Source: a virus. Taken from it: 64,000 nucleotides of DNA. Positions 1 through 64,000 of this stretch are shown one piece after another. Numbering within the stretch: position 1 is the first letter of the stretch; the number at the start of each line of letters is the position of its first letter. A model generated the notes under the pieces. That model searched no databases and had not been told where the DNA came from. It saw only the letters and a program-made list of their open reading frames with translations. The stretch is taken from the IMG/VR virus record IMGVR_UViG_3300045454_000119, positions 1 through 64,000 of that record, one strand, 5' to 3'. The position numbers and the translations under genes were made by a program.

Positions 1-297
1 CTACGAGATCGGCTCGCCGACCGCCAGCCGGCGGCAGTGGTCGAACAGCAGTTGCCATTCGAGGAGCTGCACCCGCCGGGCCGTCTCCTCGTCGGCCGAG
101 CCGGTGTCGCGGACCCCCTCGCAGAAGTCGACGAACGCCTCGGGCGTCCGGTAGTCGTACCCGACGGCCGGGGCCTCGGCCCGGAGCCGGGCGAGGACCG
201 GATGGGAGCCGACCCGCCGCCACCAGTACTTCGAGTTGGAGGCGTCCGGCTCGCGGCGGTGCATGACGGCGTGCCAGAAGCGAGCGGAGTCAGTCAT
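1..297 (-). CDS. Conserved hypothetical protein, 98 aa
   Basis: Complete small soluble protein with no signal peptide or membrane segment. Its N-terminal half has the pattern FWHAVMHRRE..ASNSKYWWRRVGSHP, followed by an acidic Glu/Asp-rich helix near residues 50-85. I recall similar short HRR..D..N.KYW proteins in Gemmata-like planctomycetes, which supports a real gene, but I know no function. It is followed on its own strand by the window edge, and about 240 bases separate it from the next gene on the right, which runs in the opposite direction. Confidence 0.75.
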   Translation of the reverse strand: MTDSARFWHAVMHRREPDASNSKYWWRRVGSHPVLARLRAEAPAVGYDYRTPEAFVDFCEGVRDTGSADEETARRVQLLEWQLLFDHCRRLAVGEPIS

Positions 298-533
298 ACC
301 TCCGGAAGTTTAGGCTGGACAAAGCGTTGTGGCCAGTCCACCGTTTCCATAAAGCTCTCAAAGTGAGGCCGATTCCGCCCCGTCGCGTGCATCGTTGCGT
401 GCATTGACCCGGCCGGTTCTCCCCTGTCCGTGGGGAGTCCGGTTAGAAGCCTGACGGAGCCCGAGCGGGCCAACCGAGCGGACCGGGCTGGTATACTCGA
501 CCCAGACACCCCGTCCCCGTCCCCGGCCGCCCC

Positions 534-731
534 ATGCGCCAGTCCGTCCACCTGATCGACCTCGGGCTCGACGCCTCGAACGAGGCCCTGGTCGAGCAGA
601 TGCGGTTCATGCGGCGGAGCCGGACCGAGGGCATCGCCGGCTGCGTCGCCTGCACCGTCCGGGGGTTCCACGACGACCCCCGGGAGCTCCAGGACATCCC
701 CGAGGTCCGGGCGTTCTGCCGGCAGGGTTAA
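534..731 (+). CDS. Small hypothetical protein, 65 aa
   Basis: Short acidic/basic soluble frame with two cysteines (GCVACTV) near the middle and no recognisable domain. A TATACT hexamer at 492-497 could be the -10 element of its promoter, about 37 bases before the ATG, but no convincing -35 or strong ribosome site is seen. It could be a genuine small protein or a chance frame in GC-rich DNA. Confidence 0.4.
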   Translation: MRQSVHLIDLGLDASNEALVEQMRFMRRSRTEGIAGCVACTVRGFHDDPRELQDIPEVRAFCRQG

Positions 732-734
732 GGG

Positions 735-1081
735 GCTTTCGGGGGCTTGCCGGGGTCCAATCCATTGGCATCCGTCCGGCGAGGCAGTGAAGCGGGCCGA
801 CCGGCAACCTGGTCCGGTCGCTGCCGTCACTGCTTCAACGGACAGATACCGTTGACAGGCGTTCCTGTTCGGGTTCGGCCGCCCACTCGACGACGGGTTG
901 GCACTCGGCTTGCGGGTAGCGGCGGTCGCCGTCTTCGTCCTGGGCTGAGCATACCAGCGGTGGTTCGAGTGGTGGGGCGGAACTGGCTATTCTAGGGGAC
1001 TGCGGGGCGTGATGGGAGGGACCAACCTCACCGACCGCCACAGGCCAGCAGTTTCGGTCCAATTAATCAGAATATATTGAT
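735..1081. other. Gene-free stretch
   Basis: About 350 bases without a convincing gene on either strand. The open frames here have no ribosome site and no recognisable protein character. The right end becomes visibly richer in A/T as it approaches the small membrane-protein gene. Confidence 0.5.
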
Positions 1082-1318
1082 TTATTGTCTGTAGTTGAGT
1101 CGGTAGTAGACACATCCTGCCTGGATCACACATGCCGTGAGACAACTCGCAAGAAGTATCCAGCCTACCAAGTTAGGCGATGGAACCCCGTACAGTCCGA
1201 GGAACCACGGGGTGATTCCGCTTAGCTGTAATACCAGCAAGAGGAGTAACATAACTGGTGAAAACCAACTCAGACGGCGCAGTTTCTGGCGATCATCCAG
1301 TCTGGAATATCTTAACAT
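1082..1318 (-). CDS. Two-helix membrane protein; candidate immunity protein of the RHS toxin
   Basis: The 78-residue protein has two clear hydrophobic segments, about residues 20-42 (PVMLLLLLVLQLSGITPWFLGL) and 50-70 (LVGWILLASCLTACVIQAGC), joined by a short loop, with a basic N-terminus (RLDDRQKLRRL). It lies 32 bases downstream of the RHS gene on the same strand, in DNA much richer in A/T than the RHS core. In RHS and other polymorphic toxin systems the gene directly after the toxin tip usually encodes its immunity protein, and toxins acting on membranes tend to have membrane immunity proteins. The role is an inference from position and composition; no family match is claimed. Confidence 0.6.
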   Translation of the reverse strand: MLRYSRLDDRQKLRRLSWFSPVMLLLLLVLQLSGITPWFLGLYGVPSPNLVGWILLASCLTACVIQAGCVYYRLNYRQ

Positions 1319-1350
1319 TTAATATTTCTCACTAAATTATTTATACTTTG

Positions 1351-2136
1351 TTAGAACGGCCATTCATATCCATTGTCATTGAAGTAATTCCACGCCGGCC
1401 TGGTCTTCCACATGCCGTACTTGTATCTCAGCCAGTCCCGCGTTCCGACCGACTGGTTGTTGGCGTCAGGCTTAGCGCCGTGCCAACCCGGGCCGTATTC
1501 CGACCAGCGCACACTGTCCCCCAAACTGTCCGGCTTGACGAAACCTTCGCCACCGAGGAACTTGGCCTGGATGTCACCGAACTTGGGATCCTTTTTCCCC
1601 GTACACAGTCGGAACTCCCATTCCGCCGCATACGAGGTTGAGTAGCGGTTCGTAAACATCCACCCGAAAGCACCGCCAACCGTCGCACCCCCACCGCCAC
1701 CACCGATGAACCCACCCCACGCCCCGGGGGGGCCGCCCATAAACCATCCGACCGCCGTCCCCGCAACCGTTCCAAAGCCGCCGCCGATCCACGCGCCGTT
1801 TTCGACGGCAGCACTGTCCTCCCAGATCTCCACGTTTAGCTTGACGTGGAAAACGCCCTCTGGGTTACCCGTCTCCGGGTCGCGAGAGTACCATGTTTGA
1901 TAATCCGTCTTGTTGTCTCTGATGCCATCTTGCGGGTTGTAATCTCCCTTGTTGAGCCAGGTGTCCAAGAACGGTTCTTCTTTAAAAACAACCTTGTTAT
2001 TATCTACCACCACATCGAATCCGAAGTAGAACAACGCGATGGGCGGGAAGCCTTCATGCCGTGCGGTGTCTCGTTCCAGTCGACCGAACCACTCCACCTG
2101 CTTGCGCTCGTGCTTCGGGCCGACTCGGCGCCCCTT
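1351..2136 (-). other. Variable C-terminal tip of the RHS protein (toxin-domain candidate)
   Basis: This is the last 261 codons of the RHS gene, after the DPTGL boundary. The DNA is more A/T rich than the RHS core, as expected of an exchanged tip module. The encoded segment has a charged N-terminal part (KGRRVGPKHERKQVEWFGRL), a long glycine-zipper stretch at about tip residues 113-161 (GAWIGGG..GTVAGTAVGWFMGG..WGGFIGGGGGG), then an aromatic-rich end (WLRYKYGMWKTRPAWNYF). Glycine zippers occur in membrane-inserting and pore-forming proteins. I see no nuclease, deaminase or other known toxin motif. Confidence 0.6.
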
Positions 2137-5100
2137 CAACCCCGTTGGGTCGACGGTACCAACAGGGTCGTTACCCACGGCCTGGTACAGGTTGGAGACA
2201 CCTCCGGAGAAGCCGATGGGATCCTGGCTGCTCCACCGGCCGAGCGTCGGCGAGTAGTCGCGGTTCCGGAAGTGGTACAGCCCGCTCACTTCGTCGCGCC
2301 GCCCACCCTGGTGTGAGTACACCCACCCGTAATCGCTCGCCCCGTCTGCGTCGTTCGCCCAGTTCGGGTCCAGCATAGTGATTCGGCCGAACGGGTCGTA
2401 GGCGTACCGCTCGACCACTGCCCCGGTCCCGTCGACCAGGGCGGTGACGTTCCAGTTGGCGTCCTGCTGGGCCCACAGCCGCTCTTCCAGGGTGCCGTTG
2501 GCGTCCGTGTCCCGGTCCCGGACCACCAGGGCATCCACGTACACCGGGCTCCAGACGTACCGGGCGGCGGTGTTCGCCCCGACCTTCTCTTCGACCACCT
2601 GCCAGGCGGCCGAGTAGTACAGGTCGGTGGTGGTCCCGCCGGCGGTGGTCTTGATCCGCCGGCCGCCCCCGTCGTAGGCCAGTGTCTCCAGGGTCGTCCC
2701 GCCCGCGTTCTTGACCGTGACCAGCCGGTTCCAGGCGTCGTAGACGAACTGTTTCCCCGTCTCATCCCCGGTCATGTTCCCGTTCGGATCGAACGTCGGG
2801 GCCGTCGCCCCGGCGATGGAGGTGATCTCGTTCTGCCGGTTGGTCGTCCGGGCCTGGGCGGCGCCGTTCGTGGTCAGGCTGTCCCAGTTCCCCGCGGCGT
2901 CGTAGTCCCACCCCTGGGTCCGGCTGGCCGTCCCCGAGATGCCGGTCTTGCCGGCGTTCAGCGTCCCCCGGGCGAACGACGCCACCTGGTTCAAGCCGTC
3001 GTAGGTGTACACCTCCCCGAAGACGGTGTTGACCAGGTTGTCCCGGTACACCCGGTTGGAGTCCCGGTCGTACCCGTACTCGAACCGGTCGGTCGCCACC
3101 CCGGTCGAGGTCTTGACCCACCGCTGGTCCTTGACCCGGTCGAACCGGTCCAGCCCGATGTATTGATCGCCCGCGTCGCCGTTAGACTCTCCCGTCAGCT
3201 TCAAGTAGGTGAAGTCCACCCCCGGCTGGGGGCGGGTGCGGCGGACCACGGTGCCGAGCCCCAGGTAGTCGTACCCCTCGACCGTCCCGGACGTGTCCGA
3301 CAGGGACGATAGCCGGCTGATGGTGTTAGCGAGCCCGGCCGTGTAGTTGCCGGTGAGGACGTACCCGGACGGGTACGTCACCGACGTGGGCCGGCTGTGG
3401 TTGGCCCCGCCCGCCATCTCAGAGTAGGCGTAGCCCACCTTCGGGGTGGACCCGGTCACGGCCCCGCTGTGCGACTGCCAGTCGGCGGTGAGCTGGCCGA
3501 GGCCGTTGTAGTCCCGCTTGACATCGGTCACCACCGCCCCGCCGGACGCCGCAGTGTACGTCGTCACCTTGAACGGGTTCCCCTGCCCGTCGTAGGCCGT
3601 CTCGACCCGCCGCACCGCCCCGTCCACCCCGCTCCCGAGCGTCGTCGCCGCGTCCGCCGTCACCCGCCCGAGCACGTCGTAGGACAGGGTGTGGACCGTC
3701 CCGTTCCGGTCGGTGCTGGTCGCGGTCTGGCCGAGGGCGTTGACCGTCACGCTCTCCTGCTGGGCCGAACTCGCCGCACCGGTCGACGGGTCCGGCCACC
3801 ACGTCTTGCCGGCCACGTCGTTAGAGTCCAGCCCGCTCCCCCCGGCCCCGGACGTGACCCCCCACACCCACTGGGTCGTCTGCACCCCGCCCCCGGTCAG
3901 CCGGGCGGTCAGGCTGGACATCCCGGCCCCGTTGTAGGCGTACTCGGTGGTCTTGTCGTCGGCGTCGGAGACCACCCCGTCGACGTAGTTCTCGACCGTC
4001 TTGGCCGTCCGCCCGAGGGCGTCGTAGGTCGTCCGGGCGACCAGCCCCTTCGGGTCGGTCACGTCCCGCACCCGCCCGGCCGCGTCGTACAGGTAGCTCG
4101 TCACCAGGGCCGTGTCCGATCGGGCCGGGACCGTCCCGGGGCGGGTCCATGCGGTTCCGCCGTTCGTCCCCACGTCCACCGCCGCCGTCGCCCGCCCGCC
4201 GGCGTCGTAGTAGTACCCGGTGTAAGACACCCGCGCCTTGACCCCGGTGGTGGGGGTGCCCAGGGCCCCGGTCGCTGTCTCGTCGTGAAACCGCCGCCGG
4301 CTAGTCACGGTCAGCACCTTCCCGCCGGCGTCGTAGGCCGTCTCCCCCTGCTCCAGCACCGCGTCGCCGGTCACGTCGTCGGCGTGGTCCCACGACCCCG
4401 CTGCCCCGGGGGCCGGATCGCCCCCGCCGTCGGTGGCGTAGGTTACCGTCGCCCGCCCGGCCCCGTCGTAGGCGGTCTTGGTCACCAATCCGCCCGGCGA
4501 TCGGGTCTTGAGGACCCGGCCAGCCTTATCGTACCAGGTGTCGGTTCGGAGCGTGTTGGTACTCGCGGCCCCGCCGGACACCGAGTACATGTCGCTCCGG
4601 TAGACCCGCCCCAGCTCGTCGTAACTGGCCGCAGCCTGGGCTACCAGCCCGGACCCGGGCGCGTCCGGCACCCCGTCCGCGTTGGCGTCCGACGGCGTCA
4701 CCCCGTCCGCGTCGTACGCCCGGGTCTTCGTGACCTGGCCGAGGTTGTCGAGGTCGAGGTAGGTGAGCGGCCTGTTGACGGCCAGCCCGGCCGATGTCTG
4801 TTCGGCAGCTAGCGCCTCGACCCCGGCCTTGGTAGCCACGGCCCGATCCCGCCAGTCGTACCACGTCTGGGTCACCCGAGCGGCCCCGCCCAGCCCGGGG
4901 TACTCCGTCACCTTCGTTCGGGTCCCGTCCCCGACCCCGCCCCCGTCGTACTCGTACTCCCGGACCTTGACCAGGTTCGTCCCGGCCGTGTTGGCCGGTG
5001 ACCAGCTCCCGGTGGTCGGGGTGTCGTCCGTCCCGACCCACTCGCTCACCGCCCGCCCCAGCCCGTCGAACACCGTCCGGCTGATCGTCCCCTGGGGGGT

Positions 5101-8100
5101 GACCGACCGGTTCGGGTAGCCGCCGTGGGTGTACCCGGACTCGGCCCGGTAATAGTGGGTCCCGGACACCGCCCCGCTCAGGACCGCGGCCGTCGAGTAG
5201 GTGAGGCCGGACAGGTTGAAGTAGGCGTCCGAGTACACCCGTTGGCCGGCGCTGTTGACGTGGGACCGGGACAGGGACTGGAGGGACGAAACCGCCTCGG
5301 CCCCGGTCGGCCGGCCGCCGGTCACGGCCGGGGCGGCGGACATGGTCAGGGTCTCGGTGTACCCCCGGGCCCGGTCCTCCCGGGACACGACCGTCGGCCC
5401 GGTCGGGGCGGTCCCCGTCCACCCCGGGTACTGTCGGACCTCGCGGGCCGGGTCGTTGTACACCGTGTAGTCGATCACCCCGTCCGGCCGGGTCGTCTTC
5501 GTCGTCCGCCCGAGCGGGTCGACCTCGTAGGTCGTCGTCAGGTGGAGCCCGGCCGGGCTGGACCACCCGGCCGGTAGCCCGGCAAAGGTGGCGGTCAGGT
5601 CGGTGTCGACATCGGTGATCTGCTTGACCGCCGCCCCGGTGGCCGGGTCGTACTCGGTGTAGCCGATCGACCCGGCGGCGTCCTTCGCCCAGGCCACCCG
5701 CCCGAGGGCGTCGTAGGCGATGACGCTGGAGGTGGCTGTCCCTGGCCCGTTCTGGGCGGTGGTGACGGCCGGCAGGGTGGTGGTGACGGTCGCCGGGAGG
5801 GCGGTCGTGCCCTGCCAGGTGTACGACAGGGTGGTGGTCTGGGCCCCGGTCCCGTTCTCGTTCCGGTACACGGTGGTGGCGGCCGGGACGACCGTCACCC
5901 CGTCCCCGGCCAGGGCGTAGGTGGTGGTCGCCTGCTTGACCCCGGCCCCGCCCGTCCCCCGGTGGAGGAGCGTGTCGGTCAGCCGGGTGTCGACGTTCCC
6001 GCCGGAAGTCGCGGTCGCGTACTGGTACGCGGTCACCAGCCCGGACCCGGCCGCCAGGTGGGTCGCCCCGAGCCCGGTCGCCCCGTACCCGAGCAGGTCG
6101 GCCAGGGCCTCCGCGTGCCCGGTCACCGCCGACGGCCCGGCCTCCGCCACCACCCGCCGGGCCGGGTCCTTCAGCCCGCCGTACGGGTCGAGCCGGTAGT
6201 CCGGGGCGTACTTGCTCGCCCACCGCCACTGCTGGCCGGTGGCCGCGTCCTTGTACACCCGCAGCAAGAGGTCGTTGTTCCGGTTCAGGTAGTAGGTGTT
6301 CTCGTTCCCGTCCGGCAGCGTCTCGACCACCTTCCGGACCCAGGTGTTCGGCAGCTTGGCGAACGGCTCGGCCCGGGCCGCGTACGTGTACGTGTAGGTG
6401 CCCTGGCCGCCGGAGCAGGCCGAGCACCCGTCCCCGGCGGCCACCCGCTTGGTCGCCCGGTTGGACGAGTCGTACTCCAGGTAGGTGTCGGCGTACGGGG
6501 CGACCTGGGCGTCGGACAGGGCGTCCACGTTCGCCCCGAGGGCGGCCACCAGCCGGTCGTACGCGGCCGGGCCGAACGCGTACTTCAGGTTCCCCGGCCC
6601 CATCATCCCGGGGTAGTACCGGTAGTAGCTGGTCTCCACCGGGTTCCCGGCCGCGTCCTTGACCACCGCCAGCTTGACCTGGCCGGACCCCATCCCGGTC
6701 CCGTAGGTGTAGGCCGCCGACCGGACGGTCGACCACGCCCCGGCCCCGACCTTCCGCCGCAGGGTGGCGGTGTTGGCCGTGTAGTCGGTGGCGACCGACT
6801 CGGTCACCGCCGTCGCCCCCGACCCGACCACCGTCTGGACGTCGGTCGGCCGGCCGGAGGAGTCGTACGCGGCCACCGCCGTCTGGGACCCGCCCGGGGC
6901 GGTCACCGCCTTCAGCCGGCCGGCCAGCCCGGCCGAGGTGTTGGCCGAGTTGAAGTCCCAGAAGGTGTACCGGGCCCCCCGGCCGTCGGTCACCTCGACC
7001 ACCCCGTTGGCGGTGTCCTCGGTCAGCCGGTACGGGGCGTCGAACCGGGGGCGGAAGGTCGGGGCCTCGGGGGCCGACCAGTGGTCGAAGTACTTGTCGA
7101 AGAACGCCACCGGGTCGCCCCGGTCGACGACCGCCAGGGACGACCCGTTCGGGGCCCAGCCGTTGGGGTTGACCCGGGCCAGGCTCAGCCCCATCCCGGT
7201 GGTGGTCGTCCCGCCGGTCTGCCCGCCGGTCCCGGAGGCCAGGACGGACGCCCACCCCCACCCCTGGCGGGCCGGGGCCCCGCCGGCCCCCCCGCCCAGG
7301 TCGTCCCGCTTGAGGGTCACCGTCCCGTCCAGGGCGACCCCGCCGGCGGTCGCCGCCCCGGGGCTCGGCCCGACCCCCGCCCCGCCCCCCAGCCACCCGC
7401 CGCACCCGCAGTCCGCCGGGAGCGGGCCGGGGATCAGGGTGGCCTCGGCGAAGGCCTCCGACCCGGCCGTGTAGTTGGCGTCCCCGTTGTACCGGTACCG
7501 CACCCGCATGAACCCGTTGGCGTCGACGGCCAGGGCGGCGGTGACGATCCCGGTGTAGGCGTGCCCGTCCGCCCCCGGCTGGAGGGTGGCCGTCCCGAGC
7601 TTGGTGTTGGTGGCGTAGTCGTAGAAGTCGACCGTCCCGGTCGGGGTCGGGAGGGACGGGTTCTTGCTGTACCCGACCCGGACGGCGATCGGCTGGCCGG
7701 GGGCCAGCGAGGTGACCTGGGCCGCCATCGGGATGTTCATCGGCGGCGGGTCGTTGCTGGCCGCCACCCACACCCCGCCGGTAAAGCCCGGCCCGAACGG
7801 CTGGTACTCGCCCTGGGGGGCCGGGAGCTGGAGCCCGGTCGCCCCGTCGAACACCCGGACGGTGGCGGTCGGCCCGGGGCCGGTGCCCACCACGACATCA
7901 GCATAAGGATCGTCGCTCACATATGCGAGGGCCACCCGCACCCCGCCGGTCGCCTCCGCCCCGAACGGGGCGAAGTCCAGGAGGGTTCCGCCGGTGGCGC
8001 CGGAGAACACCCGCACCTGCGCGGGGTCGCCCGGACCGGTCCCGACGGCCAGGTCGAACGTCCCGTCCGCGTCCGCGTCCCCGGCCAACGCATCAGCACC

Positions 8101-8841
8101 GACCGACACTCCGCCCCGGGTGGCCGGGTCGAAGGCGTAGAAGCTGCCGAGCGGGCCGTCCACCGGGGCCGTGGTGAACAGGTCGTAGACCTTGACGTGC
8201 GGGGCCCCGCCGACCCCGGCGCCCACCGCCAGGTCGGCCAGCCCGTCCCCGGTGACATCCGCCGCGGCCACCGACACCCCGCCGTCGAAGTCCGGGTCGA
8301 AGGCGAAGAAGTCCCGGATCACCGACCCGTCGGCCCCGCTGAACACCCGGACCCGGGGGCCGCCGCCATGCCCGGCCGCGGTGATGACGTCCGGCACCCC
8401 GTCCCCGTCCACCTCCCCGGCCGCCACCGTCAGCCCGCCGGTGAACGTCTCCTCGTACGCCCAGAAGCTGCCGATCGCCCCCGGCACCTGCTCGCCCGTC
8501 TTCCCGTCCAACACCCTAACGTTCGGCCCACCACCCGGGCCGGGGGCGGCCACCAGGTCGGGGTAGCCGTCCCGGGTGAAGTCGGCCGCCGCCACCCGCA
8601 CCCCGCCGGCGAACGCCGTGTCGTACACCGCCCGCTCGAAGTCCAGCTCGCCGGTCTCGGCGTCGTACGCCCGGACCACCGGGGCCCCGCCCTCCCCGGC
8701 CCCGGCGAAAATCACCGGGAGGGGCAACGGCCGCCCGCCGTCCGGGACCACCCGGTCTTCGAGCCCTTCGACCCGCAGGGGAGCGGGTCGGCGCGTGGCA
8801 GTACGGGCCGGCTGGCGGAGCCAGTGGGTGAGACGGTTCAT
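1351..8841 (-). CDS. Giant secreted RHS/YD-repeat protein with FG-GAP N-terminal domain and variable C-terminal tip
   Basis: 2496 residues. Residues 22-34 (LRVEGLEDRVVPDG) carry the LEDRVxP motif found at the N-termini of large exported planctomycete proteins. Residues about 40-370 form repeated FG-GAP/VCBS units with Asp-rich calcium loops (e.g. AAGEVDGDGVPDVITAAG), a beta-propeller fold. An Ig-like segment follows (about 375-470). Hundreds of YD/RHS repeats (YDALGR, YDAAGR, GYTEYDPATG) form the shell that normally encloses a toxin. The RHS-associated core (YDPFGRI...RFR-type YHFRNRDYSPTLGRWSSQDPIG) ends at about residue 2235 with DPTGL, the usual boundary of the tip. The remaining 261 residues are unrelated to the shell. 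The gene is chromosomal in character and leftward, with the two-helix protein gene behind it. Function: inter-bacterial or cell-surface toxin delivery is likely from the family, not shown here. Confidence 0.93.
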   Translation of the reverse strand: MNRLTHWLRQPARTATRRPAPLRVEGLEDRVVPDGGRPLPLPVIFAGAGEGGAPVVRAYDAETGELDFERAVYDTAFAGGVRVAAADFTRDGYPDLVAAPGPGGGPNVRVLDGKTGEQVPGAIGSFWAYEETFTGGLTVAAGEVDGDGVPDVITAAGHGGGPRVRVFSGADGSVIRDFFAFDPDFDGGVSVAAADVTGDGLADLAVGAGVGGAPHVKVYDLFTTAPVDGPLGSFYAFDPATRGGVSVGADALAGDADADGTFDLAVGTGPGDPAQVRVFSGATGGTLLDFAPFGAEATGGVRVALAYVSDDPYADVVVGTGPGPTATVRVFDGATGLQLPAPQGEYQPFGPGFTGGVWVAASNDPPPMNIPMAAQVTSLAPGQPIAVRVGYSKNPSLPTPTGTVDFYDYATNTKLGTATLQPGADGHAYTGIVTAALAVDANGFMRVRYRYNGDANYTAGSEAFAEATLIPGPLPADCGCGGWLGGGAGVGPSPGAATAGGVALDGTVTLKRDDLGGGAGGAPARQGWGWASVLASGTGGQTGGTTTTGMGLSLARVNPNGWAPNGSSLAVVDRGDPVAFFDKYFDHWSAPEAPTFRPRFDAPYRLTEDTANGVVEVTDGRGARYTFWDFNSANTSAGLAGRLKAVTAPGGSQTAVAAYDSSGRPTDVQTVVGSGATAVTESVATDYTANTATLRRKVGAGAWSTVRSAAYTYGTGMGSGQVKLAVVKDAAGNPVETSYYRYYPGMMGPGNLKYAFGPAAYDRLVAALGANVDALSDAQVAPYADTYLEYDSSNRATKRVAAGDGCSACSGGQGTYTYTYAARAEPFAKLPNTWVRKVVETLPDGNENTYYLNRNNDLLLRVYKDAATGQQWRWASKYAPDYRLDPYGGLKDPARRVVAEAGPSAVTGHAEALADLLGYGATGLGATHLAAGSGLVTAYQYATATSGGNVDTRLTDTLLHRGTGGAGVKQATTTYALAGDGVTVVPAATTVYRNENGTGAQTTTLSYTWQGTTALPATVTTTLPAVTTAQNGPGTATSSVIAYDALGRVAWAKDAAGSIGYTEYDPATGAAVKQITDVDTDLTATFAGLPAGWSSPAGLHLTTTYEVDPLGRTTKTTRPDGVIDYTVYNDPAREVRQYPGWTGTAPTGPTVVSREDRARGYTETLTMSAAPAVTGGRPTGAEAVSSLQSLSRSHVNSAGQRVYSDAYFNLSGLTYSTAAVLSGAVSGTHYYRAESGYTHGGYPNRSVTPQGTISRTVFDGLGRAVSEWVGTDDTPTTGSWSPANTAGTNLVKVREYEYDGGGVGDGTRTKVTEYPGLGGAARVTQTWYDWRDRAVATKAGVEALAAEQTSAGLAVNRPLTYLDLDNLGQVTKTRAYDADGVTPSDANADGVPDAPGSGLVAQAAASYDELGRVYRSDMYSVSGGAASTNTLRTDTWYDKAGRVLKTRSPGGLVTKTAYDGAGRATVTYATDGGGDPAPGAAGSWDHADDVTGDAVLEQGETAYDAGGKVLTVTSRRRFHDETATGALGTPTTGVKARVSYTGYYYDAGGRATAAVDVGTNGGTAWTRPGTVPARSDTALVTSYLYDAAGRVRDVTDPKGLVARTTYDALGRTAKTVENYVDGVVSDADDKTTEYAYNGAGMSSLTARLTGGGVQTTQWVWGVTSGAGGSGLDSNDVAGKTWWPDPSTGAASSAQQESVTVNALGQTATSTDRNGTVHTLSYDVLGRVTADAATTLGSGVDGAVRRVETAYDGQGNPFKVTTYTAASGGAVVTDVKRDYNGLGQLTADWQSHSGAVTGSTPKVGYAYSEMAGGANHSRPTSVTYPSGYVLTGNYTAGLANTISRLSSLSDTSGTVEGYDYLGLGTVVRRTRPQPGVDFTYLKLTGESNGDAGDQYIGLDRFDRVKDQRWVKTSTGVATDRFEYGYDRDSNRVYRDNLVNTVFGEVYTYDGLNQVASFARGTLNAGKTGISGTASRTQGWDYDAAGNWDSLTTNGAAQARTTNRQNEITSIAGATAPTFDPNGNMTGDETGKQFVYDAWNRLVTVKNAGGTTLETLAYDGGGRRIKTTAGGTTTDLYYSAAWQVVEEKVGANTAARYVWSPVYVDALVVRDRDTDANGTLEERLWAQQDANWNVTALVDGTGAVVERYAYDPFGRITMLDPNWANDADGASDYGWVYSHQGGRRDEVSGLYHFRNRDYSPTLGRWSSQDPIGFSGGVSNLYQAVGNDPVGTVDPTGLKGRRVGPKHERKQVEWFGRLERDTARHEGFPPIALFYFGFDVVVDNNKVVFKEEPFLDTWLNKGDYNPQDGIRDNKTDYQTWYSRDPETGNPEGVFHVKLNVEIWEDSAAVENGAWIGGGFGTVAGTAVGWFMGGPPGAWGGFIGGGGGGATVGGAFGWMFTNRYSTSYAAEWEFRLCTGKKDPKFGDIQAKFLGGEGFVKPDSLGDSVRWSEYGPGWHGAKPDANNQSVGTRDWLRYKYGMWKTRPAWNYFNDNGYEWPF

Positions 8842-9105
8842 TAATTGTGATCGCCGAGGGTGCGGCGTCGAGGGTGCGAGTTCAGGCGAGGAGATAGAAA
8901 CTTACCCGTTCCGACGGGCCGCGCCAACCCGCGGATTCGGAATAATCCGGAAAATTGCACCCGGTTTCCGGGACATAGCGTGTGTTGACACGAGGACCAG
9001 AAATGTTCGGCGGTGACGGCAAAACGCTTGTCGACCTCCGGAGTGGCCGCCCGTGTGTCGGCATCTGGCCCGGGGCGGCGCGGGGTAACGAGTCGGAACG
9101 GCCGG

Positions 9106-9996
9106 TCAGCGACACCGGCGGGATTGCGGCTTGGGAACAGGAGGGACGGCGACGGCCGCCAGGCCGAGGTTGGCCCGGTCGTCGGCGGCGTTCGTCAGCT
9201 CGATCCCGAAGCCGGGGAAGCACCCGACGACCGCCCGCCGCCCGGAGGCGAGCGCGTCCCGGCACCGGACCCGGGGGAACTCGGGCCACCCGCCGGTGGC
9301 AATGTGGGTCAGGACGAGGTAGGCCACGACGACCCGGGCCGGGGCCGGCTCCTCGTCCTTGGCCAGCCCGGAGGCCTGCTTGTCGTACCCCTTGCCCGGG
9401 TCGACCAGCCGGAGCTGCCGCCACCCCTCGGCGACGGCGTGCTTGCCGAACGGCTGCTTGTCCGCCCAGTCGCCGGGGCAGAACAGCCCGGGGAACCTGA
9501 GCCGTAAACTGGTGATCGCCGTGCCGGGGTCCCAGAAGGTGACGGACCCGGGCCGCGGGGGCGGCCGGGCCGGCGGGTCGTACGGCGGGTACAGCCCGAG
9601 CAGCTCGTGGGCCTTGGCCGGGGTGATCCCGTCCAACGCCGGCGGCGGGGGTTTCGGGGCCGGGGGTTCCGTCCGGGGTGGAACCTCCACAACGGGTTCG
9701 GCCGGGACCGGCGGCAGGGCGGGCGGGTCCGCCTCCTCCTCGTCCGACACCTGACCGGTGAACCACTCCTCGGTCCGGGATAAACACTCCTCGGCGTCCG
9801 CGAGCCCCGCCGGCGTCAGGGTGCCCTTGAGGGCGAAGAACCGGATCGCGTCGGCCCACCCCTTTTCCTCGGCGGCCTCGAACAGCACCCCGCCGTCGGT
9901 CGAGTCGATCTCGGATAGTTTTTCCAGCAGGATTTCCGCCCGCCGGCACAGGGCCAGCGAGCGGGGCGAAACGCGGTCGTTTACCGGGCCGGTCAT
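9106..9996 (-). CDS. Hypothetical protein with proline-rich linker, 296 aa
   Basis: Two parts are joined by a low-complexity linker. Residues 1-80 look helical and charged (RAEILLEKLSEIDSTDGGVLFEAAEEKGWADAIRFFALKG). Residues about 88-125 are Pro/Glu rich (PPALPPVPAEPVVEVPPRTEPPAPKPPPP). The C-terminal part (about 125-296) contains TPAKAHELLGLYPPYDPP and a hydrophobic core (RVVVAYLVLTHIATGGWPEF). No known domain is recognised. It is the last leftward gene of the accessory region before the RHS gene, 9 bases beyond the cysteine-rich protein gene, so the two are probably co-transcribed. A longer frame over the same bases in another register is a shadow. Confidence 0.75.
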   Translation of the reverse strand: MTGPVNDRVSPRSLALCRRAEILLEKLSEIDSTDGGVLFEAAEEKGWADAIRFFALKGTLTPAGLADAEECLSRTEEWFTGQVSDEEEADPPALPPVPAEPVVEVPPRTEPPAPKPPPPALDGITPAKAHELLGLYPPYDPPARPPPRPGSVTFWDPGTAITSLRLRFPGLFCPGDWADKQPFGKHAVAEGWRQLRLVDPGKGYDKQASGLAKDEEPAPARVVVAYLVLTHIATGGWPEFPRVRCRDALASGRRAVVGCFPGFGIELTNAADDRANLGLAAVAVPPVPKPQSRRCR

Positions 9997-10005
9997 GGGC
10001 CGAGG

Positions 10006-10212
10006 TTAAACCGGCTTGCGGGTCGGGGGAAGGTCCGCAAACGGCCCGTAGGGGTCGTTCAGCAGCTCGTCGGCGTCGTCCCGGTCGTCCACCGGCCCGC
10101 AGTCGCAGTGCTCCCGGCAGAGCGGGGCGTGGCGGCGGCAGGTGATGGCGGTGCAGGTGCACAGCCGCTTGTCGGTCAGGTTCCTCGTCTGGCAGCAGTA
10201 GCACGCGGACAT
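10006..10212 (-). CDS. Cysteine-rich small protein, 68 aa
   Basis: The start at MSACYCCQTRN is chosen because an AAAGGAGG ribosome site lies five bases before it; the longer upstream extension lacks coding character. The protein has ten cysteines within its first 45 residues (CYCC..C.C..C..H..C.EHCDC), a pattern fit for zinc binding, followed by an acidic tail (DDRDDADELLNDPYGPF). I do not recognise the family. It probably forms a pair with the proline-rich protein gene 9 bases downstream. Confidence 0.75.
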   Translation of the reverse strand: MSACYCCQTRNLTDKRLCTCTAITCRRHAPLCREHCDCGPVDDRDDADELLNDPYGPFADLPPTRKPV

Positions 10213-10457
10213 GGGGGCCTCCTTTCCCCCGATCAGAGCGCCTCCCGGCCCGTCGCGCGATCTCAGTAGCGGTGAAATCTTTTCCCTCCCGCACGGTCCT
10301 CGTGGGCCGTCGAACTCGTCCCCATGCATGGGTAAAAACCGCGATACGGCCGCCCCGGAAGGGGGTGAGATTATAGTGTTGGAACCCGTCCGACCCGGCC
10401 TTCCGGACTCCGGGAATCTCCGTATCGCATGAGGTGTTCAGTTCGCCCTGGTGGTGG

Positions 10458-10484
10458 AGGCCCCGTGCCCCCGTACGGGGGCCT
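10458..10484 (-). terminator. GC-rich hairpin after the YodL-like gene, possible terminator
   Basis: AGGCCCC (10458-10464) pairs with GGGGCCT (10478-10484), and the loop includes the perfect palindrome CCCCCGTACGGGGG. It follows the end of the leftward gene 10523-10786. There is no clear U-run, so it may end transcription only weakly or protect the 3' end. The rest of the 310-base gap 10213-10522 shows no gene. Confidence 0.4.
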
Positions 10485-10522
10485 GCGGACACAACTTGCA
10501 AGCGTCGACGGGGCCGGGTGGG

Positions 10523-10786
10523 TTACAGCCTCTTCCAGCCGACCGGCTCGCACCGGAAGGCCTCCCCGGCGGGGGACACGACGACATCGCCGATGGAGGT
10601 GCTGCGGGCTTCGGGGTCGATGCACGTCACGCCGGGCTGGAGGGACCAATGCCGGTCGTGGCTGTTGGTCCGTGCGAAGGCGGCTTGCGGGTCGGCGGCG
10701 TCGACCTCGGCAACGAGCCGGTAGCCGTCGGGCCAGCGGGGCGGGGGGAACTGAAAACGCTCTGCGTGGAAGACTCGGTATTTCAT
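10523..10786 (-). CDS. YodL-like small protein, 87 aa
   Basis: Starts MKYRVFHAERFQFP and contains ..ADPQAAFARTNS.. then PEARSTSIGDVVVSPAGEAFRCEPVGWKRL. The combination of an N-terminal YRV strand, a central helix and the late (R)S.S.GDVV motif followed by a C-terminal strand resembles the YodL-like family found in phage and plasmid accessory (often antirestriction-type) clusters. The assignment is from memory of the pattern and is tentative; no function is established. It sits in the leftward operon after the Api92-like gene, separated from it by one of three similar intercistronic hairpins. Confidence 0.7.
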   Translation of the reverse strand: MKYRVFHAERFQFPPPRWPDGYRLVAEVDAADPQAAFARTNSHDRHWSLQPGVTCIDPEARSTSIGDVVVSPAGEAFRCEPVGWKRL

Positions 10787-10804
10787 CTCTGGGAATTCGG
10801 AAGG

Positions 10805-10827
10805 GCCGGGGGCGACTCTCCCCCGGC
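10805..10827 (-). repeat. Intercistronic hairpin, copy A
   Basis: Perfect 8-bp stem (GCCGGGGG/CCCCCGGC) around a seven-base loop that reads AGAGTCG on the transcript strand. It lies between the leftward genes 10847-11383 and 10523-10786. Copies B (11406-11430) and C (13811-13835) share loop and flank design (hairpin followed by CCTTC or CACTTC and then the next ribosome site). Confidence 0.75.
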
Positions 10828-10846
10828 TGGTTAATCTCGGAAGGGG

Positions 10847-11383
10847 TCAGCCGCCGCGGTTCCCGAAGTAGGGGCCGCTCTCGTCGAACGTGACTTCCCC
10901 GCCCTCGCAGCGGAGCATGCCGTTGTAGGCACACCCGCACTCGAAGTAGCGGAGGGTAAGGGTCAGGTCCGGGAACATCTCGGCGGCCCGCTTAATGACC
11001 GGCTCCGGGGGGCTCCAGGCGGTCTCGAAGTGCAGGTCCTGGGAAACCTCCCTGTCCCACTCGCTCCGCTGGCCGATTTGCACCCGGCAGGCGTTCCACT
11101 TGGTGCCCCAGTTCTCGACGCACCAGTCGTAGCCGCCGGAGTTGAACCCGTCCGGCGGGATGGGTACGGTTTCCCGCTCGGCGGGTGTCAGGGAGTTGAA
11201 GCGGTCGTAGAACGCTTCCCGCTCCCGGTCCATCTGCTCCCACTTCTCCGGGTAGGGGATGAAGCGGTTGAAGTCGAACGGGGTTTCCTCGCCGTCGGGG
11301 GTCCCCTTCGCGTGCTCCAGAAACGCCGTCACCTTGTCGGCCGGCCCTTCGACGGTCAAATCGCATTCACACCAATTCGGCAT
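10847..11383 (-). CDS. Api92-like/DUF1281 ferredoxin-fold protein, 178 aa
   Basis: Begins MPNWCECDLTVEG, the signature of the DUF1281/Api92-like family (MPNWC.N.L...G), which has a ferredoxin-like fold. Other family-like features are FDFNRFIPYPE at 36-46, YDWCVENWGTKWNA at about 84-97 and FETAWSPPEPVIKRAAEMFPDL at about 118-140. The family is common on phages, plasmids and integrated elements; its function is unknown. A good GGAGGAAT ribosome site precedes the ATG. It follows the DUF932 gene in the same leftward run, with hairpin copy B between them. Confidence 0.88.
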   Translation of the reverse strand: MPNWCECDLTVEGPADKVTAFLEHAKGTPDGEETPFDFNRFIPYPEKWEQMDREREAFYDRFNSLTPAERETVPIPPDGFNSGGYDWCVENWGTKWNACRVQIGQRSEWDREVSQDLHFETAWSPPEPVIKRAAEMFPDLTLTLRYFECGCAYNGMLRCEGGEVTFDESGPYFGNRGG

Positions 11384-11405
11384 ATTCCTCCGGATAAACA
11401 GAAGG

Positions 11406-11430
11406 GCCGGGCGGCCACTCTCCGCCCGGC
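11406..11430 (-). repeat. Intercistronic hairpin, copy B
   Basis: Perfect 9-bp stem (GCCGGGCGG/CCGCCCGGC) with loop AGAGTGG on the transcript strand, placed between the DUF932 stop codon and the Api92-like start. Same architecture as copies A and C. Confidence 0.75.
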
Positions 11431-11446
11431 TCGTTGTCGTCTGGCG

Positions 11447-12427
11447 TTAAGCGGCTAAGGCGATGTCGTAGGCCCGCCGTTTAATCCGCTCGCCGTCCCC
11501 GAACCAGGCGGAATCCAGCCGCGTTTCGGCGTCGTCCTTCCGCCTACCCCGGAGGTGGTCGACCCAATCGGTGACCGCGTTGTAGGCCCCCCAGTAGGTG
11601 CCGTGGACGCCGTTCAGCATCGCCCCCGGTGCGGCGTAGTACGCCGACAGGATCTGCGGGTAGGCCCTGGGCTTCTTCCCGTGGGTGTAGGTGTCCGGGG
11701 CGATGTCGAGTACGGCGTCGACGTACCGTTGCAACCCGTCGATGGGCAAGGCCTTGGCGGCCATCGTGCGGAAGTCGGCGACGGTGGCCGTGAAGGTCTT
11801 CGCGGCCATGTCGACGGTTTTCTGAACGAGGGAAAGGCCCTGTTCTACCCCCGAGGTGTGCCGAACCCGGATGCAGTCCTCTAACCCGGCGTCGGCTCTG
11901 CGGTCGGCCCGTGAGAGGGTGTTCCAGCAAACGACCCGGATGGTGGTGAACTGGCACCGCACCGACTGGCTGCCGTCGTGGGCGTTTGAGAGGAGGAAGT
12001 ACCCCCGGACGGAATCGCGGTCCACTACGTCGGCGATGGCGTCCTTGAGCCGTGCCAGAACCCAAACCCGCTTGCCGGCTTTGAGGCTCCCGGCTGCCTC
12101 CAACTCGCAAAGGCCGGAGTCCAGGAACGGCTGGAAGAAGTCGAAGGCGACGACGTTTTGCAGCGGCTTGTACCCGTTGCCGACGACGCCGAGGATGCTC
12201 CGGTCAGAACTCCGGACAACGGCATGGTGGGTGTCGACGCCGATGGTGCTGATGGTCTCTCGGTCGCCGTCGAACATCGCCGCGTAGATGTTCTCCAACG
12301 ACACCGACCAATCGAGGCCAGCGGCCCGGATGGCGTCCGGTATCGAGGGTGACTCTGGGAGCACAACCCCGAGCTTGTGCCAAGCCGGGGTGCGGGTGAA
12401 GAAGGCGGTTTCTATCTCGTGTGCCAT
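11447..12427 (-). CDS. DUF932 phage/plasmid-like protein, 326 aa
   Basis: Matches the DUF932 (phage/plasmid-like TIGR03299) family across its length: N-terminal AFFTRTPAWHKLG, central GVVGNGYKPLQN..AFDFFQPFLD, ..GSLKAGKRVWVLARL.., and the diagnostic QFTTIRVVCWNTLSRA segment near residues 160-176, then H..G......Q.....A (RHTSGVEQGLSLVQKTVDMA). The family is carried widely by phages and plasmids and its biochemical role is unknown. A promoter with TTGACTC at -35 ends about 58 bases before its ATG, so it heads a leftward transcript that probably continues through the Api92-like and YodL-like genes. A second, distinct DUF932 member is at 58549. Confidence 0.9.
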   Translation of the reverse strand: MAHEIETAFFTRTPAWHKLGVVLPESPSIPDAIRAAGLDWSVSLENIYAAMFDGDRETISTIGVDTHHAVVRSSDRSILGVVGNGYKPLQNVVAFDFFQPFLDSGLCELEAAGSLKAGKRVWVLARLKDAIADVVDRDSVRGYFLLSNAHDGSQSVRCQFTTIRVVCWNTLSRADRRADAGLEDCIRVRHTSGVEQGLSLVQKTVDMAAKTFTATVADFRTMAAKALPIDGLQRYVDAVLDIAPDTYTHGKKPRAYPQILSAYYAAPGAMLNGVHGTYWGAYNAVTDWVDHLRGRRKDDAETRLDSAWFGDGERIKRRAYDIALAA

Positions 12428-12484
12428 TGGGTCTTCTCCTGATGCGGGGTCGGTTTCACAGGTCCGACCTCTGTTAACGGGGCC

Positions 12485-12514
12485 AGATTACTACGGAATC
12501 CAAAGACGAGTCAA
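12485..12514 (-). promoter_or_regulatory. Promoter of the DUF932 transcript (TTGACTC type)
   Basis: Reading leftward: TTGACT (12514-12509), 18-base spacer, TAATCT (12490-12485). The -35 is embedded in a short inverted repeat (CAAAGA/TCTTTG arms at 12501-12506 and 12517-12522) that is repeated exactly in arm sequence at 14251-14272, so a repressor site is likely. Confidence 0.65.
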
Positions 12515-12650
12515 CATCTTTGAGACGTAAATCAGAAGAAATAACCGGGGTTGAGCGGCAGTAGAACGGCGTTTGCCGCCCCTCCGCTTAACTGCTAACT
12601 CGGCGCTTCGCCGGATGACGGAAATGGCGGGGAGCGGGGGAACGCCGGGG

Positions 12651-12737
12651 CCTGACTGCCTCCGGCCGGGTGGCCGGCGAGGGAATTGGGGGAGGGGTGG
12701 TGCCGGAATCCCGGCCACCCGGCCGGAGGCAGTCAGG
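12651..12737 (-). repeat. Perfect 27-bp inverted repeat (large stem-loop) at the 3' end of the ASCH gene
   Basis: Positions 12651-12677 and 12711-12737 are exact reverse complements, leaving a 33-base loop. The right arm contains the stop codon of the leftward ASCH gene (12733-12735), so the stem forms in its 3' end. Placement fits a transcription terminator or 3'-end stabiliser, but there is no U-run after it, and 27 perfect pairs are far more than a terminator needs. The stretch between it and the next promoter (12515-12650) shows no gene. Confidence 0.75.
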
Positions 12738-13344
12738 AGATGCGTTTGAACTCGATGACCCAGACCCACGGGTTCTCGGACCAGGTGTAGCCCGGCCGCT
12801 TGCCGTTAATGCGGTCCCAGACCTCCGCGAAACCTTGCCGGTACGTCTCGACCTTGGCGGCGAGGGCGCTCGGGTAAACCCGCCGCTCATAGGCCACCGG
12901 GGCTCCTTCTGCCCGCGCGTCCGCCTCGCTGATATCCCCCACCCGCTCGACCCGCACACCGGTAATCTCCAGCGTGCTGCGGCTGGCCCAGCGGGGCATG
13001 TGGATGGACGGCTTCCAGGGAGCGCAGCGGCTTCTGTCCCAGGTCGCTCGGTAACGCACCCCGTGGTGGGGCGCGGCCGGCTGAGAAACGGATGACTTCG
13101 TCGGGTCGAAACCCTCGGGGTATTTCTCGCAGCCAGCGGAGCACGGGACGAGTGCGAACGCCTCCCGCACCCAGAGCCAATCGCCGGGCTGGCCGTGGGG
13201 GCAGCGCTCATCCTCGTTGAGGATTGGTACTCCAATCCAGGAAGTCATCGGCAACGGCGTGATGACCCGCCGCGTCTGCGACTTCCGCCCGTCGAGGATC
13301 GCCCGGACCATCTCGTCGCTGAAGAGAATCGGCCGCTCCTTCAT
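12733..13344 (-). CDS. ASCH-domain protein, 203 aa
   Basis: Begins MKERPILFSDEMVRAILDGRKSQTRRVI, the typical opening of phage-borne ASCH (PUA-like, RNA-binding fold) proteins, followed by GQPGDWLWVREAF, a MPRWASRSTLEITGVRVERVGDISEADARAEG core and the WVWVIEFKRI C-terminal strand. The family is thought to bind RNA or modified nucleosides. This start is chosen over an upstream extension because it overlaps the previous stop by four bases (ATGA coupling). Last gene of the leftward run that starts at 14183. Confidence 0.9.
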   Translation of the reverse strand: MKERPILFSDEMVRAILDGRKSQTRRVITPLPMTSWIGVPILNEDERCPHGQPGDWLWVREAFALVPCSAGCEKYPEGFDPTKSSVSQPAAPHHGVRYRATWDRSRCAPWKPSIHMPRWASRSTLEITGVRVERVGDISEADARAEGAPVAYERRVYPSALAAKVETYRQGFAEVWDRINGKRPGYTWSENPWVWVIEFKRIS

Positions 13345-13793
13345 GGCTTGCCCGCGTCGGACAGCGCTTGGGCGAACCCGGTAAGCCTCTGCTTCAGCCG
13401 TGCTTCCTCTTTCGGCCCGTGGTCCTCCCACGACACCACGCACACCTCCGGCGGCTCGGCGTTGCTCCAGCGGGGGACGAAGTTCTCTCGGGCCGTCTTT
13501 ACCGCCTCGTCGTAGGTGTCGGCGAACACCTCCAGGCTGCCGCCGAAGTCGACCTCGTAGGACAGGGTGACGGTCCAGAGCCTCAGCCCGGAGCCGGGGA
13601 TGCCACCCGGCCGGTTCCGGTCCTCGGCCACCTCCAGGGCCGCGTGGAAGTCGATGCCGAACCGCTGGCACAGGTCGATCACGTCGGCCAGGAACTGCGG
13701 GACGTCGACGTGGGCCATCTCGGAGGCGTAGTGCTCGAGCAGGAAGCCGCCGAGGATGACGGCGGCGGGGAGCTTGGTTTCGTCTGAGGTCAT
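13341..13793 (-). CDS. Hypothetical phage-type protein, 150 aa
   Basis: Soluble protein with an N-terminal helical part (TKLPAAVILGGFLLEHYASEMAHVDVPQFLADVIDLCQRFGID) and a beta-rich middle (WTVTLSYEVDFGGSLEVFADTYDEAVKTARENF) that looks like a small alpha/beta domain in which a strand is followed by DEA..AR. No named family. Start MTSDETKL is chosen because the upstream extension overlaps hairpin copy C. Translationally coupled to the ASCH gene. Confidence 0.75.
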   Translation of the reverse strand: MTSDETKLPAAVILGGFLLEHYASEMAHVDVPQFLADVIDLCQRFGIDFHAALEVAEDRNRPGGIPGSGLRLWTVTLSYEVDFGGSLEVFADTYDEAVKTARENFVPRWSNAEPPEVCVVSWEDHGPKEEARLKQRLTGFAQALSDAGKP

Positions 13794-13810
13794 ACGGATA
13801 GTCTGAAGTG

Positions 13811-13835
13811 CCCGCCGGGCCACTCTCCCGGCGGG
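13811..13835 (-). repeat. Intercistronic hairpin, copy C
   Basis: Perfect 9-bp stem (CCCGCCGGG/CCCGGCGGG) with loop AGAGTGG on the transcript strand, between the leftward genes 13840-14052 and 13341-13793. Loop length and sequence match copies A and B while the stem sequences differ by paired changes, which points to selection on the RNA shape and loop. Confidence 0.75.
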
Positions 13836-13839
13836 GCGG

Positions 13840-14052
13840 TTAACCGGCGGCGGACCACTCGGCCAGCCAGCGGCAGGCGTCGGTCCCGTCGATGTGCATC
13901 GGCTCGTCGTCCGGCCCCTGGGCCAGGGCCAGCCCGACGGCGCACGCCTCGCAGCTGCGGGAGATGTTCTCCGGCGACCCCGGGAACCGGACCCAGTGCC
14001 ACTCCTCGCCGTCCGGGACGGCCTTGGTGCAGTACGCGCAGGTGCGGTCCAT
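13840..14052 (-). CDS. Small zinc-ribbon-like protein, 70 aa
   Basis: MDRTCAYCTKAVPDGEEWHWVRFPGSPENISRSCEACAVGLAL carries two CxxC pairs about 30 residues apart, the usual layout of a one-zinc ribbon. The C-terminal half is acidic with Trp (DACRWLAEWSAAG). The start is set by GGGAGGTGAGC before the ATG, only two bases after the stop of the upstream membrane-protein gene. Function unknown. Confidence 0.75.
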   Translation of the reverse strand: MDRTCAYCTKAVPDGEEWHWVRFPGSPENISRSCEACAVGLALAQGPDDEPMHIDGTDACRWLAEWSAAG

Positions 14053-14054
14053 GC

Positions 14055-14183
14055 TCACCTCCCGACCTGCACAACGATGGCCAGGAGCAGGTCCAGGACC
14101 GCGAGCACAAGGGCGGCGACGCAGACGACGGTCAGGGCCTTGTCGGTGGCGAGGGAGCCGGGCGGGATGTGTTTCTGAGTCAT
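14055..14183 (-). CDS. Single-span membrane peptide, 42 aa
   Basis: A 42-residue frame (MTQKHIPPGSLATDK, then ALTVVCVAALVLAVLDLLLAI, then VVQVGR) with one strong transmembrane helix. It has a GAGGAAC ribosome site, follows a TTGACTC-type promoter, and its stop codon lies two bases before the next start, so it is the first gene of this leftward transcript. No family recognised. Confidence 0.65.
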   Translation of the reverse strand: MTQKHIPPGSLATDKALTVVCVAALVLAVLDLLLAIVVQVGR

Positions 14184-14235
14184 GTTCCTCCGAATGCGTG
14201 CGGCGTTCACAGGCGCCGCGTGGTTGACGAGGGGC

Positions 14236-14264
14236 AGGATGCCAGAGATTCAAAGACGAGTCAA
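14236..14264 (-). promoter_or_regulatory. Promoter of the 14183-12733 transcript (TTGACTC type)
   Basis: Leftward TTGACT (14264-14259), 17-base spacer, CATCCT (14241-14236). The same inverted repeat arms seen at 12501-12522 flank the -35 (CAAAGA 14251-14256 and TCTTTG 14267-14272), and the sequence between differs by one base, so both promoters probably answer to the same regulator. Confidence 0.65.
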
Positions 14265-14415
14265 CGTCTTTGGGGGTAGAAAAACCGCCTCTTTCCTGTG
14301 AGCCGGGAGAGGCGGAAACCGGCTGCCCTTGGGGGCGATTCGCATCCGAAGAGGCCGTTCGGCCACTCGAAATCCTGTTGTGTACTGGCGTTTACATATT
14401 TGGTAAATTCCGATC

Positions 14416-15096
14416 GTGATCACGGAGACTACAGCTCGATATCCCGTTACGCTTTCGGCCGGTGACCGCGTAGGCTATTGGACCCTGCTGCAATACTTCG
14501 CTGGCGAACGACCACGAAGGACTCAGTACCTGTGCCGATGCGTTTGCGGAGTCGAAAAACGGGTGGACGTGCGGAACCTGCGACACGGCCGGTCGAGAAG
14601 CTGTGGTTGCCGGGCTGGGGAAGGTAATAAGGGTGGCCCTGGTGTGCCTCGGAAGCACGGGCATTCGGCAAGCGGGGAAATGTCCCGAACATACCGGTCC
14701 TGGTGCTGGATGAAACAGCGATGCTTCAACCCCAAAGAGAAGGACTTCCCCCACTACGGCGGCCGAGGGATCACGGTCTGTGAGCGATGGAGGAACTCGT
14801 TTGAGGCTTTTTTGGCCGACATGAGCGAGAGCCCAGGCAAGGGCTACAGCATCGAGCGGATCGACACCAACGGGAACTACGAGCCGACGAACTGTCGGTG
14901 GGCGACACAGCGCGAGCAGATCAACAACCGCCGGATGACGAAAAGGCTCACCTTTCAGGGCGAGACGATGGCGGTCGCGGACTGGGCAAGGAGGATCGGG
15001 TGTCCTCGCCACCTGTTGCATGGCCGGATTAAACTCGGATGGTCGGTAGAGGAGATCTTGAGCAGACCGGCCCGCCGCAGACGCAAAATCGCATAA
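14416..15096 (+). CDS. HNH/AP2-type homing-endonuclease-like protein, 226 aa
   Basis: The central part follows the well-known phage pattern SRTYRSWCWMKQRCFNP..KDFPHYGGRGITVCERWRNSFEAFLADM..SPGKGYSIERIDTNGNYEPTNCRWATQREQINNRR (about residues 88-170). Proteins with it are selfish or DNA-binding phage genes often annotated with AP2 or HNH homing nucleases. The N-terminus has a CxCxCG...SCGC cysteine cluster (about 41-66) likely to bind zinc, and the C-terminus (VADWARRIGCPRHLLHGRIKLGWSVEEIL) is a probable helix-turn-helix. It begins with GTG. It is the only long rightward gene inside a leftward block and uses a less GC-rich sequence, which fits insertion as a separate unit. Confidence 0.82.
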   Translation: MITETTARYPVTLSAGDRVGYWTLLQYFAGERPRRTQYLCRCVCGVEKRVDVRNLRHGRSRSCGCRAGEGNKGGPGVPRKHGHSASGEMSRTYRSWCWMKQRCFNPKEKDFPHYGGRGITVCERWRNSFEAFLADMSESPGKGYSIERIDTNGNYEPTNCRWATQREQINNRRMTKRLTFQGETMAVADWARRIGCPRHLLHGRIKLGWSVEEILSRPARRRRKIA

Positions 15097-15134
15097 GGCC
15101 TCCAACCTGCCGCTTCTGGTACCCTGGGCTTGCA

Positions 15135-15707
15135 TCACTTCTCCTCGGAGGCCCCGTGTCCGGAAAGCTGCTCGACTCCTCCACCGCCCACGCCCTGTTC
15201 AGCCTGCACGCCGTCGCCAGCGAGCGGACCCTGGCCTTGGACCTGAACTGGGACGGCCTCCGGCCCCCGGAATCCGCCTGGATCGTGCAGCTCTGGGACC
15301 CCGGCGAACGGGAGGTCGTGACCTCCCGGGCCGCCACGCTCGCCCTGGCCGTGGCCTCGGCGCTCGACCAGGTGCGGGCCCAGAAGCTGCCCGGATAGGA
15401 CCTTCTGGGTGAGATGGTCGATGCTCCGCATGAGGATTTGATACTTCGCCCGGTACTGCTCGAGCTCGGCCACGCGGGCCTTGAGGTCGTCTCGCTCCCG
15501 GACCACCGCCGTGTGGTCGGCGACCCGGACCCCGATGTATTCGGGGGCAATTAGGAGTTGGCGGACTTCTATCTCCAGATCGGCGACGCGGCCTTCCAGG
15601 GCGTCGATGTAGTCGTGAGCGAAGCAGAGCGTCGCGCAGGCGTCGACGCCGTCCGATGCGTTGGCCGCAAGGTATGCCGCCTTCTTCGCTCTAAGTTCCT
15701 CTTCCAT
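15135..15707 (-). CDS. Coiled-coil protein, 190 aa, with 3' end overlapping a rightward gene
   Basis: Start MEEELRAKKAAYLAANASDGVDA. Residues about 25-105 form a long coiled coil (DYIDALEGRVADLEIEVRQLL.., RERDDLKARVAELEQYRAKYQILMRSIDHLTQKVL). The last roughly 85 residues (Gly/Pro/Arg rich) are the antisense of the 15156-15398 gene and do not look like natural protein. The true stop may have been lost, or the overlap may be real. It lies 5 bases downstream of the DnaJ-like gene and ends the leftward accessory operon. Function unknown. Confidence 0.55.
   Translation of the reverse strand: MEEELRAKKAAYLAANASDGVDACATLCFAHDYIDALEGRVADLEIEVRQLLIAPEYIGVRVADHTAVVRERDDLKARVAELEQYRAKYQILMRSIDHLTQKVLSGQLLGPHLVERRGHGQGERGGPGGHDLPFAGVPELHDPGGFRGPEAVPVQVQGQGPLAGDGVQAEQGVGGGGVEQLSGHGASEEK
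15156..15398 (+). CDS. Small hypothetical protein, 80 aa
   Basis: The GTG start follows a CGGAGG ribosome site five bases upstream. The protein (SGKLLDSSTAHALFSLHAVASERTLALDLNWDGLRPPESAWIVQLWDPG) reads like a compact globular fold with alternating helix and strand, and ends in an Ala-rich helix (ATLALAVASALDQVRAQ). It sits about 60 bases after the homing-type gene on the same strand and overlaps the 3' part of the leftward coiled-coil gene tail to tail. No family known. Confidence 0.6.
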   Translation: MSGKLLDSSTAHALFSLHAVASERTLALDLNWDGLRPPESAWIVQLWDPGEREVVTSRAATLALAVASALDQVRAQKLPG

Positions 15708-15712
15708 CCGCC

Positions 15713-16366
15713 TCACCAGCCCCCTGTCGCCGTGGTCGTCGTGAACGAGAACGCCCCCGTATACGGGGACGCCTTGTCGAAGTCGAAGGAAAAGCCCTTC
15801 AGGATCTCCAGCGCCCGCTTCTGCACCCCGAGCGAGCGGGTGACCGCCTGCCGCTGGGCGGCGCACTGGTCGAGGGCGGACTGGACGGCCTGCTGGAACA
15901 GGTTCGGCTGGCCGGACACCGTCAGCTTGGCGGACAGGACCTCGGCGACGGCCGCGAGCTGCTTCTCCTCCTGCTCCAGGGTCTTCAGGTTCTGCCGGTT
16001 CTTCGCCTGCTCGGCCTCCAGCGTGCGGCGGAGGCTCCCGACCACGTCGAGCCGTTTCAGCCCGTCGGGGCTGGTCTGGGCGAGGAGTTTGAGGAACAGC
16101 TCCCGGAGGCCCTGGCAGGCGGCGCCGATCTCGTTGGCCTCGGTGCTGTCCGGCATCACCCCGAAGGTGTCGAAGAACGCCCGCTTCCGGTCGTCGGTGA
16201 GGGTCTCGTAGGCGAGCTTCACCGGCAGGAAGGCGTCGCCGTCGCCCCCGGCGTCGGGGTGGTGCCGCTTCGCGAGGTCGTAGTACGCCTTCTTGATCTG
16301 CTCCTTCGTGGCGGTCATGTCGACGCCGAGGGTGGCGTAGGGGTCGGTTTCAGTTCCCTGAGTCAT
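15713..16366 (-). CDS. J-domain (DnaJ-like) co-chaperone, 217 aa
   Basis: N-terminal J domain: DPYATLGVDMTATKEQIKKAYYDLAKRHHPDAGGDGDAF with the HPD motif at residues 36-38, which stimulates the ATPase of Hsp70 (DnaK). There is no Gly/Phe or zinc region, so it is a type III J protein. The rest is helical and coiled (residues about 105-140, RTLEAEQAKNRQNLKTLEQEEKQLAAVAEVL). A phage-borne J protein may recruit host DnaK for replication-complex remodelling or virion assembly. It overlaps the upstream gene by 17 bases. Confidence 0.88.
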   Translation of the reverse strand: MTQGTETDPYATLGVDMTATKEQIKKAYYDLAKRHHPDAGGDGDAFLPVKLAYETLTDDRKRAFFDTFGVMPDSTEANEIGAACQGLRELFLKLLAQTSPDGLKRLDVVGSLRRTLEAEQAKNRQNLKTLEQEEKQLAAVAEVLSAKLTVSGQPNLFQQAVQSALDQCAAQRQAVTRSLGVQKRALEILKGFSFDFDKASPYTGAFSFTTTTATGGW

Positions 16367-16637
16367 CTGTCTCCTGCGTCCCGAAAGCCCCGTCCGACAT
16401 CCCCACGCACTGGCCGTCTACCAGGACGTAGTACGTGTCCCAGCCGCACCGGTCGTCGTAGCCGACGTGCTTGAAGGAGATGGAAACCGGCCGGTCGCCG
16501 AGATGTAGCCACGCCTTTCGGACCTCGGCCTCGAGCTCGGCCACGCTGGAAACCGAGACGGTGGTGGCGAGGCTCTCCTCGAGCATGCCGCGGTGACGGC
16601 GGAAGAGGGTGGGGCGGACGGCGAGTTCCGTGATCAT
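16350..16637 (-). CDS. Hypothetical protein, 95 aa
   Basis: Small soluble protein starting MITELAVRPTLFRRHRG; the middle (VAELEAEVRKAWLHLGDRPVSISFKHVGYDDRCGWDTYYVLVDGQCVG) resembles a compact alpha/beta fold in which a helix is followed by paired strands. The C-terminus is acidic. The start is chosen because it overlaps the upstream stop by four bases; a longer extension overlaps that gene. No named family. Confidence 0.7.
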   Translation of the reverse strand: MITELAVRPTLFRRHRGMLEESLATTVSVSSVAELEAEVRKAWLHLGDRPVSISFKHVGYDDRCGWDTYYVLVDGQCVGMSDGAFGTQETDDSGN

Positions 16638-16918
16638 AGCTGCCCCCGCTTGTTCAACTCGTTCACAACGAGCTGGGCGTACCCGGCGATGTCCCGCCAC
16701 GAGTCGTCGTAGTTCGGGTCGCCGTTCAGGATGCGGCCGATCTTATGGCAGATCATCTCCAGCGCCTCCCGCTGGGAGTGGGTGAGCCGCTCCCACTTCG
16801 GCTGCGCCGCGCACTCGGCCTTGAGCCGCTGGGTGATCCGGGCGTGGTCCCGGAACTCGCCGTACCGCTTGCCCCGCTCGTTCAGCGTGTCCTGGATGTT
16901 CTCATTAGCCTGCGTCAT
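16634..16918 (-). CDS. DUF6378-like phage protein, 94 aa
   Basis: Contains ERGKRYGEFRDHARITQRLKAECAAQPKWERLTHSQREALEMICHKIGRILNGDPNYDDSWRDIAGYAQLVVNEL, the full conserved core of a widespread phage family (I recall it as DUF6378). The 'ALEMI.HKIGRILNGDP' and 'DSWRDIAGYA.LV' blocks are diagnostic and resemble all-alpha NTP-pyrophosphohydrolase folds, but no catalytic role is established. Overlaps its upstream neighbour by 14 bases in the leftward operon. Confidence 0.85.
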   Translation of the reverse strand: MTQANENIQDTLNERGKRYGEFRDHARITQRLKAECAAQPKWERLTHSQREALEMICHKIGRILNGDPNYDDSWRDIAGYAQLVVNELNKRGQL

Positions 16919-17255
16919 GCCCCTCCTGTGTGTCCTTACGCTCCAACTCCTCGGCCCACCCTTCGACCGCTTCGGCCGAGATGGCGAATCCCTCCCGGGG
17001 CCAGCGGGCGACGAACGCCTGCTTGAAGTCCTGATAGACGTGGCGGGCGTGGTCGTCCCCGAGCACGTCGGCGGTGATGGCCAGCGCGAGCTGGGCCGGG
17101 CCGGACCCGGAATAGCCGAGTTCAAAGCCAGTGGGGCTGTGGTTCCGGAGGTCGAGCCGGAGGTCGAGTTCCACCGGCGGGAGGTCGTCGACGTGCTTGG
17201 TGACGATGAGACCGCCGTGACCGGCCCTGCGGCCCTGGTAGGTTACTGGGCTCAT
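16905..17255 (-). CDS. DUF6166-like protein, 116 aa
   Basis: Has the pattern YQGRRAGHGGLIVT....LPPVELDLRLDLRNHSPTGFELGYSGSGPAQLALAITADVLGDDHARHVYQDFKQAFVARWPREGF. The central GF..GY.GSGPAQLALA block followed by an alpha-helical YQDFK.A.VA segment is typical of DUF6166, small proteins of plasmids and phages with unknown function. The start overlaps the previous stop by four bases (ATGA). A more divergent relative appears at 18261-18560. Confidence 0.82.
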   Translation of the reverse strand: MSPVTYQGRRAGHGGLIVTKHVDDLPPVELDLRLDLRNHSPTGFELGYSGSGPAQLALAITADVLGDDHARHVYQDFKQAFVARWPREGFAISAEAVEGWAEELERKDTQEGHDAG

Positions 17256-17392
17256 GCCTCTTCCTCCTTCCGCTCCTCCAGCTTCCTCACCCGCGCCTCC
17301 AGCCTGGCCAGACGGGCCTTCACGGCGCGGAGGTTGGTGAGCGTGATGTCCTGGGCGTTCCTCTTCTTCGCCGCCTTCTTCCTCACCGCCAT
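17252..17392 (-). CDS. Small basic coiled-coil protein, 46 aa
   Basis: The first 15 residues are strongly basic (MAVRKKAAKKRNAQD) and the rest forms a perfect heptad coiled coil (ITLTNLRAVKARLARLEARVRKLEERKEEEA). Start and stop codons overlap those of both neighbours, which argues for a translated gene. A short basic coiled-coil peptide could bind nucleic acid or act as a dimeric adaptor; this is inference. Confidence 0.65.
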   Translation of the reverse strand: MAVRKKAAKKRNAQDITLTNLRAVKARLARLEARVRKLEERKEEEA

Positions 17393-17619
17393 CACAGCCT
17401 CCGCTCGAAGAACCGCATCACGTCCGCCCGGGCCTCCTCGTCCGCCCGGCGGACCATGTTCACGATCCGCATGGTGCCCTCCAGCGAGGACAGGTCCCCG
17501 CGGGCGATGGCGAGCGACAGCTCCTCGGCCTGGCCGACCAGCGTCGCCTCCTCCTGTGGGTCCGGCGTCGGCTCGAACAGCCTCAGCCGGGGTTCGTAGT
17601 TCGGGTCTTCCAGTCCCAT
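17392..17619 (-). CDS. Small helical hypothetical protein, 75 aa
   Basis: The start is fixed by AAGGAGG three bases before the ATG, stronger than any upstream alternative. The protein (MGLEDPNYEPRLRLFEPTPDPQEEATLVGQAEELSLAIARGDLSSLEGTMRIVNMVRRADEEARADVMRFFERRL) has a Pro-rich N-terminus and two predicted amphipathic helices. No family recognised. Part of the tightly packed leftward accessory operon. Confidence 0.7.
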   Translation of the reverse strand: MGLEDPNYEPRLRLFEPTPDPQEEATLVGQAEELSLAIARGDLSSLEGTMRIVNMVRRADEEARADVMRFFERRL

Positions 17620-17651
17620 GTGCCTCCTTGGTTCGCCGTTATCCTTCCGCT

Positions 17652-18251
17652 TCACTGACGCCGACACTCCCCCACCTCCCGCCGGCTCCGCTCGGTGAAC
17701 CCGAGATACCACCCGGCCGCCTCCAGGAGCCCCTGGGCACCGCCGTTCATGACGTCCTGGCCGTCGGAGTGGTCCGCCCCGAGGGCGTGGGCCAGCTCGT
17801 GGGCGATGGCGACCTTGGAATGGGCCAGCTCGTGGCCGGGGTAGCGGTCGAACCTCCCGGTCATGACCGTCGCCCCCCAGCCGCACGTGTAGGCGATGCC
17901 GGCCGACCAGAGCTGCCCGGCGTGCTTGTACTTCGGCTCGACCCGGAGCACGATGGCGGCCCGGGGGGACGGGTCCACGTCCAGCCCGGCGAAGTAGGCG
18001 TCGTGGTGGGCGCGGGCCTGGTAGGGCTTCCCCCGCCTGGTCGACCACCTCACCACCCGCAAGGTGACCCCGAGTTCGTCCCTGATCTGCTGGACGGCGG
18101 CCGCCACCACCTGCCGGGCCTCCGGCTTGGTGAGGCCGTGCGGGTGGGTGGTGTGCCGGACCTCGACGGTGACGGCCTGGGCGTGGACGGCCGTCGGGAC
18201 CAACAAGGCCATCAGCCCGACCTTCCTCAACCCTCCTTGCGGCTTGCTCAT
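17652..18251 (-). CDS. Secreted metzincin-type zinc metalloprotease, 199 aa
   Basis: Residues 1-25 look like a signal peptide (basic start, VGLMALLVPT, AVHAQA cleavage region). Residues 151-161 are HELAHALGADH, the HExxHxxGxxH zinc site of metzincins, and a downstream Met (DVMNGG, M168) matches the Met-turn. A second HELAH at 140-144 lies just before the site. The first half has the mixed alpha/beta order of a metzincin N-subdomain (ARQVVAAAVQQIRDELGV..IVLRVEPKYKHAGQLW). The product probably acts outside the cytoplasm on protein substrates. It is unusual in a phage accessory operon and may alter the host surface or act as a fitness (moron) gene. Confidence 0.85.
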   Translation of the reverse strand: MSKPQGGLRKVGLMALLVPTAVHAQAVTVEVRHTTHPHGLTKPEARQVVAAAVQQIRDELGVTLRVVRWSTRRGKPYQARAHHDAYFAGLDVDPSPRAAIVLRVEPKYKHAGQLWSAGIAYTCGWGATVMTGRFDRYPGHELAHSKVAIAHELAHALGADHSDGQDVMNGGAQGLLEAAGWYLGFTERSRREVGECRRQ

Positions 18252-18260
18252 ACTCCCCCG

Positions 18261-18560
18261 TCAGTCGTTCATCCGGTCCGCCCGGTCGTTCCAGGTCAGC
18301 ACCTCGCCCAGCGTCGTCCGCCACGCCTCCCGGTCGAAGAACGCCACCACCCAGCGGGCGAAGTCGTCCCGCTCGGGCGGGAAGGGCGGCGTGCCCCACG
18401 CCGAGGTCAGGAGGTCCTCGGCCAGCAGCACGGCCCCCGCGTTCATCCCGCCCCAGTCGTACCCGGCCTCCGGCAGGGCCACGCCCGCGAAGTCCGGCGG
18501 GTCGTGCCGGGTGACCAGCGGGCCGTCCGGCGTCCGCCGGCCCTGGAAGTACACCTGCAT
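18261..18560 (-). CDS. Divergent DUF6166-like protein, 99 aa
   Basis: Reads MQVYFQGRRTPDGPLVTRHDPPDFAGVALPEAGYDWGGMNAGAVLLAEDLLTSAWGTPPFPPERDDFARWVVAFFDREAW. The Y.G.R..DG...V opening, the YDWGG.NAG..LLAEDLL block and the C-terminal helical segment parallel the DUF6166-like gene at 16905, so I take it as a distant paralogue. Confidence in the family is moderate; function unknown. Confidence 0.68.
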   Translation of the reverse strand: MQVYFQGRRTPDGPLVTRHDPPDFAGVALPEAGYDWGGMNAGAVLLAEDLLTSAWGTPPFPPERDDFARWVVAFFDREAWRTTLGEVLTWNDRADRMND

Positions 18561-18564
18561 CGGG

Positions 18565-18852
18565 CTACTCCTCGTGCTCGTCCTTCACCCCGTTGGGGTA
18601 CAACCGCCCCGGCGACATGGCCCGCTCGACCGCCTTCTTCAACTGCTCCTCCCGCTCGGCGGCAAGCCGCATGATCCCCCGGGCCGCTTCCTCCCGGGAG
18701 CACAGGCGGGTCCGCGCCATGTCGATCCACTTCAGGACCGCCTGCTCGAACGTCTCCTGCCGCGGCGGCAGGTCGATGAACGCCATGAGGTTCAGGCCGC
18801 TCCCGGCGAAGCTCGCCGGGATGTGTCTCGTGTCACCGTTCAGTTTGCTCAT
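18565..18852 (-). CDS. Hypothetical protein, 95 aa
   Basis: The N-terminus has SFAGSGLNLMAFIDLPPRQETFEQAVLKWIDMARTRL, then a charged helix (CSREEAARGIMRLAAEREEQLKKAVERAM). A CGGAGGCCC ribosome site precedes the ATG and the gene overlaps its upstream neighbour by 20 bases. No family recognised. The helical, charged composition suggests a small protein-binding factor. Confidence 0.65.
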   Translation of the reverse strand: MSKLNGDTRHIPASFAGSGLNLMAFIDLPPRQETFEQAVLKWIDMARTRLCSREEAARGIMRLAAEREEQLKKAVERAMSPGRLYPNGVKDEHEE

Positions 18853-19114
18853 GGGCCTCCGGTGTTGGCAGCACCTCCGTGTCGGCTCCGTCAGAAATGG
18901 CCGGCTTGCGACGCCGGAGACACTCCCAGTCCCAAACGGTGTGGGCCCGGAGCACGTCCTCGGCCGCGAGGGCGAAGATCTCCCAGGCGCCGGTCTTGGC
19001 CGCCGAGTCGAACATGTCGGCCAGGTACTCCCGGGCGTAGGCCGGGTCCTTGAGCCGGTCGGCCAGGCCGGCGGGGATGTCGGTGTCTCCGGACGTGCTG
19101 TGGTGTCGGTCCAT
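18833..19114 (-). CDS. Hypothetical protein, 93 aa, first gene of the leftward accessory operon
   Basis: Contains GLADRLKDPAYAREYLADMFDSAAKTGAWEIFALAAEDVLRAH, a helical acidic segment. The CGGAGGAAT ribosome site is strong. It is the first gene behind the promoter at 19143-19172. I note a loose resemblance of LKDPAYAREYL....A...G....F to HTH addiction-module antitoxins of the HigA/AbiEi type (LKDPE.A..YL..AL), without a partner toxin; the remaining 40 residues do not support a named family. Confidence 0.68.
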   Translation of the reverse strand: MDRHHSTSGDTDIPAGLADRLKDPAYAREYLADMFDSAAKTGAWEIFALAAEDVLRAHTVWDWECLRRRKPAISDGADTEVLPTPEAHEQTER

Positions 19115-19142
19115 ATTCCTCCGAATGCGTTGTCACAGTCCC

Positions 19143-19172
19143 AGGCTGCCACAGGTCGGAAAGGCGAGTCAA
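19143..19172 (-). promoter_or_regulatory. Promoter of the long leftward accessory operon (TTGACTC type)
   Basis: Leftward TTGACT (19172-19167), 18-base spacer, CAGCCT (19148-19143), start expected near 19136, about 22 bases before the ATG of the first gene. The following operon runs tightly packed to about 15135. Confidence 0.6.
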
Positions 19173-19357
19173 CAACTTAGGTGTGAATTTCTCAACTCCA
19201 CGGCGTGGCAGCCGGAGGTCCAGACCAGCCGCATCAGCCAGTCAACCCCGAAGCACCGCCCGGCGAGGCCGAGGGCGGCGATCCACGCCTGCCCCTCGGT
19301 CGCCCCGGTCCCCCGGATCTCGCTCGTCCTGTTGTCCACGATCGCCCAGCAGCTCAT
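19169..19357 (-). CDS. Small hypothetical protein, 62 aa
   Basis: MSCWAIVDNRTSEIRGTGATEGQAWIAALGLAGRCF resembles short phage proteins in which a W.VVD strand is followed by G...G.TE..AW..AL. The final residues (NSHLSC) run into the promoter at 19143-19172. ACGAGG directly before the ATG could serve as a weak ribosome site. No function known. Confidence 0.55.
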   Translation of the reverse strand: MSCWAIVDNRTSEIRGTGATEGQAWIAALGLAGRCFGVDWLMRLVWTSGCHAVELRNSHLSC

Positions 19358-19442
19358 CCTCGTTCGGCCTCCCCAACCACAACGTCCCGACCACGAACCC
19401 GACCAGGAACCCGCCCCAGCCCCCGAGCAGCAGCCAGGTCAC
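19242..19442 (-). CDS. Possible one-helix membrane peptide, 66 aa
   Basis: The first 35 residues look real: TWLLLGGWGGFLVGFVVGTLWLGRPNEDELLG forms one transmembrane helix after a GTG start with an AAGGTG ribosome site. The rest (GDRGQQDERDPGDRGDRG...) overlaps the 62-residue gene in another register and looks like read-through. Either the ancestral stop has been lost or only the first part matters. Confidence 0.4.
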   Translation of the reverse strand: MTWLLLGGWGGFLVGFVVGTLWLGRPNEDELLGDRGQQDERDPGDRGDRGAGVDRRPRPRRAVLRG

Positions 19443-19520
19443 GACGGCACCTTCGCATTGAACTCATCCCGCATACACCCCTCCATCGAGCGGCCGGCCC
19501 GCTCGCCTCCGACGAACTTG

Positions 19521-19550
19521 TTGACTCTACATGCATCCGACCCCCATACT
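19521..19550 (+). promoter_or_regulatory. Promoter of the first Cro-like regulator (TTGACTC type)
   Basis: TTGACT (19521-19526), 18-base spacer, CATACT (19545-19550). The predicted start (about 19557) is only about two bases before the ATG at 19559, so the mRNA would be leaderless or nearly so. Confidence 0.62.
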
Positions 19551-19558
19551 CAACACAT

Positions 19559-19810
19559 ATGCCTTACCACGTCATGAAGCGGCCCCGGAGCCGCAACGCC
19601 ATCAAGGAACTGTTGCTAAAGATCGCCGAGCGGCACGGGCTGCGGCGGTGGGAGCCGCCCCTGTGCGAGCGGCTCGACATCGGCCCGTACGCCCCGCGGA
19701 ACTGGCTGGAGCGGGGGATCCCGGAGGGCTACTGGCCGGCCGTGGCGGAGCTGGCGGGGGTGCCGCTGGCCGACGTGCGGGCGGCCCACAAGGTGATCCG
19801 CGCGAGGTAG
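19559..19810 (+). CDS. Cro/YdaS-like helix-turn-helix regulator, 83 aa
   Basis: MPYHVMKRPRSRNAIKELLLKIAERHGLRRWEPPLCERLDIGPYAPRNWLERGIPEGYWPAVAELAGVPLADVRAAHKVIRAR. The segment C.RL.I....RNWLERGIPEGYW has the layout of Cro-like and YdaS-like proteins, where the recognition helix is followed by (R)GIP..YW. It shares GIP.(G/K)YW...(A/S)E..G.PL...R..HK with the protein at 23287-23490, so the two are probably paralogous control proteins. No ribosome site is seen; a leaderless transcript is predicted. It overlaps the leftward gene 19602-20105 tail to tail for about 200 bases. Confidence 0.78.
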   Translation: MPYHVMKRPRSRNAIKELLLKIAERHGLRRWEPPLCERLDIGPYAPRNWLERGIPEGYWPAVAELAGVPLADVRAAHKVIRAR

Positions 19811-20105
19811 CCAGCTCCAGGAGCCGCCGGCGGATCGCCCCCAGGTCCCAGCCGAGCGCGTCCGCCACCTCCTCGGCCGAGAACGGCGGCCGGGCCCGGT
19901 AGCCCGGCCCGAACAGGTACGCCTCGGCGTTGGTCCGGTGGTGCGGCCTCACCTCGATCGTCCCGCCGCCGTTCCCGGAGATGTCGGCCCGCCCCAGGAA
20001 GTCCCGCACCGCCCGCTCGAACACCGCCGCCAGCAGGTTGTGCTCCGGGAGCCGCGGGGCCGCCCCGTCCTCCTCCCGGTCGATCTCGTACCGCTCCGTC
20101 GTCAT
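19602..20105 (-). CDS. Hypothetical protein, 167 aa, natural-looking only in its N-terminal ~100 residues
   Basis: Residues 1-100 look natural: PEHNLLAAVFERAVRDFLGRADISGNG, a helix, then HHRTNAEAYLFGPGYRARPPFSAEEVADALGWDLGAIRRRLLELA, an HTH-like ending of a type I recall in planctomycete and phage proteins (AWL/YLF..PFS...V..ALG.D...IRRRL). The last roughly 65 residues are Ala/Pro/Arg rich and antisense to the Cro-like gene, so the biological end is probably near 19800. The ATG overlaps the stop codon of the helicase gene upstream. Confidence 0.6.
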   Translation of the reverse strand: MTTERYEIDREEDGAAPRLPEHNLLAAVFERAVRDFLGRADISGNGGGTIEVRPHHRTNAEAYLFGPGYRARPPFSAEEVADALGWDLGAIRRRLLELATSRGSPCGPPARRPAAPPPAPPRPASSPPGSPAPASSAGRTGRCRAARTGAAPTAAARAARRSLATVP

Positions 20106-21802
20106 ATGTTGATCCCCCCCTCCTCGTACAAAAGGTCCCGTTCCTCTGCCTGGACGTGGTTCTCGGGGTGGTACTCCAGCACCTCGACCACCCGCCAGAA
20201 CCCCTTCTCCTGGGCGATCCGGACCCGCTTCGGGGCCTTCAGCTCGCCGGCCTTCGCCCGCCGCAGTCCCTCGTCCACCGAGTCCGGGTAGTCCTGCGTC
20301 GGGTCGGTCGTCCGCTTGACCCACCAGTCCTTCGCCTTCCGCAGGGCGAACCCCTCGTGCTCCAGGCACACCCACTCGCTCACCTTGGAGACCGGGAGGT
20401 CCCCGAGCTGGATGATGGTGTGGTCGGCCCGGAGCGTCGGCACCGGGCTGTCCCTCTTCTCGTGCCGGGCGTAGCTGGTGCCGAACACCTCCACCTCGAC
20501 GGGCCTGACCTGGCTGCTGAGGAGCGGGGCGTCGCTCGCCGTCGCCTCGTGACGGATCCGCTCCGGCTCGGGGAACGGGGCCCCGCAGTCCGGGCACTCC
20601 CGGGCCTTGATCTCGGCCACCGAGCGGCAGTTGGGGCACAGTTTCATGGGCGGCGACTCCACCCGCCCCTCCTCCCGGCCGGTGAGCGGGCACTTCCTGT
20701 AGGTGATCTTGATCCTGTCGAGCGGGCCGTGCCGGAAGGCGTTCCCGCCGAAGTCGGCGATCAGGCAGTCTTTCTTCCCCTCCGCCAGGCGGCAGCCCCG
20801 CCCGCAGATCTGGACCCACAGGCCCGTGCTTTTCGTCGCCCGGAGGACGCCGATGAAGTCGATGCCCGGGTGGTCGAACCCGGTGGTGAGGACGTCGCAG
20901 TTGACCATCGCCCGGAGCCGCCCGGCCTTGAAGTCGGTGAGGAGCATCTCCCGCTCGAGCGGCGGGGTGTCGCCGGTGACGACGCCGACGCTCACCCCCA
21001 CCCGCTTCAGCACCTGGGCGATCCGGTGGGCGTGGTTCACGCCCGAGGCGAAGACGAGCCAGCTCCTCCGGTCCCGGGCCAGGCTCACCAGCTCTTCCAG
21101 CGCCGCCTCGACCAGGTCCAGGCGGTTGAACGCCCGCTCCATCGCCTCGGCCACGAACTCGCCGGCCCGGACGGCCACGCCGGAGAGGTCGGCCTGGTGC
21201 TTGCACGCCTTGCTGACGAGCGGGGAGAGGTAGCCCTGGCCGATGAGGTCGGCGATGTTCGCGTCGTAGGCGACGGCGGTGAACAGGCCGTCGGTGCCGC
21301 CGGTCAGGAAGCCGCTGCCCATGCGGTAGGGGGTGGCGGTGAGCCCGCAGAACCGGACGGCCGGGTTCTGGTCCGTCAAACCGTCGATGAGCGTCCGGTA
21401 CATCCCCTCGCCGGTCGCCGGGATCAGGTGCGCCTCGTCGATGACGCAGAGGGAGAACTTCCCGAGCTGCTCCGCCTTCTTGAACACCGACTGGACGCCG
21501 GCGAACACGACCTGGGCGTCCGCCTCCTTCCTCCCCAGCCCGGCCGAGTAGACGCCGGAGGTGACGAACGGGGCGAGCCCCCGGAACTTGTCGCAGTTCT
21601 GCCCGATCAGCTCCTTCCGGTGCTGGAGGACCAGAACCCGGCGGTCGAGCCCCCGCTCGGCCACTTTCCGGGCGACCTCGGCGATGATGACGCTCTTGCC
21701 CGCCCCGGTCGGCAGGACCAACAGCGGGGCCCCCTGGGGGTTCCGTCGGAACCAGTCCCAGAGGGCCGAGAGGGCGTGGGCTTGGTACGGCCTGAGCTCC
21801 AC
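20102..21802 (-). CDS. Superfamily 2 DEAH-box helicase with C-terminal zinc ribbon, 566 aa
   Basis: ELRPYQAHALSALWDWFR is the Q-tip-like start of SF2 helicases. Walker A is PTGAGKS (31-37), motif Ia VLQHRKELIGQN (58-69), DEAH at 122-125, motif III TATPYR (about 159-164), motifs IV-VI DVLTTGFDHPG and QICGRGCR (about 305-340). A CPNC..CPDC zinc ribbon follows (about 390-412), then a unique C-terminal domain (about 430-566). Helicases of this layout are common in phage replication and recombination modules and unwind DNA with ATP. It lies directly after the DUF669 gene with a 9-base gap in the leftward run. Confidence 0.93.
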   Translation of the reverse strand: MELRPYQAHALSALWDWFRRNPQGAPLLVLPTGAGKSVIIAEVARKVAERGLDRRVLVLQHRKELIGQNCDKFRGLAPFVTSGVYSAGLGRKEADAQVVFAGVQSVFKKAEQLGKFSLCVIDEAHLIPATGEGMYRTLIDGLTDQNPAVRFCGLTATPYRMGSGFLTGGTDGLFTAVAYDANIADLIGQGYLSPLVSKACKHQADLSGVAVRAGEFVAEAMERAFNRLDLVEAALEELVSLARDRRSWLVFASGVNHAHRIAQVLKRVGVSVGVVTGDTPPLEREMLLTDFKAGRLRAMVNCDVLTTGFDHPGIDFIGVLRATKSTGLWVQICGRGCRLAEGKKDCLIADFGGNAFRHGPLDRIKITYRKCPLTGREEGRVESPPMKLCPNCRSVAEIKARECPDCGAPFPEPERIRHEATASDAPLLSSQVRPVEVEVFGTSYARHEKRDSPVPTLRADHTIIQLGDLPVSKVSEWVCLEHEGFALRKAKDWWVKRTTDPTQDYPDSVDEGLRRAKAGELKAPKRVRIAQEKGFWRVVEVLEYHPENHVQAEERDLLYEEGGINI

Positions 21803-21811
21803 CTGCCTCCG

Positions 21812-22327
21812 TCAGAAGGGAATTTCGTCATCGTCGAAGCTGCCGGCAACGGCAAGCGACGCCGGAGCCGGCGAACCTCCTCCCTCTCCGCCTCCGCCAG
21901 AAAACTTCCCCACGTCCGGCTTGGTGGTTTCCTTCCAGAGGATGGCCTTCACGACCGCCCGGGGCTCGTCGTCCTGCCCCTTCTCGTGCCCGACCCGGAC
22001 GCGGATCGGGATGTCGTGGAGCTGGCTCGAGTCCTGAAGGTTCATCACCCCGCACGCCCGGCAGAGGGCCGAGAGCTCGGCCCGGCCGATCTGCTGGGCC
22101 TTCTCCGAGGCGTTGATGTGGTTGATGTACTGCCAGAGCTTCCAGCCCTTGTGCTCGCCGTCCACCACCTGGTAGGTGAGGGCCAGGTAGTACCCGGTGC
22201 CCTTGCTGTTCTCCTTGACCTCGCTCTGCTCGACGACCACCGTGTAGTCGCCCTTCGGGATCGCCCCCGAGCCCGACGACGGCGCCACATCACCCGCGTT
22301 GAACTCCATTCCGAGATTGCCGCTCAT
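21812..22327 (-). CDS. DUF669 ssDNA-binding-like protein, 171 aa
   Basis: Core pattern IPKGDYTVVVEQSEVKENSKGTGYYLALTYQVVDGEHKGWKLWQYINHINASEKAQQIGRAELSALCRACG (about 23-93) is the DUF669 family, phage proteins found next to recombinases that serve as single-strand DNA binding or annealing partners. The C-terminus is a Gly-rich linker ending DDDEIPF, the acidic tip typical of SSB-type proteins that recruit partners. It sits between the helicase and the Sak4-like ATPase, overlapping the latter by four bases. Confidence 0.9.
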   Translation of the reverse strand: MSGNLGMEFNAGDVAPSSGSGAIPKGDYTVVVEQSEVKENSKGTGYYLALTYQVVDGEHKGWKLWQYINHINASEKAQQIGRAELSALCRACGVMNLQDSSQLHDIPIRVRVGHEKGQDDEPRAVVKAILWKETTKPDVGKFSGGGGEGGGSPAPASLAVAGSFDDDEIPF

Positions 22328-23163
22328 ACCGTTCCTTCTTTTTCATTAGCCAAACTCTGTTGTGTCCCTTGCTCCGCTTCGGCCTGCTCCGGCCCCCACG
22401 GCGGGAGCTTCCCCATCGCCGCCAGCAGCCCGTGCCAGTCGAACGCCTTCGGCATCGGGACCTCGTACGGCAGGTCGAACCGGTTCTTCGCCAGGTGGGT
22501 CGGCCGCTCCTCGGTGTAGATGACCCGCTGGCCGGTCCCGACGCCGAGGGTGCGGGTCTGGTTGAACCCGGTCTCCTCCTCCTTCGTGAACACCTTGTAG
22601 TTCGCCAGGAACATCGCGTCGCACCACTGGAACAGCATGTCCCGGATGAACTTGTGGCAGTTGAGCGAGTAGCGGTCGTAGGCCGAGGTGTCGGGCGGCT
22701 CGAACCGCGTGATCTCCGAGTGCCCGAGGACGATGACCATCATCCCCTTGGCCTTGAGGAGGTTGAGCCCCCGGATCAGCCGCTCGAAGTACGGCGGGAC
22801 CATTTTGTAGCCCTTGCCGTAGTTGGCGAAGATGTCCCCGCCCTTGGTGTCCTTCCGGCACGCCTCGCGGATCTCGGCGTGCACGAGCTGCTCCAGCCGG
22901 GACAGGGTGTCGAGCACCACCGTCTGGTAGTCGTGCTTCTCCTTCAAGAGCAGGGTGATGGCGTCCACCACGTCCTGGAAGCGGCCCACCTGCGGGAAGC
23001 GGGCGTAGGTCTCCCGGCCCTGGCCCTGCTCGGTCGGGATGACGATCGGCTTCGGGGCCTGGATCGCCCACTTGGTCTTACCGACCCCCTCCGGGCCGAA
23101 CATGATGAGCCGGGGCGGACTCCGGTCCGGCTCGGTGACAATGGATTCGAGCGTGAATGACAT
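22324..23163 (-). CDS. Sak4-like RecA-fold ATPase (single-strand annealing/recombination), 279 aa
   Basis: Starts MSFTLESIV after AGGAAC (preferred over an upstream ATG). Walker A is GPEGVGKTKWA (23-33), Walker B YQTVVLDTLSRLEQL (about 88-102), then VIVLGHSE sensor region. The arrangement, size, and partner genes (DUF669 protein, helicase) match Sak4-type phage ATP-binding proteins that promote annealing together with an SSB. First gene of the leftward recombination operon. Confidence 0.9.
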   Translation of the reverse strand: MSFTLESIVTEPDRSPPRLIMFGPEGVGKTKWAIQAPKPIVIPTEQGQGRETYARFPQVGRFQDVVDAITLLLKEKHDYQTVVLDTLSRLEQLVHAEIREACRKDTKGGDIFANYGKGYKMVPPYFERLIRGLNLLKAKGMMVIVLGHSEITRFEPPDTSAYDRYSLNCHKFIRDMLFQWCDAMFLANYKVFTKEEETGFNQTRTLGVGTGQRVIYTEERPTHLAKNRFDLPYEVPMPKAFDWHGLLAAMGKLPPWGPEQAEAEQGTQQSLANEKEGTV

Positions 23164-23246
23164 GTTCCTCCTGTGTGGCCGTCCCGTGATGGGCGTCATT
23201 CACAGCCCGTGAATCACGTCCGCACCATGACCGGCGTCATTTCAAT

Positions 23247-23286
23247 GGTTGACAGAGTTACTACGGGCGGACTAAAAGTGTCAACC
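23247..23286. promoter_or_regulatory. Operator with two facing TTGACA elements between divergent genes
   Basis: GGTTGACA (23247-23254) and TGTCAACC (23279-23286) form a perfect inverted repeat 24 bases apart. Each arm contains a TTGACA -35-like hexamer: the rightward one (23249-23254) is 18 bases before TAAAAG (23273-23278), and the leftward one (23284-23279) could drive the recombination operon. The rightward start would fall about two bases before the ATG at 23287, so a leaderless mRNA is expected, as for the other Cro-like gene. Confidence 0.62.
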
Positions 23287-23490
23287 ATGAACAAGGCGCT
23301 ACTCGAAATAATCGATCGGTGCGGGGGCGACCTGATGGTGGCCTACAACCTCGCCCTCCATCAGCAGACGGTGAAGCGGTGGGCCCGGCGGGGCGGCATC
23401 CCGTCCAAGTACTGGCGGCGGCTGTCCGAGATGGGCGGCATCCCCCTCCAATCCATCCGCGAGGTCCACGCGAAGGCTAAGCGTAAGTAA
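23287..23490 (+). CDS. Second Cro/YdaS-like helix-turn-helix regulator, 67 aa
   Basis: MNKALLEIIDRCGGDLMVAYNLALHQQTVKRWARRGGIPSKYWRRLSEMGGIPLQSIREVHAKAKRK. The DLMVAYNLALHQQTVKRW part is the helix-turn-helix and RRGGIPSKYW is the typical ending of the recognition region. The ATG is chosen over upstream starts because it follows the operator directly. It is nine bases upstream of the primase gene, so the two are co-transcribed. Paralogous to the regulator at 19559-19810. Likely role: switch of the replication operon and its own operator. Confidence 0.82.
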   Translation: MNKALLEIIDRCGGDLMVAYNLALHQQTVKRWARRGGIPSKYWRRLSEMGGIPLQSIREVHAKAKRK

Positions 23491-23498
23491 GGGGCCGC

Positions 23499-25739
23499 GT
23501 GACGACGTTCCTCGACCTCTCCCGGCGGCTCGTGCTGGAGCGGGGCATTTCCGTCCACCCGGTCATCCCCGGCGACAAGTGCCCCGGCAGGTACGGCTCC
23601 GGCCGGTGGTGGCCGCTGTCCGTCTCCGAGTACAAGCTGCGGCTCCCGACCGAGGAGGAGCTGGCGCTCTGGGCCTCGTGGCCGGAAGCCGGCCTCGCGG
23701 TCCTGGCCTGTCCGCTCTCCGGGGTCGTCGCCGTCGACTTCGACCACCGCCCGGACCTGCACCGGGCCGTCGCCGCGCTCCTCCCCGAGACGCCGGTCAA
23801 GAAGCGCGGGGAGAAGGGCCTGACGTGGTTCTTCCGCCACTCCGGCGAGGAGAACAAGAAGTGGTCGCTCGGCGGCGAGGTGGTGGTCGAGGTCCTCGCC
23901 AACCACTCCTGTACCGTCCCCCCGAGCGTCCACCCGACCGGGCTGCTCTACGAGTGGGACGGTCCCGGCCTGGCCGACGTCGACAAGGCGGACCTCCCGG
24001 TTCTCCCCGCCGACCTGCCCGACCGCCTGACCCAGTTCTTCGCGGCGTTCGAGCCGAAGCGGAGGGTGCCGGCCCCGGCCATCGAGCGGCCCGCCTACGT
24101 GCCCCGGCCGGACGAGCTGGAGGAGGTCGACCGGGCCCTCGACTGCGTCTCCCCCGACGATTACGAGACCTGGGTGCAGGTCGGGATGGCGATCCGGTCG
24201 AAGTTCCCCGGCGCCGACGGGTTTATGGCCTGGGACCGTTGGAGCCGGCGGTCGCCCAAGTACCACAAGAACCGGCCCGGGGAGATGAATCGGAAGTGGG
24301 GGTCGTTCTCCGGCGAGGGGGTGAACCTCGGGACCGTCTTCCACCTGGCGAGGGAGAACGGCTACCGCCCGCCTGCGCGACAGCCGACAAGTCCGTCACC
24401 CGTCGACCTGTCCGGCTTCCTCGGAGGGGTGAAGGAGAACCAAGCCTCACCCGAGAAGGAAAGACAGGAAGACCCGCCCGCCCCGTCGTTCGCGCTTCCG
24501 GTGGACTTGCTCACCTCGGCCCCGGGGCTGGTCGGGGACGTGGCCGTGTGGCTCACGGTCAACAACTTCTACCACCAGCACGCCTACTCGCTCGCCGCCG
24601 CCCTTTCCTTCGTCGGCGTCCTGAAGGCCCACCGGGTGTGCACCGAGGAAGACGCCCGGACGAACCTGCTGACCGTGGCCGTCGGGCCGTCCACGTCCGG
24701 GAAGAGCTCGCCGCTCAAGCGGCTCATGTCGCTCGCCGCCTCGGCCGGGGTGTTCGACCGGATGAACGGGGAGCCCGCGTCCGAGCAGGCCCTCATCAAG
24801 GGGCTGGTGGACAGCGGCCACAAGGCGCTGGTCCTGTGGGACGAGATGGGCCTGGCCCTGAAGGCGATGTTCTCGACCACCGCCCCGTCCTACAAGGCCG
24901 GCATCGTCCGGACGCTGCTCAAGGTCTACTCGATGGCCGACGAGACGATGCTCGGCTTCCAGTACGCGAACCACGACGGCAAGACCCCGCGGGTGGACCT
25001 GCACCAGCCGTGCCTGTGCCTGTACGGCACGACCACGCCGGAGGGCATCTACGGGGCCTTCTCCTCGGTCGAGGCGATCAACGGGTTCGCCGCCCGGCTG
25101 CTCCTGTTCGAGACGCACGACTACGTCGCCAAGCGGCACAAGGGGACGAAGATCCCGCCGCCCCCGGAACTGCTCGACCGGATCCGGGCGGCGGCCGGGC
25201 TGACCGACCCGGCCCCGGCCGGGAACCTGGCCGGGGTGGGCGTCATCGCCCCGCGAACCGTACCGTACGACGACGACGCCCGGAGGCTGGTCGACCTCGC
25301 CGGGGAGCGGTTCGAGGGGCTCAAGAACCAGGCCATCCGGGGCCGGCGGCGGGCCGACGAGTCGATCTGGGGTCGGGCCTACGAGCACATGGTGAAGGTG
25401 GCCCTGACCGTCGAGGACGGCCCCGCGATCACCGCGGCCAGCGTCCGCTGGGCGTTCGACCTGGTAGAACGGCTCTGCAAAAACATGGTCGTTGCCGCGC
25501 GGGATCAGATCGCGGACAATCAGACCCACGCCGAGGTGAACTCCGTGCTCCGCATCATACGGGACGCGCACCCCGGCTGGCTGTCGCTCAGCGACATCTA
25601 CAAGAAGACCCGCGGGATGCCCCGCCAGAAGAGGACGGACCACCTTGCCCAGCTACTGGAGGAAGGGACGATCGAGTGCGACGAGCAGACGACCGGCGGG
25701 CGGACCAGGAAACTCTACCGGTACCTTAACAGCACTTAA
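23499..25739 (+). CDS. Primase-polymerase fused to DUF3987-type ATPase, 746 aa
   Basis: Residues about 1-190 form a bifunctional DNA primase/polymerase domain (HPVIPGDKCPG..; GVVAVDFDH with metal-binding acidic residues near 80; TWFFRHSG). A PriCT-2-like region follows at about 205-285 (DELEEVDRALDCVSPDDYETWVQVGMAIRSKF...FMAWDRWSRRSPKY). The C-terminal ATPase has Walker A VGPSTSGKSSPLKRL (about 396) and ALVLWDEMG (Walker B), the DUF3987 type of replicative helicase. So one protein offers priming and ATP-driven DNA engagement, as in phage and plasmid replication initiators. Its 3' end runs directly into the iteron region. Confidence 0.92.
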   Translation: MTTFLDLSRRLVLERGISVHPVIPGDKCPGRYGSGRWWPLSVSEYKLRLPTEEELALWASWPEAGLAVLACPLSGVVAVDFDHRPDLHRAVAALLPETPVKKRGEKGLTWFFRHSGEENKKWSLGGEVVVEVLANHSCTVPPSVHPTGLLYEWDGPGLADVDKADLPVLPADLPDRLTQFFAAFEPKRRVPAPAIERPAYVPRPDELEEVDRALDCVSPDDYETWVQVGMAIRSKFPGADGFMAWDRWSRRSPKYHKNRPGEMNRKWGSFSGEGVNLGTVFHLARENGYRPPARQPTSPSPVDLSGFLGGVKENQASPEKERQEDPPAPSFALPVDLLTSAPGLVGDVAVWLTVNNFYHQHAYSLAAALSFVGVLKAHRVCTEEDARTNLLTVAVGPSTSGKSSPLKRLMSLAASAGVFDRMNGEPASEQALIKGLVDSGHKALVLWDEMGLALKAMFSTTAPSYKAGIVRTLLKVYSMADETMLGFQYANHDGKTPRVDLHQPCLCLYGTTTPEGIYGAFSSVEAINGFAARLLLFETHDYVAKRHKGTKIPPPPELLDRIRAAAGLTDPAPAGNLAGVGVIAPRTVPYDDDARRLVDLAGERFEGLKNQAIRGRRRADESIWGRAYEHMVKVALTVEDGPAITAASVRWAFDLVERLCKNMVVAARDQIADNQTHAEVNSVLRIIRDAHPGWLSLSDIYKKTRGMPRQKRTDHLAQLLEEGTIECDEQTTGGRTRKLYRYLNST

Positions 25740-25969
25740 TCGCAGCTTAATCGCCTCGGGGAAAGTTGAGCCGTTCCGCTGACTTGACCCCTTAATCGAC
25801 ATAATCGACATAATCGCAGCCGGGCAGGCCGGGACAAGATTCGTGTCTGAAATGCCCCAGACCATTGCTATTATGTATATTAAGTAGATTATCTATTTAT
25901 TAGATATATAACTACTTCTCTTCACTCAACTTCATCCCGACCCTTAATCGACACGCCCCCTGCGATTAA
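25736..25969. other. Candidate replication origin: TAATCG iterons around an AT-rich core
   Basis: Seven copies of (T/A)TAATCG(C/A) lie at 25736, 25747, 25792, 25801, 25810, 25944 and, inverted, at 25962-25969. Several are spaced 9 or 11 bases, about one helix turn. Between the clusters, 25861-25925 is a strikingly A/T-rich segment (for example TTATGTATATTAAGTAGATT) in otherwise GC-rich DNA, a good unwinding element. The first iteron overlaps the primase stop codon. No gene lies in 25740-26010. An adjacent initiator/primase gene makes an origin the most economical reading. Confidence 0.75.
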
Positions 25970-26010
25970 GGTGCTGTTAAGGTAAGCGCCCCGCCTGATA
26001 CCCTCGGCTC

Positions 26011-26421
26011 ATGACCTGGGCCCGGCTCGCCCCCCTCGACCCCTCCACCCCCGACTACGAGCACCTGGAACAGGTCCGGTTCTTCAACCTGCTGTCCAAC
26101 GTCAACCACCCGGCCGCCCGGCTCGCCTTCGCCGTCCCCAACCAAGCCGTCGCCAAGTTCCGGAGCAAGGCCGCCCGGGTCCGGTTCTGGAAAGAGGGGG
26201 TTCGTGCGGGGGCGCCGGATGTACTCGTGCTCTGGCCGATTGGCGAGCGACACGGTTTGGCGTTGGAATTCAAGCGACCCGGGGAGAACCCACGTCCGGA
26301 GCAAGTCGAGTTCTTGGAGCGGCTCGATGCAGCCGGATACCAAACAGCGGTCGTCTTTTCTGCAAAACAAGCTTTTCAAACACTCCTGGAGTACCTCGAA
26401 GTTGAGGTAAACTGGCGGTGA
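26011..26421 (+). CDS. VRR-NUC domain nuclease, 136 aa
   Basis: Core reads EHLEQVRFFNLL...FAVPNQAV..........WKEGVRAGAPDVLVLWPIGERHGLALEFKRPGENPRPEQVEFLERLDAAGYQTAVVFS. The VPN..., EGVRAG.PD, and (L)EFK elements with the later QVEFLERL.AAGY are the VRR-NUC fold, with Glu, Asp, Glu and Lys as likely metal-binding residues. Such stand-alone phage proteins are structure-specific nucleases (Holliday junction resolvase-like). It is the first gene after the origin. Confidence 0.9.
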   Translation: MTWARLAPLDPSTPDYEHLEQVRFFNLLSNVNHPAARLAFAVPNQAVAKFRSKAARVRFWKEGVRAGAPDVLVLWPIGERHGLALEFKRPGENPRPEQVEFLERLDAAGYQTAVVFSAKQAFQTLLEYLEVEVNWR

Positions 26422-27099
26422 ATGAAGCGGAGCATTCGACTCAAGCCCTCAACGGTACTTTACTGCGGCTACTGCGAGCACTGTAGCAACGGTATGGTCG
26501 TTCGCCGCGAGGCTTTGAAGCGTCGCTTCTGCTCGACGAAGTGTCGATATCTGGCCATGGGCGTTGCTCAGCGAGAGGCGGCAAATCCGAGCTGGAAAGG
26601 GGCGAAGGTCGAACGACGTTGCCGCATCTGCGTCACAAGGTTTTTGGTCTACCGAAGCTCGACGAAGCAGACTTGCTCACGGCGATGCGATTCAGAGCGC
26701 CGTCGAATCACTCAGCTTCGAGAGCGGTCACACCGCTGGAAAGGAGGACGGACCTCGCTGGTAATGACGATTCGGAACTCGGCTCTATACACGGCATGGC
26801 GAAAGACGGTCTTCGGGCGAGATGACCACACTTGCTTTCTCTGCCAGCGACGCGGTGGACGGCTGACCGCGCACCACATCAGCCCCTTTGCCTCGGACTC
26901 TGTTCTCGCCCTCGAGCCCGCTAACGGAATCACTCTCTGTTGGCCGTGTCACAAGGGAATCAAGTCGAGAGAGGGAGAGTACGAGGACCGATTCTACTCC
27001 CACACGACGCAGCTCCGGTGGCTGCACATCTCTTGTGAGCGCTATACGCACATCTCCAACGCTGCTTCTGCCCTCGGCCTGGAAGCCCACTTCTCCTGA
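26422..27099 (+). CDS. HNH homing endonuclease with zinc-finger modules, 225 aa
   Basis: N-terminus has two Cys pairs (CGYCEHC, CSTKC) plus CRIC/CSRRC, and two NUMOD3-like motifs (NPSWKGAK and HRWKGGR) that bind DNA. The HNH nuclease is at about 120-185: WRKTVFGRDDHTCFLCQRRGGRLTAHHISPFA.....LEPANGITLCWPCHKGIK. The gene is distinctly richer in A/T than its neighbours, and abuts the VRR-NUC stop codon directly, both typical of a recently inserted homing nuclease gene. Confidence 0.9.
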   Translation: MKRSIRLKPSTVLYCGYCEHCSNGMVVRREALKRRFCSTKCRYLAMGVAQREAANPSWKGAKVERRCRICVTRFLVYRSSTKQTCSRRCDSERRRITQLRERSHRWKGGRTSLVMTIRNSALYTAWRKTVFGRDDHTCFLCQRRGGRLTAHHISPFASDSVLALEPANGITLCWPCHKGIKSREGEYEDRFYSHTTQLRWLHISCERYTHISNAASALGLEAHFS

Positions 27100-27154
27100 C
27101 GCCCAACCAGAAACCTCGTGCAACGATCCGCGTCATGCCGCATCCTACTCCCCA

Positions 27155-27469
27155 GTGGACCGGAAGCCCCACATCGCCGACCTCGTCCAGTACGACGAGT
27201 TCGGGCCGTGCGACCTGGCGACGCCGGAGAAGCGGCTCATCGGCGCGGTCGTCCTCCGGGCCGTCCTCGACTTCCACTCCGTCGCCAGGTGCGACCGGAA
27301 CGCCCGCCGGTCGGCCCGCATCTTCCTGTTCTCCGACAACCCGAGAAAGAGCCTGCTCCGGGAGTACCTGGCGTTGTTGTTCCAGGATCCGGAGGGGGAA
27401 CTCCGGCGGCTACGGGCCGGGGTCCTCGACGGGTCGATCCGGCCGAAGAAGGTGGCGACGCCGGAGTGA
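27155..27469 (+). CDS. Hypothetical protein, 104 aa
   Basis: The preferred start is GTG at 27155 (VDRKPHIADLVQYDEFG); the upstream in-frame part overlaps the homing nuclease gene and lacks protein character. It continues TPEKRLIGAVVLRAVLDFHSVARCDRNARRSARIFLFSDNPRKSLLREYLALLFQDPEG. The layout (A..VL..A..D.......A..FL.S......R..Y..LL) resembles small phage proteins found near replication genes. It returns to the GC-rich composition of the phage. Function unknown. Confidence 0.7.
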   Translation: MDRKPHIADLVQYDEFGPCDLATPEKRLIGAVVLRAVLDFHSVARCDRNARRSARIFLFSDNPRKSLLREYLALLFQDPEGELRRLRAGVLDGSIRPKKVATPE

Positions 27470-27474
27470 AGTTG

Positions 27475-27504
27475 TTGACTCACGATGTCGGGTCGTGGCA
27501 ACCT
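27475..27504 (+). promoter_or_regulatory. Promoter reading into a gene-poor gap (TTGACTC type)
   Basis: TTGACT (27475-27480), 18-base spacer, CAACCT (27499-27504), start near 27511. It comes just after the stop codon of the 104-residue gene. No confident gene follows for about 450 bases, so it could drive a long leader or a non-coding transcript. Confidence 0.55.
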
Positions 27505-27957
27505 GCGGACGGGTCACAACGGTGCCCGGCGCGGGTGAGGTAAAGCCCGCATGCCGAAGCCCCGGAGGCAGGCCCGGGTGCCGCTGGGACCCGTGCACGT
27601 CGGGGGTGGAGGAACTTGACAACGCGGTGCGATCCGTATGAACCTGCGCAAATCGCATGGAGGGCACACAAATCCTCCGTGTTACCGAAAGACCGTGACC
27701 TCTCCGTGCCGCCAAGCTGGGAAGGGGTCGCGGTCTTCGCCTTTTCAGGTGCTCTGACCGGGTCGAGGCGGGGCGCCCGAGCCTCTCCTGTACGGCACTG
27801 AATTCGGGACGCAAGCCCCCGAAGCGCAGGGTAGCCGACACCGAGCCCGGCCTTCATCTTCCTCAACGGCACGCACACCGCACGGCGGGGCGGCCGCCTT
27901 CTTGCCCATCTTCCCCCGTGACAAGCCGAGTCAACACGTGCCATCCTGGTACCCAGG
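27505..27957. other. Gene-poor stretch, possible leader or non-coding RNA
   Basis: About 450 bases without a confident gene on either strand. On the + strand a 22-codon frame (27551-27619, MPKPRRQARV...) has a GAGGT site but no other support. A second promoter-like pair (TTGACA 27616-27621, 15 bases, TATGAA 27637-27642) is possible. A TTGACTC on the opposite strand (27934-27928) lacks a matching -10 element. Several G/C stems (e.g. GCGGG TGAGGTAAAG CCCGC) are present. Confidence 0.4.
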
Positions 27958-27960
27958 ATG
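27942..27960 (+). promoter_or_regulatory. Palindrome overlapping a start codon (translational or transcriptional operator)
   Basis: CATCCTGG (27942-27949) and CCAGGATG (27953-27960) are perfect inverted arms around TAC, and the right arm ends in the ATG of the gene at 27958. No clear ribosome site is present, so the palindrome could be an operator or an RNA hairpin that holds the start codon. Confidence 0.5.
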
Positions 27961-28302
27961 CGACTGAGGATCGTGAGCGACGGATCGGCGGACGGGACTC
28001 GGGTCGTGGACGAGGACGGCCGCACCCTGGAGGGTGTGGCCGCCGTTACCTGGCAGGTGAACCAGGACCGCACCGTCACCGCCACCCTCGTGCTGCGGGA
28101 GGTGGCCGTCGACATCGCGGCGGAATACACGCCCAAGACCACGGTCGTCACCTGCCCGATCTGTGACGCCCGGTACGAGGTGCCGAGCCGGGACCTGGCC
28201 CGGAAGGCCGACGTGGTCGGGACGAACGCCCGGTGGAGGTGTGGCACCTGCGGGAAGGGGAGCTTCGCCGAGGACTGGTTTTCGACCGAAGGGATGAACT
28301 GA
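27958..28302 (+). CDS. Zinc-ribbon protein with a duplicated phage N-terminal domain, 114 aa
   Basis: MRLRIVSDGSADGTRVVDEDGRTLEGVAAVTWQVNQDRTVTATLVLREVAVDIAAE (1-56) is a small beta domain shared with the next gene. Residues 60-100 carry CPICDARYEVPSRD....ARWRCGTCGKGSF, a two-CxxC zinc ribbon. Proteins starting LRIVSDG...GT.V...G..L..V..V.W occur in phages near the terminase genes. First of the late-region leader genes. Confidence 0.8.
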   Translation: MRLRIVSDGSADGTRVVDEDGRTLEGVAAVTWQVNQDRTVTATLVLREVAVDIAAEYTPKTTVVTCPICDARYEVPSRDLARKADVVGTNARWRCGTCGKGSFAEDWFSTEGMN

Positions 28303-28339
28303 GCATCACCCGCAAAGGGAATGCACCACGTAGAGGAAC

Positions 28340-28705
28340 ATGAAGCTGAAGGTCGTGAGCGATGGAACCCCGATGGGGACGCGGGTTGAGGACGAGCACG
28401 GGAACGTCGTCGAGAACGTCGTCAACGTCCTCTGGTCGTGCAACGCCGATGACGGTCACGCCGACGTGAGCATCAACCTGGTACGGCTGCCGGTCGAGGT
28501 GGTTGGCCAGGTGGCCCACGTCACGGCTGATGCACCTGGGTGGCTGCTTGCGGAGGCTCTCGACGGGATGTCAGACGAGGAGTTGGCCGAAGTGCAGAAG
28601 GCGGTCCAGTCGGCCCGCGTGCAGCGTCAAATCAAGCGACAAATCGAGGTGACCACAATGGAGCAAGCCGCGAATGGGGAGCGGGAGTTTGTGGATGCCG
28701 AGTAG
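28340..28705 (+). CDS. Paralogue of the preceding N-terminal domain with helical tail, 121 aa
   Basis: MKLKVVSDGTPMGTRVEDEHGNVVENVVNVLWSCNADDGHADVSINLVRLPVEVVGQ aligns over about 55 residues with the preceding protein, then diverges into a helical, charged tail (SDEELAEVQKAVQSARVQRQIKRQIEVTTMEQAANGE). The zinc ribbon of the partner is absent. A tandem duplication followed by domain replacement explains both. The last codons overlap the HNH start. Confidence 0.78.
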   Translation: MKLKVVSDGTPMGTRVEDEHGNVVENVVNVLWSCNADDGHADVSINLVRLPVEVVGQVAHVTADAPGWLLAEALDGMSDEELAEVQKAVQSARVQRQIKRQIEVTTMEQAANGEREFVDAE

Positions 28706-29075
28706 AGCCCCCCGCCCCTGCACCCACCCCGGCTGCCCCGAACTCGTCACCCTCGGCTCCCGGTGCCAACAGCACCAGCGGGAGCAGTTCAAGCAGAAGA
28801 CCGCCGTGGCCATGACCGACGAGCGGAAGCGGGAGGACAAGCGGTTCTACGACTCCGCCCTGTGGCAGAAGGTCCGGGCCCAGGTGCTCATGAAGGAGCC
28901 GTACTGTCGGGAGTGCAGGAGGAGTGGCAGAGTGGAGTTGGCGACGATGGTAGATCACATCGACCGGATCCAGGCCGGGGGCTCGAGGGTCGCGGCATCG
29001 AACCTTCAGCCGCTCTGCGAATACCACCATGCCGTTAAACGACAGAAGGAGTCGAGGGAGGCGAAGGTCGGGTGA
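28695..29075 (+). CDS. HNH endonuclease of the packaging module, 126 aa
   Basis: Starts MPSRAPRPCTHPGCPELVTLGSRCQQHQ (zinc-binding Cys/His), then DKRFYDSALWQKVRAQVLMKEPYCRECRRSGRVELATMVDHIDRIQAGGSRVAASNLQPLCEYHHAVKRQKE, the HNH fold with MVDHI, N and H. This small HNH next to TerS/TerL is standard in HK97-type phages with cohesive ends, where it works with the terminase in DNA cleavage during packaging. The start overlaps the preceding stop by about ten bases. Confidence 0.92.
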   Translation: MPSRAPRPCTHPGCPELVTLGSRCQQHQREQFKQKTAVAMTDERKREDKRFYDSALWQKVRAQVLMKEPYCRECRRSGRVELATMVDHIDRIQAGGSRVAASNLQPLCEYHHAVKRQKESREAKVG

Positions 29076-29248
29076 GGCGGTTCGATCTGACTTGGGACAA
29101 GGACTACGGCTCAGGCAAGCGGACGGGATGGACCGTGACGCTCGACGGCGTCCACCTCGTGCAGCTCGAACCCTGGTTGGTGGTCGCCCTGCTTCGTGCT
29201 GTGCGAACATGGTTTAGATGGAAGCGGTCGGGATGGGACGGCGTATGA
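29072..29248 (+). CDS. Small hypothetical protein, 58 aa
   Basis: GTG start overlapping the HNH stop codon. VRRFDLTWDKDYGSGKRTGWTVTLDGVHLVQLEPWLVVALLRAVRTWFRWKRSGWDGV has a beta-like first half and a hydrophobic, aromatic helix in the second (LEPWLVVALLRAVRTWF). The direct coupling and clean protein-like composition support a gene; function unknown. Confidence 0.55.
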   Translation: MRRFDLTWDKDYGSGKRTGWTVTLDGVHLVQLEPWLVVALLRAVRTWFRWKRSGWDGV

Positions 29249-29301
29249 CGGGCGTCCTGGGAACCGACACCGACATGTCCAAAGAAACGACAGTTGGGGG
29301 A

Positions 29302-29327
29302 GGGGGTGTCCAGAACCTGACACCCCC
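29302..29327 (+). other. Inverted repeat upstream of terS (terminator or cos/packaging-site candidate)
   Basis: GGGGGTGTC (29302-29310) and GACACCCCC (29319-29327) are exact inverted arms around an eight-base loop, in a 160-base non-coding gap between the HNH leader genes and terS. HK97-like phages often carry the packaging (cos) site just ahead of the small terminase gene. A hairpin without a U-run could also be an attenuator. Confidence 0.5.
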
Positions 29328-29407
29328 CGGCCTCCGATCCCCCCGAAGGTCATTTGCGCGCGGCCGCAGGTAACCGGGCAAGGGGTTTTACGAACCGAGT
29401 TTGAGTC

Positions 29408-29881
29408 ATGGGACGCAGAGGGCCGGCGCCACAGCCGACGAAACTGAAGATGCTCCGGGGCAACCCGGGCAAGCGGCCGCTGAACGCGGCCGAGCCGCAG
29501 CCGGACCCGACCCCGCCGGCCTGCCCGGAGTGGCTCGACGACATCGCGAAGGAGCGGTGGCACGACCTCGCCCCCGAGTTGACCCGCCTCGGGCTGCTTA
29601 CCTCCGTTGACGGGGACGCGTTGGCCGCCTACTGCCAGGCGTACGCGGAGCTGAAGATCGCGACCGAGACGCTCCGGACCGAGGACCGGTTCTTCACCAC
29701 CGACAAGGGGTACATGGTCCCGCACCCGGCCGTCGCCATGCAGCGGACGGCGCTGGAGGCGGTCAAGAAGTTCTCCGCCCTGTTCGGCCTCGACCCGTCG
29801 TCCCGGTCCCGGCTCGCCACGCCCGGCGAGAAGCCGGCGGCCGACCCGTTCGACAAGTTCCTGACGAAAAAGCCGGCGTGA
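29408..29881 (+). CDS. terS: P27-family terminase small subunit, 157 aa
   Basis: MGRRGPAPQPTKLKMLRGNPGKRPLN is the classical opening of P27-family small terminases (GRRGPxPxPTxLKxLxGNPGKRPLN). The helical middle (PEWLDDIAKERWHDLAPELTRLGLLTSVDGDALAAYCQAYAELKIATETL) and the C-terminal KFSALFGLDPSSRSRL motif follow as in the family. It recognises the packaging site and loads the large subunit. The end overlaps the TerL start region by about one base. Confidence 0.96.
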   Translation: MGRRGPAPQPTKLKMLRGNPGKRPLNAAEPQPDPTPPACPEWLDDIAKERWHDLAPELTRLGLLTSVDGDALAAYCQAYAELKIATETLRTEDRFFTTDKGYMVPHPAVAMQRTALEAVKKFSALFGLDPSSRSRLATPGEKPAADPFDKFLTKKPA

Positions 29882-29882
29882 T

Positions 29883-31691
29883 GTGGGTCGGCGGAAGCGG
29901 TCCTCCCAAGACAGCCCGGTCGAGCACTACGCCCGGGCCGTGCTGGACGGCGGCATCGTCGCCGGCCGGCTCGTCCGCCTCGCCTGCCGGCGGCACCTGA
30001 CCGACCTGGAGCGCGGGCCGGACCGCGGCCTCTCCTTCGACCTGGACGAGGTCGCCCGGGTCTTCGAGTTCTTCTCGTTCCTCCGGCTCCCGGCCGACGG
30101 CCAGCTCGACGGCAAGCCGTTCGACCTCGAGCCCTTCCAGCAGTTCATCATCGGCAACCTGTTCGGCTGGATGGGCGAGGACGGCTACCGGCGGTTCCGC
30201 ACCGGGTACGTCGAGATCGGCAAGGGGAACGGGAAGTCGCCGCTCGCCGGCGGGATCGGGCTGCTCGGGCTCGTGGCCGACGGGGAGGCGGCGGCCGAGA
30301 TCTACTCCGGGGCGACCACCTCGTTCCAGGCCGGCATCCTCTTCCGCGACGCCCGGATGATGGCCGAGGCGTCCCCGGCCCTCCGGTCCCGGCTCGACAT
30401 CGGCCTCCACAACATCGCCTACGAGGCGACCGCGTCCTTCTTCCGCCCCGTTTCGAGCGAGCACCGGCAGCTCTCCGGCCCCCGGCCGCACATGGCGCTG
30501 ATCGACGAGATCCACGAGCACCCGTCGGCCCTGGTGGTGGACAAGCTCCGGGCCGGGACGAAGGGGCGGCGGCAGGCCCTGATCTTCGAGATCACCAACT
30601 CCGGGCACGACCGGACCACCGTCTGCTGGCACCACCACGACTACTCGGCCAGGGTGCTCGAAGGGCACCTCGAGAACGACGCCTGGTTCGCCTACGTGTG
30701 CCAGCTCGACCCGTGCGAGCGGCACTTCGCCGAGGGTCAGAGCCAGCCGCAAGGGGGGTGCCCGGACTGCGACGACTGGCGGGACGAGTCCAAGTGGCCC
30801 AAGGCCAACCCCGGGCTCGACACGATCCTGCCGCGGAAGTACCTGCGGGAGCAGGTGGACGAGGCGAGGGGGATGCCGGCCAAGGAGGGCATCGTCCGGC
30901 GGCTGAACTTCTGCGAGTGGACCGAGGGGGTGACGCGGGCGGTGCCGATGGACAAGTGGGACCTGTGCAGGCGGGACGCGGACGAGGAGGCGTTGCTCCG
31001 GCGGGAGGTGTTCCTCGGGCTCGACATCGGGTCCACCGGCGACTTCACCGCCCTCGCCCTGCTGTTCCCGCACGACGACGAGGAGACGATCGAGGTCGAG
31101 GACGGGGAGAAGGGGAGGGAGACGAAGCGGGTGCTGCTCCGCCGGAGCTACACCCTCCGGGCCCGGTTCTGGCTGCCGGAGAGCCCGGCCAACCGGCGGG
31201 ACGAGGCGACCGAGCAGAAGGTCCTCCTGTGGCGGCGGCTCGGGCTGGTGAAGACGACCCCCGGCGACTCGGTCGACTACGACGTGGTGGTGGACGACAT
31301 CGTGCAGCTGGCCGACCGGTACGCCGTCCGGGAGGTGGCCATCGACCGCGGGTTCCAGGCCCACCACACCGCCCAGCTCCTCCTCAAGCACTTCGGGGAG
31401 AAGCGGGTGGCGGTCTGCCCGAACAACGCCCTGTGGATGAACGCCCCGTTCCGGGAGTTCCTGGAATTGGTCCGGGCCCGGCGGATCCACCACGACGGCA
31501 ACCCGGTGGTCCGGTGGATGCTGGCGAACGCCGTCGCCCGGGCCCGGAACGGGCTCATCATGCCGGACAAGGAGGCCAGCGCGGACAAGATCGACTGGCT
31601 GTCGGCCGCCGTCACCGGCCTGGGGCGGGCGATCGTGCAGCCGCCGACGCCGAAGAACCCCTATGAGACCCGTGGCATCGAGGCGGTCTAG
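29883..31691 (+). CDS. terL: Terminase large subunit (packaging ATPase and nuclease), 602 aa
   Basis: GTG start. FDLEPFQQFIIGNLFGW (about 80) is the adenine-binding region of Terminase_1-type large subunits, Walker A is EIGKGNGKSPLA (about 111-121), Walker B ALIDEIHEH (about 204-212). The nuclease domain has LGLDIGSTGDFTAL (about 379), IDRGFQAHH and ADKIDWLSA as acidic metal sites. It powers DNA entry into the prohead and cuts concatemers. Usual family length. Confidence 0.96.
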   Translation: MGRRKRSSQDSPVEHYARAVLDGGIVAGRLVRLACRRHLTDLERGPDRGLSFDLDEVARVFEFFSFLRLPADGQLDGKPFDLEPFQQFIIGNLFGWMGEDGYRRFRTGYVEIGKGNGKSPLAGGIGLLGLVADGEAAAEIYSGATTSFQAGILFRDARMMAEASPALRSRLDIGLHNIAYEATASFFRPVSSEHRQLSGPRPHMALIDEIHEHPSALVVDKLRAGTKGRRQALIFEITNSGHDRTTVCWHHHDYSARVLEGHLENDAWFAYVCQLDPCERHFAEGQSQPQGGCPDCDDWRDESKWPKANPGLDTILPRKYLREQVDEARGMPAKEGIVRRLNFCEWTEGVTRAVPMDKWDLCRRDADEEALLRREVFLGLDIGSTGDFTALALLFPHDDEETIEVEDGEKGRETKRVLLRRSYTLRARFWLPESPANRRDEATEQKVLLWRRLGLVKTTPGDSVDYDVVVDDIVQLADRYAVREVAIDRGFQAHHTAQLLLKHFGEKRVAVCPNNALWMNAPFREFLELVRARRIHHDGNPVVRWMLANAVARARNGLIMPDKEASADKIDWLSAAVTGLGRAIVQPPTPKNPYETRGIEAV

Positions 31692-31761
31692 GTCGTGGCT
31701 ATCCCCGACCGGCCGGTTCGGGCAGTATGAGCCTTGACACGCCAATGATCTGCGTCGCCGG

Positions 31762-33471
31762 ATGAACATCTTCGGGATCCACGTCCCATTCACCAAGCGG
31801 GCCTCGCCGTCGGTCCAGGACGACCGCTGGTTCACCCCGTCCCCGCTCGTCTTCCTGACCGACGGCACCCTCGTCACCCCGGAGACGGCCCTCCGCATGT
31901 CGGCCGTGTTCGGCTGCGTCCGGGTCATCTCCCAGACCCTCGCCGCCCTGCCGCTCCTCGTCTACGAGCGCCAGGCCGACGGGGGGAAGGACCGGGCCAC
32001 GAAGCACCCCTTGTACAAGCTCCTCCGGACCCGACCGAACCGGTTCAAGACATCGGGCCTGGAGTTCCGGGAGATGCTCACCGGGCACGCCCTCCTGTAC
32101 GGGAACGGGTACGCCCAGATCATCCGGAACCGGCTCGGCGAGCCGCTCGAGCTTGTGCCCCTGCACCCGACCCGGACCCGGCCGGACGTGACCGAGGCGA
32201 ACGAGCTCGTGTACCGGGTCCGGCAGTCCGCCGGGGCCGAGCGGGTGCTGCCCGGCGACCAGGTCTTCCACATCCGGGCGTTCCGGGACGCCGGGCTGGA
32301 GGGGATCAGCCCGATCGCGGCGGCCGAGAAGGCGATCCGGGCGGGCCTCTCCCTGGAGTCGTACGGGATGAACTTCTTCGAGGGCGGGGCCGTCCCGGGC
32401 GGGGTCCTGAAGTACCCCGGGGAGATGAGCGAGCAGGCGAAGAAGAACCTGCGGGACAGTTGGGAGCGGCTGCACGGGGGCGAGAACCGCGGGCGGAAGA
32501 CGGCCGTGCTGGAGGGCGGGGTCGAGTTCCAGCAGGCCCAGATCCCGCAGACCGACGCCCAGTTCCTGGAGCAGCGGAAGTTCCAGGTGACCGAGATCTG
32601 CCGCATCTACGGCGTCCCGCCCCACCTCCTGGCCGACCTGGACCGGGCGACGTTCTCGAACATCGAGGAGCAGAACCAGAACTTCATCGACTACTGCCTG
32701 CTGCCGTGGTTCCGCCGGTGGGAGGAGGCCATCACCCGGGACCTGATGGACGGGGACGACAGCAAGTACTTCGCCGAGTTCCTCGTCGACGGGCTGCTCC
32801 GCGGGAACATCACCGCCCGGGGCCAGTTCTACGCCCTCGGCCGGACCCACGGCTGGTTCAGCATCAACGACGTGCGGAAGAAGGAGAACCTGAACCCGAT
32901 CGGCCCGGACGGGGACATCTACCTGTCCCCGATGAACATGGTCCCGGCCGGCGAGGAGGGCCAGCAGCAGGAACCGAGTCAACCAGCCGAGGAGCCGAAC
33001 GATGGGGACGAAGACGAAGACCGGGGTCAAGCGCCCGAGGGGCAAGCAAGCGACCGCCTACCCGGCGGCGCTCAAGCCGAAGAAGAAAAGCTAAAGGGGG
33101 CGTTTCGCGGGGCCTTCCGCGAGACGTGGGCGCGGGTGGTGCGGAAGGAGGTCAACGCGGTGAAGACCGCCGCCCGGAAGCGGGGCGACGAATTCGACCC
33201 GTGGTTCGACGAGTTCCTCGCCGACCACCGCTCGTTCGCCGCCGAGTGCCTCCGCGAGATCGCCCGGTCGTACTGCGTGCTCCGGGGTTTCGACGTGGAC
33301 GCCCTCGTGCCGGGCCTGGTCGACGAGTACCGGGCGGCGGTGCGGGACGCGGTCGACGCCTGGCGGGCCGAGCCGGGCCGGGGGTACGACCGGCGGGAGG
33401 ACGAAGTTGCCGCCTATTGGACGGAGCGGCTGTTGGGGTACAGTGGGGGCAGTTATGAGTGCGCAGCGTGA
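31762..33471 (+). CDS. HK97-type portal protein with extra C-terminal helical domain, 569 aa
   Basis: Residues about 35-390 follow the HK97 portal pattern: LVTPETALRMSAVFGCVRVISQTLAALPLLVYER, RPNRFKTSGLEFREMLTGHALLYGNGYAQIIRN.GEPLELVPLHPTR, FEGGAVPGGVLKYPG, VTEICRIYGVPPHLLADLDRATFSNIEEQNQNFIDYCLLPWFRRWEEAI. The portal is the dodecameric vertex for DNA entry. An acidic Gln/Glu linker (about 395-445) joins an additional helical domain (about 450-569, FRETWARVVRKEVNAVKTAARKRGDEF), longer than usual. A TTGACA lies about 27 bases before the ATG but no good -10 is seen. Confidence 0.95.
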   Translation: MNIFGIHVPFTKRASPSVQDDRWFTPSPLVFLTDGTLVTPETALRMSAVFGCVRVISQTLAALPLLVYERQADGGKDRATKHPLYKLLRTRPNRFKTSGLEFREMLTGHALLYGNGYAQIIRNRLGEPLELVPLHPTRTRPDVTEANELVYRVRQSAGAERVLPGDQVFHIRAFRDAGLEGISPIAAAEKAIRAGLSLESYGMNFFEGGAVPGGVLKYPGEMSEQAKKNLRDSWERLHGGENRGRKTAVLEGGVEFQQAQIPQTDAQFLEQRKFQVTEICRIYGVPPHLLADLDRATFSNIEEQNQNFIDYCLLPWFRRWEEAITRDLMDGDDSKYFAEFLVDGLLRGNITARGQFYALGRTHGWFSINDVRKKENLNPIGPDGDIYLSPMNMVPAGEEGQQQEPSQPAEEPNDGDEDEDRGQAPEGQASDRLPGGAQAEEEKLKGAFRGAFRETWARVVRKEVNAVKTAARKRGDEFDPWFDEFLADHRSFAAECLREIARSYCVLRGFDVDALVPGLVDEYRAAVRDAVDAWRAEPGRGYDRREDEVAAYWTERLLGYSGGSYECAA

Positions 33472-34096
33472 ACGACGGAGCCTGGCCGAACCGGTCCAGA
33501 TCGAAACCCGGGAGGAGGGTAGCCGCCCGGTCATCCAGGGCTACGCCGCCCTGTTCGACGTGGAGACCGAGATCCGTAGCTGGTACGGCAGCTTCAAGGA
33601 GTCGCTCGCGCCCGGGTGCTTCAAGAACAGCATCGCGTCCGGGCGGAAGGTCGTGTCCCTCTTCAACCACGACGTGAACTACGTGCTCGGGTCCACCTCC
33701 GGGAAAAGCCTCAAGCTCCTGGAGGACATGCGGGGCCTGTGGATCGAAGTCGAGCCGCCCGACACCCAGGTCGGCCGGGACGTGGTGGAGTACATCCGCC
33801 GCGGCGACGTGCAGGGCCAGAGCTTCATGTTCACGATCACCAAGGAGGAGTGGACCATCGCGAAGGAGGCGACCGAGCTCGACAGGCGGCGCATCCTCGA
33901 GGTCGAGCTCTTCGAGTGCGGGCCGGTTCTGTTCCCGGCTTATGAAGAAACCTCCGTCGGCCTTCGCTCGTCCGGCGACGCCCACAAGCTCGCCCGCGAG
34001 GAGTGGGAGCGGCAGAACCGCCCCGCGCAGCCCGTCACGATCATCAGCCCGGAGCCCTACCTGCTCAAAGTTCGCTGCTTGCGCGCCGCGGCCTGA
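33455..34096 (+). CDS. HK97-family prohead protease, 213 aa
   Basis: Starts MSAQRERRSLAEPVQIETREEG; a longer start overlaps the portal gene. IQGYAALFDVETEI......ESLAPGCFKNSI....KVVSLFNHDVNYVLGSTSGKSLKLLEDMRGLWIEVEPPDTQ.GRDVVEYIRRGDVQGQSFMFTI is the prohead protease fold with catalytic His in FNHD (about 71) and Ser in GQSFMF (about 123). It matures the capsid by removing the capsid protein delta domain. Overlaps the portal gene by 17 bases. Confidence 0.95.
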   Translation: MSAQRERRSLAEPVQIETREEGSRPVIQGYAALFDVETEIRSWYGSFKESLAPGCFKNSIASGRKVVSLFNHDVNYVLGSTSGKSLKLLEDMRGLWIEVEPPDTQVGRDVVEYIRRGDVQGQSFMFTITKEEWTIAKEATELDRRRILEVELFECGPVLFPAYEETSVGLRSSGDAHKLAREEWERQNRPAQPVTIISPEPYLLKVRCLRAAA

Positions 34097-34273
34097 TCCC
34101 GCACATTGACGCTCAGGTGCAGGGATGCCGGCGGTTCCGTCGAACACGCCCCCCTGCTCGTAACCACCAGCGGCCCGTCGGCCGTCCCACGTTACCCAAC
34201 GCAACACCACAGTTGTACCCACAGACCCCCTTGAGAAAGGCGGGGAACGTCTAGCGTGACATGAAGAGGATTT

Positions 34274-35623
34274 GTGTATCTACAGGAACTTAGGAACCAA
34301 CTCGCCGCGGCCTTGGACGAGATGGACGCGCTCGCCAAGGGCGCCCAACAGGAGAACCGCGGGCTGACCGTCGAGGAGCTCGCGAAGTTCGACGAGATCG
34401 AGGGCAAGGTCGACGGGCTCAAGCGGTCCATCAAGGCGGCCGAGCGGCTCGACCAGCTCAACGAGGAGCGGGGCCTGGCGACGACCCAGCCGGTCTCCAT
34501 CACCGTCACCCGGAACGAGGGCGAGGACGAGAACGGCCGGTGCGTCGTGTGGCGGAGCCTGGGCGACCAGCTCATGGCCGTGGCCCAGATCGGCAAGCAC
34601 CCGCACACCTCGGGCGAGGTCGCCCGGAAGCTCGACCTGTCGAACAAGATCCTCCGCGCCGCGGCCAGCGGGATGTCCGAGTCGGTCATGGCCGACGGCG
34701 GCTACCTGGTCCAGACCGACTACTCGACCAAGCTGCTCGAGCGGTCCTACCAGACCGGCAAGCTCGTCTCCCGGGTGCAGGAGTACCCGCTGTCCGGCGG
34801 GGCGAACGCCGTCAACCTGCCGATGGTCGACGAGACCTCGCGGGCCAACGGCTCCCGCAACGGCGGCATCCGGGTGTACTGGGAGGACGAGGCCGACGCC
34901 TACACGGCGTCCAAGCCGAAGTTCAGCTTCGCGCAGCTCAAGCTCAAGAAGGTGATCGGGCTGGTGTACACGACCGACGAGCTGCTCGAGGACGCGGGCC
35001 TGCTCCAGGCGTGGGTCGAGCGGAAGTTCCCGGAGGAGTTCGGGTTCGCCCTCGACGAGGCCATCCTGAACGGGGAGGGCGCGGGCAAGCCCCGGGGCAT
35101 CTTCAAGTCGAACGCCCTGGTGGTGGTGGCGAAGGAGTCCGGCCAGGCGGCCGCGACGATCAACGCCATGAACCTGGCCAAGATGCTGGCCCGGTTCCAC
35201 GAGGACAGCCTGGGGAACGCCCTGTGGGTGTACAACCAGGGGATGAAGGCCCAGCTCATGACCCTGTCGCTGACGGTCGGGTCGAACACCATCCCGGTGT
35301 TCATCCCGGGCGGGCAGAGCGGCACGTTCATCAACTCGATCCCGGTGTCGACCATCCTCGGCATCCCGGCGATCGCGATGGAGCAGTGCGAGGCCCTCGG
35401 CACCCAGGGGGACATCGGGCTGATCGACCCGTCGAAGTACCTGATGATCAAGAAGGGGGACATCAAGGCGTCGTCCTCCCTCCACGTCCGGTTCCTGTAC
35501 GACGAGCAGGTGTTCAAGTTCAGCGCCCGCAAGGACGGCCAGCCGGAGTGGAAGGCCCCGCTGACGCCGTACAAGGGGTCCGACACGATCGGCCCGTTCG
35601 TGGTGCTCCAGACCCGGTCGTAG
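34274..35623 (+). CDS. HK97-type major capsid protein, 449 aa
   Basis: GTG start. Residues 1-75 are a coiled-coil delta domain (LRNQLAAALDEMDALAKGAQQENRGLTVEELAKFDEIEGKVDGLKRSIKAAERL), removed by the protease. The HK97 fold follows: SESVMADGGYLVQTDYSTKLLERSY (N-arm), VSRVQEYPLSGGANAVNLPMVDE, WEDEADAYTASKPKFSFAQLKLKKVIGLVYTTDELLEDA, then DEAILNGEGAGKPRGIFKS. Length is normal for the family. The 177-base gap before it holds no gene. Confidence 0.96.
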   Translation: MYLQELRNQLAAALDEMDALAKGAQQENRGLTVEELAKFDEIEGKVDGLKRSIKAAERLDQLNEERGLATTQPVSITVTRNEGEDENGRCVVWRSLGDQLMAVAQIGKHPHTSGEVARKLDLSNKILRAAASGMSESVMADGGYLVQTDYSTKLLERSYQTGKLVSRVQEYPLSGGANAVNLPMVDETSRANGSRNGGIRVYWEDEADAYTASKPKFSFAQLKLKKVIGLVYTTDELLEDAGLLQAWVERKFPEEFGFALDEAILNGEGAGKPRGIFKSNALVVVAKESGQAAATINAMNLAKMLARFHEDSLGNALWVYNQGMKAQLMTLSLTVGSNTIPVFIPGGQSGTFINSIPVSTILGIPAIAMEQCEALGTQGDIGLIDPSKYLMIKKGDIKASSSLHVRFLYDEQVFKFSARKDGQPEWKAPLTPYKGSDTIGPFVVLQTRS

Positions 35624-35687
35624 TGAGGTGCCCGGGCGGGGTTCTCCCGCCCGGGCTGATAACGGCTAGACATTTACAGAGCGAGAC

Positions 35688-36164
35688 ATGCTTTCCGAAC
35701 TGATGATTCCTTTCACCTCCCACGCCCCGAAGGCGGACCTGTACGACACGAGCCCGGCCGGGCAGTACGTGAACACCCGGCACGGCGCCAAGGTGTCGTG
35801 GTTCCTCCAGCAGAAGACGGCGGGCACCAACACCGGGACGGCCACGATCACCGTGCTCGCGGCCAGCGACAACGCCGGCACGGGTGCCGCAGCGGTGCCG
35901 TTCAAGTACCGGAAGAAGAACGCCGGGGTGGCCAACTCGACCCACGGGAACGTGATCGACGCCACGGTCGCCGGGTTCACCACCACGGCCAACGAGAACA
36001 CCCTCTACGAGATCGAGATCGACGCGAGCGTCCTGCCTGACGGCAAGCCGTTCGTGGCGCTGAAGCTCACCGAGACGGTGAACGACCCGGTCGACGGCGC
36101 GGTCCTCGGCCTCATCACCGTCCCGTACTTCGTCGGCACCGGGCTGCCGGAAGCGTCGGCGTAG
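35688..36164 (+). CDS. Putative capsid decoration/head protein, 158 aa
   Basis: An all-beta protein: TATITVLAASDNAGTGAAAVPFKYRKKNAGVANSTHGNVIDATVAGFTTTANENTLYEIEIDASVLPDGKPFVALKLTETV. Many phages place a beta-rich decoration or stabilising protein directly behind the capsid gene, and this kind of sequence (natural-number-like repeats, no charged helices) fits. No specific family is asserted. A possible ribosome site (GAGCGAGAC) precedes the ATG. Confidence 0.72.
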   Translation: MLSELMIPFTSHAPKADLYDTSPAGQYVNTRHGAKVSWFLQQKTAGTNTGTATITVLAASDNAGTGAAAVPFKYRKKNAGVANSTHGNVIDATVAGFTTTANENTLYEIEIDASVLPDGKPFVALKLTETVNDPVDGAVLGLITVPYFVGTGLPEASA

Positions 36165-36249
36165 TGACCTGAACTCCGCCTCCCCGGAGGCGGCGATGAG
36201 GGGTCGCCGGCAGTCCGGCGGCCCCGGCTTTAGTTTCCCGTAGAGGCCC

Positions 36250-36837
36250 ATGCCGTGGACCGAGACGGCGGCGCCGGCGGCGCTCGCCATCAACCTTGAT
36301 GAGCTGAAGAACCACCTCCGCCTGACCTCGAACGACGAGGACGGGCTCCTCGCCGTGTACGCCAAGGCGGCGGTCCAACTGTTCGAGGCCAAGACCCGAC
36401 GACGGCTCGTCTCACGCCCCTGCCGGTGGGAGCAGCCCGACTTCCCCGCGGCCCGGGACGGCCTCGGGATCGAGCTGCCGGTCGCGCCGGTGTCGGCCGT
36501 GGCGGCCGTACAGTACTACGCGACCGACGGGACGCTCACCACCTGGTCCCCGGGCGACTACTACCTCGACACGGTGAGCCTCCTCCCGCGGGTGACGCTC
36601 GCCCCCAACAAGACCTACCCGACCGTCCAGACCGATCGGCCGAACGGGGTCCAGGTGACCTTCACCGCCGGGTACGGGGCGTCCTACGCCGCCGTCCCCG
36701 AGGGCGTCCAGTGGGCGGTCCTGCTGCTCGCGGCCCACATGTTCTCGAACCGGCTCCCGGTGGCGGCCGGCAGCACGGCCGACGTGCCCAAGACCCTCCA
36801 GTACGCGGTCGACGCCTACAAGATCTGGGGGGCCTGA
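36250..36837 (+). CDS. Head-tail connector protein (gp6-like adaptor), 195 aa
   Basis: INLDELKNHLRLTSNDEDGLLAVYAKAAVQLFEAKTRRRLVSRPCRWEQP is the N-terminal helical pattern of gp6-like connectors (L...K.HLR....ED..L......A....E..T.R.L). The C-terminal part (AVPEGVQWAVLLLAAHMFSNR) is the late helix of the same family. It fits under the portal to form the first connector ring. Next in the standard order after the decoration gene. Confidence 0.92.
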   Translation: MPWTETAAPAALAINLDELKNHLRLTSNDEDGLLAVYAKAAVQLFEAKTRRRLVSRPCRWEQPDFPAARDGLGIELPVAPVSAVAAVQYYATDGTLTTWSPGDYYLDTVSLLPRVTLAPNKTYPTVQTDRPNGVQVTFTAGYGASYAAVPEGVQWAVLLLAAHMFSNRLPVAAGSTADVPKTLQYAVDAYKIWGA

Positions 36838-37154
36838 TGGCGGGCGACCCCGGCCGGAAGAACCGGCTCGTCACGATCAAGCGCAAGGTCCTGACCAACA
36901 CCGGCGGCGATGTCGCCGAGACCTACGCCACCGTCGCCAAGGTCTGGGCCGACTTCCGCCCCTTGCGGATGGACGAGCGGTTCACCTCCGACGCCCGGCA
37001 CTCCGCCCGGGTCGGCAACTTCCGCGTCTACCACCGCGACGACCTCACCCCCGACATGGTCATCGAGTGGGACGCCCGGACCTGGCGGATCCTCGGGCTC
37101 GCCGAGGTCGGCTACCGGGACGAGTTGGATGTGACCGCGGAGGCGGTGTACTGA
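36837..37154 (+). CDS. Head closure/adaptor protein (SPP1 gp16-like), 105 aa
   Basis: MAGDPGRKNRLVTIKRKVLTNTGGDVAETYATVAKVWADFRPLRMDERF then RVYHRDDLTPDMVIEWDARTWRILGLAEVGYRDELDVTAEAVY. This is the beta-barrel stopper family (R.TI......D..G.....W......VWA....L, R......ITP...I...G..W.I..I). It closes the head after packaging and binds the tail. Starts on the previous gene's stop codon. Confidence 0.92.
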   Translation: MAGDPGRKNRLVTIKRKVLTNTGGDVAETYATVAKVWADFRPLRMDERFTSDARHSARVGNFRVYHRDDLTPDMVIEWDARTWRILGLAEVGYRDELDVTAEAVY

Positions 37155-37642
37155 TGGCCGACGACCGGTGGGTGAAAGGCGTCGACGAGCTGACCGCGGC
37201 CCTGAAGGACCTCCCGCTCGGGCTGTCCAAGGGCGATCTCCGGGCCGGCCTGGTGAAGGGGGCGCAGTTCCTCCGGGACCGGCTCCGGGAGGCCGCCCCG
37301 GTGAGCGACAACGTCCCGCCCCGGGGCGGCCGGTTCAAGGGCCTCGCGCCCGGCACCCTCCGGCGGAGCTTCCGGGCGAAGGGCCGGCGGGGCACCCGCA
37401 CCGAGGCCGCGGCCGGCGTCTCCGGGGCGTTCTACGCGAAGTGGGTGGAGTTCGGGCACACGCTCAAGAGCCACGGGAAGAAGGCCGACCGCCAGGTGAT
37501 CGGCCACGTCCCGGCGAACCCGTTCATCCGCACCACGTTCGAGGCGCACAAGGAGGCGGTGATGGAGGAGGTCCGGAAGGGGATCGTGGGCTACCTGTCC
37601 CGCCGGTTCGCCCGGCTGCGGCAGCACCGGCCGAGACTGTAG
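37154..37642 (+). CDS. HK97 gp10-like tail-completion protein, 162 aa
   Basis: WVKGVDELTAALKDLPLGLSKGDLRAGLVKGAQFLRDRLREAAPVSDNVPPRGGRFKGLAPGTLRRSFRAK...... then AFYAKWVEFGHTLKSHGK.......ANPFIRTTFEAHKEAVMEEVRKGI. The family features are the A..L.......A.......P..TG.L..S pattern and the WVEFGH..P..PFIRP ending. It sits at the head-tail interface. Start codon overlaps the previous stop. Confidence 0.92.
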   Translation: MADDRWVKGVDELTAALKDLPLGLSKGDLRAGLVKGAQFLRDRLREAAPVSDNVPPRGGRFKGLAPGTLRRSFRAKGRRGTRTEAAAGVSGAFYAKWVEFGHTLKSHGKKADRQVIGHVPANPFIRTTFEAHKEAVMEEVRKGIVGYLSRRFARLRQHRPRL

Positions 37643-37649
37643 GAGGACG

Positions 37650-38039
37650 GTGGCGACGGTCGAGGACTTCATCTTCAGCAGGCTCACCTCCGCGGCGGAC
37701 GTCGCCGCCCTCGTCGGCACCCGCGTGTACCGGGTGAAGATGCCGGACAACACCCAGCTCCCGGCGGTCAGCTACCAGACGCTCTCCGGCCAGGGGGTCG
37801 AGAGCTTCGACGGCGATAGCGGCCTGTACATGCCGGTCATTGCGATCGACTGCTGGGCCCGGACGGCGGGGGTCGCCCAGGACCTGGCGGCCGGGTGCCG
37901 GGCCGCGCTCCTCGGGTACGGCGGGCTCTACCAGGACCGCCGCATCCAGAAGGTCTTGGAGTGGAGCCAGTTCGACCTGTACGACGCCGACACGGACATT
38001 TTCCACGTGTCGTGCAGTTGCAGGGTTTGGTATTCGTAG
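37650..38039 (+). CDS. Tail terminator/completion protein (DUF3168-like), 129 aa
   Basis: GTG start. VEDFIFSRLTSAADVAALVGTRVYRVKMPDNTQLPAVSYQTLSGQGVESFDGDSGLYMPVIAIDCWARTAGVAQDLAAGCRAALLG fits the DUF3168 tail-completion family (IF..L.....V..LVG.R.YP......LPA..Y........DG...L.....Q.D.WA......A..LA..VR..L.G). It caps the tail tube and attaches to the head. Confidence 0.9.
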   Translation: MATVEDFIFSRLTSAADVAALVGTRVYRVKMPDNTQLPAVSYQTLSGQGVESFDGDSGLYMPVIAIDCWARTAGVAQDLAAGCRAALLGYGGLYQDRRIQKVLEWSQFDLYDADTDIFHVSCSCRVWYS

Positions 38040-38072
38040 GGTGACTGTAAGTCTAATTTTCTTTAGAGGGCT

Positions 38073-38858
38073 ATGCCGCCGCAAGTAAACAAGGCTTTCG
38101 CAGGTTCCGGGTGCATCCTCCGGCTGAGCAACGGCGACGCGCTCACGGCCGGCGTCCGGGCGTTCCGCTCGATGGGGTCCGGCAACTCGGCCCTCAAGAT
38201 CCTCTGGAAGGAGCGCGGCACGGCCGGCAACGGCAAGACCTGCTCGGTCGTGGTGAGCGGCAACAACACGCCCCTGTCGGTCACTGTCACCACCACCGAC
38301 GTGACCATCAACTCGGCGACGAACGGCAGCGCGGCGGCCACCTCCACCGTGCTCGACATCCTGACCGCGCTGTACGCCAACCAGACGTTCCGCGACAACT
38401 GGATGGCCCGGCCCGGGGACGGGGTGACGGACCCGAGCGGCGTCATCGCCGCGGCCACCTCGTCGGCCCTGGCCGGCGGCGCGGCCGGCGAGACGTTCAC
38501 CAACATCGTGCAGGTGAAGGGGCTGACCGGCCCGAACCTCCAGGCGGCGGTGATCGACACCACCAACTTCGACTCGGTCAACCAGGTGCGGGAGTTCATC
38601 TCGGGCCTGAAGGACCCGGGGCAGCTCACCTTCCAGACCAACATGATCCCGAACGCCTGGCAGGCGGGCCAGCAGAAGCTGTGGCCGCTCGTCACCAGCG
38701 GGGACGTGCGGACGTACGAGGTGGCGCTCGCCGACTACTTCCTGACCACCATGTCCATGTCCGGCATCGCGACCGGGATCGGCGCGTCGACCCAGTTGGA
38801 GCAGGCCGGCATGCTCGACGTGAGCATCAAAGTCACCGGCCCGGTCACGTTCTACTAG
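38073..38858 (+). CDS. Major tail tube protein, 261 aa
   Basis: The middle and end carry the tail tube signature: FTNIVQVKGLTGPNLQAAVIDTTNFDSVNQVREFISGLKDPGQLTFQTNMIPN..........GDVRTYEVALAD, then VSIKVTGPVTFY. The unusual N-terminal extension (SNGDALTAGVRAFRSMGSGNSALKILWKERGTAGNGKTCSVVVSGNNTPLSVTVTTTDVTINSATNGSAAATSTVLDILTALYANQ) is Ser/Thr rich and could be an additional surface domain. It forms the hexameric rings of the tail. Confidence 0.9.
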   Translation: MPPQVNKAFAGSGCILRLSNGDALTAGVRAFRSMGSGNSALKILWKERGTAGNGKTCSVVVSGNNTPLSVTVTTTDVTINSATNGSAAATSTVLDILTALYANQTFRDNWMARPGDGVTDPSGVIAAATSSALAGGAAGETFTNIVQVKGLTGPNLQAAVIDTTNFDSVNQVREFISGLKDPGQLTFQTNMIPNAWQAGQQKLWPLVTSGDVRTYEVALADYFLTTMSMSGIATGIGASTQLEQAGMLDVSIKVTGPVTFY

Positions 38859-38865
38859 GAGGCCC

Positions 38866-39201
38866 ATGGAGCACGCGGAGTTGGCCGCCCCGGGCGGCAT
38901 CCAGTTCACGATCTTCGGCGAGAGCAGAACGCTCCGCCCGAACATGCGAACCTTCCTCCGGTTCCAGCAGAAGACCGGGAAAAACCCGTTCGACCACTTC
39001 CTGTGGGACCCGACCCCGCCCGAGTTCGTCGTCGCCCTGGTGTGGGCCGCGATCGGCGGGGACGAGTCCGGGTACACGTTCGAGCAGGTGGCCGACGAGC
39101 TGGAGTTCGACACCCTGAAGGCGGTGAACGACTTCATCCTGCGGTTCTTCCTCAAGGGCAAGGTGCCCGAGCCCCCAAAAAACGCAAGCGCCGCCGAGTA
39201 A
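38866..39201 (+). CDS. Tail assembly chaperone G, 111 aa
   Basis: MEHAELAAPGGIQFTIFGESRTLRPNMRTFLRFQQKTGKNPFDHF..DPTPPEFVVALVWAAIGGDESGYTFEQVADELEFDTLKAVNDFILRFFLKGK. Small helical proteins at this position chaperone the tape measure protein. The 3' end carries the slippery heptamer A AAA AAC at 39177-39183, so a fraction of ribosomes should make the longer G-T product instead. Confidence 0.88.
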   Translation: MEHAELAAPGGIQFTIFGESRTLRPNMRTFLRFQQKTGKNPFDHFLWDPTPPEFVVALVWAAIGGDESGYTFEQVADELEFDTLKAVNDFILRFFLKGKVPEPPKNASAAE

Positions 39202-39569
39202 CCGGCGGCGACGACGGCGGGGGGGAGGCCCGGGAGCAGTCATGGCTAGAGTGGTGGGCGATCGCGGTGTACGACTTCGGGCTGACCGACGGACAGTTCT
39301 GGGACCTGACGCTGGCGCAGTTCAACGCCCTGTCCCGCCGGGTTGACGCCGAGGCGGAGGCGCACGACTTCCACACCGCCCGCGTGTGCTGGGCCGCGAT
39401 GACCGCCGCCGGCGTCAAGGTCAACGGCAAACCCGTCACCGTCCAGGACCTCATGACCCGGTACGAGGGGGAGGAGCCCGAGCCGGAGGACGTCGACGCG
39501 CACGTCAAGAACGCCCTCCTGAGCCTGTTCGACCTGCCGCCGCACATGGAGTGGACCCGTGGCGGATAA
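38866..39569 (+). CDS. Predicted G-T fusion by -1 frameshift, 234 aa
   Basis: After A AAA AAC (39177-39183) a -1 shift continues in the frame PKKRKRRRVTGGDD..EQSWLEWWAIAVYDFGLTDGQFWDLTLAQFNALSRRVDAEAEAH...KPVTVQDLMTRYEGEEPEPED...LPPHMEWTRGG up to 39569, which overlaps the tape measure start. The T-like region has no start codon or ribosome site of its own and shows normal protein composition, as in lambda gpG/gpGT and many siphoviruses. The product is the longer tail assembly chaperone. Confidence 0.88.
39177..39183 (+). promoter_or_regulatory. Programmed -1 frameshift slippery site A AAA AAC
   Basis: The heptamer is in the correct register for the zero frame (codons CCA AAA AAC). It is preceded by a C-run and followed within 20 bases by a GC-rich, hairpin-capable region (CGCCGCCGAGTAACCGGCGGCG) and the zero-frame stop codon at 39199-39201. 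A AAA AAC is among the most efficient bacterial slippery sequences. Confidence 0.87.
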
Positions 39570-42500
39570 GGCGCTGTACAACCTTCTGATCGACCTCCGG
39601 GCCGACGTCGCGTCGCTGCAGAGCGACATGAACAAGGCCGCGCAGGTGGTCGAGTCGTCCACCGGCAAGATGGGGTCGGTGGTCCGCGGCTTCTTCGAGG
39701 GCCTCGGCCAGTCCCTCGCCCGCGGCCTCACCCAGGCCCTCACCAACCCGATCCAGTCGATCAAGTCCCTCGACGCCGCCCTCGGCAAGCTGGCCGACGC
39801 CGGCGACAAGGCCGGGGCGGTGTTCGACAACTTCCGCGCCCTCGGGGGCAGCACCGACGCCATCCAGGCCGCGAAACGCGCCGTCCTCGGCACCGTCGAC
39901 TCGTTCGACCTGATGCGGGCGGCGAACGAGGGGATGATCAAGGGCATTCCCAAGCTGAACCAGAACTTCGCCCAGCTCGCCGAGTTCTCGAACCGGTTCG
40001 CCGACGCCACCGGCGGGGAGACCGTCCCGGTCCTGAACGAGCTCATCACCGCGCTCGGCAGCGGCGCCCCGAAGGCGCTCCGGGCGTTCGGGTTTGAGCT
40101 CCAGGACGGGGCGAGCAAGGCGGAGAACCAGGCGGCCGTCATCGCCCAGTTGAACCAGCGGCTCCAGGAGCTCGCCCCCCTCGGCGAGTCCGTCAAGCAG
40201 GGGCAGGAGCGGCTCGGGGTCGCGCTCGCGGAAGCCTTCAAGCAGGTCGGCCTCGGGGTGAACGAGAGCGCGGCCTTGGCCCGCGTCTACAACGACCTGG
40301 CCGACGCCGTCGACCGCATCGACTGGGTTCAGGTCGGGACCGACATCGCGTCGCTCGCGTCGTCGATCGCCAGCCTGTTGCCGTCCATCCAGACCGTCAC
40401 GTCCGAACTCAACCTGCTGGCCCTCGGGTTCGAGAAGATCGCCGGGTCGAGTTCGCGGGCCAAAATTTACGAGCTCCAGGGGGAGGCCGAGCGGCTCCGC
40501 ACCCAGCTCGAAAACCAGAAGGCCACGGCCGCTTCCGGTTCGGGCGGGATGGGCGGCGTCGTCGGCGGCTGGTTCGAGGCGAACGCCGGGGCGAACGCCG
40601 CCGCCATCTCGCGGACGCAAAGCCAGCTCGACGACGTGCTCGCGACCATCGAGCGGATCAAGGACGAGGCGGCGTTCCCGATGGGCGGGGTGGGCGCCTC
40701 GCAGAACCTGTCCGTGCCGACCGGCATGGTGTTCCGCAACGGCCGGTGGGTGAAGCGGGATGACATCCAACGGCCCAGCGCGGAATCCGTTTCCGACGCC
40801 GCCCGCCGCAAGCGGGAGGAAGACGACCTCCAGAAAAAAAGGCTGGAGCACGAGCAGCAGCTCGCGGCCGAGCGGTCGAAGCAGGCCGCGGCGCTCATGG
40901 AAGCGCAGTACGAGAACCAGCAGCGGCAGATCCAGGACTCCACCACCCAGTGGTCGGACGCGCTCAACGTCGCGTTCTCCGAACTCGGGGTGAGCCCGCA
41001 GGTGGGCCGGCAGATGGCCGACCTGGGCGGGCAGATCGTGGCCGGGCTGTTCAGCGACCTGACCGAGAAGCAGGACGGGTTCTTCGGCCTCGGGCAGACC
41101 ATCGGGCAGGGCTTCTCCGAGCTGGTGAGCAGCGTCTTCGGGGGCTCTGGCTCGTCGGGCGGGGGGGGCGGCGGCTCCGGCGGCAGTTGGGCCGACGGCC
41201 TGGGCGGGCTGTTCGGCGGGTCGTCCGGCATGAGCACCGACCAGGCGCACGCGGCCGGCTACCAGGGGCCGGGGGCCAGCCCCGACTCGGGCGCGGCCGG
41301 CAGCTTCAACGGCGGGGCGAGCACCACCAACTACGCCGGGTACGTGCAGGCCGGGGTCGGGCTGTTCAACGACTACCGCAACCGCGACGACATCGACAAG
41401 GAGCACCAGGACAACCGCGGCACCGGCGCGGCGGTCGGCGGCACGATCGGCACCGTCATCGGGGCCATCTTCGGCATGCCCGAGGTCGGCCAGGCCATCG
41501 GCTCGGCCCTCGGCGGGTTCGTCGGCCGGTTCTTCGGCTGGGGCTCGCAGGACGCCGACACCATCTCCCGGCACGTGTTCGCCAACTGGCTGGAGGAGAA
41601 GCTCGAAGCCGTCGGGGGCTCCCCGGTGTACTCGGACGGCAGCTTCCGCACCCTCACCAACTTCGTGGAAGGCTCTCGCGACCGGTTCAACACCCCCGGC
41701 TGGGCGGACGAGCTGAACAAGAACCCAGACGCGGGCGTGTTCACCGGCCTCGGCGAGGGCTTGAAGGAACTGCTCGGCATCTCCGAGGACATCGGCGGGC
41801 AGCTCGGGGCGCTCCTGTTCGACAACATGGAGGGGAGCGTCAACAACCTCCGCATGCTCATGAAGCGGCTGGGCATCACGTTCGAGGACGTGGAAAAAGC
41901 GCTGGTCGAGATGGGCCTCCGCGGGGAGAAGACGTGGCTCGAGATCGAGACCGCCATGCAGGGCGCGAGCGGGGCGTTCGCCGACGGGCTGGCCGAGGTG
42001 GGCGACTTCAACCTGGCCATGCAGATGCTGTTGGACTCGGGCGCGAAAGGGTTTGAAGCCGTTCAGAACGTGCGGAACATCGCGATCGAGGCCCGGGAGG
42101 CCGGGGTCAAAAACTTCGAGGAGCTCCGCGCCCGGATGCTGGAGACGTTCGACCCGGCCACCGTCGACGCCTTCTTTCGGGGGCTCGCCAACCGCGGGAT
42201 CGACAACCTGGAAGAGCTCGCCAACGCCTCCGACCGCGTCGCCGGCGGCGTCGTCGCCGACATGCAGGCCGCCGGCGTGCAGTTCAAGGACACCGGCGAC
42301 CAGATCGAGGGGGCGACCGACGCCGTCAACCAGAGCATCAAGGAGGCGACCGGCGCCATCCGCGAGCTGGCCGCGTCCGTCCGCGGGGTGAAGTACGAGC
42401 CAGAGCCGGAGGATGAGGAGGAGCTCTCCGACGACGGGGAGCCGAAGGCCGCGTTCGCCAACGGCGGCGTGGTGTTCGGCCCGACCCGCGCGCTCATGGG

Positions 42501-42735
42501 CGAGGCCGGCCCGGAGGCCGTCCTGCCGCTGTCCCGCAAGAACGGCCGCATGGGGGTGGCGCTGCACGGCGTTCAGGGCGGGTTCGGGAACGGCGGCGTC
42601 GTGGTGAACGTGGACGCCCGCGGGGCCGCGCCCGGCGTCGAGCACCGGGTGATGGCGGCCCTGCGGGAGATGGAGGTCGAGATCAAGGACAGCCTCTACC
42701 GGTCGATCGCGCACGGCCGCGGGAGGTACACGTAG
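39559..42735 (+). CDS. Tail tape measure protein, 1058 aa
   Basis: Starts GTG overlapping the T reading frame. The N-terminal region (DKALYNLLIDLRADVASLQSDMNKAAQVVESSTGKMGSVVRGFFEGLGQSLARGLTQAL...) is helical and typical for tape measures, followed by long helices with Lys/Glu/Gln (about 400-470), a Gly/Ser-rich low-complexity segment (about 525-585), a glycine-rich hydrophobic segment (about 625-660, AAVGGTIGTVIGAIFGMPEVGQAIGSALGGFVGRFFGW) and a C-terminal AFANGGVVFGPTRALMGEAGPEAVLPLSRKNGRMGVAL motif that is strongly conserved among tape measures. It sets tail length and helps DNA injection. Confidence 0.95.
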   Translation: MADKALYNLLIDLRADVASLQSDMNKAAQVVESSTGKMGSVVRGFFEGLGQSLARGLTQALTNPIQSIKSLDAALGKLADAGDKAGAVFDNFRALGGSTDAIQAAKRAVLGTVDSFDLMRAANEGMIKGIPKLNQNFAQLAEFSNRFADATGGETVPVLNELITALGSGAPKALRAFGFELQDGASKAENQAAVIAQLNQRLQELAPLGESVKQGQERLGVALAEAFKQVGLGVNESAALARVYNDLADAVDRIDWVQVGTDIASLASSIASLLPSIQTVTSELNLLALGFEKIAGSSSRAKIYELQGEAERLRTQLENQKATAASGSGGMGGVVGGWFEANAGANAAAISRTQSQLDDVLATIERIKDEAAFPMGGVGASQNLSVPTGMVFRNGRWVKRDDIQRPSAESVSDAARRKREEDDLQKKRLEHEQQLAAERSKQAAALMEAQYENQQRQIQDSTTQWSDALNVAFSELGVSPQVGRQMADLGGQIVAGLFSDLTEKQDGFFGLGQTIGQGFSELVSSVFGGSGSSGGGGGGSGGSWADGLGGLFGGSSGMSTDQAHAAGYQGPGASPDSGAAGSFNGGASTTNYAGYVQAGVGLFNDYRNRDDIDKEHQDNRGTGAAVGGTIGTVIGAIFGMPEVGQAIGSALGGFVGRFFGWGSQDADTISRHVFANWLEEKLEAVGGSPVYSDGSFRTLTNFVEGSRDRFNTPGWADELNKNPDAGVFTGLGEGLKELLGISEDIGGQLGALLFDNMEGSVNNLRMLMKRLGITFEDVEKALVEMGLRGEKTWLEIETAMQGASGAFADGLAEVGDFNLAMQMLLDSGAKGFEAVQNVRNIAIEAREAGVKNFEELRARMLETFDPATVDAFFRGLANRGIDNLEELANASDRVAGGVVADMQAAGVQFKDTGDQIEGATDAVNQSIKEATGAIRELAASVRGVKYEPEPEDEEELSDDGEPKAAFANGGVVFGPTRALMGEAGPEAVLPLSRKNGRMGVALHGVQGGFGNGGVVVNVDARGAAPGVEHRVMAALREMEVEIKDSLYRSIAHGRGRYT

Positions 42736-43350
42736 GTGGCGATCACGTACCCGCTCACCCTCCCCACCAGCGTCGGCCTCACCCGGTTCAAGCCGGTTCA
42801 CGTGCACGCCACCGCCACCGAGACCAGCCCGTGGACCCTCCAGGAACTTGTCCAGGAGCACCCGGGCAAGCTCATGCTGGCCGAGTGCACGGTGGCGATG
42901 GCCAAGCGGGCGAAGGCCGCCCCGTGGATCGCGTTCAAGGCGAAGCTCAAAGGCCCGAAGGGCACGTTCCTGCTGGGCCCGCCCGACGCCCGCGCCCCGC
43001 AGGGGGTCGCCACCGGCGCGCCGAAGGTGAGCGGGGCGGTCGTCAGGGGGGCCGAGGAGATCGCCACCAAGGGGTGGACGAACGGCGTCACCAACATCCT
43101 GAAGGAGGGCGACTACGTCCAGATCGGCAACCGGCTGTACCAGGTCCTGCAGAACGTGAATTCGGACGGCTCCGGGAACTGCACCCTCGACGTGTTCCCG
43201 CCGGTCCGGGAGGGGCTCTCGAACGACACCGTCATCGTCACCGCCAACCCGGTCGGGCTGTTCCGGCTGACGGCCGCCGAGCAGGTGCCGTACGAGGTGA
43301 CGGCCGACGGGGTGTACGCGGTCGACTTCGTGGCGAAGGAGGCGATCTGA
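42736..43350 (+). CDS. Distal tail/baseplate hub-like protein, 204 aa
   Basis: GTG start. MAITYPLTLPTSVGLTRFKPVHVHATATETSPWTLQELVQEHPGKLMLAECTVAMAKRAKAAPWIAFKAKLKGPKGTFLLGPPDARAPQGVATGAPKV, then LKEGDYVQIGNRLYQVLQNVNSDGSGNCTLDVFPPVREGLSNDTVIVTANPVGLFRL. The 'Q.W.G.....ELTLPP.......W.AFL..L.G..GTFLLGDPD' and later 'GD.I.IG..LY.V' patterns are typical of the first protein after the tape measure in many prophages. Specific attachment role not known. Confidence 0.82.
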   Translation: MAITYPLTLPTSVGLTRFKPVHVHATATETSPWTLQELVQEHPGKLMLAECTVAMAKRAKAAPWIAFKAKLKGPKGTFLLGPPDARAPQGVATGAPKVSGAVVRGAEEIATKGWTNGVTNILKEGDYVQIGNRLYQVLQNVNSDGSGNCTLDVFPPVREGLSNDTVIVTANPVGLFRLTAAEQVPYEVTADGVYAVDFVAKEAI

Positions 43351-43351
43351 G

Positions 43352-43963
43352 GTGGCCCGCAACCTGACCGCCGGCTGGGTCGCCGAGGCGACCGCCGCCA
43401 CCAAAAAGCCCGTCGTGTTCTTCGAGGCGGTGTTCGCGTCCGGCACGCTCCGCCTGTGGAACGGGGACGGGGACATCGCGTGGGGCGGGAACACCTGGCA
43501 GGGCAACGGCTGGTTCCAGGCCCCGCAGGGGATGGAGGAGACGGTCGAGCTGGAGGCCACCGACATGGCCGTCGTCCTGTCCGGCATCCCGGCGTCCGTG
43601 CTGGCGCTCGTCCTCGGCCAGCAGAAGCAGGGGGCGGTCGGCACCCTCTGGTTCGGGTTCCAAAACAGCAGCGGCGGTATCGTCGCCGACGCCTACCCCT
43701 CGTGGACCGGGACGTACAGCCACGCCGAGGTGGCGGAGGCCGCGACCGACTCCGGCGTCACCCTCTTCTACGACTCCCCGCTCGTCGACCTGGAGCGACC
43801 CCGCGAGGGGCGGTGGACGGACGAGACGCAGCAGCGGCTGTTCCCCGGGGACACCGGGTTCCGGTACGTGGTGGCGGTGGCCAAGTCCCCGCCGACGTGG
43901 GGGGAGAAGCGGAAGAAGGTGGACCGCAAGCGGCCGCCCAAAGGCTCACGGAGGAAGCGGTGA
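43352..43963 (+). CDS. Tail tip protein (DUF2163-like), 203 aa
   Basis: VVFFEAVFASGTLRLWNGDGDIAWGGNTWQGNGWFQAPQGMEETVELEATDMAVVLSGIPASVLALVLGQQKQGAVGTLWFGF then YDSPLVDLERPREGRWTDETQQRLFPGDTGFRYVVAVAK. The W.G......G....G..G..E..ELEA..M.V.L.G.......L and late R(W)T...Q...FPGD.GF.YVA patterns are the phage tail-tip family near DUF2163/DUF1833. It belongs between the distal tail and J-like proteins. A basic tail (KKVDRKRPPKGSRRKR) ends it. Confidence 0.85.
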   Translation: MARNLTAGWVAEATAATKKPVVFFEAVFASGTLRLWNGDGDIAWGGNTWQGNGWFQAPQGMEETVELEATDMAVVLSGIPASVLALVLGQQKQGAVGTLWFGFQNSSGGIVADAYPSWTGTYSHAEVAEAATDSGVTLFYDSPLVDLERPREGRWTDETQQRLFPGDTGFRYVVAVAKSPPTWGEKRKKVDRKRPPKGSRRKR

Positions 43964-46900
43964 GGGGGCGGCGGTACTGGCTGGAGCAGGGGCCGATCAC
44001 CCGGGACGAGACGCGACGGGCGCAGGAGTTCTTCCGGAAGAAAGGGAAGTCGTTCGAACGCGGGGGCGAGGCGTTCCGGAACTTCGTCGCCCGCCTCCGC
44101 AAGCGGCGCGAGGTCAACCGCTACCTGAAGGGGAAGGAGCCGGCGGCGGCCGACCCGTCGGCCCCGTGGCAGATCGTCTACGGCGACCGGGTCGTCGGCG
44201 GCGCCATCACATTTTTGCATTCGTCCGGCCCGAACGCCGACAACCCGGACAAGTACCTCCACGTCGTCATCACCATCGCCTGCCACGAGATCAACCTCAT
44301 CAAGGCGGTGTATTTCGACGACTACCAGGTGCAGTGGGGTACGGACCTGCTCACCCGCCCGACCGGCCAGGTGAACGCGACCGGCATCTTCGCCGGGCTG
44401 GTCGTCATGCAGATCAACTACGGGTCGGACGGGCAGGCCGCCCTGTCGGTGCCGGTCGGCCAGACCACCGGGCACAACCCGGTCGGGGCCAAATGGACGA
44501 GCGCCGACCGGCAGCGCGGGCACGCGCACGTGTACCTGCGGTTGGAGAACAACGAGGCCGTGTTCAAAAACGGGACGCCCGAGATCACGTTCGCCGTCTC
44601 GGGCAAGTACGACGTGGTCGACCCGCGGACGGGCACCAACGCCCCCGGCGCCGCGAACGCCGCCATGGTGCTGTACGACTACATGACCAACACCCGGTTC
44701 GGCCTCGGGGTGTCGCCGTCCGCGTTCAACTCCGCCCGCCTCAACCAGGCGGTGACCGACTGCGAGGACCTGATCGCGCTGGCCGGCGGCGGGACCGAGT
44801 ACCGCTACCTGGTCGACTGCCTGATCACCGCCGACGAGTCGCCCGGGGCCGTCATCGAGCAGCTCCTGGCCTCGATGGCCGGCCACATGGTGTACAGCGA
44901 GGGCAAGTGGAGCGTGTACGCCGGCAAGCCCCGCTCGGCGGTCATGACGATCGACGAGGACCTGATCCTGTCGGACGTCCGGCTCCTCACCAAGACCCCG
45001 CGGATCGACAGCTTCAACACCGTCCGGGCCACCTACGTGTCCGACCGGAACGGGTACGAGGAGGCGGACGCCCCGGAGGTGAAGAACACGGCGTACATCG
45101 CCGAGGACTCCGGCGTGGTGGTGCCGGAGGACTTCACCTACCAGTACGTCACCTCCGGCTCCCGCGTGCAGCGGCTCATGAAGATCGACCTGAACGAGGC
45201 CCGCCAAGGGCGGTTCGTCGAGTTCACCGCCCGGCTGGCGGCGTACCAGGTCGAGGCCGGGGAGTGGTTCGCCGTCAACTTCTCCCGGTTCGGCTGGGTC
45301 GGGCAGACGTTCCGCATGGTCCGCACCCGCCTCCAGTCGGAGGCGTCCGCGGACGGCCCGCCGCTGTGGACGGTGCGGGTGACGGCCAAGGCGGTCGAGG
45401 CCGCCACCTTCGACTGGCTGGCCGAGGAGTCCCCGGCCGACCAGTACCCGGACACCAACCTGCCCAACCCGTTCGAGGTGCAACCGCCGTCCGCGGTGGT
45501 GCTCGCCTCGGGGTCGGCCCACCTGTACGTGCGGGCCGACGGGACGGTGTTCTCCCGCCTCCTCATCTCGTGGACCGCCGCCCCCGACTCGTTCGTCCTG
45601 AACGGCGGGTACTACGAGGTGCAGTACCTGGCCGCGGAGATCATGACCGACTGGCTGCCGTTCACCGACGTGCCGGGCAGCTCGACGAGCGTGTACATGC
45701 TCGACGTGCTCGACGGGGTGGGCTACCAGGCGCGGGTACGGAGCGTGAACGGGCTCGGGGCCCGCAGCGCCTGGGCCACCTCCGGGGTTCACGTGGTGGC
45801 GGGCAAGACCGAGCCGCCGTCCGCCGTGACGGGTCTCCGGGCGACGGTGAACGCGGGCGGCGTCCGGCTCGACTGGGCCGCCGTCGCCGACCTCGACGTC
45901 CGGGAGTACGAGGTGCGGTACGCCGCGGCGGGGCAGACCTGGGCCCAGGCCGCCGCCAACAACCCGGTCCGGGTCCGGGCCACCACCCACACCTTCCCCA
46001 CCTTCGTGTGGGGCGGCTGGCGGTTCCTGGTCCGGGCGCTCGACACCAGCGGGAACTACTCGGCGGCCGACGCCGCGGTCGACGTGGTCGTCAGCGCCCC
46101 GGGGGCGCCGCGGTCGCTCGCCGCGGCCCAGATCGACACCACCGTCCTCGTCGACTGGGAGGCCCCGGCCACCACCACCTTCCCGATCGACTCGTACCAC
46201 GTGTACCGGCAGACGGCGACCGGCACCGCGTTCGTGGGCAAGGTCCCGAGCACCTTCGCCACCATCGTCGAGCTCGTCCCCGGGGCGGTCACGTACCTGG
46301 TGGCGGCGGTGGACGTGGCCGGGAACCAGGGGCCGACGGCGGCCGTCACCCGGACCGTCTACGCCCCCCCGGACTACGTGTTCCGGGACGAGGCGGCCCT
46401 CGACCTGGCCGCCGCGACGCTGGCGAACGCCGCCTACGTGTCCGGCCCCGTCACCCTCGAGGTGCCGGCCGACACCGCGCAGACGTGGGAGCAGCACTTC
46501 GTCCGCAACCACGTCACCACCGTCCAGGGCCTGATCGACGCCGGGAACACCTTCTGGCTGGAGCCGGGGGGGTCGCCCACCGGGACCGTCCCGGTCACCA
46601 CCGGCGGGCCGTCGGCGTGGTTGCCGTTCGACGCCGCCGTCACCTGGGCCGAGCACTTCACCAACAACGGGTTCGACCAGATCCAGGACTTCATCGCCGC
46701 CGGCTACCCGTACTGGCTCACCCCGTCGTCCGGGACGGCGGTGTCGTGGGAGGCGCTGTTCGCCGCGTTCGGCGCCGCCACCGTGCAGGGGCTGTACGAG
46801 GCCGGGTGCCTGACGTTCGGGCAGGCCCCGCCGGCCGCGGCCGGCGTCGTCACCCTCGACTACGACCTGGGGGAGGTGCTCCCGCAGACGGTCACGACGG

Positions 46901-47367
46901 TCGCCTACGAGCTCCTGTCCAACGGCTTCACCCCGACCCCGCAGGTGTTCTGGCGGCGGGAGGCGACCGACCCGTGGACGGCCGGGCCGGCCGGGCGGCT
47001 GACCGTCACCCCGACCAACTACCGGTACCTCCGGCTGGTCGTCAGCGGGCAGGCCGCCACCGTGACCGACTGGGCGGTCGTCTCGGCCGTGACGGTGCGG
47101 GTCGACGTCCGCGAGATCGCCGACGGCGGGACGGTGGGCGTGCTCGCCGCCGACGTGGGGGGGACGTTCGTCCCGTTCAACCGGCCGTTCCTGGACGTGT
47201 CGTCGCTGGTGGTGTCGGCCGCGGGGGCGAGCGAGCTGAAGGCGGTCCGGCAGTTCACCGACGCGGCCAACCCGGCCGGGTTCTACGGGTTCCTGTACGA
47301 CGCGGCCGGGACGCGGGTGGACGGCACCATCTCGTGGCATGCGAGGGGCGTGCAGGCCGTGGTATAG
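43960..47367 (+). CDS. J-like central tail fibre/tip attachment protein with fibronectin-type domains, 1135 aa
   Basis: GTG start overlapping the previous stop codon. N-terminal tip domains (about 60-560: QIVYGDRVVGGAITFLHSSG....LHVVITIACHEINLIKAVYFDDYQV...., NAAMVLYDYMTNTRFGLGVS, YLVDCLITADESPGAVIEQLLASMAGHMVYSEGKWSVYAGKP, STNTVRATY-like) match the lambda J/tip attachment family. After about residue 600 several beta-sandwich FN3-like repeats follow (PPSAVTGLRATVNAGGVRLDWAAVADLDVREYEVRYA; APRSLAAAQIDTTVLVDWEAPATTTFPIDSYHVY). The distal part (about 800-1135) has its own beta domains. Function: host recognition and trigger of DNA ejection. Confidence 0.92.
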   Translation: MRGRRYWLEQGPITRDETRRAQEFFRKKGKSFERGGEAFRNFVARLRKRREVNRYLKGKEPAAADPSAPWQIVYGDRVVGGAITFLHSSGPNADNPDKYLHVVITIACHEINLIKAVYFDDYQVQWGTDLLTRPTGQVNATGIFAGLVVMQINYGSDGQAALSVPVGQTTGHNPVGAKWTSADRQRGHAHVYLRLENNEAVFKNGTPEITFAVSGKYDVVDPRTGTNAPGAANAAMVLYDYMTNTRFGLGVSPSAFNSARLNQAVTDCEDLIALAGGGTEYRYLVDCLITADESPGAVIEQLLASMAGHMVYSEGKWSVYAGKPRSAVMTIDEDLILSDVRLLTKTPRIDSFNTVRATYVSDRNGYEEADAPEVKNTAYIAEDSGVVVPEDFTYQYVTSGSRVQRLMKIDLNEARQGRFVEFTARLAAYQVEAGEWFAVNFSRFGWVGQTFRMVRTRLQSEASADGPPLWTVRVTAKAVEAATFDWLAEESPADQYPDTNLPNPFEVQPPSAVVLASGSAHLYVRADGTVFSRLLISWTAAPDSFVLNGGYYEVQYLAAEIMTDWLPFTDVPGSSTSVYMLDVLDGVGYQARVRSVNGLGARSAWATSGVHVVAGKTEPPSAVTGLRATVNAGGVRLDWAAVADLDVREYEVRYAAAGQTWAQAAANNPVRVRATTHTFPTFVWGGWRFLVRALDTSGNYSAADAAVDVVVSAPGAPRSLAAAQIDTTVLVDWEAPATTTFPIDSYHVYRQTATGTAFVGKVPSTFATIVELVPGAVTYLVAAVDVAGNQGPTAAVTRTVYAPPDYVFRDEAALDLAAATLANAAYVSGPVTLEVPADTAQTWEQHFVRNHVTTVQGLIDAGNTFWLEPGGSPTGTVPVTTGGPSAWLPFDAAVTWAEHFTNNGFDQIQDFIAAGYPYWLTPSSGTAVSWEALFAAFGAATVQGLYEAGCLTFGQAPPAAAGVVTLDYDLGEVLPQTVTTVAYELLSNGFTPTPQVFWRREATDPWTAGPAGRLTVTPTNYRYLRLVVSGQAATVTDWAVVSAVTVRVDVREIADGGTVGVLAADVGGTFVPFNRPFLDVSSLVVSAAGASELKAVRQFTDAANPAGFYGFLYDAAGTRVDGTISWHARGVQAVV

Positions 47368-47378
47368 AGGGTGAACGG

Positions 47379-48128
47379 ATGGCGAACTGGAACGAGCCCA
47401 CCAACAGCACCCCGGCGACCAACGTCCTCGCGACCCTGAACGAGAAGGTCGCGAACGCCGCCAAGATGAGCTACGGCGCCGACACCAACCTGCCGACCGG
47501 GGCGATCCGGTACAACACCACCACCAGGCTGTTCGAGTCGTGGAGCGGGTCGGCCTGGGCCGGCCTGCCGGTGTACTTCGTCGGCACCGGGACCGCCGAC
47601 GGGTCGGACAACCAGACCCTGACCCTCGCCGGCGGCGGGGCGGCGGCCACCGGCCGGGGCGGGTTCACCGTCTGGAACGGGAACGAGGCGGCCGAGGTCG
47701 GGTCGATCCGGAGCTACACCGGGAACGCCGCGAACGCCACCTTCCAGGTGAACCTGGCCGGGTCGAACGGGGCGTTCTACGTGAAGAACGCGGCCGACTC
47801 GACCCTCTTCTACGTCCTCCAGGCGAACGGCAACGTCGGCGTCTCGGCCGGCGACCTGGTCGTCGCCGCCCCCGGCAAGGGGCTCCAGGTGAAGGAGGGG
47901 TCGAACGCCAAGATGGGGGTGTCGACCCTCGCCGCCGGCACCGTCACCGTGAACACCACCGCCGTCACCGCCACCAGCCGCATCTTCCTCTCGCATCAGA
48001 CGGCCGGCGGGACCGTCGGCCACGTCGCCGTCACCGCCCGCACGGCGGGCACCAGCTTCACCGTCACCAGTTCGAGCGGGTCCGACACCAGCCAGGTCGC
48101 CTGGCTGATCGTGGAGCCCGCGCCGTAG
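47379..48128 (+). CDS. Tail fibre protein 1, 249 aa
   Basis: MANWNEPTNSTPATNVLATLNEKVANAAKMSYGADTNLPTGAIRYNTTTRLFESWSGSAWAGL (1-62) is shared with the fibre at 48301 and is probably the attachment part. The rest is Gly/Ala/Thr/Asn-rich beta fibre (TLTLAGGGAAATGRGGFTVWNGNEAAEVGSIRSYTGNAANATFQVNLAGSNGAFYVKNAADSTLFYVLQANGNVGVSAGD), ending in a short strand-rich cap (VAWLIVEPAP). It could be a receptor-binding fibre. Confidence 0.8.
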   Translation: MANWNEPTNSTPATNVLATLNEKVANAAKMSYGADTNLPTGAIRYNTTTRLFESWSGSAWAGLPVYFVGTGTADGSDNQTLTLAGGGAAATGRGGFTVWNGNEAAEVGSIRSYTGNAANATFQVNLAGSNGAFYVKNAADSTLFYVLQANGNVGVSAGDLVVAAPGKGLQVKEGSNAKMGVSTLAAGTVTVNTTAVTATSRIFLSHQTAGGTVGHVAVTARTAGTSFTVTSSSGSDTSQVAWLIVEPAP

Positions 48129-48135
48129 GAGGGGT

Positions 48136-48300
48136 ATGACCGACCAGACCGACACCGACCAACTGACCGCGGCCGAGAAGCAGTTCCTGCTCCGGCTGCT
48201 CGCGCAGCTCCAGCTCAGCCCGCTCGCCGACGGGGCCGCCGAGACGGTGGCGACCGTGCGGGCGATCGCGATGAAGCTCGCGCCGGGGGCGGAGGGGTAG
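48136..48300 (+). CDS. Small helical protein between fibres, 54 aa
   Basis: MTDQTDTDQLTAAEKQFLLRLLAQLQLSPLADGAAETVATVRAIAMKLAPGAEG has a polar start and two helices (AAEKQFLLRLLAQLQL; AAETVATVRAIAMKL). The ribosome site GGAGGGGT is strong and the stop is immediately followed by the next ATG. Small proteins between fibre genes sometimes act as fibre chaperones or assembly factors; this is inference. Confidence 0.65.
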   Translation: MTDQTDTDQLTAAEKQFLLRLLAQLQLSPLADGAAETVATVRAIAMKLAPGAEG

Positions 48301-49260
48301 ATGGCCGACTGGAACGCCCCGACCAACGCCAGCACCTACACGTCGGTCCTGACGACGCTCAACGAGAAGATCGCCAACGCCGCCAAGATGGACTTCGCCG
48401 GCGACACGAACGTGCCGACCGGGACCGTCCGGCACGACGCCGCCACCAACAAGTTCCAGGAGTGGAACGGGTCGTCCTGGGCGGACCTGACCGTCCACTT
48501 CGGGGCCTCGGTCGGCATCGGGACGACCAGCCCCGGGGTCCGGCTCGAGGTCCAACTGGACGCCGACGCCCAGACGGCCGTGCGGGTCCGGAACGGCAGC
48601 GCCGGGTCGTCCGCGACCGCGGTCGTGCAGTTCGGGAACGACGAGAACGCGGCCGCCGCCGGCATCACCCTGTACGGCACCGGCAACACCTCCGGCGGGA
48701 ACGCCGGCGGGCTGTCCATCATCGTCGGGACCACCAAGGCCCTCGCGTTCGGGGTGGCCGGGGCCGAGAAGGCCCGGTTCGACACGAGCGGCCGGTTCCT
48801 CCTGGCGAAGACGGCGGTGGCGTCCGGCAACCCCGGCGTCCACTTCGACACCACCGCCGCCCACGCCCCGATGTCGATCAACAAGACGGCCACCGGGACG
48901 GTGAACGCGGTCCTCTGCTCGTACAGCGGCACCTACGTCGGCGGCATCGACTTCTCGAACACCGCCACCAGCTTCCCCACCTCGTCGGACTACCGGCTGA
49001 AGGAGAACCTGGTGCCGCTCGCCGGGGCGGTCGACCGGCTGCTCCGGCTCAAGGTGTACCGGGGCAACTTCATCGCCGACCCGGACCAGACGCTTGACAT
49101 GTTCCTCGCCCACGAGGTGCAGGAGGTCGTCCCGAACGCGGTGCACGGGGAGAAGGACGGGGAGCGGGCGCAGGCCCTCGACCACTCGAAGCTGGTCCCG
49201 CTCCTGACCGCCGCGCTGATCGAGGCGGTCGGCCGGATCGCGGCGCTGGAGGCCAGGTAG
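48301..49260 (+). CDS. Tail fibre protein 2 with S74 intramolecular chaperone, 319 aa
   Basis: MADWNAPTNASTYTSVLTTLNEKIANAAKMDFAGDTNVPTGTVRHDAATNKFQEWNGSSWADL repeats the N-terminus of fibre 1. VGIGTTSPGVRLEVQ begins the shaft. The C-terminal SSDYRLKENLVPLAGAVDRLLRLKVYRGNF (S228 S229 D230 Y R L K E N) is the peptidase S74 domain, which cuts itself off after the fibre has trimerised (Ser-Asp dyad in SD.R.K). The remaining FLAHEVQEVVPNAVHGEKDG..ALDHSKLVPLLTAALIEAV is the typical S74 helical part. Confidence 0.92.
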   Translation: MADWNAPTNASTYTSVLTTLNEKIANAAKMDFAGDTNVPTGTVRHDAATNKFQEWNGSSWADLTVHFGASVGIGTTSPGVRLEVQLDADAQTAVRVRNGSAGSSATAVVQFGNDENAAAAGITLYGTGNTSGGNAGGLSIIVGTTKALAFGVAGAEKARFDTSGRFLLAKTAVASGNPGVHFDTTAAHAPMSINKTATGTVNAVLCSYSGTYVGGIDFSNTATSFPTSSDYRLKENLVPLAGAVDRLLRLKVYRGNFIADPDQTLDMFLAHEVQEVVPNAVHGEKDGERAQALDHSKLVPLLTAALIEAVGRIAALEAR

Positions 49261-49325
49261 CCGGTAGCGCCGCCCGGGCGCCTGCGGCAGAATGGCCCCA
49301 GGTCTATCTGCCCTTTCGGAGGCCC

Positions 49326-49865
49326 ATGAAGGAAGCCGCCATTGCCCACTGCCGCGCCGCCGCCGGCCTGATCGTCAACCCGTTCGCCGAGGCCGAGCTG
49401 ATCAAGGCCCCGAGCCTCATCTACCACGTCGAGTGCGTCGGGCCGGACGGCCGGGTCAAGTGGGTCGAGGAGTTCGAGAACCTCGTCACCACGGCCGGGA
49501 AGACCGACATCGTCGACAAGTACCTCAAGGGGTCGAGCTACACCGCCGCCTGGTACCTGCTCCTGAAGGGCGCCGGGTCGGCGGCCGCCGGCGACACGCT
49601 CGCCTCGCACGCCGGCTGGTCCGAGCTGACGCCGTACTCGGGCAACCGCCCGGCGATCACCTGGGGCACCACGTCCTCGGGCAGCAACACCTCGTCGGCC
49701 GTCGCCATCAGCATCAACGCCACCGCCACCGTCGCCGGGGCCGGCATCTGCACGGTCAACACCGGCACGTCGGGAACCCTGTACTCGGCGGGCGACTTCA
49801 GCGCGAGCCGGGGTGTTGCTAACGGGGATACTTTGCAAGTCACGATGACGATCAGCGTGAGCTAA
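49326..49865 (+). CDS. Phage surface/tail-associated protein, 179 aa
   Basis: A beta-rich protein: SLIYHVECVGPDGRVKWVEEFENLVTTAGKTDIVDKYLKGSSYTAAWYLLLKGAGSAAAGDTLASHAGWSELTPYSGNRPAITWGTTSSGSNTSSAVAISINATATVAGAGICTVNTGTSGTLYSAGDF. The order W...F.N.V...G....LD..........WYLGL......A..DT...H.GW.E...Y....R is known from many phages next to tail fibre genes; role unknown. Confidence 0.82.
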   Translation: MKEAAIAHCRAAAGLIVNPFAEAELIKAPSLIYHVECVGPDGRVKWVEEFENLVTTAGKTDIVDKYLKGSSYTAAWYLLLKGAGSAAAGDTLASHAGWSELTPYSGNRPAITWGTTSSGSNTSSAVAISINATATVAGAGICTVNTGTSGTLYSAGDFSASRGVANGDTLQVTMTISVS

Positions 49866-49879
49866 CCACGGAGGACACC

Positions 49880-50083
49880 ATGTCGGACGAGAACCAACCC
49901 GAAGCACCCGAAGTCGCGTTCGCCTTCGCCGAGGGGGAAGAGGTCATCCTCTTCGGCCACGGCGGGCTACCCGCCAAGATCCTCACCCGGCTCGTCGGCC
50001 CCGACCGGACGCCGCTCTACGAGGTGGTGTACGCCGCCCGGGAGACGCTCCGGGAGGACGAGCTCGCCCCGAAGGCGGCATGA
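49880..50083 (+). CDS. Small acidic hypothetical protein, 67 aa
   Basis: MSDENQPEAPEVAFAFAEGEEVILFGHGGLPAKILTRLVGPDRTPLYEVVYAARETLREDELAPKAA. The middle looks like a small beta barrel (G..V......G..AKI..R......P.YEV.Y....R....L.P), similar in style to KOW/SH3-like folds of phage proteins. CGGAGGACACC precedes the ATG. Stop and next start overlap. Confidence 0.72.
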   Translation: MSDENQPEAPEVAFAFAEGEEVILFGHGGLPAKILTRLVGPDRTPLYEVVYAARETLREDELAPKAA

Positions 50084-50406
50084 TCGGCATCGAGGCGGGC
50101 GGGAAAGCCCAGTACGACGACCAGCTCGGCTGCTACGCGGCCTACACGGACAAGGGCGACTTCCGGGCGAAGACGCTCGACGAGCTCGCGGCCCTGGTCC
50201 CGCTGACGGCCGGCGAGCGGGCCGAGTTGGAGGCCGAGCGGGCCGCCACGCTGCCCCGCGGCGAAGCCGCCGAGGTCGCCCGGCTCCGTGAGGAGAAGCA
50301 ACAACTCGAGGCCGAGGTGGCGATGCTCCGGACGGTCCAGGCCGAGATGCGGGCCGCCGTCCGGGCGGACATCGCCCAGGCCGTGATCGACGCTCTGAAG
50401 GGGTAG
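50080..50406 (+). CDS. Coiled-coil hypothetical protein, 108 aa
   Basis: MIGIEAGGKAQYDDQLGCYAAYTDKGDFRAKTLDELAALVPLTAGERAELEAERAATLPRGEAAEVARLREEKQQLEAEVAMLRTVQAEMRAAVRADIAQAVIDALKG. The first 40 residues look globular, the rest coiled coil. Its start overlaps the stop of the preceding gene (ATGA). Could be a linker or assembly factor for the fibre region. Confidence 0.7.
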   Translation: MIGIEAGGKAQYDDQLGCYAAYTDKGDFRAKTLDELAALVPLTAGERAELEAERAATLPRGEAAEVARLREEKQQLEAEVAMLRTVQAEMRAAVRADIAQAVIDALKG

Positions 50407-50407
50407 C

Positions 50408-51247
50408 ATGGCCGCACTGACCGACCTGTCCGACATCGTGAACCGCCTGACCGGGGGCAACAACGGCACCCCGGAGCACGTCTTCTGCTGGGTCGACAGC
50501 CGCATCGGCGGCGCGGCGGCGGCGGCGACGGTCGCCGGCCGGATGACCTCCCTGTGGCAGTACAACAAGGCCCCGGGCGGGCAGGGGGCCGTCCCGACGT
50601 CGGCGGCGGTTCCCGACAACGGGACGGCCGGGGGGCTCTTCCAGACCGCCCCGGGCGGCGGGCGGGAAAAGTGGTTACTTGGAATGGTGGGCACTGCTTC
50701 GGCGGCGGGCACCTTATTGCTCTACGACCGGCTCCTGCACAACGGCGGGCTGTCCGGGACGGTCACCACCGCCCAGACGGTCGGCGGCACCCTGACCCGG
50801 AACACGGGCGGGGCCGGCAACCAGATCTGGGTCGAGATCTATACCCAGATTGGAACCACCGCGACCACGATTACGGCGAGCTATACAAATCAAGCCGGCA
50901 CCTCCGGACGCACGACCAAGGCGGTCGCGTTCGGCGGCACCGGGCAGCGGGAGGCCGAGCGGATCATCCCGCTACCGCTCCAGGATGGTGACACGGGCGT
51001 TCAGGCCGTGGCCTCGGTAACGGTCCTGGCGACCACCACCACCGCCGGCAACTTCGGGGTGACGATCGCCCGCCCGCTCCTCGTCGTCCCGGTCGTGGCG
51101 GCCGCGGCCGGCACCCAGCGGGACCTCATCGCCGGATTGCCCGAGGTGAAGGAGATCGACGCCGACGCCTGCCTGACGCTGGCCTGGCTGGCCAACACCA
51201 CCACGGCTCCGCAGTGCATAGTGTCGCTGTCGACGGTGGAGAAGTGA
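50408..51247 (+). CDS. Virion surface protein A, 279 aa
   Basis: Beta-rich and low in charged residues, with internal similarity to the next gene: SGTVTTAQTVGGTLTRNTGGAGNQIWVEIYTQIGTTATTITASYTNQAGTSGRTTKAVAFGGTGQREAERIIPLPLQDGDTGVQAVASVTVLATTTTAGNFGVTIARPLLVVP. Such proteins with T/A-rich strands and ASYTNQ.GT.GRTTK occur as phage appendage proteins. Function unknown; probably virion-associated from position in the fibre cluster. Confidence 0.78.
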   Translation: MAALTDLSDIVNRLTGGNNGTPEHVFCWVDSRIGGAAAAATVAGRMTSLWQYNKAPGGQGAVPTSAAVPDNGTAGGLFQTAPGGGREKWLLGMVGTASAAGTLLLYDRLLHNGGLSGTVTTAQTVGGTLTRNTGGAGNQIWVEIYTQIGTTATTITASYTNQAGTSGRTTKAVAFGGTGQREAERIIPLPLQDGDTGVQAVASVTVLATTTTAGNFGVTIARPLLVVPVVAAAAGTQRDLIAGLPEVKEIDADACLTLAWLANTTTAPQCIVSLSTVEK

Positions 51248-51248
51248 C

Positions 51249-52088
51249 ATGGCGCTTGCGGATTACTCGGCCTACAAGACCGCCGTCGCCGCCAACTCGG
51301 GCAACTTCCCGTTCACGAAGCAGTTCACCAACTCGACCGGCACCTCCCTGCGGCTGGTCTCCTCGTGGATCGACCCCCCCAACGCCGGGGCCACCCCGTC
51401 GACGGCGGCGGCCTGTAACGCGGGCACGACCGGCGCGCTCGTCACCCAGCCGCGCCTGACCGCGACGACGAACCCGCTCTACCTGGCCGGGGCGGACGTC
51501 GGGAGCGGCTACCCGTTCGGTGCGACGACCGTGGTCGTCGACCGGCTCTCCCACCAGGGCGGGCTCTCCGGGGTGCCGACCACGGCACAGACCACGAACC
51601 TCCCCACCGCCGCCCTCACCCGGTACACGTCCGGGGTCGGGGTCATGGCGGCGATCGAGATCCACTCGGCCATCGGGTCCACCGCGACCACGGTCACCGC
51701 CTCGTACACCAACCAGGACGGGACGGCGGGCCGCACGACCAAGCCGGTCGCCATCGGGGGGTCCGGGCTGAACGTCGCCCGGCTGCTCCTGCCGCTCCCG
51801 CTCCAGGACGGGGACACCGGGGTCCGGTCGGTGGAGTCGGTCACCCTCGCCGCCAACACGACCAGCGCGGGCAACCTCGGGGTCACCCTGTTCAAGCCGC
51901 TCCTCCTGATGCCCGGCCACTCGCTCAACGGCGGCCACCAGCCGAACCACTGGGACGGGCTCCTGTGCGGCGGGCAGAAGCTCGTCGGGGTGGACGACGA
52001 CGCCTGCCTCCAGCTCCTCACGTACCCGGGCGACGCCGGCAACACCGTCCAGTTCGCCGGCGCCCTCACGATCGTCGAGGTGGCCTGA
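51249..52088 (+). CDS. Virion surface protein B (paralogue of A), 279 aa
   Basis: Aligns with the preceding protein over its length: GGLSGVPTTAQTTNLPTAALTRYTSGVGVMAAIEIHSAIGSTATTVTASYTNQDGTAGRTTKPVAIGGSGLNVARLLLPLPLQDGDTGVRSVESVTLAANTTSAGNLGVTLFKPLLLMP. Both have 279 residues, so this is a clean tandem duplication. A ribosome-site-poor junction separates them by one base between stop and start. Likely part of the outer tail or capsid surface. Confidence 0.8.
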   Translation: MALADYSAYKTAVAANSGNFPFTKQFTNSTGTSLRLVSSWIDPPNAGATPSTAAACNAGTTGALVTQPRLTATTNPLYLAGADVGSGYPFGATTVVVDRLSHQGGLSGVPTTAQTTNLPTAALTRYTSGVGVMAAIEIHSAIGSTATTVTASYTNQDGTAGRTTKPVAIGGSGLNVARLLLPLPLQDGDTGVRSVESVTLAANTTSAGNLGVTLFKPLLLMPGHSLNGGHQPNHWDGLLCGGQKLVGVDDDACLQLLTYPGDAGNTVQFAGALTIVEVA

Positions 52089-53095
52089 TGCGGCGGTCGG
52101 CCCGCCGGCTCCCGTTCGACGGGGCCGCGGCGGAGGTCGGCACCATCCCGGCCGCGGCGGTCACGTCCGGCACAACCTACGACGAGTCCGTCTCGGAATC
52201 CGTCACGGCGGCGGAGTCCTCCTCGCCCGCCCTGACCGCCAACCCGAGCCTGTCGGAGTCCGTCGCCGGGGCCGACGCCGCCGGCGTTACCGCCGCACTA
52301 GCCCCGGCCCTCTCCGAACCCGTTACCGGGGGCGAGGCCGCCAACGCGACCGCCACCCTCGCCCCGGCTCTTGTCGAGTCGGTGACCGTCGCCGACACCA
52401 CCTCGGCCGCCCTGACCGCGAACCCTTCACTCTCCGAATCCGTAGCCGGGGCCGAATCTCCGTCCCCGGTCCTGACCGCCAACCCCACGCTCGCGGAGGC
52501 CGTCACGGCCGCCGACGCCGCCTCGGACGGCGGGAGCCAGACGTACAACGAGTCGGTCTCCGAAAGCCTCACGGCGGGGGACGCAACCACCGCCGCGGCG
52601 ACGTTCAGCCCGGCCCGGTCGGAGCCCGCCACGGGCGCGGACACGGCCGCCGCCGCCCTCACCGCCAACCCGACGCTCTCCGAGCCCGGCACGGCGGGGG
52701 AGGCTGTCGCTGCCGCCGCCACCTTCGCCCCCACGACCTCCGAGGCCGTCACCGGGGCCGACGCCGCGGCCGGTGCCAACACCGTGCCGGTCTCCCGGTC
52801 CGAGGCACTCACCCCGGCCGACGCCGCCGCGGCAACGGCCGCCTTCGCCCCCACACTCACCGAGCCCCTGACCGCGGCCGACCTCCCTGCCGCCGCCGCC
52901 GCCCTCCTGACCGCCCTCGCCGAACTCGTGGCCGCCGCCGACCTCGCCGTCGAGAACTCCGGCCCGGTGGTCGAGGGGGCCTCCCTGGAGTGGACGCCGA
53001 AGCCGCCGCCCCGGCTCCGCTGGGCGTCCCCGGAATCGCGGCTACACTACGCCGCCGGAAACCGTCTACACTGGACCGCGAGGACCGATGGTTAA
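52088..53095 (+). CDS. Repeat-rich fibre-like protein (about thirteen 20-residue repeats), 335 aa
   Basis: Residues about 30-290 consist of about 13 units of the pattern ESVT.AD......LTANP.LS (e.g. ESVAGADAAGVTAALAPALS, EPVTGGEAANATATLAPALV, EAVTGADAAAGANTVPVSRS). The unit length is about 20 residues and each carries Glu and Asp at fixed places, so a beta-solenoid or calcium-stabilised fibre is likely. The C-terminal 45 residues (EGASLEWTPKPPPRLRWASPESRLHYAAGNRLHWTARTDG) differ and are aromatic and basic, possibly the attachment part. The start overlaps the preceding stop. Confidence 0.78.
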   Translation: MRRSARRLPFDGAAAEVGTIPAAAVTSGTTYDESVSESVTAAESSSPALTANPSLSESVAGADAAGVTAALAPALSEPVTGGEAANATATLAPALVESVTVADTTSAALTANPSLSESVAGAESPSPVLTANPTLAEAVTAADAASDGGSQTYNESVSESLTAGDATTAAATFSPARSEPATGADTAAAALTANPTLSEPGTAGEAVAAAATFAPTTSEAVTGADAAAGANTVPVSRSEALTPADAAAATAAFAPTLTEPLTAADLPAAAAALLTALAELVAAADLAVENSGPVVEGASLEWTPKPPPRLRWASPESRLHYAAGNRLHWTARTDG

Positions 53096-53414
53096 AGCCC
53101 CGCAGATCCCGACCAAGCACCCCGACGCCGTCAAGAACGGGGCCGTCTCGTTCGCCGGCCAGCTCGACGACGGGGAGGCCCTGACCGGCACCCCGACCGC
53201 GGCGGCGGCCGGGCTCACCGTCGACAACGTCCGGGTGAGCACCGCCGACCTCACCGTCAACGGCCAGACCGTCCCCGCCGGGAAGGCGGTGCAGTTCCGG
53301 GTGGCCGGCGGGGCGAACAACACCACCTACGAGATCAAGGTCACCTGCGGCACCACCTCCTCCCCCGCCCAGACGCTCGTCGTCGAGTGCCCGCTCGCCG
53401 TGCTCGACGCCTGA
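53088..53414 (+). CDS. Ig-like phage fibre/adaptor protein, 108 aa
   Basis: PTAAAAGLTVDNVRVSTADLTVNGQTVPAGKAVQFRVAGGANNTTYEIKVTCGTTSSPAQTLVVECPLAVLDA is a beta-sandwich of the type in phage fibre-tail adaptor proteins (V......V...AG.AV.F.VSGG....Y.I......T..GQ......L.V). Overlaps the previous gene by eight bases. Confidence 0.82.
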   Translation: MVKAPQIPTKHPDAVKNGAVSFAGQLDDGEALTGTPTAAAAGLTVDNVRVSTADLTVNGQTVPAGKAVQFRVAGGANNTTYEIKVTCGTTSSPAQTLVVECPLAVLDA

Positions 53415-53469
53415 CCGCCGTCATTTCCCGCGGTGCGGGGTCCATCCGGCCCGTGGTATTTTGACCGGG

Positions 53470-53715
53470 ATGAGCGGCGGCGTGTCCCTGGAAATCTTCG
53501 AGTGGGTGGTGGGCGGCATGTTCAGCGTGCTGGTCGCCGTCGGCGGGTTCTTCTTCAAGCAGATCGCCAGCCGGCTGACCGCCATCGAGCGGGACCTGTC
53601 CCGGCGGAACGAGCGGATCTCGGTGCTCGAGACCCACATCGACACCGTCAACCGGCGGCTCGACCGCATCGAGACCAAGCTGGACATCCTGATCGAGAAG
53701 AAGCTCAACCCCTGA
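53470..53715 (+). CDS. Membrane-anchored coiled-coil protein (holin-accessory type), 81 aa
   Basis: MSGGVSLEIFEWVVGGMFSVLVAVGGFFFKQIASRLTAIERDLSRRNERISVLETHIDTVNRRLDRIETKLDILIEKKLNP: one N-terminal transmembrane helix (about 10-30) followed by a long coiled coil. Similar proteins directly before endolysin genes are annotated as holin-accessory or XhlA-like (though XhlA has its coil first). The start is ATG at 53470, not the upstream TTG. Confidence 0.75.
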   Translation: MSGGVSLEIFEWVVGGMFSVLVAVGGFFFKQIASRLTAIERDLSRRNERISVLETHIDTVNRRLDRIETKLDILIEKKLNP

Positions 53716-53727
53716 CCCCGGAGGCGC

Positions 53728-54201
53728 ATGGACTACCGCGAGAAGGCCCGCCGGATGCTGATCGAGGACGAGGGCCTCCGGCTCAAGGCCTACCAGTGTC
53801 CCGCGGGGGCGTGGACGATCGGGGTGGGGCACAACCTCTCCGCCCGCGGCGTCACCGGCCTCCGGCTCCTGAAGTACCGGACCGTCGGCATCTCCCACGC
53901 GCAGGCGATGAGGTGGCTCGACGAGGACGTCGCGGCGGCCGAGGCCGACTGCTCCCACCTGTTCGGCGACGCCCTGTTCGACTCGTGGTCCGACCACAGA
54001 AAGCTTGGGTTCGTCAATTTCCTGTTCAACTTAGGAAGGGACCGGGCGCTCAGGTTCCCGAACATGCTCCGCCACGCCCGCAACGGCCACTGGTCGAACG
54101 TCCGCGTGCACCTCGAAAACTCCCTCTGGTTCCGCCAGGTGAAGACCCGCGGGCCGAAGGTGGTCGCGATGATCTGCGACGAGGCCTGGCCGTATGGTTG
54201 A
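53728..54201 (+). CDS. Endolysin: T4-type lysozyme (GH24 family), 157 aa
   Basis: Catalytic arrangement E-8-(D/C)-5-T is present: E15, C24 and T30 in IEDEGLRLKAYQCPAGAWTIGVGHNLS. The Cys24 form is used by several phage GH24 enzymes with CPAG. The later part (DHRKLGFVNFLFNLGRDRALRFPNMLRHARNGHWSNVRVHLENSLWFRQVKTRGPKVVAMI) contains the typical F..G.......P.ML.A...G.W......L..S.W..QV..R.....M. Cleaves the glycan of peptidoglycan at lysis. No signal peptide, so it depends on a holin. Overlaps the next gene by eight bases. Confidence 0.93.
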   Translation: MDYREKARRMLIEDEGLRLKAYQCPAGAWTIGVGHNLSARGVTGLRLLKYRTVGISHAQAMRWLDEDVAAAEADCSHLFGDALFDSWSDHRKLGFVNFLFNLGRDRALRFPNMLRHARNGHWSNVRVHLENSLWFRQVKTRGPKVVAMICDEAWPYG

Positions 54202-55030
54202 CTTCCTCCGCTGGTTCCTGGTCGGGGTGGCGTGCGGGTTCACGGCCGTCGTCTCGGTGGCGCACGCCCAGGACAACCCCTACGGCGCGAGCTACCTCGG
54301 GTTCTGCCACCGGCTCTGGCCGTGTGAGCGGTCCCTCCGGGTGTTCGACGGCGTGCCGGTCAAGCGGCTCGGCTTCCTGGCCCCGCCGACGTTCGGCAAG
54401 GACTGCCCGTGCTACAAGCGGTTCCAGAAGCTCCCCGGCCCGAAGTACGTCCGGGTGACGCTGGCCAACGGCACCTGCTTCCGGGAGCGCGGCCGCACCT
54501 GCGGGGCGGGCGAGCTGTTCGAGGGCGAGTCGCTCGCCTCGGCCGACCGGAAGCTCCGGCGGCGGGACGGGCGGCTGCTGAAGCGCTACCGCACCAACGT
54601 CGGCAGGGTGAAGGCCCTGCTCGCCGGTTCCTCCGACACCATCGAGCGGCTGGCCCTCTGCCTCGAATGCCCGGTATCCGGACCGGCCCGCGAAGCGTTG
54701 CTCTCGGTCGCCCGCAAGGTGTTCCCCGACGGCGTGTTCGTCGACTCGGTGCTGACCCAACCCTGTTTACCCGGGCTCATCTGCGAGAAGCACGGGGCCG
54801 CACCCAAGCTGTCCGCCCCGTGCATCGCCGACACCGACGGGGTCAGCCACACCGCGATCGACGTGGACGAGTACCGGGCGGCGACCGCGGCCTGCGAGGC
54901 CTCCTTCCTCTGGGCACCGCGGTTCAACCTGATCGACACATCCCGCCCCGGGTTCGTCCCGCCCGCCGACCGCACCACCCGCCCCACCGGCGACGACTTC
55001 ACGGCCGTATGGTACTGGCTCAACGACTGA
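54194..55030 (+). CDS. Secreted phage-lysis-cassette protein of unknown function, 278 aa
   Basis: Signal peptide at 1-25 (MVDFLRWFLVGVACGFTAVVSVAHAQ). Mature part has about ten cysteines in the first and last thirds and the ending CEASFLWAPRFNLIDTSRPGFVPPADRTTRPTGDDF, which recalls a group of phage proteins near lysis genes (W.P.FNL......FVPP..R) that may adopt a glycosidase-like fold (LAGSSDTIERLALCLECPVSGPAREALLSVARKVFPDGVFVDS). Catalytic residues cannot be assigned. Probably acts in the periplasm at lysis or infection. Confidence 0.75.
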   Translation: MVDFLRWFLVGVACGFTAVVSVAHAQDNPYGASYLGFCHRLWPCERSLRVFDGVPVKRLGFLAPPTFGKDCPCYKRFQKLPGPKYVRVTLANGTCFRERGRTCGAGELFEGESLASADRKLRRRDGRLLKRYRTNVGRVKALLAGSSDTIERLALCLECPVSGPAREALLSVARKVFPDGVFVDSVLTQPCLPGLICEKHGAAPKLSAPCIADTDGVSHTAIDVDEYRAATAACEASFLWAPRFNLIDTSRPGFVPPADRTTRPTGDDFTAVWYWLND

Positions 55031-55203
55031 CCCTGCTGCTGGTACTGCTGCTCCCCGGCTGCGCCACCCTCAAGGCTTCAGGCTGGTCCGGCGACGCCCG
55101 GAGGTGCGAGCACGGGGAGGGGCGGATGCACCCGAACGGGTACTGGGCGGAGGAGTGCCGGGACGGCACCGGGGTGCTGTTTTGGCTGGTGTGGGTCCAC
55201 TAG
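55009..55203 (+). CDS. Small lipoprotein, o-spanin (Rz1-like) candidate, 64 aa
   Basis: MVLAQRLTLLLVLLLPGCATLKASGWSGDARRCEHGEGRMHPNGYWAEECRDGTGVLFWLVWVH: signal peptide with a lipobox LPGC (Cys at about 18), giving a short mature chain of about 46 residues with further cysteines. It begins inside the preceding gene in another frame, as Rz1 genes typically do. Proline content is lower than in classic Rz1 proteins, so the spanin role is likely from position only. Confidence 0.65.
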   Translation: MVLAQRLTLLLVLLLPGCATLKASGWSGDARRCEHGEGRMHPNGYWAEECRDGTGVLFWLVWVH

Positions 55204-55245
55204 GGGCGGTGGTAAACTCCCCGGTGTAACCCCGCACGGAGGAGC

Positions 55246-55491
55246 ATGGAACAAGACAAGAAGCCGGCAGTGAAGTCGTGGTCGATCTGGGGCAGCGTCC
55301 TCCAGGTCCTCCCCCTGTTCTACCTGATCGAGAAGGGGCTCGACCTGCCGAGCGGGTTCGTCGAGCGGCTCATCGCCTCCGGCAACGAGCTGTACCTCGC
55401 CGCCGTCTCGTTCGCCGGCCTGGTCCTGTCCGTCTGGGGCCGGCTCCGGGCGAACAGCCGGATCTCCGGCCTGTTCAAGGTCAAGGAGTAG
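55246..55491 (+). CDS. Holin candidate with two transmembrane helices, 81 aa
   Basis: MEQDKKPAVKSWSIWGSVLQVLPLFYLIEKGLDLPSGFVERLIASGNELYLAAVSFAGLVLSVWGRLRANSRISGLFKVKE. Two hydrophobic helices (about 13-33 and 48-66), a basic C-terminus, and position as the last lysis gene fit a class II holin. A GGAGG site lies a few bases before the ATG. Followed by a terminator. Confidence 0.8.
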   Translation: MEQDKKPAVKSWSIWGSVLQVLPLFYLIEKGLDLPSGFVERLIASGNELYLAAVSFAGLVLSVWGRLRANSRISGLFKVKE

Positions 55492-55532
55492 CTTCAGGTC
55501 AATTAAACCTCGAAAGAAAATCCTCAACCCCG

Positions 55533-55555
55533 GCGGGCACTTGGCCCGCTTTTTT
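55533..55555 (+). terminator. Rho-independent terminator of the late operon
   Basis: GCGGGC (55533-55538), five-base loop, GCCCGC (55544-55549), then six T. It is the cleanest intrinsic terminator in the window, placed 40 bases after the holin stop codon, and marks the end of the virion and lysis operon. Confidence 0.9.
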
Positions 55556-55574
55556 ATCGTCCCGTCGAAAGTTG

Positions 55575-55604
55575 TTGACTCTTTTTAAAGATCGGCCGAA
55601 TCCT
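55575..55604 (+). promoter_or_regulatory. Promoter after the late terminator (TTGACTC type)
   Basis: TTGACT (55575-55580), 18-base spacer, AATCCT (55599-55604). A new transcript unit begins 20 bases after the terminator T-run; first gene at 55659. Confidence 0.65.
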
Positions 55605-55658
55605 TAGCACTGTGACCGGTGAGCACTCAAGCGCACCGGACGAAACTGGGAGGGACAC

Positions 55659-55868
55659 ATGGGACACAGCGCGTATAAGGCGAGGGAGCGGCTCAGCCGC
55701 CTCACGTACCAGGAGTGGGAGGACCGGGTGGACGAGCTCACCTCGCTCGCGGGCTTTCGCGTGCGGGAGGTGACCGGCGAGAAGCTGATGGAGATGTACG
55801 CCCGGCGGCTGTCCGCCGGGCTCACGGCCGAGCTGCTCATAGAGGTGCGGAACGCGGCCGGGAAGTGA
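55659..55868 (+). CDS. Small charged hypothetical protein, 69 aa
   Basis: MGHSAYKARERLSRLTYQEWEDRVDELTSLAGFRVREVTGEKLMEMYARRLSAGLTAELLIEVRNAAGK. Helical with strong charge; GGGAGGGAC precedes the ATG. No family recognised. First gene of the promoter at 55575; likely an early or lysogeny-related gene given its own promoter. Confidence 0.7.
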   Translation: MGHSAYKARERLSRLTYQEWEDRVDELTSLAGFRVREVTGEKLMEMYARRLSAGLTAELLIEVRNAAGK

Positions 55869-55905
55869 AGGGGAAGGTTAACGTCTAGGGATCGACAGGA
55901 AGGTT

Positions 55906-56118
55906 ATGAAACTTACGGATTGGATGGTGACGGCGTTCGTGTTCGGGGTGGCGGCGGCCACCAGCGGCTGTAGCGGGATGGAGGTCGGGGGGCGGTTGGG
56001 CGTGTACCGCGTCGACGAGCGGCAGGACAGCTCCCGGACGCACCGGGAGGCCGTCCCGTGGAAGTGCTACTTCGTCCCGTGTACGACGACGACGGCGGGG
56101 GAGGCGCAGGGGTCATGA
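55906..56118 (+). CDS. Small lipoprotein, 70 aa
   Basis: MKLTDWMVTAFVFGVAAATSGCSGMEVGGRLGVYRVDERQDSSRTHREAVPWKCYFVPCTTTTAGEAQGS. Signal helix followed by a lipobox-like ATSGC (Cys 22). The mature part is short and has two further Cys. An AGGAAGGT site precedes the ATG. The last codons overlap the next start. Confidence 0.75.
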   Translation: MKLTDWMVTAFVFGVAAATSGCSGMEVGGRLGVYRVDERQDSSRTHREAVPWKCYFVPCTTTTAGEAQGS

Positions 56119-56315
56119 GCCAGGAAGACACGTTCATGGGCCGGGTCAAGAAGGACCTGTTCACGCCGAAGGGGATCATGGTCACGGTCATCACCGACCT
56201 GGTCGTCATCGGCATCGCCGCGGCCTGGGTCCTCGTCAACGTCAACTTCCTGGGGAACGACGTGGCGATGACCTTCGCCCCCGACGTCCCCCCGGTGAAG
56301 ACCGGGAGGCGGTAG
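56115..56315 (+). CDS. One-helix membrane protein, 66 aa
   Basis: Start ATGAGCCAG overlaps the preceding stop codon (an upstream in-frame start is less likely). MSQEDTFMGRVKKDLFTPKGIMVTVITDLVVIGIAAAWVLVNVNFLGNDVAMTFAPDVPPVKTGRR has a basic N-terminus, one transmembrane helix (about 20-42) and an outside Pro-rich tail. Together with the lipoprotein it may make an i-spanin/o-spanin-like or surface-exclusion pair; this is inference. Confidence 0.72.
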   Translation: MSQEDTFMGRVKKDLFTPKGIMVTVITDLVVIGIAAAWVLVNVNFLGNDVAMTFAPDVPPVKTGRR

Positions 56316-56319
56316 GTGG

Positions 56320-57080
56320 CGGCTGGCACGGCCGGCCCCGGGGTGCCACGCTGGTCGTGCCGACGACCCTTCGCTTACTTCGTGGGAGCGCCCGCCGGGC
56401 CGAGAGGCCCACGGCGGGTGCGGACCGAACGGTCACACAAGTAGGACAGCGACGTCGAGGCGTCGTCCGAAGCAGAGCTGGGGAGATGGTATATTTACCC
56501 TCTCCCTAGAACTCGCCGAGGGGGTAGAGGGTCTCGGACCTTCCTCAACCTCGCCCGGGCCGGGAGCCGTCCACTGGGAACAGCGGGCGGTGGTAGCACA
56601 ACGGCTCAAGCCCGCGAGGGCGACCGGGTACGGGTGGACGGAGACGGAGCCACACCGCGAACGAGCGGGTGCGGGTTGCGGTAAGCTGAGGCTTGTGCGT
56701 TCTCCTCTCGGGCTGAAATCCACAGGCGGTAAAACCTGTGGGAAAGTGCCGCGCCGGGGGACTGGCGCGGATACCGCACCCGCCCCTCGGGGTAGGCCCC
56801 CGATAGCGACGTGACCCCCACCCGACGGCCGACGAGACAACGGGACCATTCGACGCCCGAACACCGCGAAGGTTGGGCGGGTGAGGTGCGAACGCGGGTA
56901 CGACGCTCGGGGGTTTTCGCAGAGGTTGTTGAGGGCCGCACGGCGGGGCCCGGGGGTTGACCAAGAGGGCATGAGCGCGACGGGGGGCAGGGCAGTCACT
57001 CCGTCGTTCCCGACGCGGGAGGAGGACAGCGTTCACCACGAAGGAGGCCGGGCGGCGGGGCGACGTGTCACCCGGAAGGG
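56320..57080 (+). ncRNA. Candidate large structured non-coding RNA (about 750 nt)
   Basis: No credible protein gene on either strand. The region is packed with perfect stems: 56324-56329/56343-56348; 56353-56358/56363-56368; 56391-56397/56412-56418, whose tip is a GGCC stem capped by a GAGA (GNRA) loop; 56481-56506, a two-step hairpin with TATT loop; long-range CCGTCCAC 56567-56574 with GTGGACGG 56634-56641 around GCGGGC/GCCCGC (56584/56610); long-range GCGGGTGCGG 56665-56674 with CCGCACCCGC 56774-56783 around the hairpins 56720-56741 and 56749-56770. The GNRA loop favours the + strand, the direction of both neighbours. Size and position after late phage genes recall GOLLD/ROOL-type giant RNAs but I cannot show homology. 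Ends are approximate. Confidence 0.7.
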
Positions 57081-57167
57081 TGAATGCACCGCCGACACCC
57101 GGGGAAGGTTCTGCGGCGGGATCTCGGGGGGTATCCCAAGTCGTACCACCCCCCGTACTCTGGACCC

Positions 57168-57833
57168 GTGACGGCCCCGTACCTCGTCAAAAGCCCCCGG
57201 CACCTGGCCCAGTACATCGCCACCAACCTGCTCACCAAGGGCTGGTTCTTCTACACGTCCTTCGCCCTCCCCGCCGACCGCGACCCGCTCCCGATCGACG
57301 CCAAGCTGCTCGTCAAGTTCGAGGCGTTCCACTCGAAGGAGCGGCAGTACCGGAGGAGGAAGGGCGGACTGGCGTCGGTCAAGTACCTCCGGTGCGGGCA
57401 GGTCGGCTACCTGTTCGCCACCCGCGGCGAGTGCCCGGCGTTCTTCGCGGCCGAGGACTACCGGGACGCCCGGGTCGCCCCGGTCCATGTCGCCGGCCAC
57501 ACCATCCGGGTCGTCCCCGACACGGGCAAGGTCGCCGTCCGCATCCACCGAGAGGCCCAACGCCGCCTGCGCCAGCACCTGCTGGAACACGTCCGGCTGC
57601 CGACCCGGGACCTGGAGGCGCTCATCTGGAATCTGGACCTCCTGCCGTTCGCCGGCGTCCGGGACGGTATCTTTGCCGCCCTCCGCGAACTGAACGCCGG
57701 CCGCCGGTCCCTCCGGCTCCCACCGGTCGAGTGGAGGAACGCCGTCCGCAAGCGGTTCAAGGTGGAGCCCGTGTTCGCCGAGACCCCGCCCGAGGTCGCC
57801 GACCTCCTATCCTGGTACGCGAAACAGCGGTAG
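57168..57833 (+). CDS. Planctomycete conserved hypothetical protein, 221 aa
   Basis: Start GTG at 57168 (VTAPYLVKSPRHLAQYIATNLLTKGWFFYTSFALPADRDPLPIDAKLLVKFEAF). The run KGW.FY.......DP..ID.KL..K......K..R.RRK.GLA...YLR....FLFATRG..PFF..E...D.R..P is a pattern I recall from planctomycete genomes, often as multicopy genes. An in-frame ATG at 57084 would lengthen the N-terminus, with less natural sequence. Function unknown; the central charged region suggests RNA or DNA binding. Confidence 0.78.
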   Translation: MTAPYLVKSPRHLAQYIATNLLTKGWFFYTSFALPADRDPLPIDAKLLVKFEAFHSKERQYRRRKGGLASVKYLRCGQVGYLFATRGECPAFFAAEDYRDARVAPVHVAGHTIRVVPDTGKVAVRIHREAQRRLRQHLLEHVRLPTRDLEALIWNLDLLPFAGVRDGIFAALRELNAGRRSLRLPPVEWRNAVRKRFKVEPVFAETPPEVADLLSWYAKQR

Positions 57834-57916
57834 CCTGGCCCCACCACGCCGGAGGGAAGCGGAACGTGATCCGCCGAGGCGCCGTCGTGGGGCCGACGAT
57901 CGATGGCGGTCGTTAT

Positions 57917-57954
57917 GCCGCAACAGGGGCCGGACCTCTGTTGCGGCGGTTTTG
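57917..57954 (+). terminator. Hairpin terminator after the 57168 gene
   Basis: GCCGCAACAG (57917-57926) and CTGTTGCGGC (57938-57947) form a perfect 10-bp stem with an 11-base loop, followed by GGTTTTG. The U-run is short but the stem is strong and lies about 85 bases after the stop codon. Confidence 0.7.
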
Positions 57955-58039
57955 CCCACGGTTCACGCCCGGCGGCTGGGGCCCAAGGTTCCACTTCGCA
58001 TCTACAGCCGCACTCTCGGCCCGTGATACCCTCGGGGCC

Positions 58040-58414
58040 ATGAAGAAGGTCATCCACGGCATCGAGATCACCAAGGGGCCGGACGGGCAGTGGCGGGATG
58101 TAAATGGCACCGTCTACGCCGTCCTCGACCCCAGCAGCAGCGTGGACGACACGGTCCGGGCCGGCGTCGGCCCGCTGTCGATGCCGGCGGGCCACTGGAC
58201 CGCGGACGCCGCCCGGGCCCACGACTTCGCCTTCGGCAGCCCGGAGTACCAGCGGACCCACACCCGCAGCCGGGCCGACCGGATGCTGCTGGACCACCTG
58301 CTCCAGGTGGCCGGGACCGACAAGGGGCGGCGGGCGCTGGCGTACACCTTTTACGCGCTGAGTCGAGCCTTTAGCTGGGCTTTTTGGGAGAACCCGGACA
58401 CCCGCTGGAAGTAG
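58040..58414 (+). CDS. Hypothetical phage/element protein (DUF1353-like ending), 124 aa
   Basis: MKKVIHGIEITKGPDGQWRDVNGTVYAVLDPSSSVDDTVRAGVGPLSMPAGHWTADAARAHDFAFGSPEYQRTHTRSRADRMLLDHLLQVAGTDKGRRALAYTFYALSRAFSWAFWENPDTRWK. The order H..D..F......R..AD.ML...L......A...Y.ALR resembles DUF1353, a family of small proteins in phage structural or lysis regions that carries an HD pair. Only the tail end matches well. Preceding region has no promoter of the TTGACTC type. Confidence 0.68.
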   Translation: MKKVIHGIEITKGPDGQWRDVNGTVYAVLDPSSSVDDTVRAGVGPLSMPAGHWTADAARAHDFAFGSPEYQRTHTRSRADRMLLDHLLQVAGTDKGRRALAYTFYALSRAFSWAFWENPDTRWK

Positions 58415-58444
58415 TTGACTCACCTCCCGCCGCCGTGCCAGGCT
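58415..58444 (+). promoter_or_regulatory. Promoter of the second DUF932 gene (TTGACTC type)
   Basis: TTGACT (58415-58420), 18-base spacer, CAGGCT (58439-58444). It begins right at the stop codon of the preceding gene and yields a leader of about 98 bases. Confidence 0.65.
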
Positions 58445-58471
58445 GACCGCGGGTAGACGCACACCGGCCTT

Positions 58472-58545
58472 CCCTCAGCCCACTGAGGGGTGGCGTCATG
58501 CACTAGAAGGTTTCTCGTGCCCGCCCCTCACATCGGAGGGCACGA
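58472..58545 (+). promoter_or_regulatory. Structured leader: hairpin that can hide the ribosome site
   Basis: Two stems: CCCTCAG/CTGAGGG (58472-58478/58483-58489) with a four-base loop, and TCGTGCCC/GGGCACGA (58515-58522/58538-58545). The second stem contains part of the GGAGGG ribosome site (58535-58540) that serves the ATG at 58549, so folding would reduce translation. No ligand-binding core of a known riboswitch is recognised. Confidence 0.6.
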
Positions 58546-58548
58546 CCC

Positions 58549-59616
58549 ATGTCCAACCTGACGAAGGCGTCCCGGCAGCTCTACGGCCGCAAGCCCGACG
58601 AGTGCGTCGAGGGCCTCCCGGCCCTGCTCCGGCGGTGCCGCGAGCAGAAGGCCGCGAGCCTCGACCGGTGGCAGCTCCCGAAGGCGATCGAGCCGGTCCC
58701 CGCCCACGACGGCGTGGGGCTCCGGCTCGGGGCCGAGGGGACGTTCGGGCTGAACGACTGGAGCTTCACCCAGCTCTGCAAGATGGCGGGCGTGTCGAAG
58801 GACACGCTCAACAAGCTCACCCCGGGGACGGCGGCCCAGGCCCTGGCGGAGACCCTGCCGGTCGGCAAGAAGCCGACCCAGGTGCTCACCGAGGCCGGCG
58901 CCGTCCGGTCCGTCCACGGCACGAACTACAGCCGGCTGTGGAACGCCGACCTGGTCGAGGCCGTGGCCGACGCGGCGGGCGGGTTCGGCCCGCCCCCGAG
59001 GGCGTACACCGGGGCGACCGGGCTGTACCTGGGCGAGCAGGACGTGTTCGCGTTCCTGGTCGACCCGGACGGCTGGTGCGAGGTCGACGGGGAGGCGTTC
59101 GCCCCCGGCTTCTTCGTGTGGAACTCGGAGGTCGGCCGGCGGAGTGTCGGCATCCAGACCTTCTGGTTCCAGGCCGTCTGCCAGAACCACATCGTCTGGG
59201 ACGCGACCGAGATCGAGGAGTCCGTCTGGACGCACACCGCCAAGGTCGACGAGGCGGTCCCGACCATCAAGGCCCTGGTGGCCCAGCTCGCCCGGAAGCG
59301 GGACGAGCGGAAGGACACGTTCGTGAGGGTGCTCAAGAGGGCGGCCGAGGCCGTCCTCGGGGCCGACGCGGACGAGGTCTTGAAGGTGCTCGGCCGGCAC
59401 GGCATCCCGGCCGGCCTCGGGCGGATGGCCTGCGAGCAGTGCCACCGGCAGGGGAAGCGGTTCACGATCTTCGCCCTGGTGGACGCCCTCACCCAGCTCA
59501 ACCGGGAGGTGAGGTTCGCCGGCGACCGCACCGACGCGGACGTCCGGGCGGCCTCGCTGCTCAAGCTCGTCTTCGACAAGGGCGACGCCATCGCCCTGCC
59601 GGCCCTGTCTGTCTGA
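58549..59616 (+). CDS. Second DUF932-family protein, 355 aa
   Basis: NDWSFTQLCKMAGVSKDTLNKLTPGTAAQALAETLP, RSVHGTNYSRLWNADLVEAVADAAGGF, LGEQDVFAFLVDPDGWCEVDGEAFAPGFFVWNSEVGRRSVGIQTFWFQAVCQNHIVWDATEIEES are typical of plasmid-type DUF932 proteins (R..LS..Y...D...LL.A, ..G..L..G....NSE.G...L.....L.R..C.N). The group is a marker of mobile elements; function unknown. It is more like plasmid members, while the copy at 11447 is the phage-like TIGR03299 type, so the two came separately. Confidence 0.85.
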   Translation: MSNLTKASRQLYGRKPDECVEGLPALLRRCREQKAASLDRWQLPKAIEPVPAHDGVGLRLGAEGTFGLNDWSFTQLCKMAGVSKDTLNKLTPGTAAQALAETLPVGKKPTQVLTEAGAVRSVHGTNYSRLWNADLVEAVADAAGGFGPPPRAYTGATGLYLGEQDVFAFLVDPDGWCEVDGEAFAPGFFVWNSEVGRRSVGIQTFWFQAVCQNHIVWDATEIEESVWTHTAKVDEAVPTIKALVAQLARKRDERKDTFVRVLKRAAEAVLGADADEVLKVLGRHGIPAGLGRMACEQCHRQGKRFTIFALVDALTQLNREVRFAGDRTDADVRAASLLKLVFDKGDAIALPALSV

Positions 59617-59702
59617 GCCGTCACCACCCCGGCCGTCAACACAACCCTCTGCGAAGAGGCTTTCCATATGCCCCATCCACTCCAGTTCCGGAGGATCGAG
59701 CC

Positions 59703-60050
59703 GTGGCGAAGAAGAAGCAGAACGGTCACGAGGCCCACCCGAACCCCGAGCCCAACGGCTCCGGCGGGACGCGACGCCCGCCCGTCCATGAGGTAAGACT
59801 CGGGCGGATACGGGCGACCGTGTGGCAGAACGAAAGCGAAAACGGTGATGCGTGGTTCAGCGTGACCATCAGCCGGAGCTACAAGGATTCCAAGGGGGAG
59901 TGGCGGACCGCGAACAGCTACGGCAGGGACGATCTTCTGGTCGTCAGTGAGTGCTGCCGGCTGGCGTTCCTGTGGGTGGTGTACCAGACGGTGTCCGTCC
60001 GGAGCCCGCTGCCCCAGACGAAGCCGCCGGAGGAGGAGGTCCCGATCTGA
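59703..60050 (+). CDS. Planctomycete conserved hypothetical protein, 115 aa
   Basis: GTG start with GGAGG nine bases upstream. PVHEVRLGRIRATVWQNESENGDAWFSVTISRSYKDSKGEWRTANSYGRDDLLVVSECCRLAFLWV is a strand-rich core (P..E.R.G.I.A.IW.N....G......I.R.Y.D..G.W..T.S......L.......A..W.) found as a small protein family in planctomycete plasmids and islands, often near DUF932 genes. An acidic Pro-rich tail ends it. Probably an OB-like DNA-binding fold, but not verified. Confidence 0.82.
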   Translation: MAKKKQNGHEAHPNPEPNGSGGTRRPPVHEVRLGRIRATVWQNESENGDAWFSVTISRSYKDSKGEWRTANSYGRDDLLVVSECCRLAFLWVVYQTVSVRSPLPQTKPPEEEVPI

Positions 60051-60154
60051 CCCGGGTGGCCAACAACCTGAAGCAGATCGGCGACCCCACCCCGAAGCAG
60101 TCCGAGAGAAGGTTTTCCAAGGAAGGTTCCTTGAGGCATGAATGCCACCCTTTC

Positions 60155-60889
60155 TCACACGTCGAGCCGGAACAACGTCCGGGCCGCGGCCTCGCACCGG
60201 TTGAACGCCCGCTCGGCCTCCTTCGGGGAGTACGCCGCCGCCTTGCGCTGGGCGAACACGGAATCCTCGTACCTGATCTCGCCGGCGTCGGCGGTCACCC
60301 GGAAGACGCTCTGGGCGTTGACCACCACGAGGACGCCGTCGACCAGGAACCGGTCCGAGGTCGGCCAGGAGTACATCAGCTTGTCGAACGGCACCAGGTA
60401 GGCGGCCCGCTCGGGGCCGACGAACCCATTCCGGAGTTCGGCCAGCCACTCCCGCTCGCCGCCTTGCCCCGCCCGCCAGGCGTACCCGCCGAGGACGGTG
60501 ACCTCCGGCACGGCGAGCGACCACCCGGGCTTGCCGACCTTCAGGAGCCACGTCGGGTCGCAGACGATCGCCTGGACGCTCGCCGCCTGCTGGACGAGCA
60601 GCATCACGTCATCCTTCAAGTCCTCGCCGATCCCCGCGTCCTCGTGCAGCTCGCCCTCCCACCGCTCGCCGCACACAATGCGCAGGAGGCCGGCGACGGC
60701 CGGGTCGCAACCGTACAGCTCAATCATCCTCTCCAACAGGTCGGGCGGAGGGCGGCGGATGCCGCCACGCTCCAGCTTGTTCAGGTTCGTCCGGTTGACG
60801 CCGAGCAGCTTGGCCGTCTCGCTCTGGCTCAGGTCGGGCCGGTATCGGGTCCGGAGGTTCCGGATCAGGTTGTTGGCGGTATCGGGCAT
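60155..60889 (-). CDS. XRE-type transcription regulator with large C-terminal domain, 244 aa
   Basis: N-terminal HTH: TRYRPDLSQSETAKLLGVNRTNLNKLERGGIRRPPPDLLERMIELYG (about 15-61). The C-terminal 180 residues (VMLLVQQAASVQAIVCDPTWLLKVGKPGWSLAVPEVTVLGGYAWRAGQGGEREWLAELRNGFVGPERAAYLVPFDKLMYSWPTSDRFLVDGVLVVVNAQSVF) have no recognised ligand domain. The start MPDTANN has GAGGGA upstream. It reads left, divergent from the mobilisation genes, with promoter and operator elements between. Confidence 0.85.
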   Translation of the reverse strand: MPDTANNLIRNLRTRYRPDLSQSETAKLLGVNRTNLNKLERGGIRRPPPDLLERMIELYGCDPAVAGLLRIVCGERWEGELHEDAGIGEDLKDDVMLLVQQAASVQAIVCDPTWLLKVGKPGWSLAVPEVTVLGGYAWRAGQGGEREWLAELRNGFVGPERAAYLVPFDKLMYSWPTSDRFLVDGVLVVVNAQSVFRVTADAGEIRYEDSVFAQRKAAAYSPKEAERAFNRCEAAARTLFRLDV

Positions 60890-60913
60890 CGAGATCCCTC
60901 GCGGGGTGCTGGA

Positions 60914-60997
60914 AATATAGCAGGTGCCCGGACCCATTCAACGAGTGAAAAAAAGTTGGCAACTAGTGCTTGATTCCTTTCACACCCGGGGTATGAT
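60914..60997. promoter_or_regulatory. Divergent promoter/operator region between regulator and mobilisation genes
   Basis: Leftward promoter: TTGAAT (60941-60936), 16 bases, TATATT (60919-60914), ahead of the XRE gene. Rightward promoter: TTGATT (60970-60975), 16 bases, TATGAT (60992-60997), ahead of the mobilisation genes. Between them lie GTGAAA (60945-60950) and TTTCAC (60978-60983) as inverted arms, and GTTG-G-CAAC (60955-60963). The arrangement suggests the XRE protein represses both sides. Confidence 0.75.
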
Positions 60998-61018
60998 CAG
61001 TAGGTAAGCCGTGGAAAC

Positions 61019-61129
61019 CATGAAGCCTGCCCCCGTCCGGGGGTTGAGGAGGTGCCAGCACTTCATGACCGAACAATCCGACTGACCACACCGAACGACT
61101 AGACCACCCGAGCGCCCGCGTTAGCGGGC
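61019..61129 (+). other. Inverted-repeat region; oriT or structured leader candidate
   Basis: Non-coding DNA between promoter and mobC-like gene. Outer arms CATGAAG (61019-61025) and CTTCATG (61061-61067) enclose CCCCC-GTCC-GGGGG (61030-61043); a second hairpin is GCCCGC-GTTA-GCGGGC (61114-61129). Transfer origins usually lie next to the mobC/relaxase genes and are rich in such inverted repeats. No nick sequence can be named from this alone. Confidence 0.5.
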
Positions 61130-61212
61130 CCGCACCCGGCACGCCCGGACGGGGCCACACCGCACGACCCCCACCACGTTCAACGGCGGCCAAACCGCCG
61201 GAGGGTACCGCA

Positions 61213-61653
61213 TTGTCCGAAGCCACCCTGCAAGGGGCCGAAGAGGCCCCCAAAGAGGCCCCCAGAGAAACCGACGGCCCGAAGAAGAAGAAGGCGAAGA
61301 CGGTCCTGATCGGCGCCCGGGTCAGCGAGCCCGAGGCCGAGGCCTACTGGCAGAGGCTGGCGTTCCTCCAGTTCGGTAATTCCGACGCGTTGCGGGCCTT
61401 CATCCGGGACGTGGCCGAAGACCGCGTGCTGCTCGGCTACGGCGGCGAGGGCCTCCACCTCTACTGCCCCGACAGCGCGCTCCTGACCCGGGTGGCCCTG
61501 ACGGTCGCCGCCCCGGAGGTCGCGCGGCTGCTGGGCCGGTACAAGGCCGAGCGGCTGGGCGGCGAGACGCTGGAGCGGTGGGCCGAACGGACCCACCCGG
61601 GGGACGACGGCCTGGAGCTGCTGGTCCGCCAGCTCCGAGAGGAGGTGGGGTGA
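61213..61653 (+). CDS. MobC-like/ribbon-helix-helix relaxosome protein, 146 aa
   Basis: TTG start. After a charged, disordered N-terminus (EEAPKEAPRETDGPKKKKAKT) the segment VLIGARVSEPEAEAYWQRLAFLQFGNSDALRAFIRDVAEDR has the layout of MobC-type proteins: strand (ARVSE) followed by two helices. It probably binds the transfer origin to help the relaxase. Overlaps the relaxase start by one base. Family assignment by pattern; moderate confidence. Confidence 0.7.
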   Translation: MSEATLQGAEEAPKEAPRETDGPKKKKAKTVLIGARVSEPEAEAYWQRLAFLQFGNSDALRAFIRDVAEDRVLLGYGGEGLHLYCPDSALLTRVALTVAAPEVARLLGRYKAERLGGETLERWAERTHPGDDGLELLVRQLREEVG

Positions 61654-63374
61654 TGGCCGGCATAACGGAGGGTCGCATCGCGACCGAGTACGTCAAAACT
61701 CCCCGCTTCATCAGCGAGTGGCTGGCCTCGCAGATCACCCTCATCAGCGAGGGGACCCGGCGGGTCGAGTTCACCGAGCAGATGTTCCGGGACAAGCCCC
61801 GGGAGACCCTGACAGCCTTCCTCGGGCGGGTCCACCCGGAGACCGGGAAGCCGTTCATCCAGCAGTCGGAGAAGTCGAAGACGTGGAACCACGGGTGGAT
61901 CGATTCGGTCGACAAGACCGTGACCACCTGGCTGCTGCTCCAGGACGACAAGACCTTCTGGTCGGTGATGAGGGGGATGGGCGAGGCGTCCGCCAAGGCC
62001 CAGGCCCTTCAAGACCCCGGCTGCCTCGTCCGGGCGAAGGTCGACGGGAAGCGGGTGCTCCACTCGGCCGCCACCATGTCGGTCATCCTCGGCGGGCTGT
62101 TCAATTCCGCCGGCCAGTTCTCCCCCCACAACCACGAGGTCGGCATCCAGGGCGGGGCCCGCCCGGACGGCACCGCCCGGAGCGAGGCCCAGGCCCAGGC
62201 CCGGAAGTGGGGCCGGGAGGCCCGCCGGGAGCACTTCCAGCGCGGGATGGTGGAGGTCCTGGAGGGGCACGGGGCCCCCGTCATCTTCGAGAAGGGGAGG
62301 GCCGTGGTGACCGGCCTCCGGCCCGAGCTGGTGGACGCCTGCACCGGGGCGCAGGCCCACAAGATCGCCGAGTACCTGAAGCAGAACGGCCTGCCCGACA
62401 CCGCCAAGGCCCGGCGGATCGCGGCGGCGAACGTCCGGAACGAGAAGCTCAACTTCGCCAGCCCGGAGGAGGCCCTGGCCCGGCTGGAGCAGTGCCGCAA
62501 TCACGCCTTGCAGATGAACCGGGTGCTGGCCGAGCAGGCCGCCCGGGAGGCCGCACAACTGGCGGCGGCGGCCCGGCAGGCGGCCGAGCGGCATGGGCAG
62601 CAGGCCCGGACGCAGCAACAGCCCCCGCCCCAGGGGCAACCCCAGCAGCCCCAGCAGCAGGCCCAGCAGAAGGCAAAGGCACAGGTTCAACAACAACCCC
62701 AGGGACAGGGGCAACCTCAGGGCCAACAGCAGGCCCAAGGGCAGGTCCAGTCCCAGGCCAAGGGCCAACAGCAGCAGGCCCAGCAGCAGGCCCAGGCACA
62801 GGGCCAACAACAGCAAACCCATGTTCAGGGCCAGGGCCAACAGCAGCAACCCACCCCGGGCCAGACGGCCGCCGCCCGGAACCAGCAGATCGAGCGGGAG
62901 GTGGCCGAGCAGTTCTCCCACCCGGTCGTCACCATGCACCGGCGGGGCCTCTACGTCGTGCACAACGCCCACCTGTTCATCGAGGTCACGAAGAAGCAGC
63001 GGTACACCGCCGCGCAGACGCTCGACCGGGCCTACCTGGGGGCGCGGTCGGAGCTGACGAACGAGAGCTGGAACGGCGTCGCCACCGCCCTGACCATCCT
63101 GGCGGTCATGGCCAAGCACGTCGTCCGCACCCGCCTGGAGCGGATGGGGCCGGAGCGGTCCAGCACGGTGATCGTCCCCAAGGCCCAGTGGGAGCAGCTC
63201 AAGGCCGACCGGATGCTCGGCCGCCTCTACGTCCGGGCCAAGGCCCAGGGGTGGACGCTGCGAATGGTCGGCATGGGCCAGGAGGAGCACCTGCGGCACG
63301 AGCGGCAGGCCAAGAAGGCGGTCCAGAAGGGGATCGACAAACGCGAGCAGTACCAGGGCTACGAGATCCAATAA
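61653..63374 (+). CDS. MobF/TrwC-like relaxase-related protein with Gln-rich linker, 573 aa
   Basis: DSVDKTVTTWLLLQDDKTFWSVMRGMGEASAKALQ..............VRAKVDGKRVLHSAATMSVILGGLFNSAGQFSPHNHEVGIQ lines up with the MobF core: FS..KSVS..., then (A..F.H.TSR..DP.LHTH) with a histidine pair in SPHNHEV. The N-terminal Tyr candidates are Y13 and nearby; the catalytic Tyr is not proven. About residues 315-410 are a Gln/Ala/Gly linker. The C-terminal half (STVIVPKAQWEQLKADRMLGRLYVRAKAQGWTLRMVGMGQEEH) resembles TraI/TrwC helicase tail motifs in degenerate form (VIVDEA.ML....L..L...A...G....LVGD). Could be an active short relaxase or a decayed one. Confidence 0.62.
   Translation: MAGITEGRIATEYVKTPRFISEWLASQITLISEGTRRVEFTEQMFRDKPRETLTAFLGRVHPETGKPFIQQSEKSKTWNHGWIDSVDKTVTTWLLLQDDKTFWSVMRGMGEASAKAQALQDPGCLVRAKVDGKRVLHSAATMSVILGGLFNSAGQFSPHNHEVGIQGGARPDGTARSEAQAQARKWGREARREHFQRGMVEVLEGHGAPVIFEKGRAVVTGLRPELVDACTGAQAHKIAEYLKQNGLPDTAKARRIAAANVRNEKLNFASPEEALARLEQCRNHALQMNRVLAEQAAREAAQLAAAARQAAERHGQQARTQQQPPPQGQPQQPQQQAQQKAKAQVQQQPQGQGQPQGQQQAQGQVQSQAKGQQQQAQQQAQAQGQQQQTHVQGQGQQQQPTPGQTAAARNQQIEREVAEQFSHPVVTMHRRGLYVVHNAHLFIEVTKKQRYTAAQTLDRAYLGARSELTNESWNGVATALTILAVMAKHVVRTRLERMGPERSSTVIVPKAQWEQLKADRMLGRLYVRAKAQGWTLRMVGMGQEEHLRHERQAKKAVQKGIDKREQYQGYEIQ
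62595..62875 (+). repeat. Gln/Gly/Ala low-complexity repeat inside the relaxase-like gene
   Basis: About 280 bases made of CAG/CAA, GGC/GGG and CCC codons encode about 90 residues dominated by Gln, with Pro, Gly, Ala and Lys (PQGQPQQPQQQAQQKAKAQ type). Such tracts change length by slippage and act as flexible linkers between domains. Confidence 0.9.
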
Positions 63375-63393
63375 CCCCGTTGGGAGGTTCGTC

Positions 63394-63681
63394 ATGAACT
63401 GGCTCAAGGAGCACGTCGTCGAGCCGTGGGCGGAGGCGCTGGGCAGCCTGATCGACGCCCTGCACGTCCTCTTCTACATGGCCGTGTACCTGTTCGTCTT
63501 CATCGGCCTGCCGGTGATCGTCGCCTTCGTGCTGTGCGTCGTCTTCCGACTGCCGACGCGGGTCATGGGGTACGCCGCCCTGTTCGGGCTCGTGATGCTC
63601 AGGGCCTGGACGGGGGGCCTGAGCGTGATCTACCGGCCGATCGACCGCGGGCGCGACCTCGACGACCCGACGAACGGATGA
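63394..63681 (+). CDS. Two- to three-helix membrane protein of the mobilisation operon, 95 aa
   Basis: MNWLKEHVVEPWAEALGSLIDALHVLFYMAVYLFVFIGLPVIVAFVLCVVFRLPTRVMGYAALFGLVMLRAWTGGLSVIYRPIDRGRDLDDPTNG has hydrophobic segments at about 22-52 and 56-72. It lies 19 bases after the relaxase-like gene and 44 bases before the coupling-protein gene, with a GGGAGG site ahead of the ATG. Small membrane proteins here often help the coupling protein. Confidence 0.75.
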   Translation: MNWLKEHVVEPWAEALGSLIDALHVLFYMAVYLFVFIGLPVIVAFVLCVVFRLPTRVMGYAALFGLVMLRAWTGGLSVIYRPIDRGRDLDDPTNG

Positions 63682-63725
63682 GACGTCCGCGACTTTCTCA
63701 CCACCAACCCTCGGAGGGCTCACAG

Positions 63726-64000
63726 ATGCGGGCACGGATCCTAGCCGGACTGAGCTGGCTGCTCATCCTTATGAGCTGGCTCTACTCCCTCGTCAAAGGG
63801 CAAGGGCGGAGGTTCTTCCTCGTCCGGGACCCGAGCAGTTATGGCCTCGGCCTCTGCACGTTCGGGGTCAAGCGCAGCGGCAAGACGACGGTCATCCTGA
63901 AGATACTCGGGCAAGCCTGGATGCGAGGCGAGGCGGTCATCGCGGTCGACACGGGTGATTGTTTGTACGAGCGTGCACTCAATCTTTCGCCACCGGGAAC
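63726..64000 (+). CDS. VirD4/TraG-type coupling protein, N-terminal part only (cut by window end)
   Basis: The frame MRARILAGLSWLLILMSWLYSLVKGQGRRFFLVRDPSSYGLGLCTFGVKRSGKTTVILKILGQAWMRGEAVIAVDTGDCLYERALNLSPPG runs off the window. One N-terminal membrane helix (about 5-24) is followed by Walker A FGVKRSGKTT (about 45-54) and VIAVDTGD, the layout of type IV coupling proteins that link relaxase-bound DNA to the secretion channel. A full family member would continue about 450 more residues. Confidence 0.72.
   Translation, partial: MRARILAGLSWLLILMSWLYSLVKGQGRRFFLVRDPSSYGLGLCTFGVKRSGKTTVILKILGQAWMRGEAVIAVDTGDCLYERALNLSPPG

Follow-up and report, generated by a model that had tools for sequence, protein, structure and literature searches.

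Hairpins with a common AGAGUNG loop between early genes of a Gemmata-type phage and its relatives are candidate translation-initiation elements

Hairpins with an AGAGTNG loop (AGAGUNG in the transcript) and covarying stems are located at a nearly fixed distance upstream of genes in a phage early operon and in related loci, and most of these genes have no Shine-Dalgarno (SD) sequence. From the start-codon placement and the missing SD sequences, we infer that the hairpin acts in the translation initiation of the downstream gene. The reading that we favour, with a confidence somewhat short of even, is that the hairpin is a cis-acting translation-initiation element that stands in for the SD sequence, possibly together with a factor that binds its loop.

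The stretch of DNA analysed (the window) is 64 kb long and is part of a 67,172-bp IMG/VR virus record. Its proteins include a large terminase, a portal protein, head proteins and lambda-J-like tail proteins, a helicase, a primase, a tyrosine-integrase-like protein and an HTH regulator, and because of this gene set the phage is most likely a temperate siphovirus. The largest phage protein is a 2496-aa RHS-repeat/FG-GAP protein (1351-8841, minus strand), which is related to a host gene region in L259. Close relatives of the early region are the IMG/VR contig 3300049486_000044 (L180/L264) and Gemmataceae MAGs (L214/L262 and L217). A 68-aa cysteine-rich protein (10006-10212, minus strand) adjoins the operon in all four phage-like contigs, and is also found at other Gemmataceae loci, there without the hairpins. 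A perfect 27-bp inverted repeat with a 33-nt spacer (12651-12737) is located at the end of the gene at 12733-13344.

The three hairpins of the window are all on the minus strand, in gaps separating leftward genes. Hairpin 1 (10805-10827) has an 8-bp stem (GCCGGGGG-AGAGTCG-CCCCCGGC) and is followed by an 18-nt spacer without an SD sequence (CCTTCCGAATTCCCAGAG; 10784-10804 with the ATG) and an 87-aa gene (10523-10786, minus strand). Hairpin 2 (11406-11430) has a 9-bp stem (GCCGGGCGG-AGAGTGG-CCGCCCGGC) and is located after the DUF932 gene (PF06067; 11447-12427, minus strand), whose own start has an SD sequence and a leader hairpin, and before an Api92-like DUF1281_C gene (PF18406, E 7e-11; 10847-11383, minus strand), from which it is separated by a 22-nt spacer that contains GGAGG at 11387-11391 (11381-11405 with the ATG). 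Hairpin 3 (13811-13835) has a 9-bp stem (CCCGCCGGG-AGAGTGG-CCCGGCGGG) and an orthologous copy in L262 at 4320. It is located after a small cysteine-containing gene (13840-14055, minus strand), which is conserved in L262, and is followed by a 17-nt spacer without an SD sequence (CACTTCAGACTATCCGT; 13791-13810 with the ATG) and a 150-aa gene (13341-13793, minus strand), which is conserved in L262 and L264. When re-checked, the coordinates, stems and loops of the three hairpins match exactly those given in an earlier note on this DNA. That note also described each hairpin as followed by a ribosome site, which is true for only one of the three (11406-11430, GGAGG): the SD duplex is -9.5 kcal/mol after hairpin 2, but -2.1 and +0.1 kcal/mol after hairpins 1 and 3 respectively. 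Across the whole 64 kb, no hairpin other than these three combines a 7-nt loop with a stem of 8 bp or longer. The AGAGTSG sequence is seen five times in the window against 18 expected, and three of the five are inside the hairpins. Only about 0.0008 AGAGTSG hairpins are expected in the window by chance, and block shuffles never yielded two hairpins with similar loops.

A search for the stem-loop in other Gemmata phages and chromosomes, which the earlier note had proposed, yields by pattern scans ten further copies with stems of 8-10 bp in four additional contigs, one from an IMG/VR virus and three from Gemmataceae genomes: two in L180/L264 (loop AGAGTTG), five in L214/L262, two in L217, one of them with a single mismatch, and one in L223 (a Fimbriiglobus MAG). 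The total is thus 13 copies in five contigs, a small sample in which the copies are partly related by descent and the MAG contigs, which are short, may contain errors. A match in L203 was discarded, because it has no extended stem, and searches with the DUF1281 protein, the MSACYCC protein and the DnaJ-like protein gave no additional hairpin contigs. All copies are on the coding strand, with a stop codon on one side and the next start codon on the other. The loop is AGAGTNG in 13 of 13 copies, and the core GGAGAGTNGCC is invariant. Compensated double changes are found in six of the nine stem pairs across the 13 copies, and the covariation score is 0.41, compared with 0.09 for shuffled and at most 0.15 for slid controls. 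At the orthologous site after the DUF932 gene, the product of which is 81% identical between the window and L264, the stem reads GCCGGGCGG in the window, whereas L264 has the fully compensated GCCCCCGGG, and the loop is kept. Because these stems differ fully yet stay compensated, selection preserves the pairing and the loop and leaves the stem sequence free, as is expected of RNA, unlike a duplex DNA site. The constant loop and the covarying stem thus bear out the proposal that the hairpin is a selected RNA element.

The compensated changes also bear on a very improbable explanation, namely that the hairpin is a linker or cassette boundary and that the hairpin-spacer-start unit is kept through the exchange of cassettes by recombination there. 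The gene content between the hairpins does turn over strongly among the relatives. However, homologous recombination would conserve the stem sequence, whereas the stems change with compensation, and the GTT core of an integron-type attC site is not present on the 3' side. An invariant loop on variable stems is, on the other hand, the hallmark of a hairpin that is read by a protein. A translational operator of the gp43 kind is the nearest rival to SD replacement, although we regard it as unlikely. In such an operator, a phage or host protein would read the AGAGUNG loop by the ribosome footprint and turn the operon's genes off (or on) as a group, in the way that the DNA polymerase of T4 and RB69 acts on its own mRNA. 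The position of the hairpin just upstream of the start codon fits this explanation. The gp43 operators of T4 and RB69 likewise have the loop and top bases in common, while their hairpin lengths differ (PMC3014915).

The hairpin is placed with respect to the start codon and not the stop codon. The distance from the end of the loop to the start codon is 26 nt in eight of the 13 copies and 28, 28, 28, 29 and 31 nt in the others (sd 1.6), whereas the gap that separates the stem from the upstream stop codon measures between 4 and 19 nt (sd 5.0). The difference in variance gives a Levene P of 0.0009, which is optimistic since some copies share descent. In addition, hairpin 2 and one L217 hairpin follow unrelated genes and precede homologous DUF1281-like starts, both with an SD sequence and a longer spacer. 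Because the start spacing is nearly fixed and the stop spacing is variable, and because the homologous DUF1281-like starts keep the hairpin behind unrelated genes, the hairpin belongs to the downstream gene rather than to the upstream one. In L264, no hairpin precedes the homologue of the 150-aa gene that follows hairpin 3, and the start of this homologue appears to overlap the upstream stop, as if coupling substitutes for the hairpin.

This placement argues against two explanations in which the hairpin serves the upstream gene or the transcript end. One is that the hairpin is a processing or stability signal. The transcript would be cut behind the hairpin, which would then cap the upstream cistron at its 3' end, and the downstream cistron would keep a short leader. 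Intercistronic processing is common in phages, the hairpins are located between cistrons, and a pyrimidine-rich CCTTC or CATTTC sequence is conserved 3' of the stem. Nevertheless, processing is improbable, because it is the distance to the downstream start that is fixed and the distance from the upstream stop that varies, because processing leaves the SD deficit unexplained, and because a stem of 8-9 bp is short for RNase III. The other, which is more improbable still, is that the hairpins are weak intrinsic terminators that give a polarity gradient along the operon. The stems are GC-rich, stable (mostly -18 to -21 kcal/mol) and located after stop codons, and one of the three window hairpins passes a lax terminator rule. 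However, the 8 nt after the stem contain only 2-5 T (mean 3.1) and mostly begin with CC or CA, while the same phage has a clear TTTTT terminator at 14280-14315 and several host terminators have T-runs. Termination, moreover, needs neither an invariant loop nor a fixed start spacing. With no U-tract, and with a position that is not set by the upstream gene, the hairpin is less likely to act in processing or weak termination. The hairpins have no T-run directly after the stem, in agreement with the earlier claim that they are not plain terminators.

The SD sequence, taken as absent when the duplex is weaker than -4 kcal/mol, is missing in 10 of the 13 genes downstream of a hairpin, compared with 13 of 45 other genes of the window, where start codons are predicted and those of the comparison genes were picked mechanically. 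The corresponding P values are 0.003 (Fisher) and 0.001 (Mann-Whitney), both of which are optimistic, because some of the 13 copies are related by descent. The remaining three downstream genes have an SD sequence, and the anti-SD sequence of the host-type 16S rRNA is the canonical CCUCC. An operator leaves the missing SD sequences unexplained. It also has no candidate repressor, since none of the window proteins tested has a match in all five contigs, which are partial. For the same reason, the reader of the loop under SD replacement is more likely a host factor or the ribosome itself than a phage protein. The earlier note regarded the hairpin as an element that is recognised by a protein or used for processing. 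The RNA element itself stands, but the placement and the SD deficit indicate translation initiation, which was not considered there.

In the SD-replacement reading, the hairpin folds in the gap between two genes of the early operon, with its loop 26 nt (26-31) ahead of the start, in the initiation region of the next gene. The hairpin would then dock on the mRNA-exit side of the 30S subunit, either by itself or with the help of a factor that recognises the AGAGUNG loop, and the docked hairpin would do the job of the missing SD sequence. A general form of this proposal is more tentative: a family of phage hairpins would use the AGAGUNG loop, placed about 26 nt ahead of the start, to bring the 30S subunit to operon-internal genes, either by direct contact or by way of a host factor, and this would be a structured, SD-independent mode of initiation in bacteria. 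A strong GC hairpin close to a start codon is usually inhibitory, which counts against SD replacement. Pairing between the loop and 16S rRNA was rejected as being at chance level: the single 6-base match, where about 0.4 are expected, is far from the mRNA exit, and nothing else is convincing. A start codon within the loop (the GTG of AGAGTGG) was ruled out, because the N position is variable and some copies have a spacing that is out of frame. Geometry ruled out a pseudoknot between the loop and the downstream CCTTC, since a 2-nt connector would have to span the 8-bp stem. The known ways of initiating without an SD sequence depend on unstructured starts, S1 or leaderless mRNA (PMC5397173), and we found no precedent in the open-access literature for a phage hairpin that replaces the SD sequence. 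If SD replacement is correct, a conserved stem-loop, set at a fixed distance from starts that lack an SD sequence, would offer a structured and testable alternative to these modes. If the hairpin is instead an operator, it would mark a translation-controlled phage regulon in Planctomycetota, the phages of which are little studied.

The hairpin is not a general feature of the hosts. A covariance model finds it in three of 95 Gemmataceae genomes and in one of 392 genomes drawn evenly across Planctomycetota, in searches that scored only the best first-look candidates and may have lost weak copies to the first-look filters. The matches are always in a phage-like locus or, in the Fimbriiglobus MAG, on a contig that encodes a tyrosine recombinase, about 1 kb from a DUF932 gene there. 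A direct pattern search of seven genomes or records gives phage and mobile-element sites, plus three host hits without a matching second stem arm. Among 337 genes on 400 kb of a Gemmataceae chromosome, there is no peak of hairpins 15-24 nt before start codons. Thus, in these searches host chromosomes carry the motif only within such phages and mobile elements, and host-wide use of the hairpin is ruled out by its rarity and its constant association with mobile elements. A Gemmata-type host, as assigned in the earlier note, is supported.

Other RNA elements are present near the hairpins. A three-way junction at the 3' end of the operon (10459-10515, minus strand) shows compensated changes in six loci, with covarying helices and the conserved joining sequence GACGCT..GTGTCCGATG, and has no Rfam match. 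Its other sites are L262 7213-7275, L217 3530-3595, L264 2045-2105, L287 8787-8850, L288 and G013:C3:1038753-1038837. A search with a model of the junction yields four Gemmatales genomes, in two of which it is directly behind a DUF932 gene. In the Gemmata-type chromosomes L287 (8753-8775) and L288, a hairpin that shares the GCCGGGGG stem but has the loop TGRTGAG stands behind DUF932; no gene comes after it, and the three-way junction is next. Leader hairpins with different stems and CC(T)GTGAA in their loops, which share CCTGTGAA, are found in the window at 12448-12469 and 14200-14219 (minus strand) and in the leader of L264 DUF932, 16-20 nt before SD-bearing first genes of the operon. Each is downstream of a TTGAC promoter-like segment, which is repeated in the window as TTGACTCGTCTTTG. 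The repeats are at 12498 and 14248, and the genes after them have both an SD sequence and a leader hairpin.

Comparison with known element classes gives partial resemblances. A search of Rfam 15 gives no match in the window above the gathering threshold, and relaxed thresholds give nothing convincing in window positions 10400-14100, L262, L264 or L217. N4-type vRNAP promoters are similar in that several hairpins with alike loops and different stems are located ahead of early genes, but differ in loop length and spacing. Such promoters were rejected as unlikely, because no N4-type or other phage RNA polymerase is matched among the window proteins scanned and the giant protein is of the RHS/FG-GAP type. 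The lambda-type boxB of nut sites is a purine-rich pentaloop in leader RNA, whereas the present hairpins have a 7-nt AGAGUNG loop, are located between cistrons and number up to five per operon. Rho-independent terminators are likewise GC stem-loops after a stop codon, but the hairpin family has no proper U-tract, has an invariant loop and is placed by the next start codon. The split initiation regions of T4 genes 25 and 38 also contain a hairpin, the stability of which matters (PMC3014915), but it lies between a real SD sequence and the AUG and shortens their spacing. This arrangement was rejected for the present family, in which there is no SD sequence 5' of the hairpin (the flank is of the AAC-GA type) and 17-22 nt follow the stem. 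The T4/RB69 gene 43 operator is likewise a phage mRNA hairpin shortly before a start codon, with a conserved loop in hairpins that otherwise differ (PMC3014915), and the window hairpins share this conserved-loop arrangement upstream of the start. However, the gene 43 operator regulates a single gene, whose ribosome binding site it overlaps, whereas the family described here is present in up to five copies per operon, mostly before genes without an SD sequence, and has an unrelated loop sequence.

What the first reader, a model, noticed from the sequence alone, without database searches (positions are those of the whole stretch)
56320..57080. About 750-base hairpin-dense, gene-free region: candidate giant phage ncRNA
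At least nine perfect stems, including two long-range ones (8 and 10 bp) that enclose other hairpins, one GNRA-capped hairpin and a two-step hairpin, occur in a region with no plausible gene. It lies behind the lysis genes, the same setting as the GOLLD and ROOL giant RNAs of phages. The exact family cannot be named; it could be a new class limited to planctomycete phages.
Basis: partly seen in the sequence, partly recalled or inferred. Interest (0 to 1): 0.85.

Follow-up and report, generated by a model that had tools for sequence, protein, structure and literature searches.

The report
Phage variant of permuted intron ribozyme
The gene-free stretch encodes a large folded RNA that is a stripped-down, phage-borne relative of a rare rearranged self-splicing intron, sitting beside the gene of its usual companion protein; the class is known from bacteria, but I found no report of it in a virus.

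Summary
Homology does. A second phage (G001, 73% TerL identity) has a 60%-identical RNA at the same place, with strong covariation. Both phages carry the same protein gene directly downstream. That protein family led to dozens of planctomycete and plasmid loci where a conserved ~0.9-1.3 kb RNA precedes the gene. In those bacterial RNAs Rfam's group II intron D5-D6 model matches at the 5' END, followed by a GGGCG boundary: the layout of circularly permuted (CP) group II ribozymes ('T-large', Roth et al. 2021). The protein is a remote homologue of their companion AcpG. The window RNA keeps a textbook 34-nt D5 (56388-56421) and the D1 core (56640-56818, E=8e-11). It has no recognisable D6 branch site and no excised segment: ~26 nt separate D5 from the D1 start, against 72-175 nt in bacteria. 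It is a derivative of CP group II, not a full member, and not GOLLD/ROOL. Catalysis, transcription and function are untested. New variant of a known kind; I found no earlier report of CP group II RNA in phages.

The parts
56320..57160 (+). Large structured RNA, derivative of circularly permuted group II ribozymes (approximate ends)
   Evidence: No coding signal; homologous RNA in G001 with covarying fold; bacterial-RNA profile hit inside it
56388..56421 (+). Domain 5 (catalytic hairpin), 34 nt: CGC triad paired with GUG (G.U wobble), 5 bp, AC bulge, 5 bp, GAGA tetraloop
   Evidence: Best hit of the bacterial D5 covariance model in the whole window, all 14 pairs formed; syntenic D5 of G001 hit at 30.8 bits; same dot-bracket in all copies folded
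56423..56434 (+). Four-bp hairpin in the place of domain 6; no bulged adenosine or 3' splice motif recognisable
   Evidence: Folds and motif scan; inference by position
56448..56454 (+). AGCGACG, in the place of the GGGCGAC boundary motif at the start of D1 (GUGCGACG in G001)
   Evidence: Position relative to D5 and bacterial GGGCG motif; inference
56640..56818 (+). Conserved core shared with bacterial CP-type RNAs (D1 side), including GGAGACGG..GCC and AGCGACGTGACC, which pair over long range
   Evidence: nhmmer profile of 32 bacterial RNAs over all 64 kb, E=8e-11, next window hit E=0.78; covariation of the core
56715..56746 (+). Hairpin GAAATCCACAGG..CCTGTGGGAAAG; the stem is CCCTCGG/CCGAGGG in G001
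   Evidence: Pairwise phage alignment
56983..57047 (+). 3' conserved segment (GGCAGGGCAGTC, CACCACGAAGGAGG), likely D2/D3 region by position
   Evidence: Conserved with G001 and similar to bacterial copies by eye; domain names inferred
57119..57154 (+). 3'-terminal hairpin (stem of G/C runs), possible D4 or terminator
   Evidence: Sequence; similar hairpin in G001; role inferred
57168..57833 (+). acpG homologue, GTG start, 221 aa
   Evidence: Homologues directly downstream of the RNA in G001 and bacteria; profile match to Thermus AcpG, 95% probability

Best explanation
The stretch encodes a ~840-nt RNA descended from circularly permuted group II ribozymes, followed directly by the gene for their companion protein AcpG. 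Shown: a canonical group II domain 5 at the 5' side, the shared D1 core downstream, covariation, the linked acpG homologue, and the same unit in bacteria, several copies beside plasmid-type or integrative-element genes. Also shown: in both phages the stretch between D5 and the start of D1 has shrunk to about 22-26 nt, with no recognisable D6 branch site, 3' splice motif or excised linker. Inferred: the RNA is transcribed with acpG and folds so that D5 docks on D1 as in group II introns. Lacking branch site and linker, it cannot release the small circle that bacterial CP ribozymes make. It would stay as a ready-made catalytic-core complex with AcpG, able at most to cleave by hydrolysis at the D1 boundary or on another nucleic acid, to the benefit of the mobile replicon that carries it.
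For: Bacterial-RNA profile hits window 56640-56818 as the top hit of 64 kb, E=8e-11. Bacterial D5 covariance model: G001 D5 E=2.3e-8, window D5 is the best hit of the window. Rfam RF00029 at the 5' end of bacterial homologues; GGGCG and 3' motifs in bacterial copies with 12-100 nt linkers, as published for CP group II. RNA upstream of the gene in 25 of 25 additional testable loci. AcpG profile match, controls below 1%. Phage covariation z=-9.5; core and D5 covariation. Phage AcpG branches within planctomycete AcpG. Neighbouring ParA, RepA-like, ArdC and integrase-like genes in bacteria.
Against: No Rfam group II match in either phage RNA. The window D5 score (16.3 bits) is reached 5 times in 1.06 Mb of control DNA, so it leans on the G001 match. 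The AcpG link to Thermus is remote (18% identity) and the profile did not find the Thermus RNA itself. D6 and both splice motifs were not found, so the predicted chemistry differs from the known class. No transcription or activity data; role in the replicon is guesswork.
Confidence: 0.85

Rival explanations
1. A fully active CP group II ribozyme whose D6, branch adenosine and splice sites are too divergent to recognise, and which still excises a very small circle.
For: D5 is intact in both phages, and G001 keeps GUGCG, the canonical 5' splice motif, at the expected place.
Against: Only about 22-26 nt lie between D5 and the D1 motif in both phages, against 72-175 nt in 23 bacterial copies; no branch or 3' motif there.
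Confidence: 0.2
2. A decaying, inactive remnant of a CP group II element that the phages picked up.
For: Loss of D6 and linker; no Rfam match.
Against: About 40% divergence between the two phages with pairs preserved by compensation, an intact D5 and a conserved intact acpG in both show selection.
Confidence: 0.08
3. A GOLLD- or ROOL-type giant RNA, or a wholly new class.
For: Similar size and a phage setting after lysis genes.
Against: No match to any Rfam family including those; positive homology to CP-type RNAs.
Confidence: 0.03
4. No functional RNA: GC-rich intergenic sequence that folds by chance.
For: Hairpin counts are within chance and a coding segment folds as stably.
Against: Conservation, covariation and profile matches.
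Confidence: 0.01

Closest known systems
CP group II ribozymes ('T-large' RNA; Roth et al. 2021, PMC8637638) with AcpG
   Same: D5 at the 5' side followed by D1-type core, ~0.9 kb, acpG homologue adjacent, on mobile replicons
   Different: Phage-borne; CGC triad; in the window an AC instead of UN bulge; D6 branch site, 3' splice motif and excised linker not recognisable; window lacks the GGGCG motif at the boundary
Canonical bacterial group II introns (including those reported in phages, PMC12350094)
   Same: D5 architecture: triad with G.U wobble, 5 bp, 2-nt bulge, 5 bp, GNRA loop
   Different: Domain order permuted, no reverse transcriptase, no interrupted gene, no Rfam RF00029 match in the phage copies
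GOLLD and ROOL RNAs
   Same: Large ornate RNA, phage setting
   Different: No sequence or structure match in Rfam searches

Membership tests
CP group II ribozyme | D5 located at the 5' end, upstream of D1 | tested here: met
   D5 model hits at 56388-56422 and in G001; D1 core downstream
CP group II ribozyme | D5 with catalytic triad, 5 bp, 2-nt bulge, GNRA-type loop | tested here: met
   34 nt, all 14 pairs; CGC triad as in the cyanobacterial copies; bulge AC in window, UU in G001
CP group II ribozyme | D6 with bulged branch adenosine at the 5' end after D5 | tested here: not met
   Only a 4-5 bp hairpin; no branch motif at the position in either phage; present in bacterial copies
CP group II ribozyme | Reversed splice boundaries (NU, then GGGCG) separated by an excised linker | tested here: not met
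   D5 to D1 motif ~22-26 nt; AGCGAC in window, GUGCGAC in G001; no 3' motif
CP group II ribozyme | Shared D1-D3 body | tested here: met
   Profile of bacterial homologues, E=8e-11 for 56640-56818; D2/D3 further 3' matched only by motifs
CP group II ribozyme | CP-specific pseudoknots (P2-D2 and others) | not tested
   Would need a full curated structural alignment
CP group II ribozyme | Associated acpG gene (frequent, not obligatory) | tested here: met
   57168-57833; profile match to Thermus AcpG 95%
CP group II ribozyme | Self-processing to a branched RNA and a small circle | not testable with these tools
   Needs in vitro assay
Canonical group II intron | D5-D6 at the 3' end, interrupting a host gene, usually with a reverse transcriptase | tested here: not met
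   D5 at the 5' side; no RF00029 match in the phage RNAs; the adjacent gene has no Pfam or NCBIfam match
GOLLD / ROOL | Match to the Rfam covariance model | tested here: not met
   No hit at gathering or permissive threshold

The most novel reading that the evidence does not exclude
Phages have fixed in DNA a linker-free permuted group II RNA without a working D6, resembling the form left after splicing, that acts as a stable ribozyme-protein complex with AcpG for the mobile replicon: a new mode of use of the group II catalytic core.
Probability: 0.35. Interest if true: 0.85.

Novelty: new variant of a known kind. Interest (0 to 1): 0.7.

Why it matters
[quoted passage not shown] Finding the RNA and AcpG as one conserved unit in Planctomycetota, beside plasmid-type and integrative-element genes, and in a reduced form in phages, points to a job done for mobile replicons. 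If the circle-forming part is truly lost in phages, nature has separated the conserved function (D5, D1 core, AcpG) from circle production, which makes the question directly testable.

Tried and rejected
GOLLD, ROOL, RNase P and all other Rfam families: no match. Protein-coding explanation: no coding signal in window or G001. More virus copies: two DNA patterns from the shared RNA, three AcpG protein scans and three tblastn searches of 50,697 phage records found only the two phages. CP-type RNA or acpG in the more distant phage record G002 (possibly incomplete): none found. Profile search of solved structures: nothing relevant. Hairpin counting and single-sequence folding: not decisive. 'TTATCCGAT' near the 3' side in G001 and 'CCACCCGAC' at 56818: about one such match per 2 kb is expected by chance, not counted as D6. 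Match in genome G253: runs antisense to a better coding frame, taken as spurious.

Full report
WHAT IS THERE. The window lies in a 67,172-base virus record, a phage with TerL, portal, capsid, primase, helicase and endolysin genes. The stretch 56316-57160 shows no coding signature. Hairpin counts alone are not beyond chance (23 of 200 shuffles reach the observed number), and although the + strand folds with z=-4, one coding segment of this GC-rich genome does as well.

HOMOLOGUE IN A SECOND PHAGE. TerL led to a related phage contig, G001 (73% TerL identity). At the same place, after the lysis genes and before the same downstream gene, it carries a homologous gene-free stretch. The two RNAs are 60% identical. 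Their consensus fold scores -235.8 kcal/mol against -158.4+/-8.1 for column-shuffled alignments, with 49 compensatory pairs against 33+/-4, and none of 100 shuffles reaches either value.

THE COMPANION GENE LEADS TO THE FAMILY. The downstream gene (57168-57833) has no Pfam or NCBIfam match. A profile of the two phage proteins found relatives in 8 of 392 Planctomycetota genomes, one of them (G253) probably spurious. A better profile found them in 32 of 170 genomes of one family, several with more than one copy. A planctomycete member also found relatives on plasmids of a planctomycete, cyanobacteria and Planococcus. Upstream of the gene lies a conserved ~0.9-1.3 kb RNA: a profile from six planctomycete upstream regions hit all 25 additional loci that had enough upstream sequence. 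The reverse test also works: a profile of 32 bacterial RNAs scanned over the whole window hits 56640-56818 on the + strand (E=8e-11; next window hit E=0.78).

WHAT THE FAMILY IS. [quoted passage not shown] The match in L251 ends at ATCCGAT, the 3' splice motif, followed after a short linker by GGGCG. In 23 copies with a clean 34-nt D5 the distance from D5 to GGGCG is 72-175 nt; where the 3' motif is also found the predicted excised linker is 12-100 nt. D5-D6 at the 5' end, NU and GGGCG boundaries in reverse order and a companion ORF are the published hallmarks of circularly permuted (CP) group II ribozymes (PMC8637638), whose companion is AcpG (TTHC007). Our protein profile matches a Thermus AcpG profile over 168 columns with 95% probability, while nine control proteins stay below 1%. 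The link is remote (18% identity) but collinear. The profile did not pick up the Thermus RNA itself. D5 covaries strongly: 9 of 14 pairs change on both sides and 99% of cells pair, against 26-42% for slid controls. The core has 373 double-change cells against 62-132 in slid controls (the structure was predicted from the same alignment, which favours it somewhat).

THE PHAGE VERSION. A covariance model built only from bacterial D5s finds the G001 D5 (30.8 bits, E=2.3e-8). In the window its best hit on both strands is 56388-56422 (16.3 bits). Control DNA gives 5 hits of this size in 1.06 Mb, so the window D5 is secured mainly by its exact correspondence with the G001 hit. All 14 pairs form; the triad is CGC paired with GUG, as in the cyanobacterial copies; the bulge is AC (window) or UU (G001); the loop is GAGA. 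What follows differs from bacteria: only a 4-5 bp hairpin fits between D5 and the D1 start motif (AGCGACG in the window, GUGCGACG in G001), a distance of about 22-26 nt. No D6 branch site, 3' splice motif or linker is recognisable there. Since defining features were tested and not met, I describe it as a derivative of CP group II ribozymes, not as a full member.

HOW IT MAY WORK (inferred). CP group II ribozymes release a small circle and leave a T-shaped branched RNA (PMC8637638). The phage RNA lacks the segment that would become the circle and the recognisable nucleophile. From general knowledge of group II introns, cores without a usable branch site can still cleave by hydrolysis. The RNA may therefore act as a permanently assembled catalytic core with AcpG. 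Bacterial units sit beside ParA, RepA-like, ArdC, integrase-like and transposase-like genes (the last two named from the sequence by eye), so the benefit is probably to the mobile replicon. The phage AcpGs branch within planctomycete ones (95/82 support), which suggests acquisition from a planctomycete element. The phage's host itself is not shown.

NOVELTY. CP group II RNAs were reported from chromosomes and plasmids of Deinococcus-Thermus, Firmicutes and Proteobacteria. Neither 'phage' nor 'planctomycet' occurs in that paper's main text. A 2025 survey of group II introns in phages (PMC12350094) used Rfam models, which do not match this RNA, and 'permut' does not occur in its text. I found nothing later on this class in phages in the held literature; most subscription papers are not covered.

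Noticed in passing
L249, L250, L251, L253, L254: Bacterial copies of the RNA-acpG unit lie beside ParA, RepA-like, ArdC, integrase-like and transposase-like genes, so they ride on plasmid-like or integrative elements.
   Followed up: partly
genome G452: One planctomycete genome gives up to seven matches to the acpG family, some of them fragments; the element is patchily distributed and multi-copy.
   Followed up: no
L259, L260: Leptolyngbya and Calothrix plasmid copies use a CGC triad in D5, like the phages, whereas most planctomycete copies use AGC.
   Followed up: partly
window 3634-3669 (-): A 36-base, 86% match to RNA positions 56875-56911, inside the 2496-aa gene with RHS and FG-GAP repeats (1351-8841); probably chance in GC-rich DNA.
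   Followed up: no
window 58600-59445 (+): A coding stretch (gene 58549-59616) folds as stably relative to shuffles (z=-4.6) as the RNA; a caution for single-sequence folding scans in GC-rich phages.
   Followed up: no
window 15713-16366 (-): Phage gene with a DnaJ domain.
   Followed up: no
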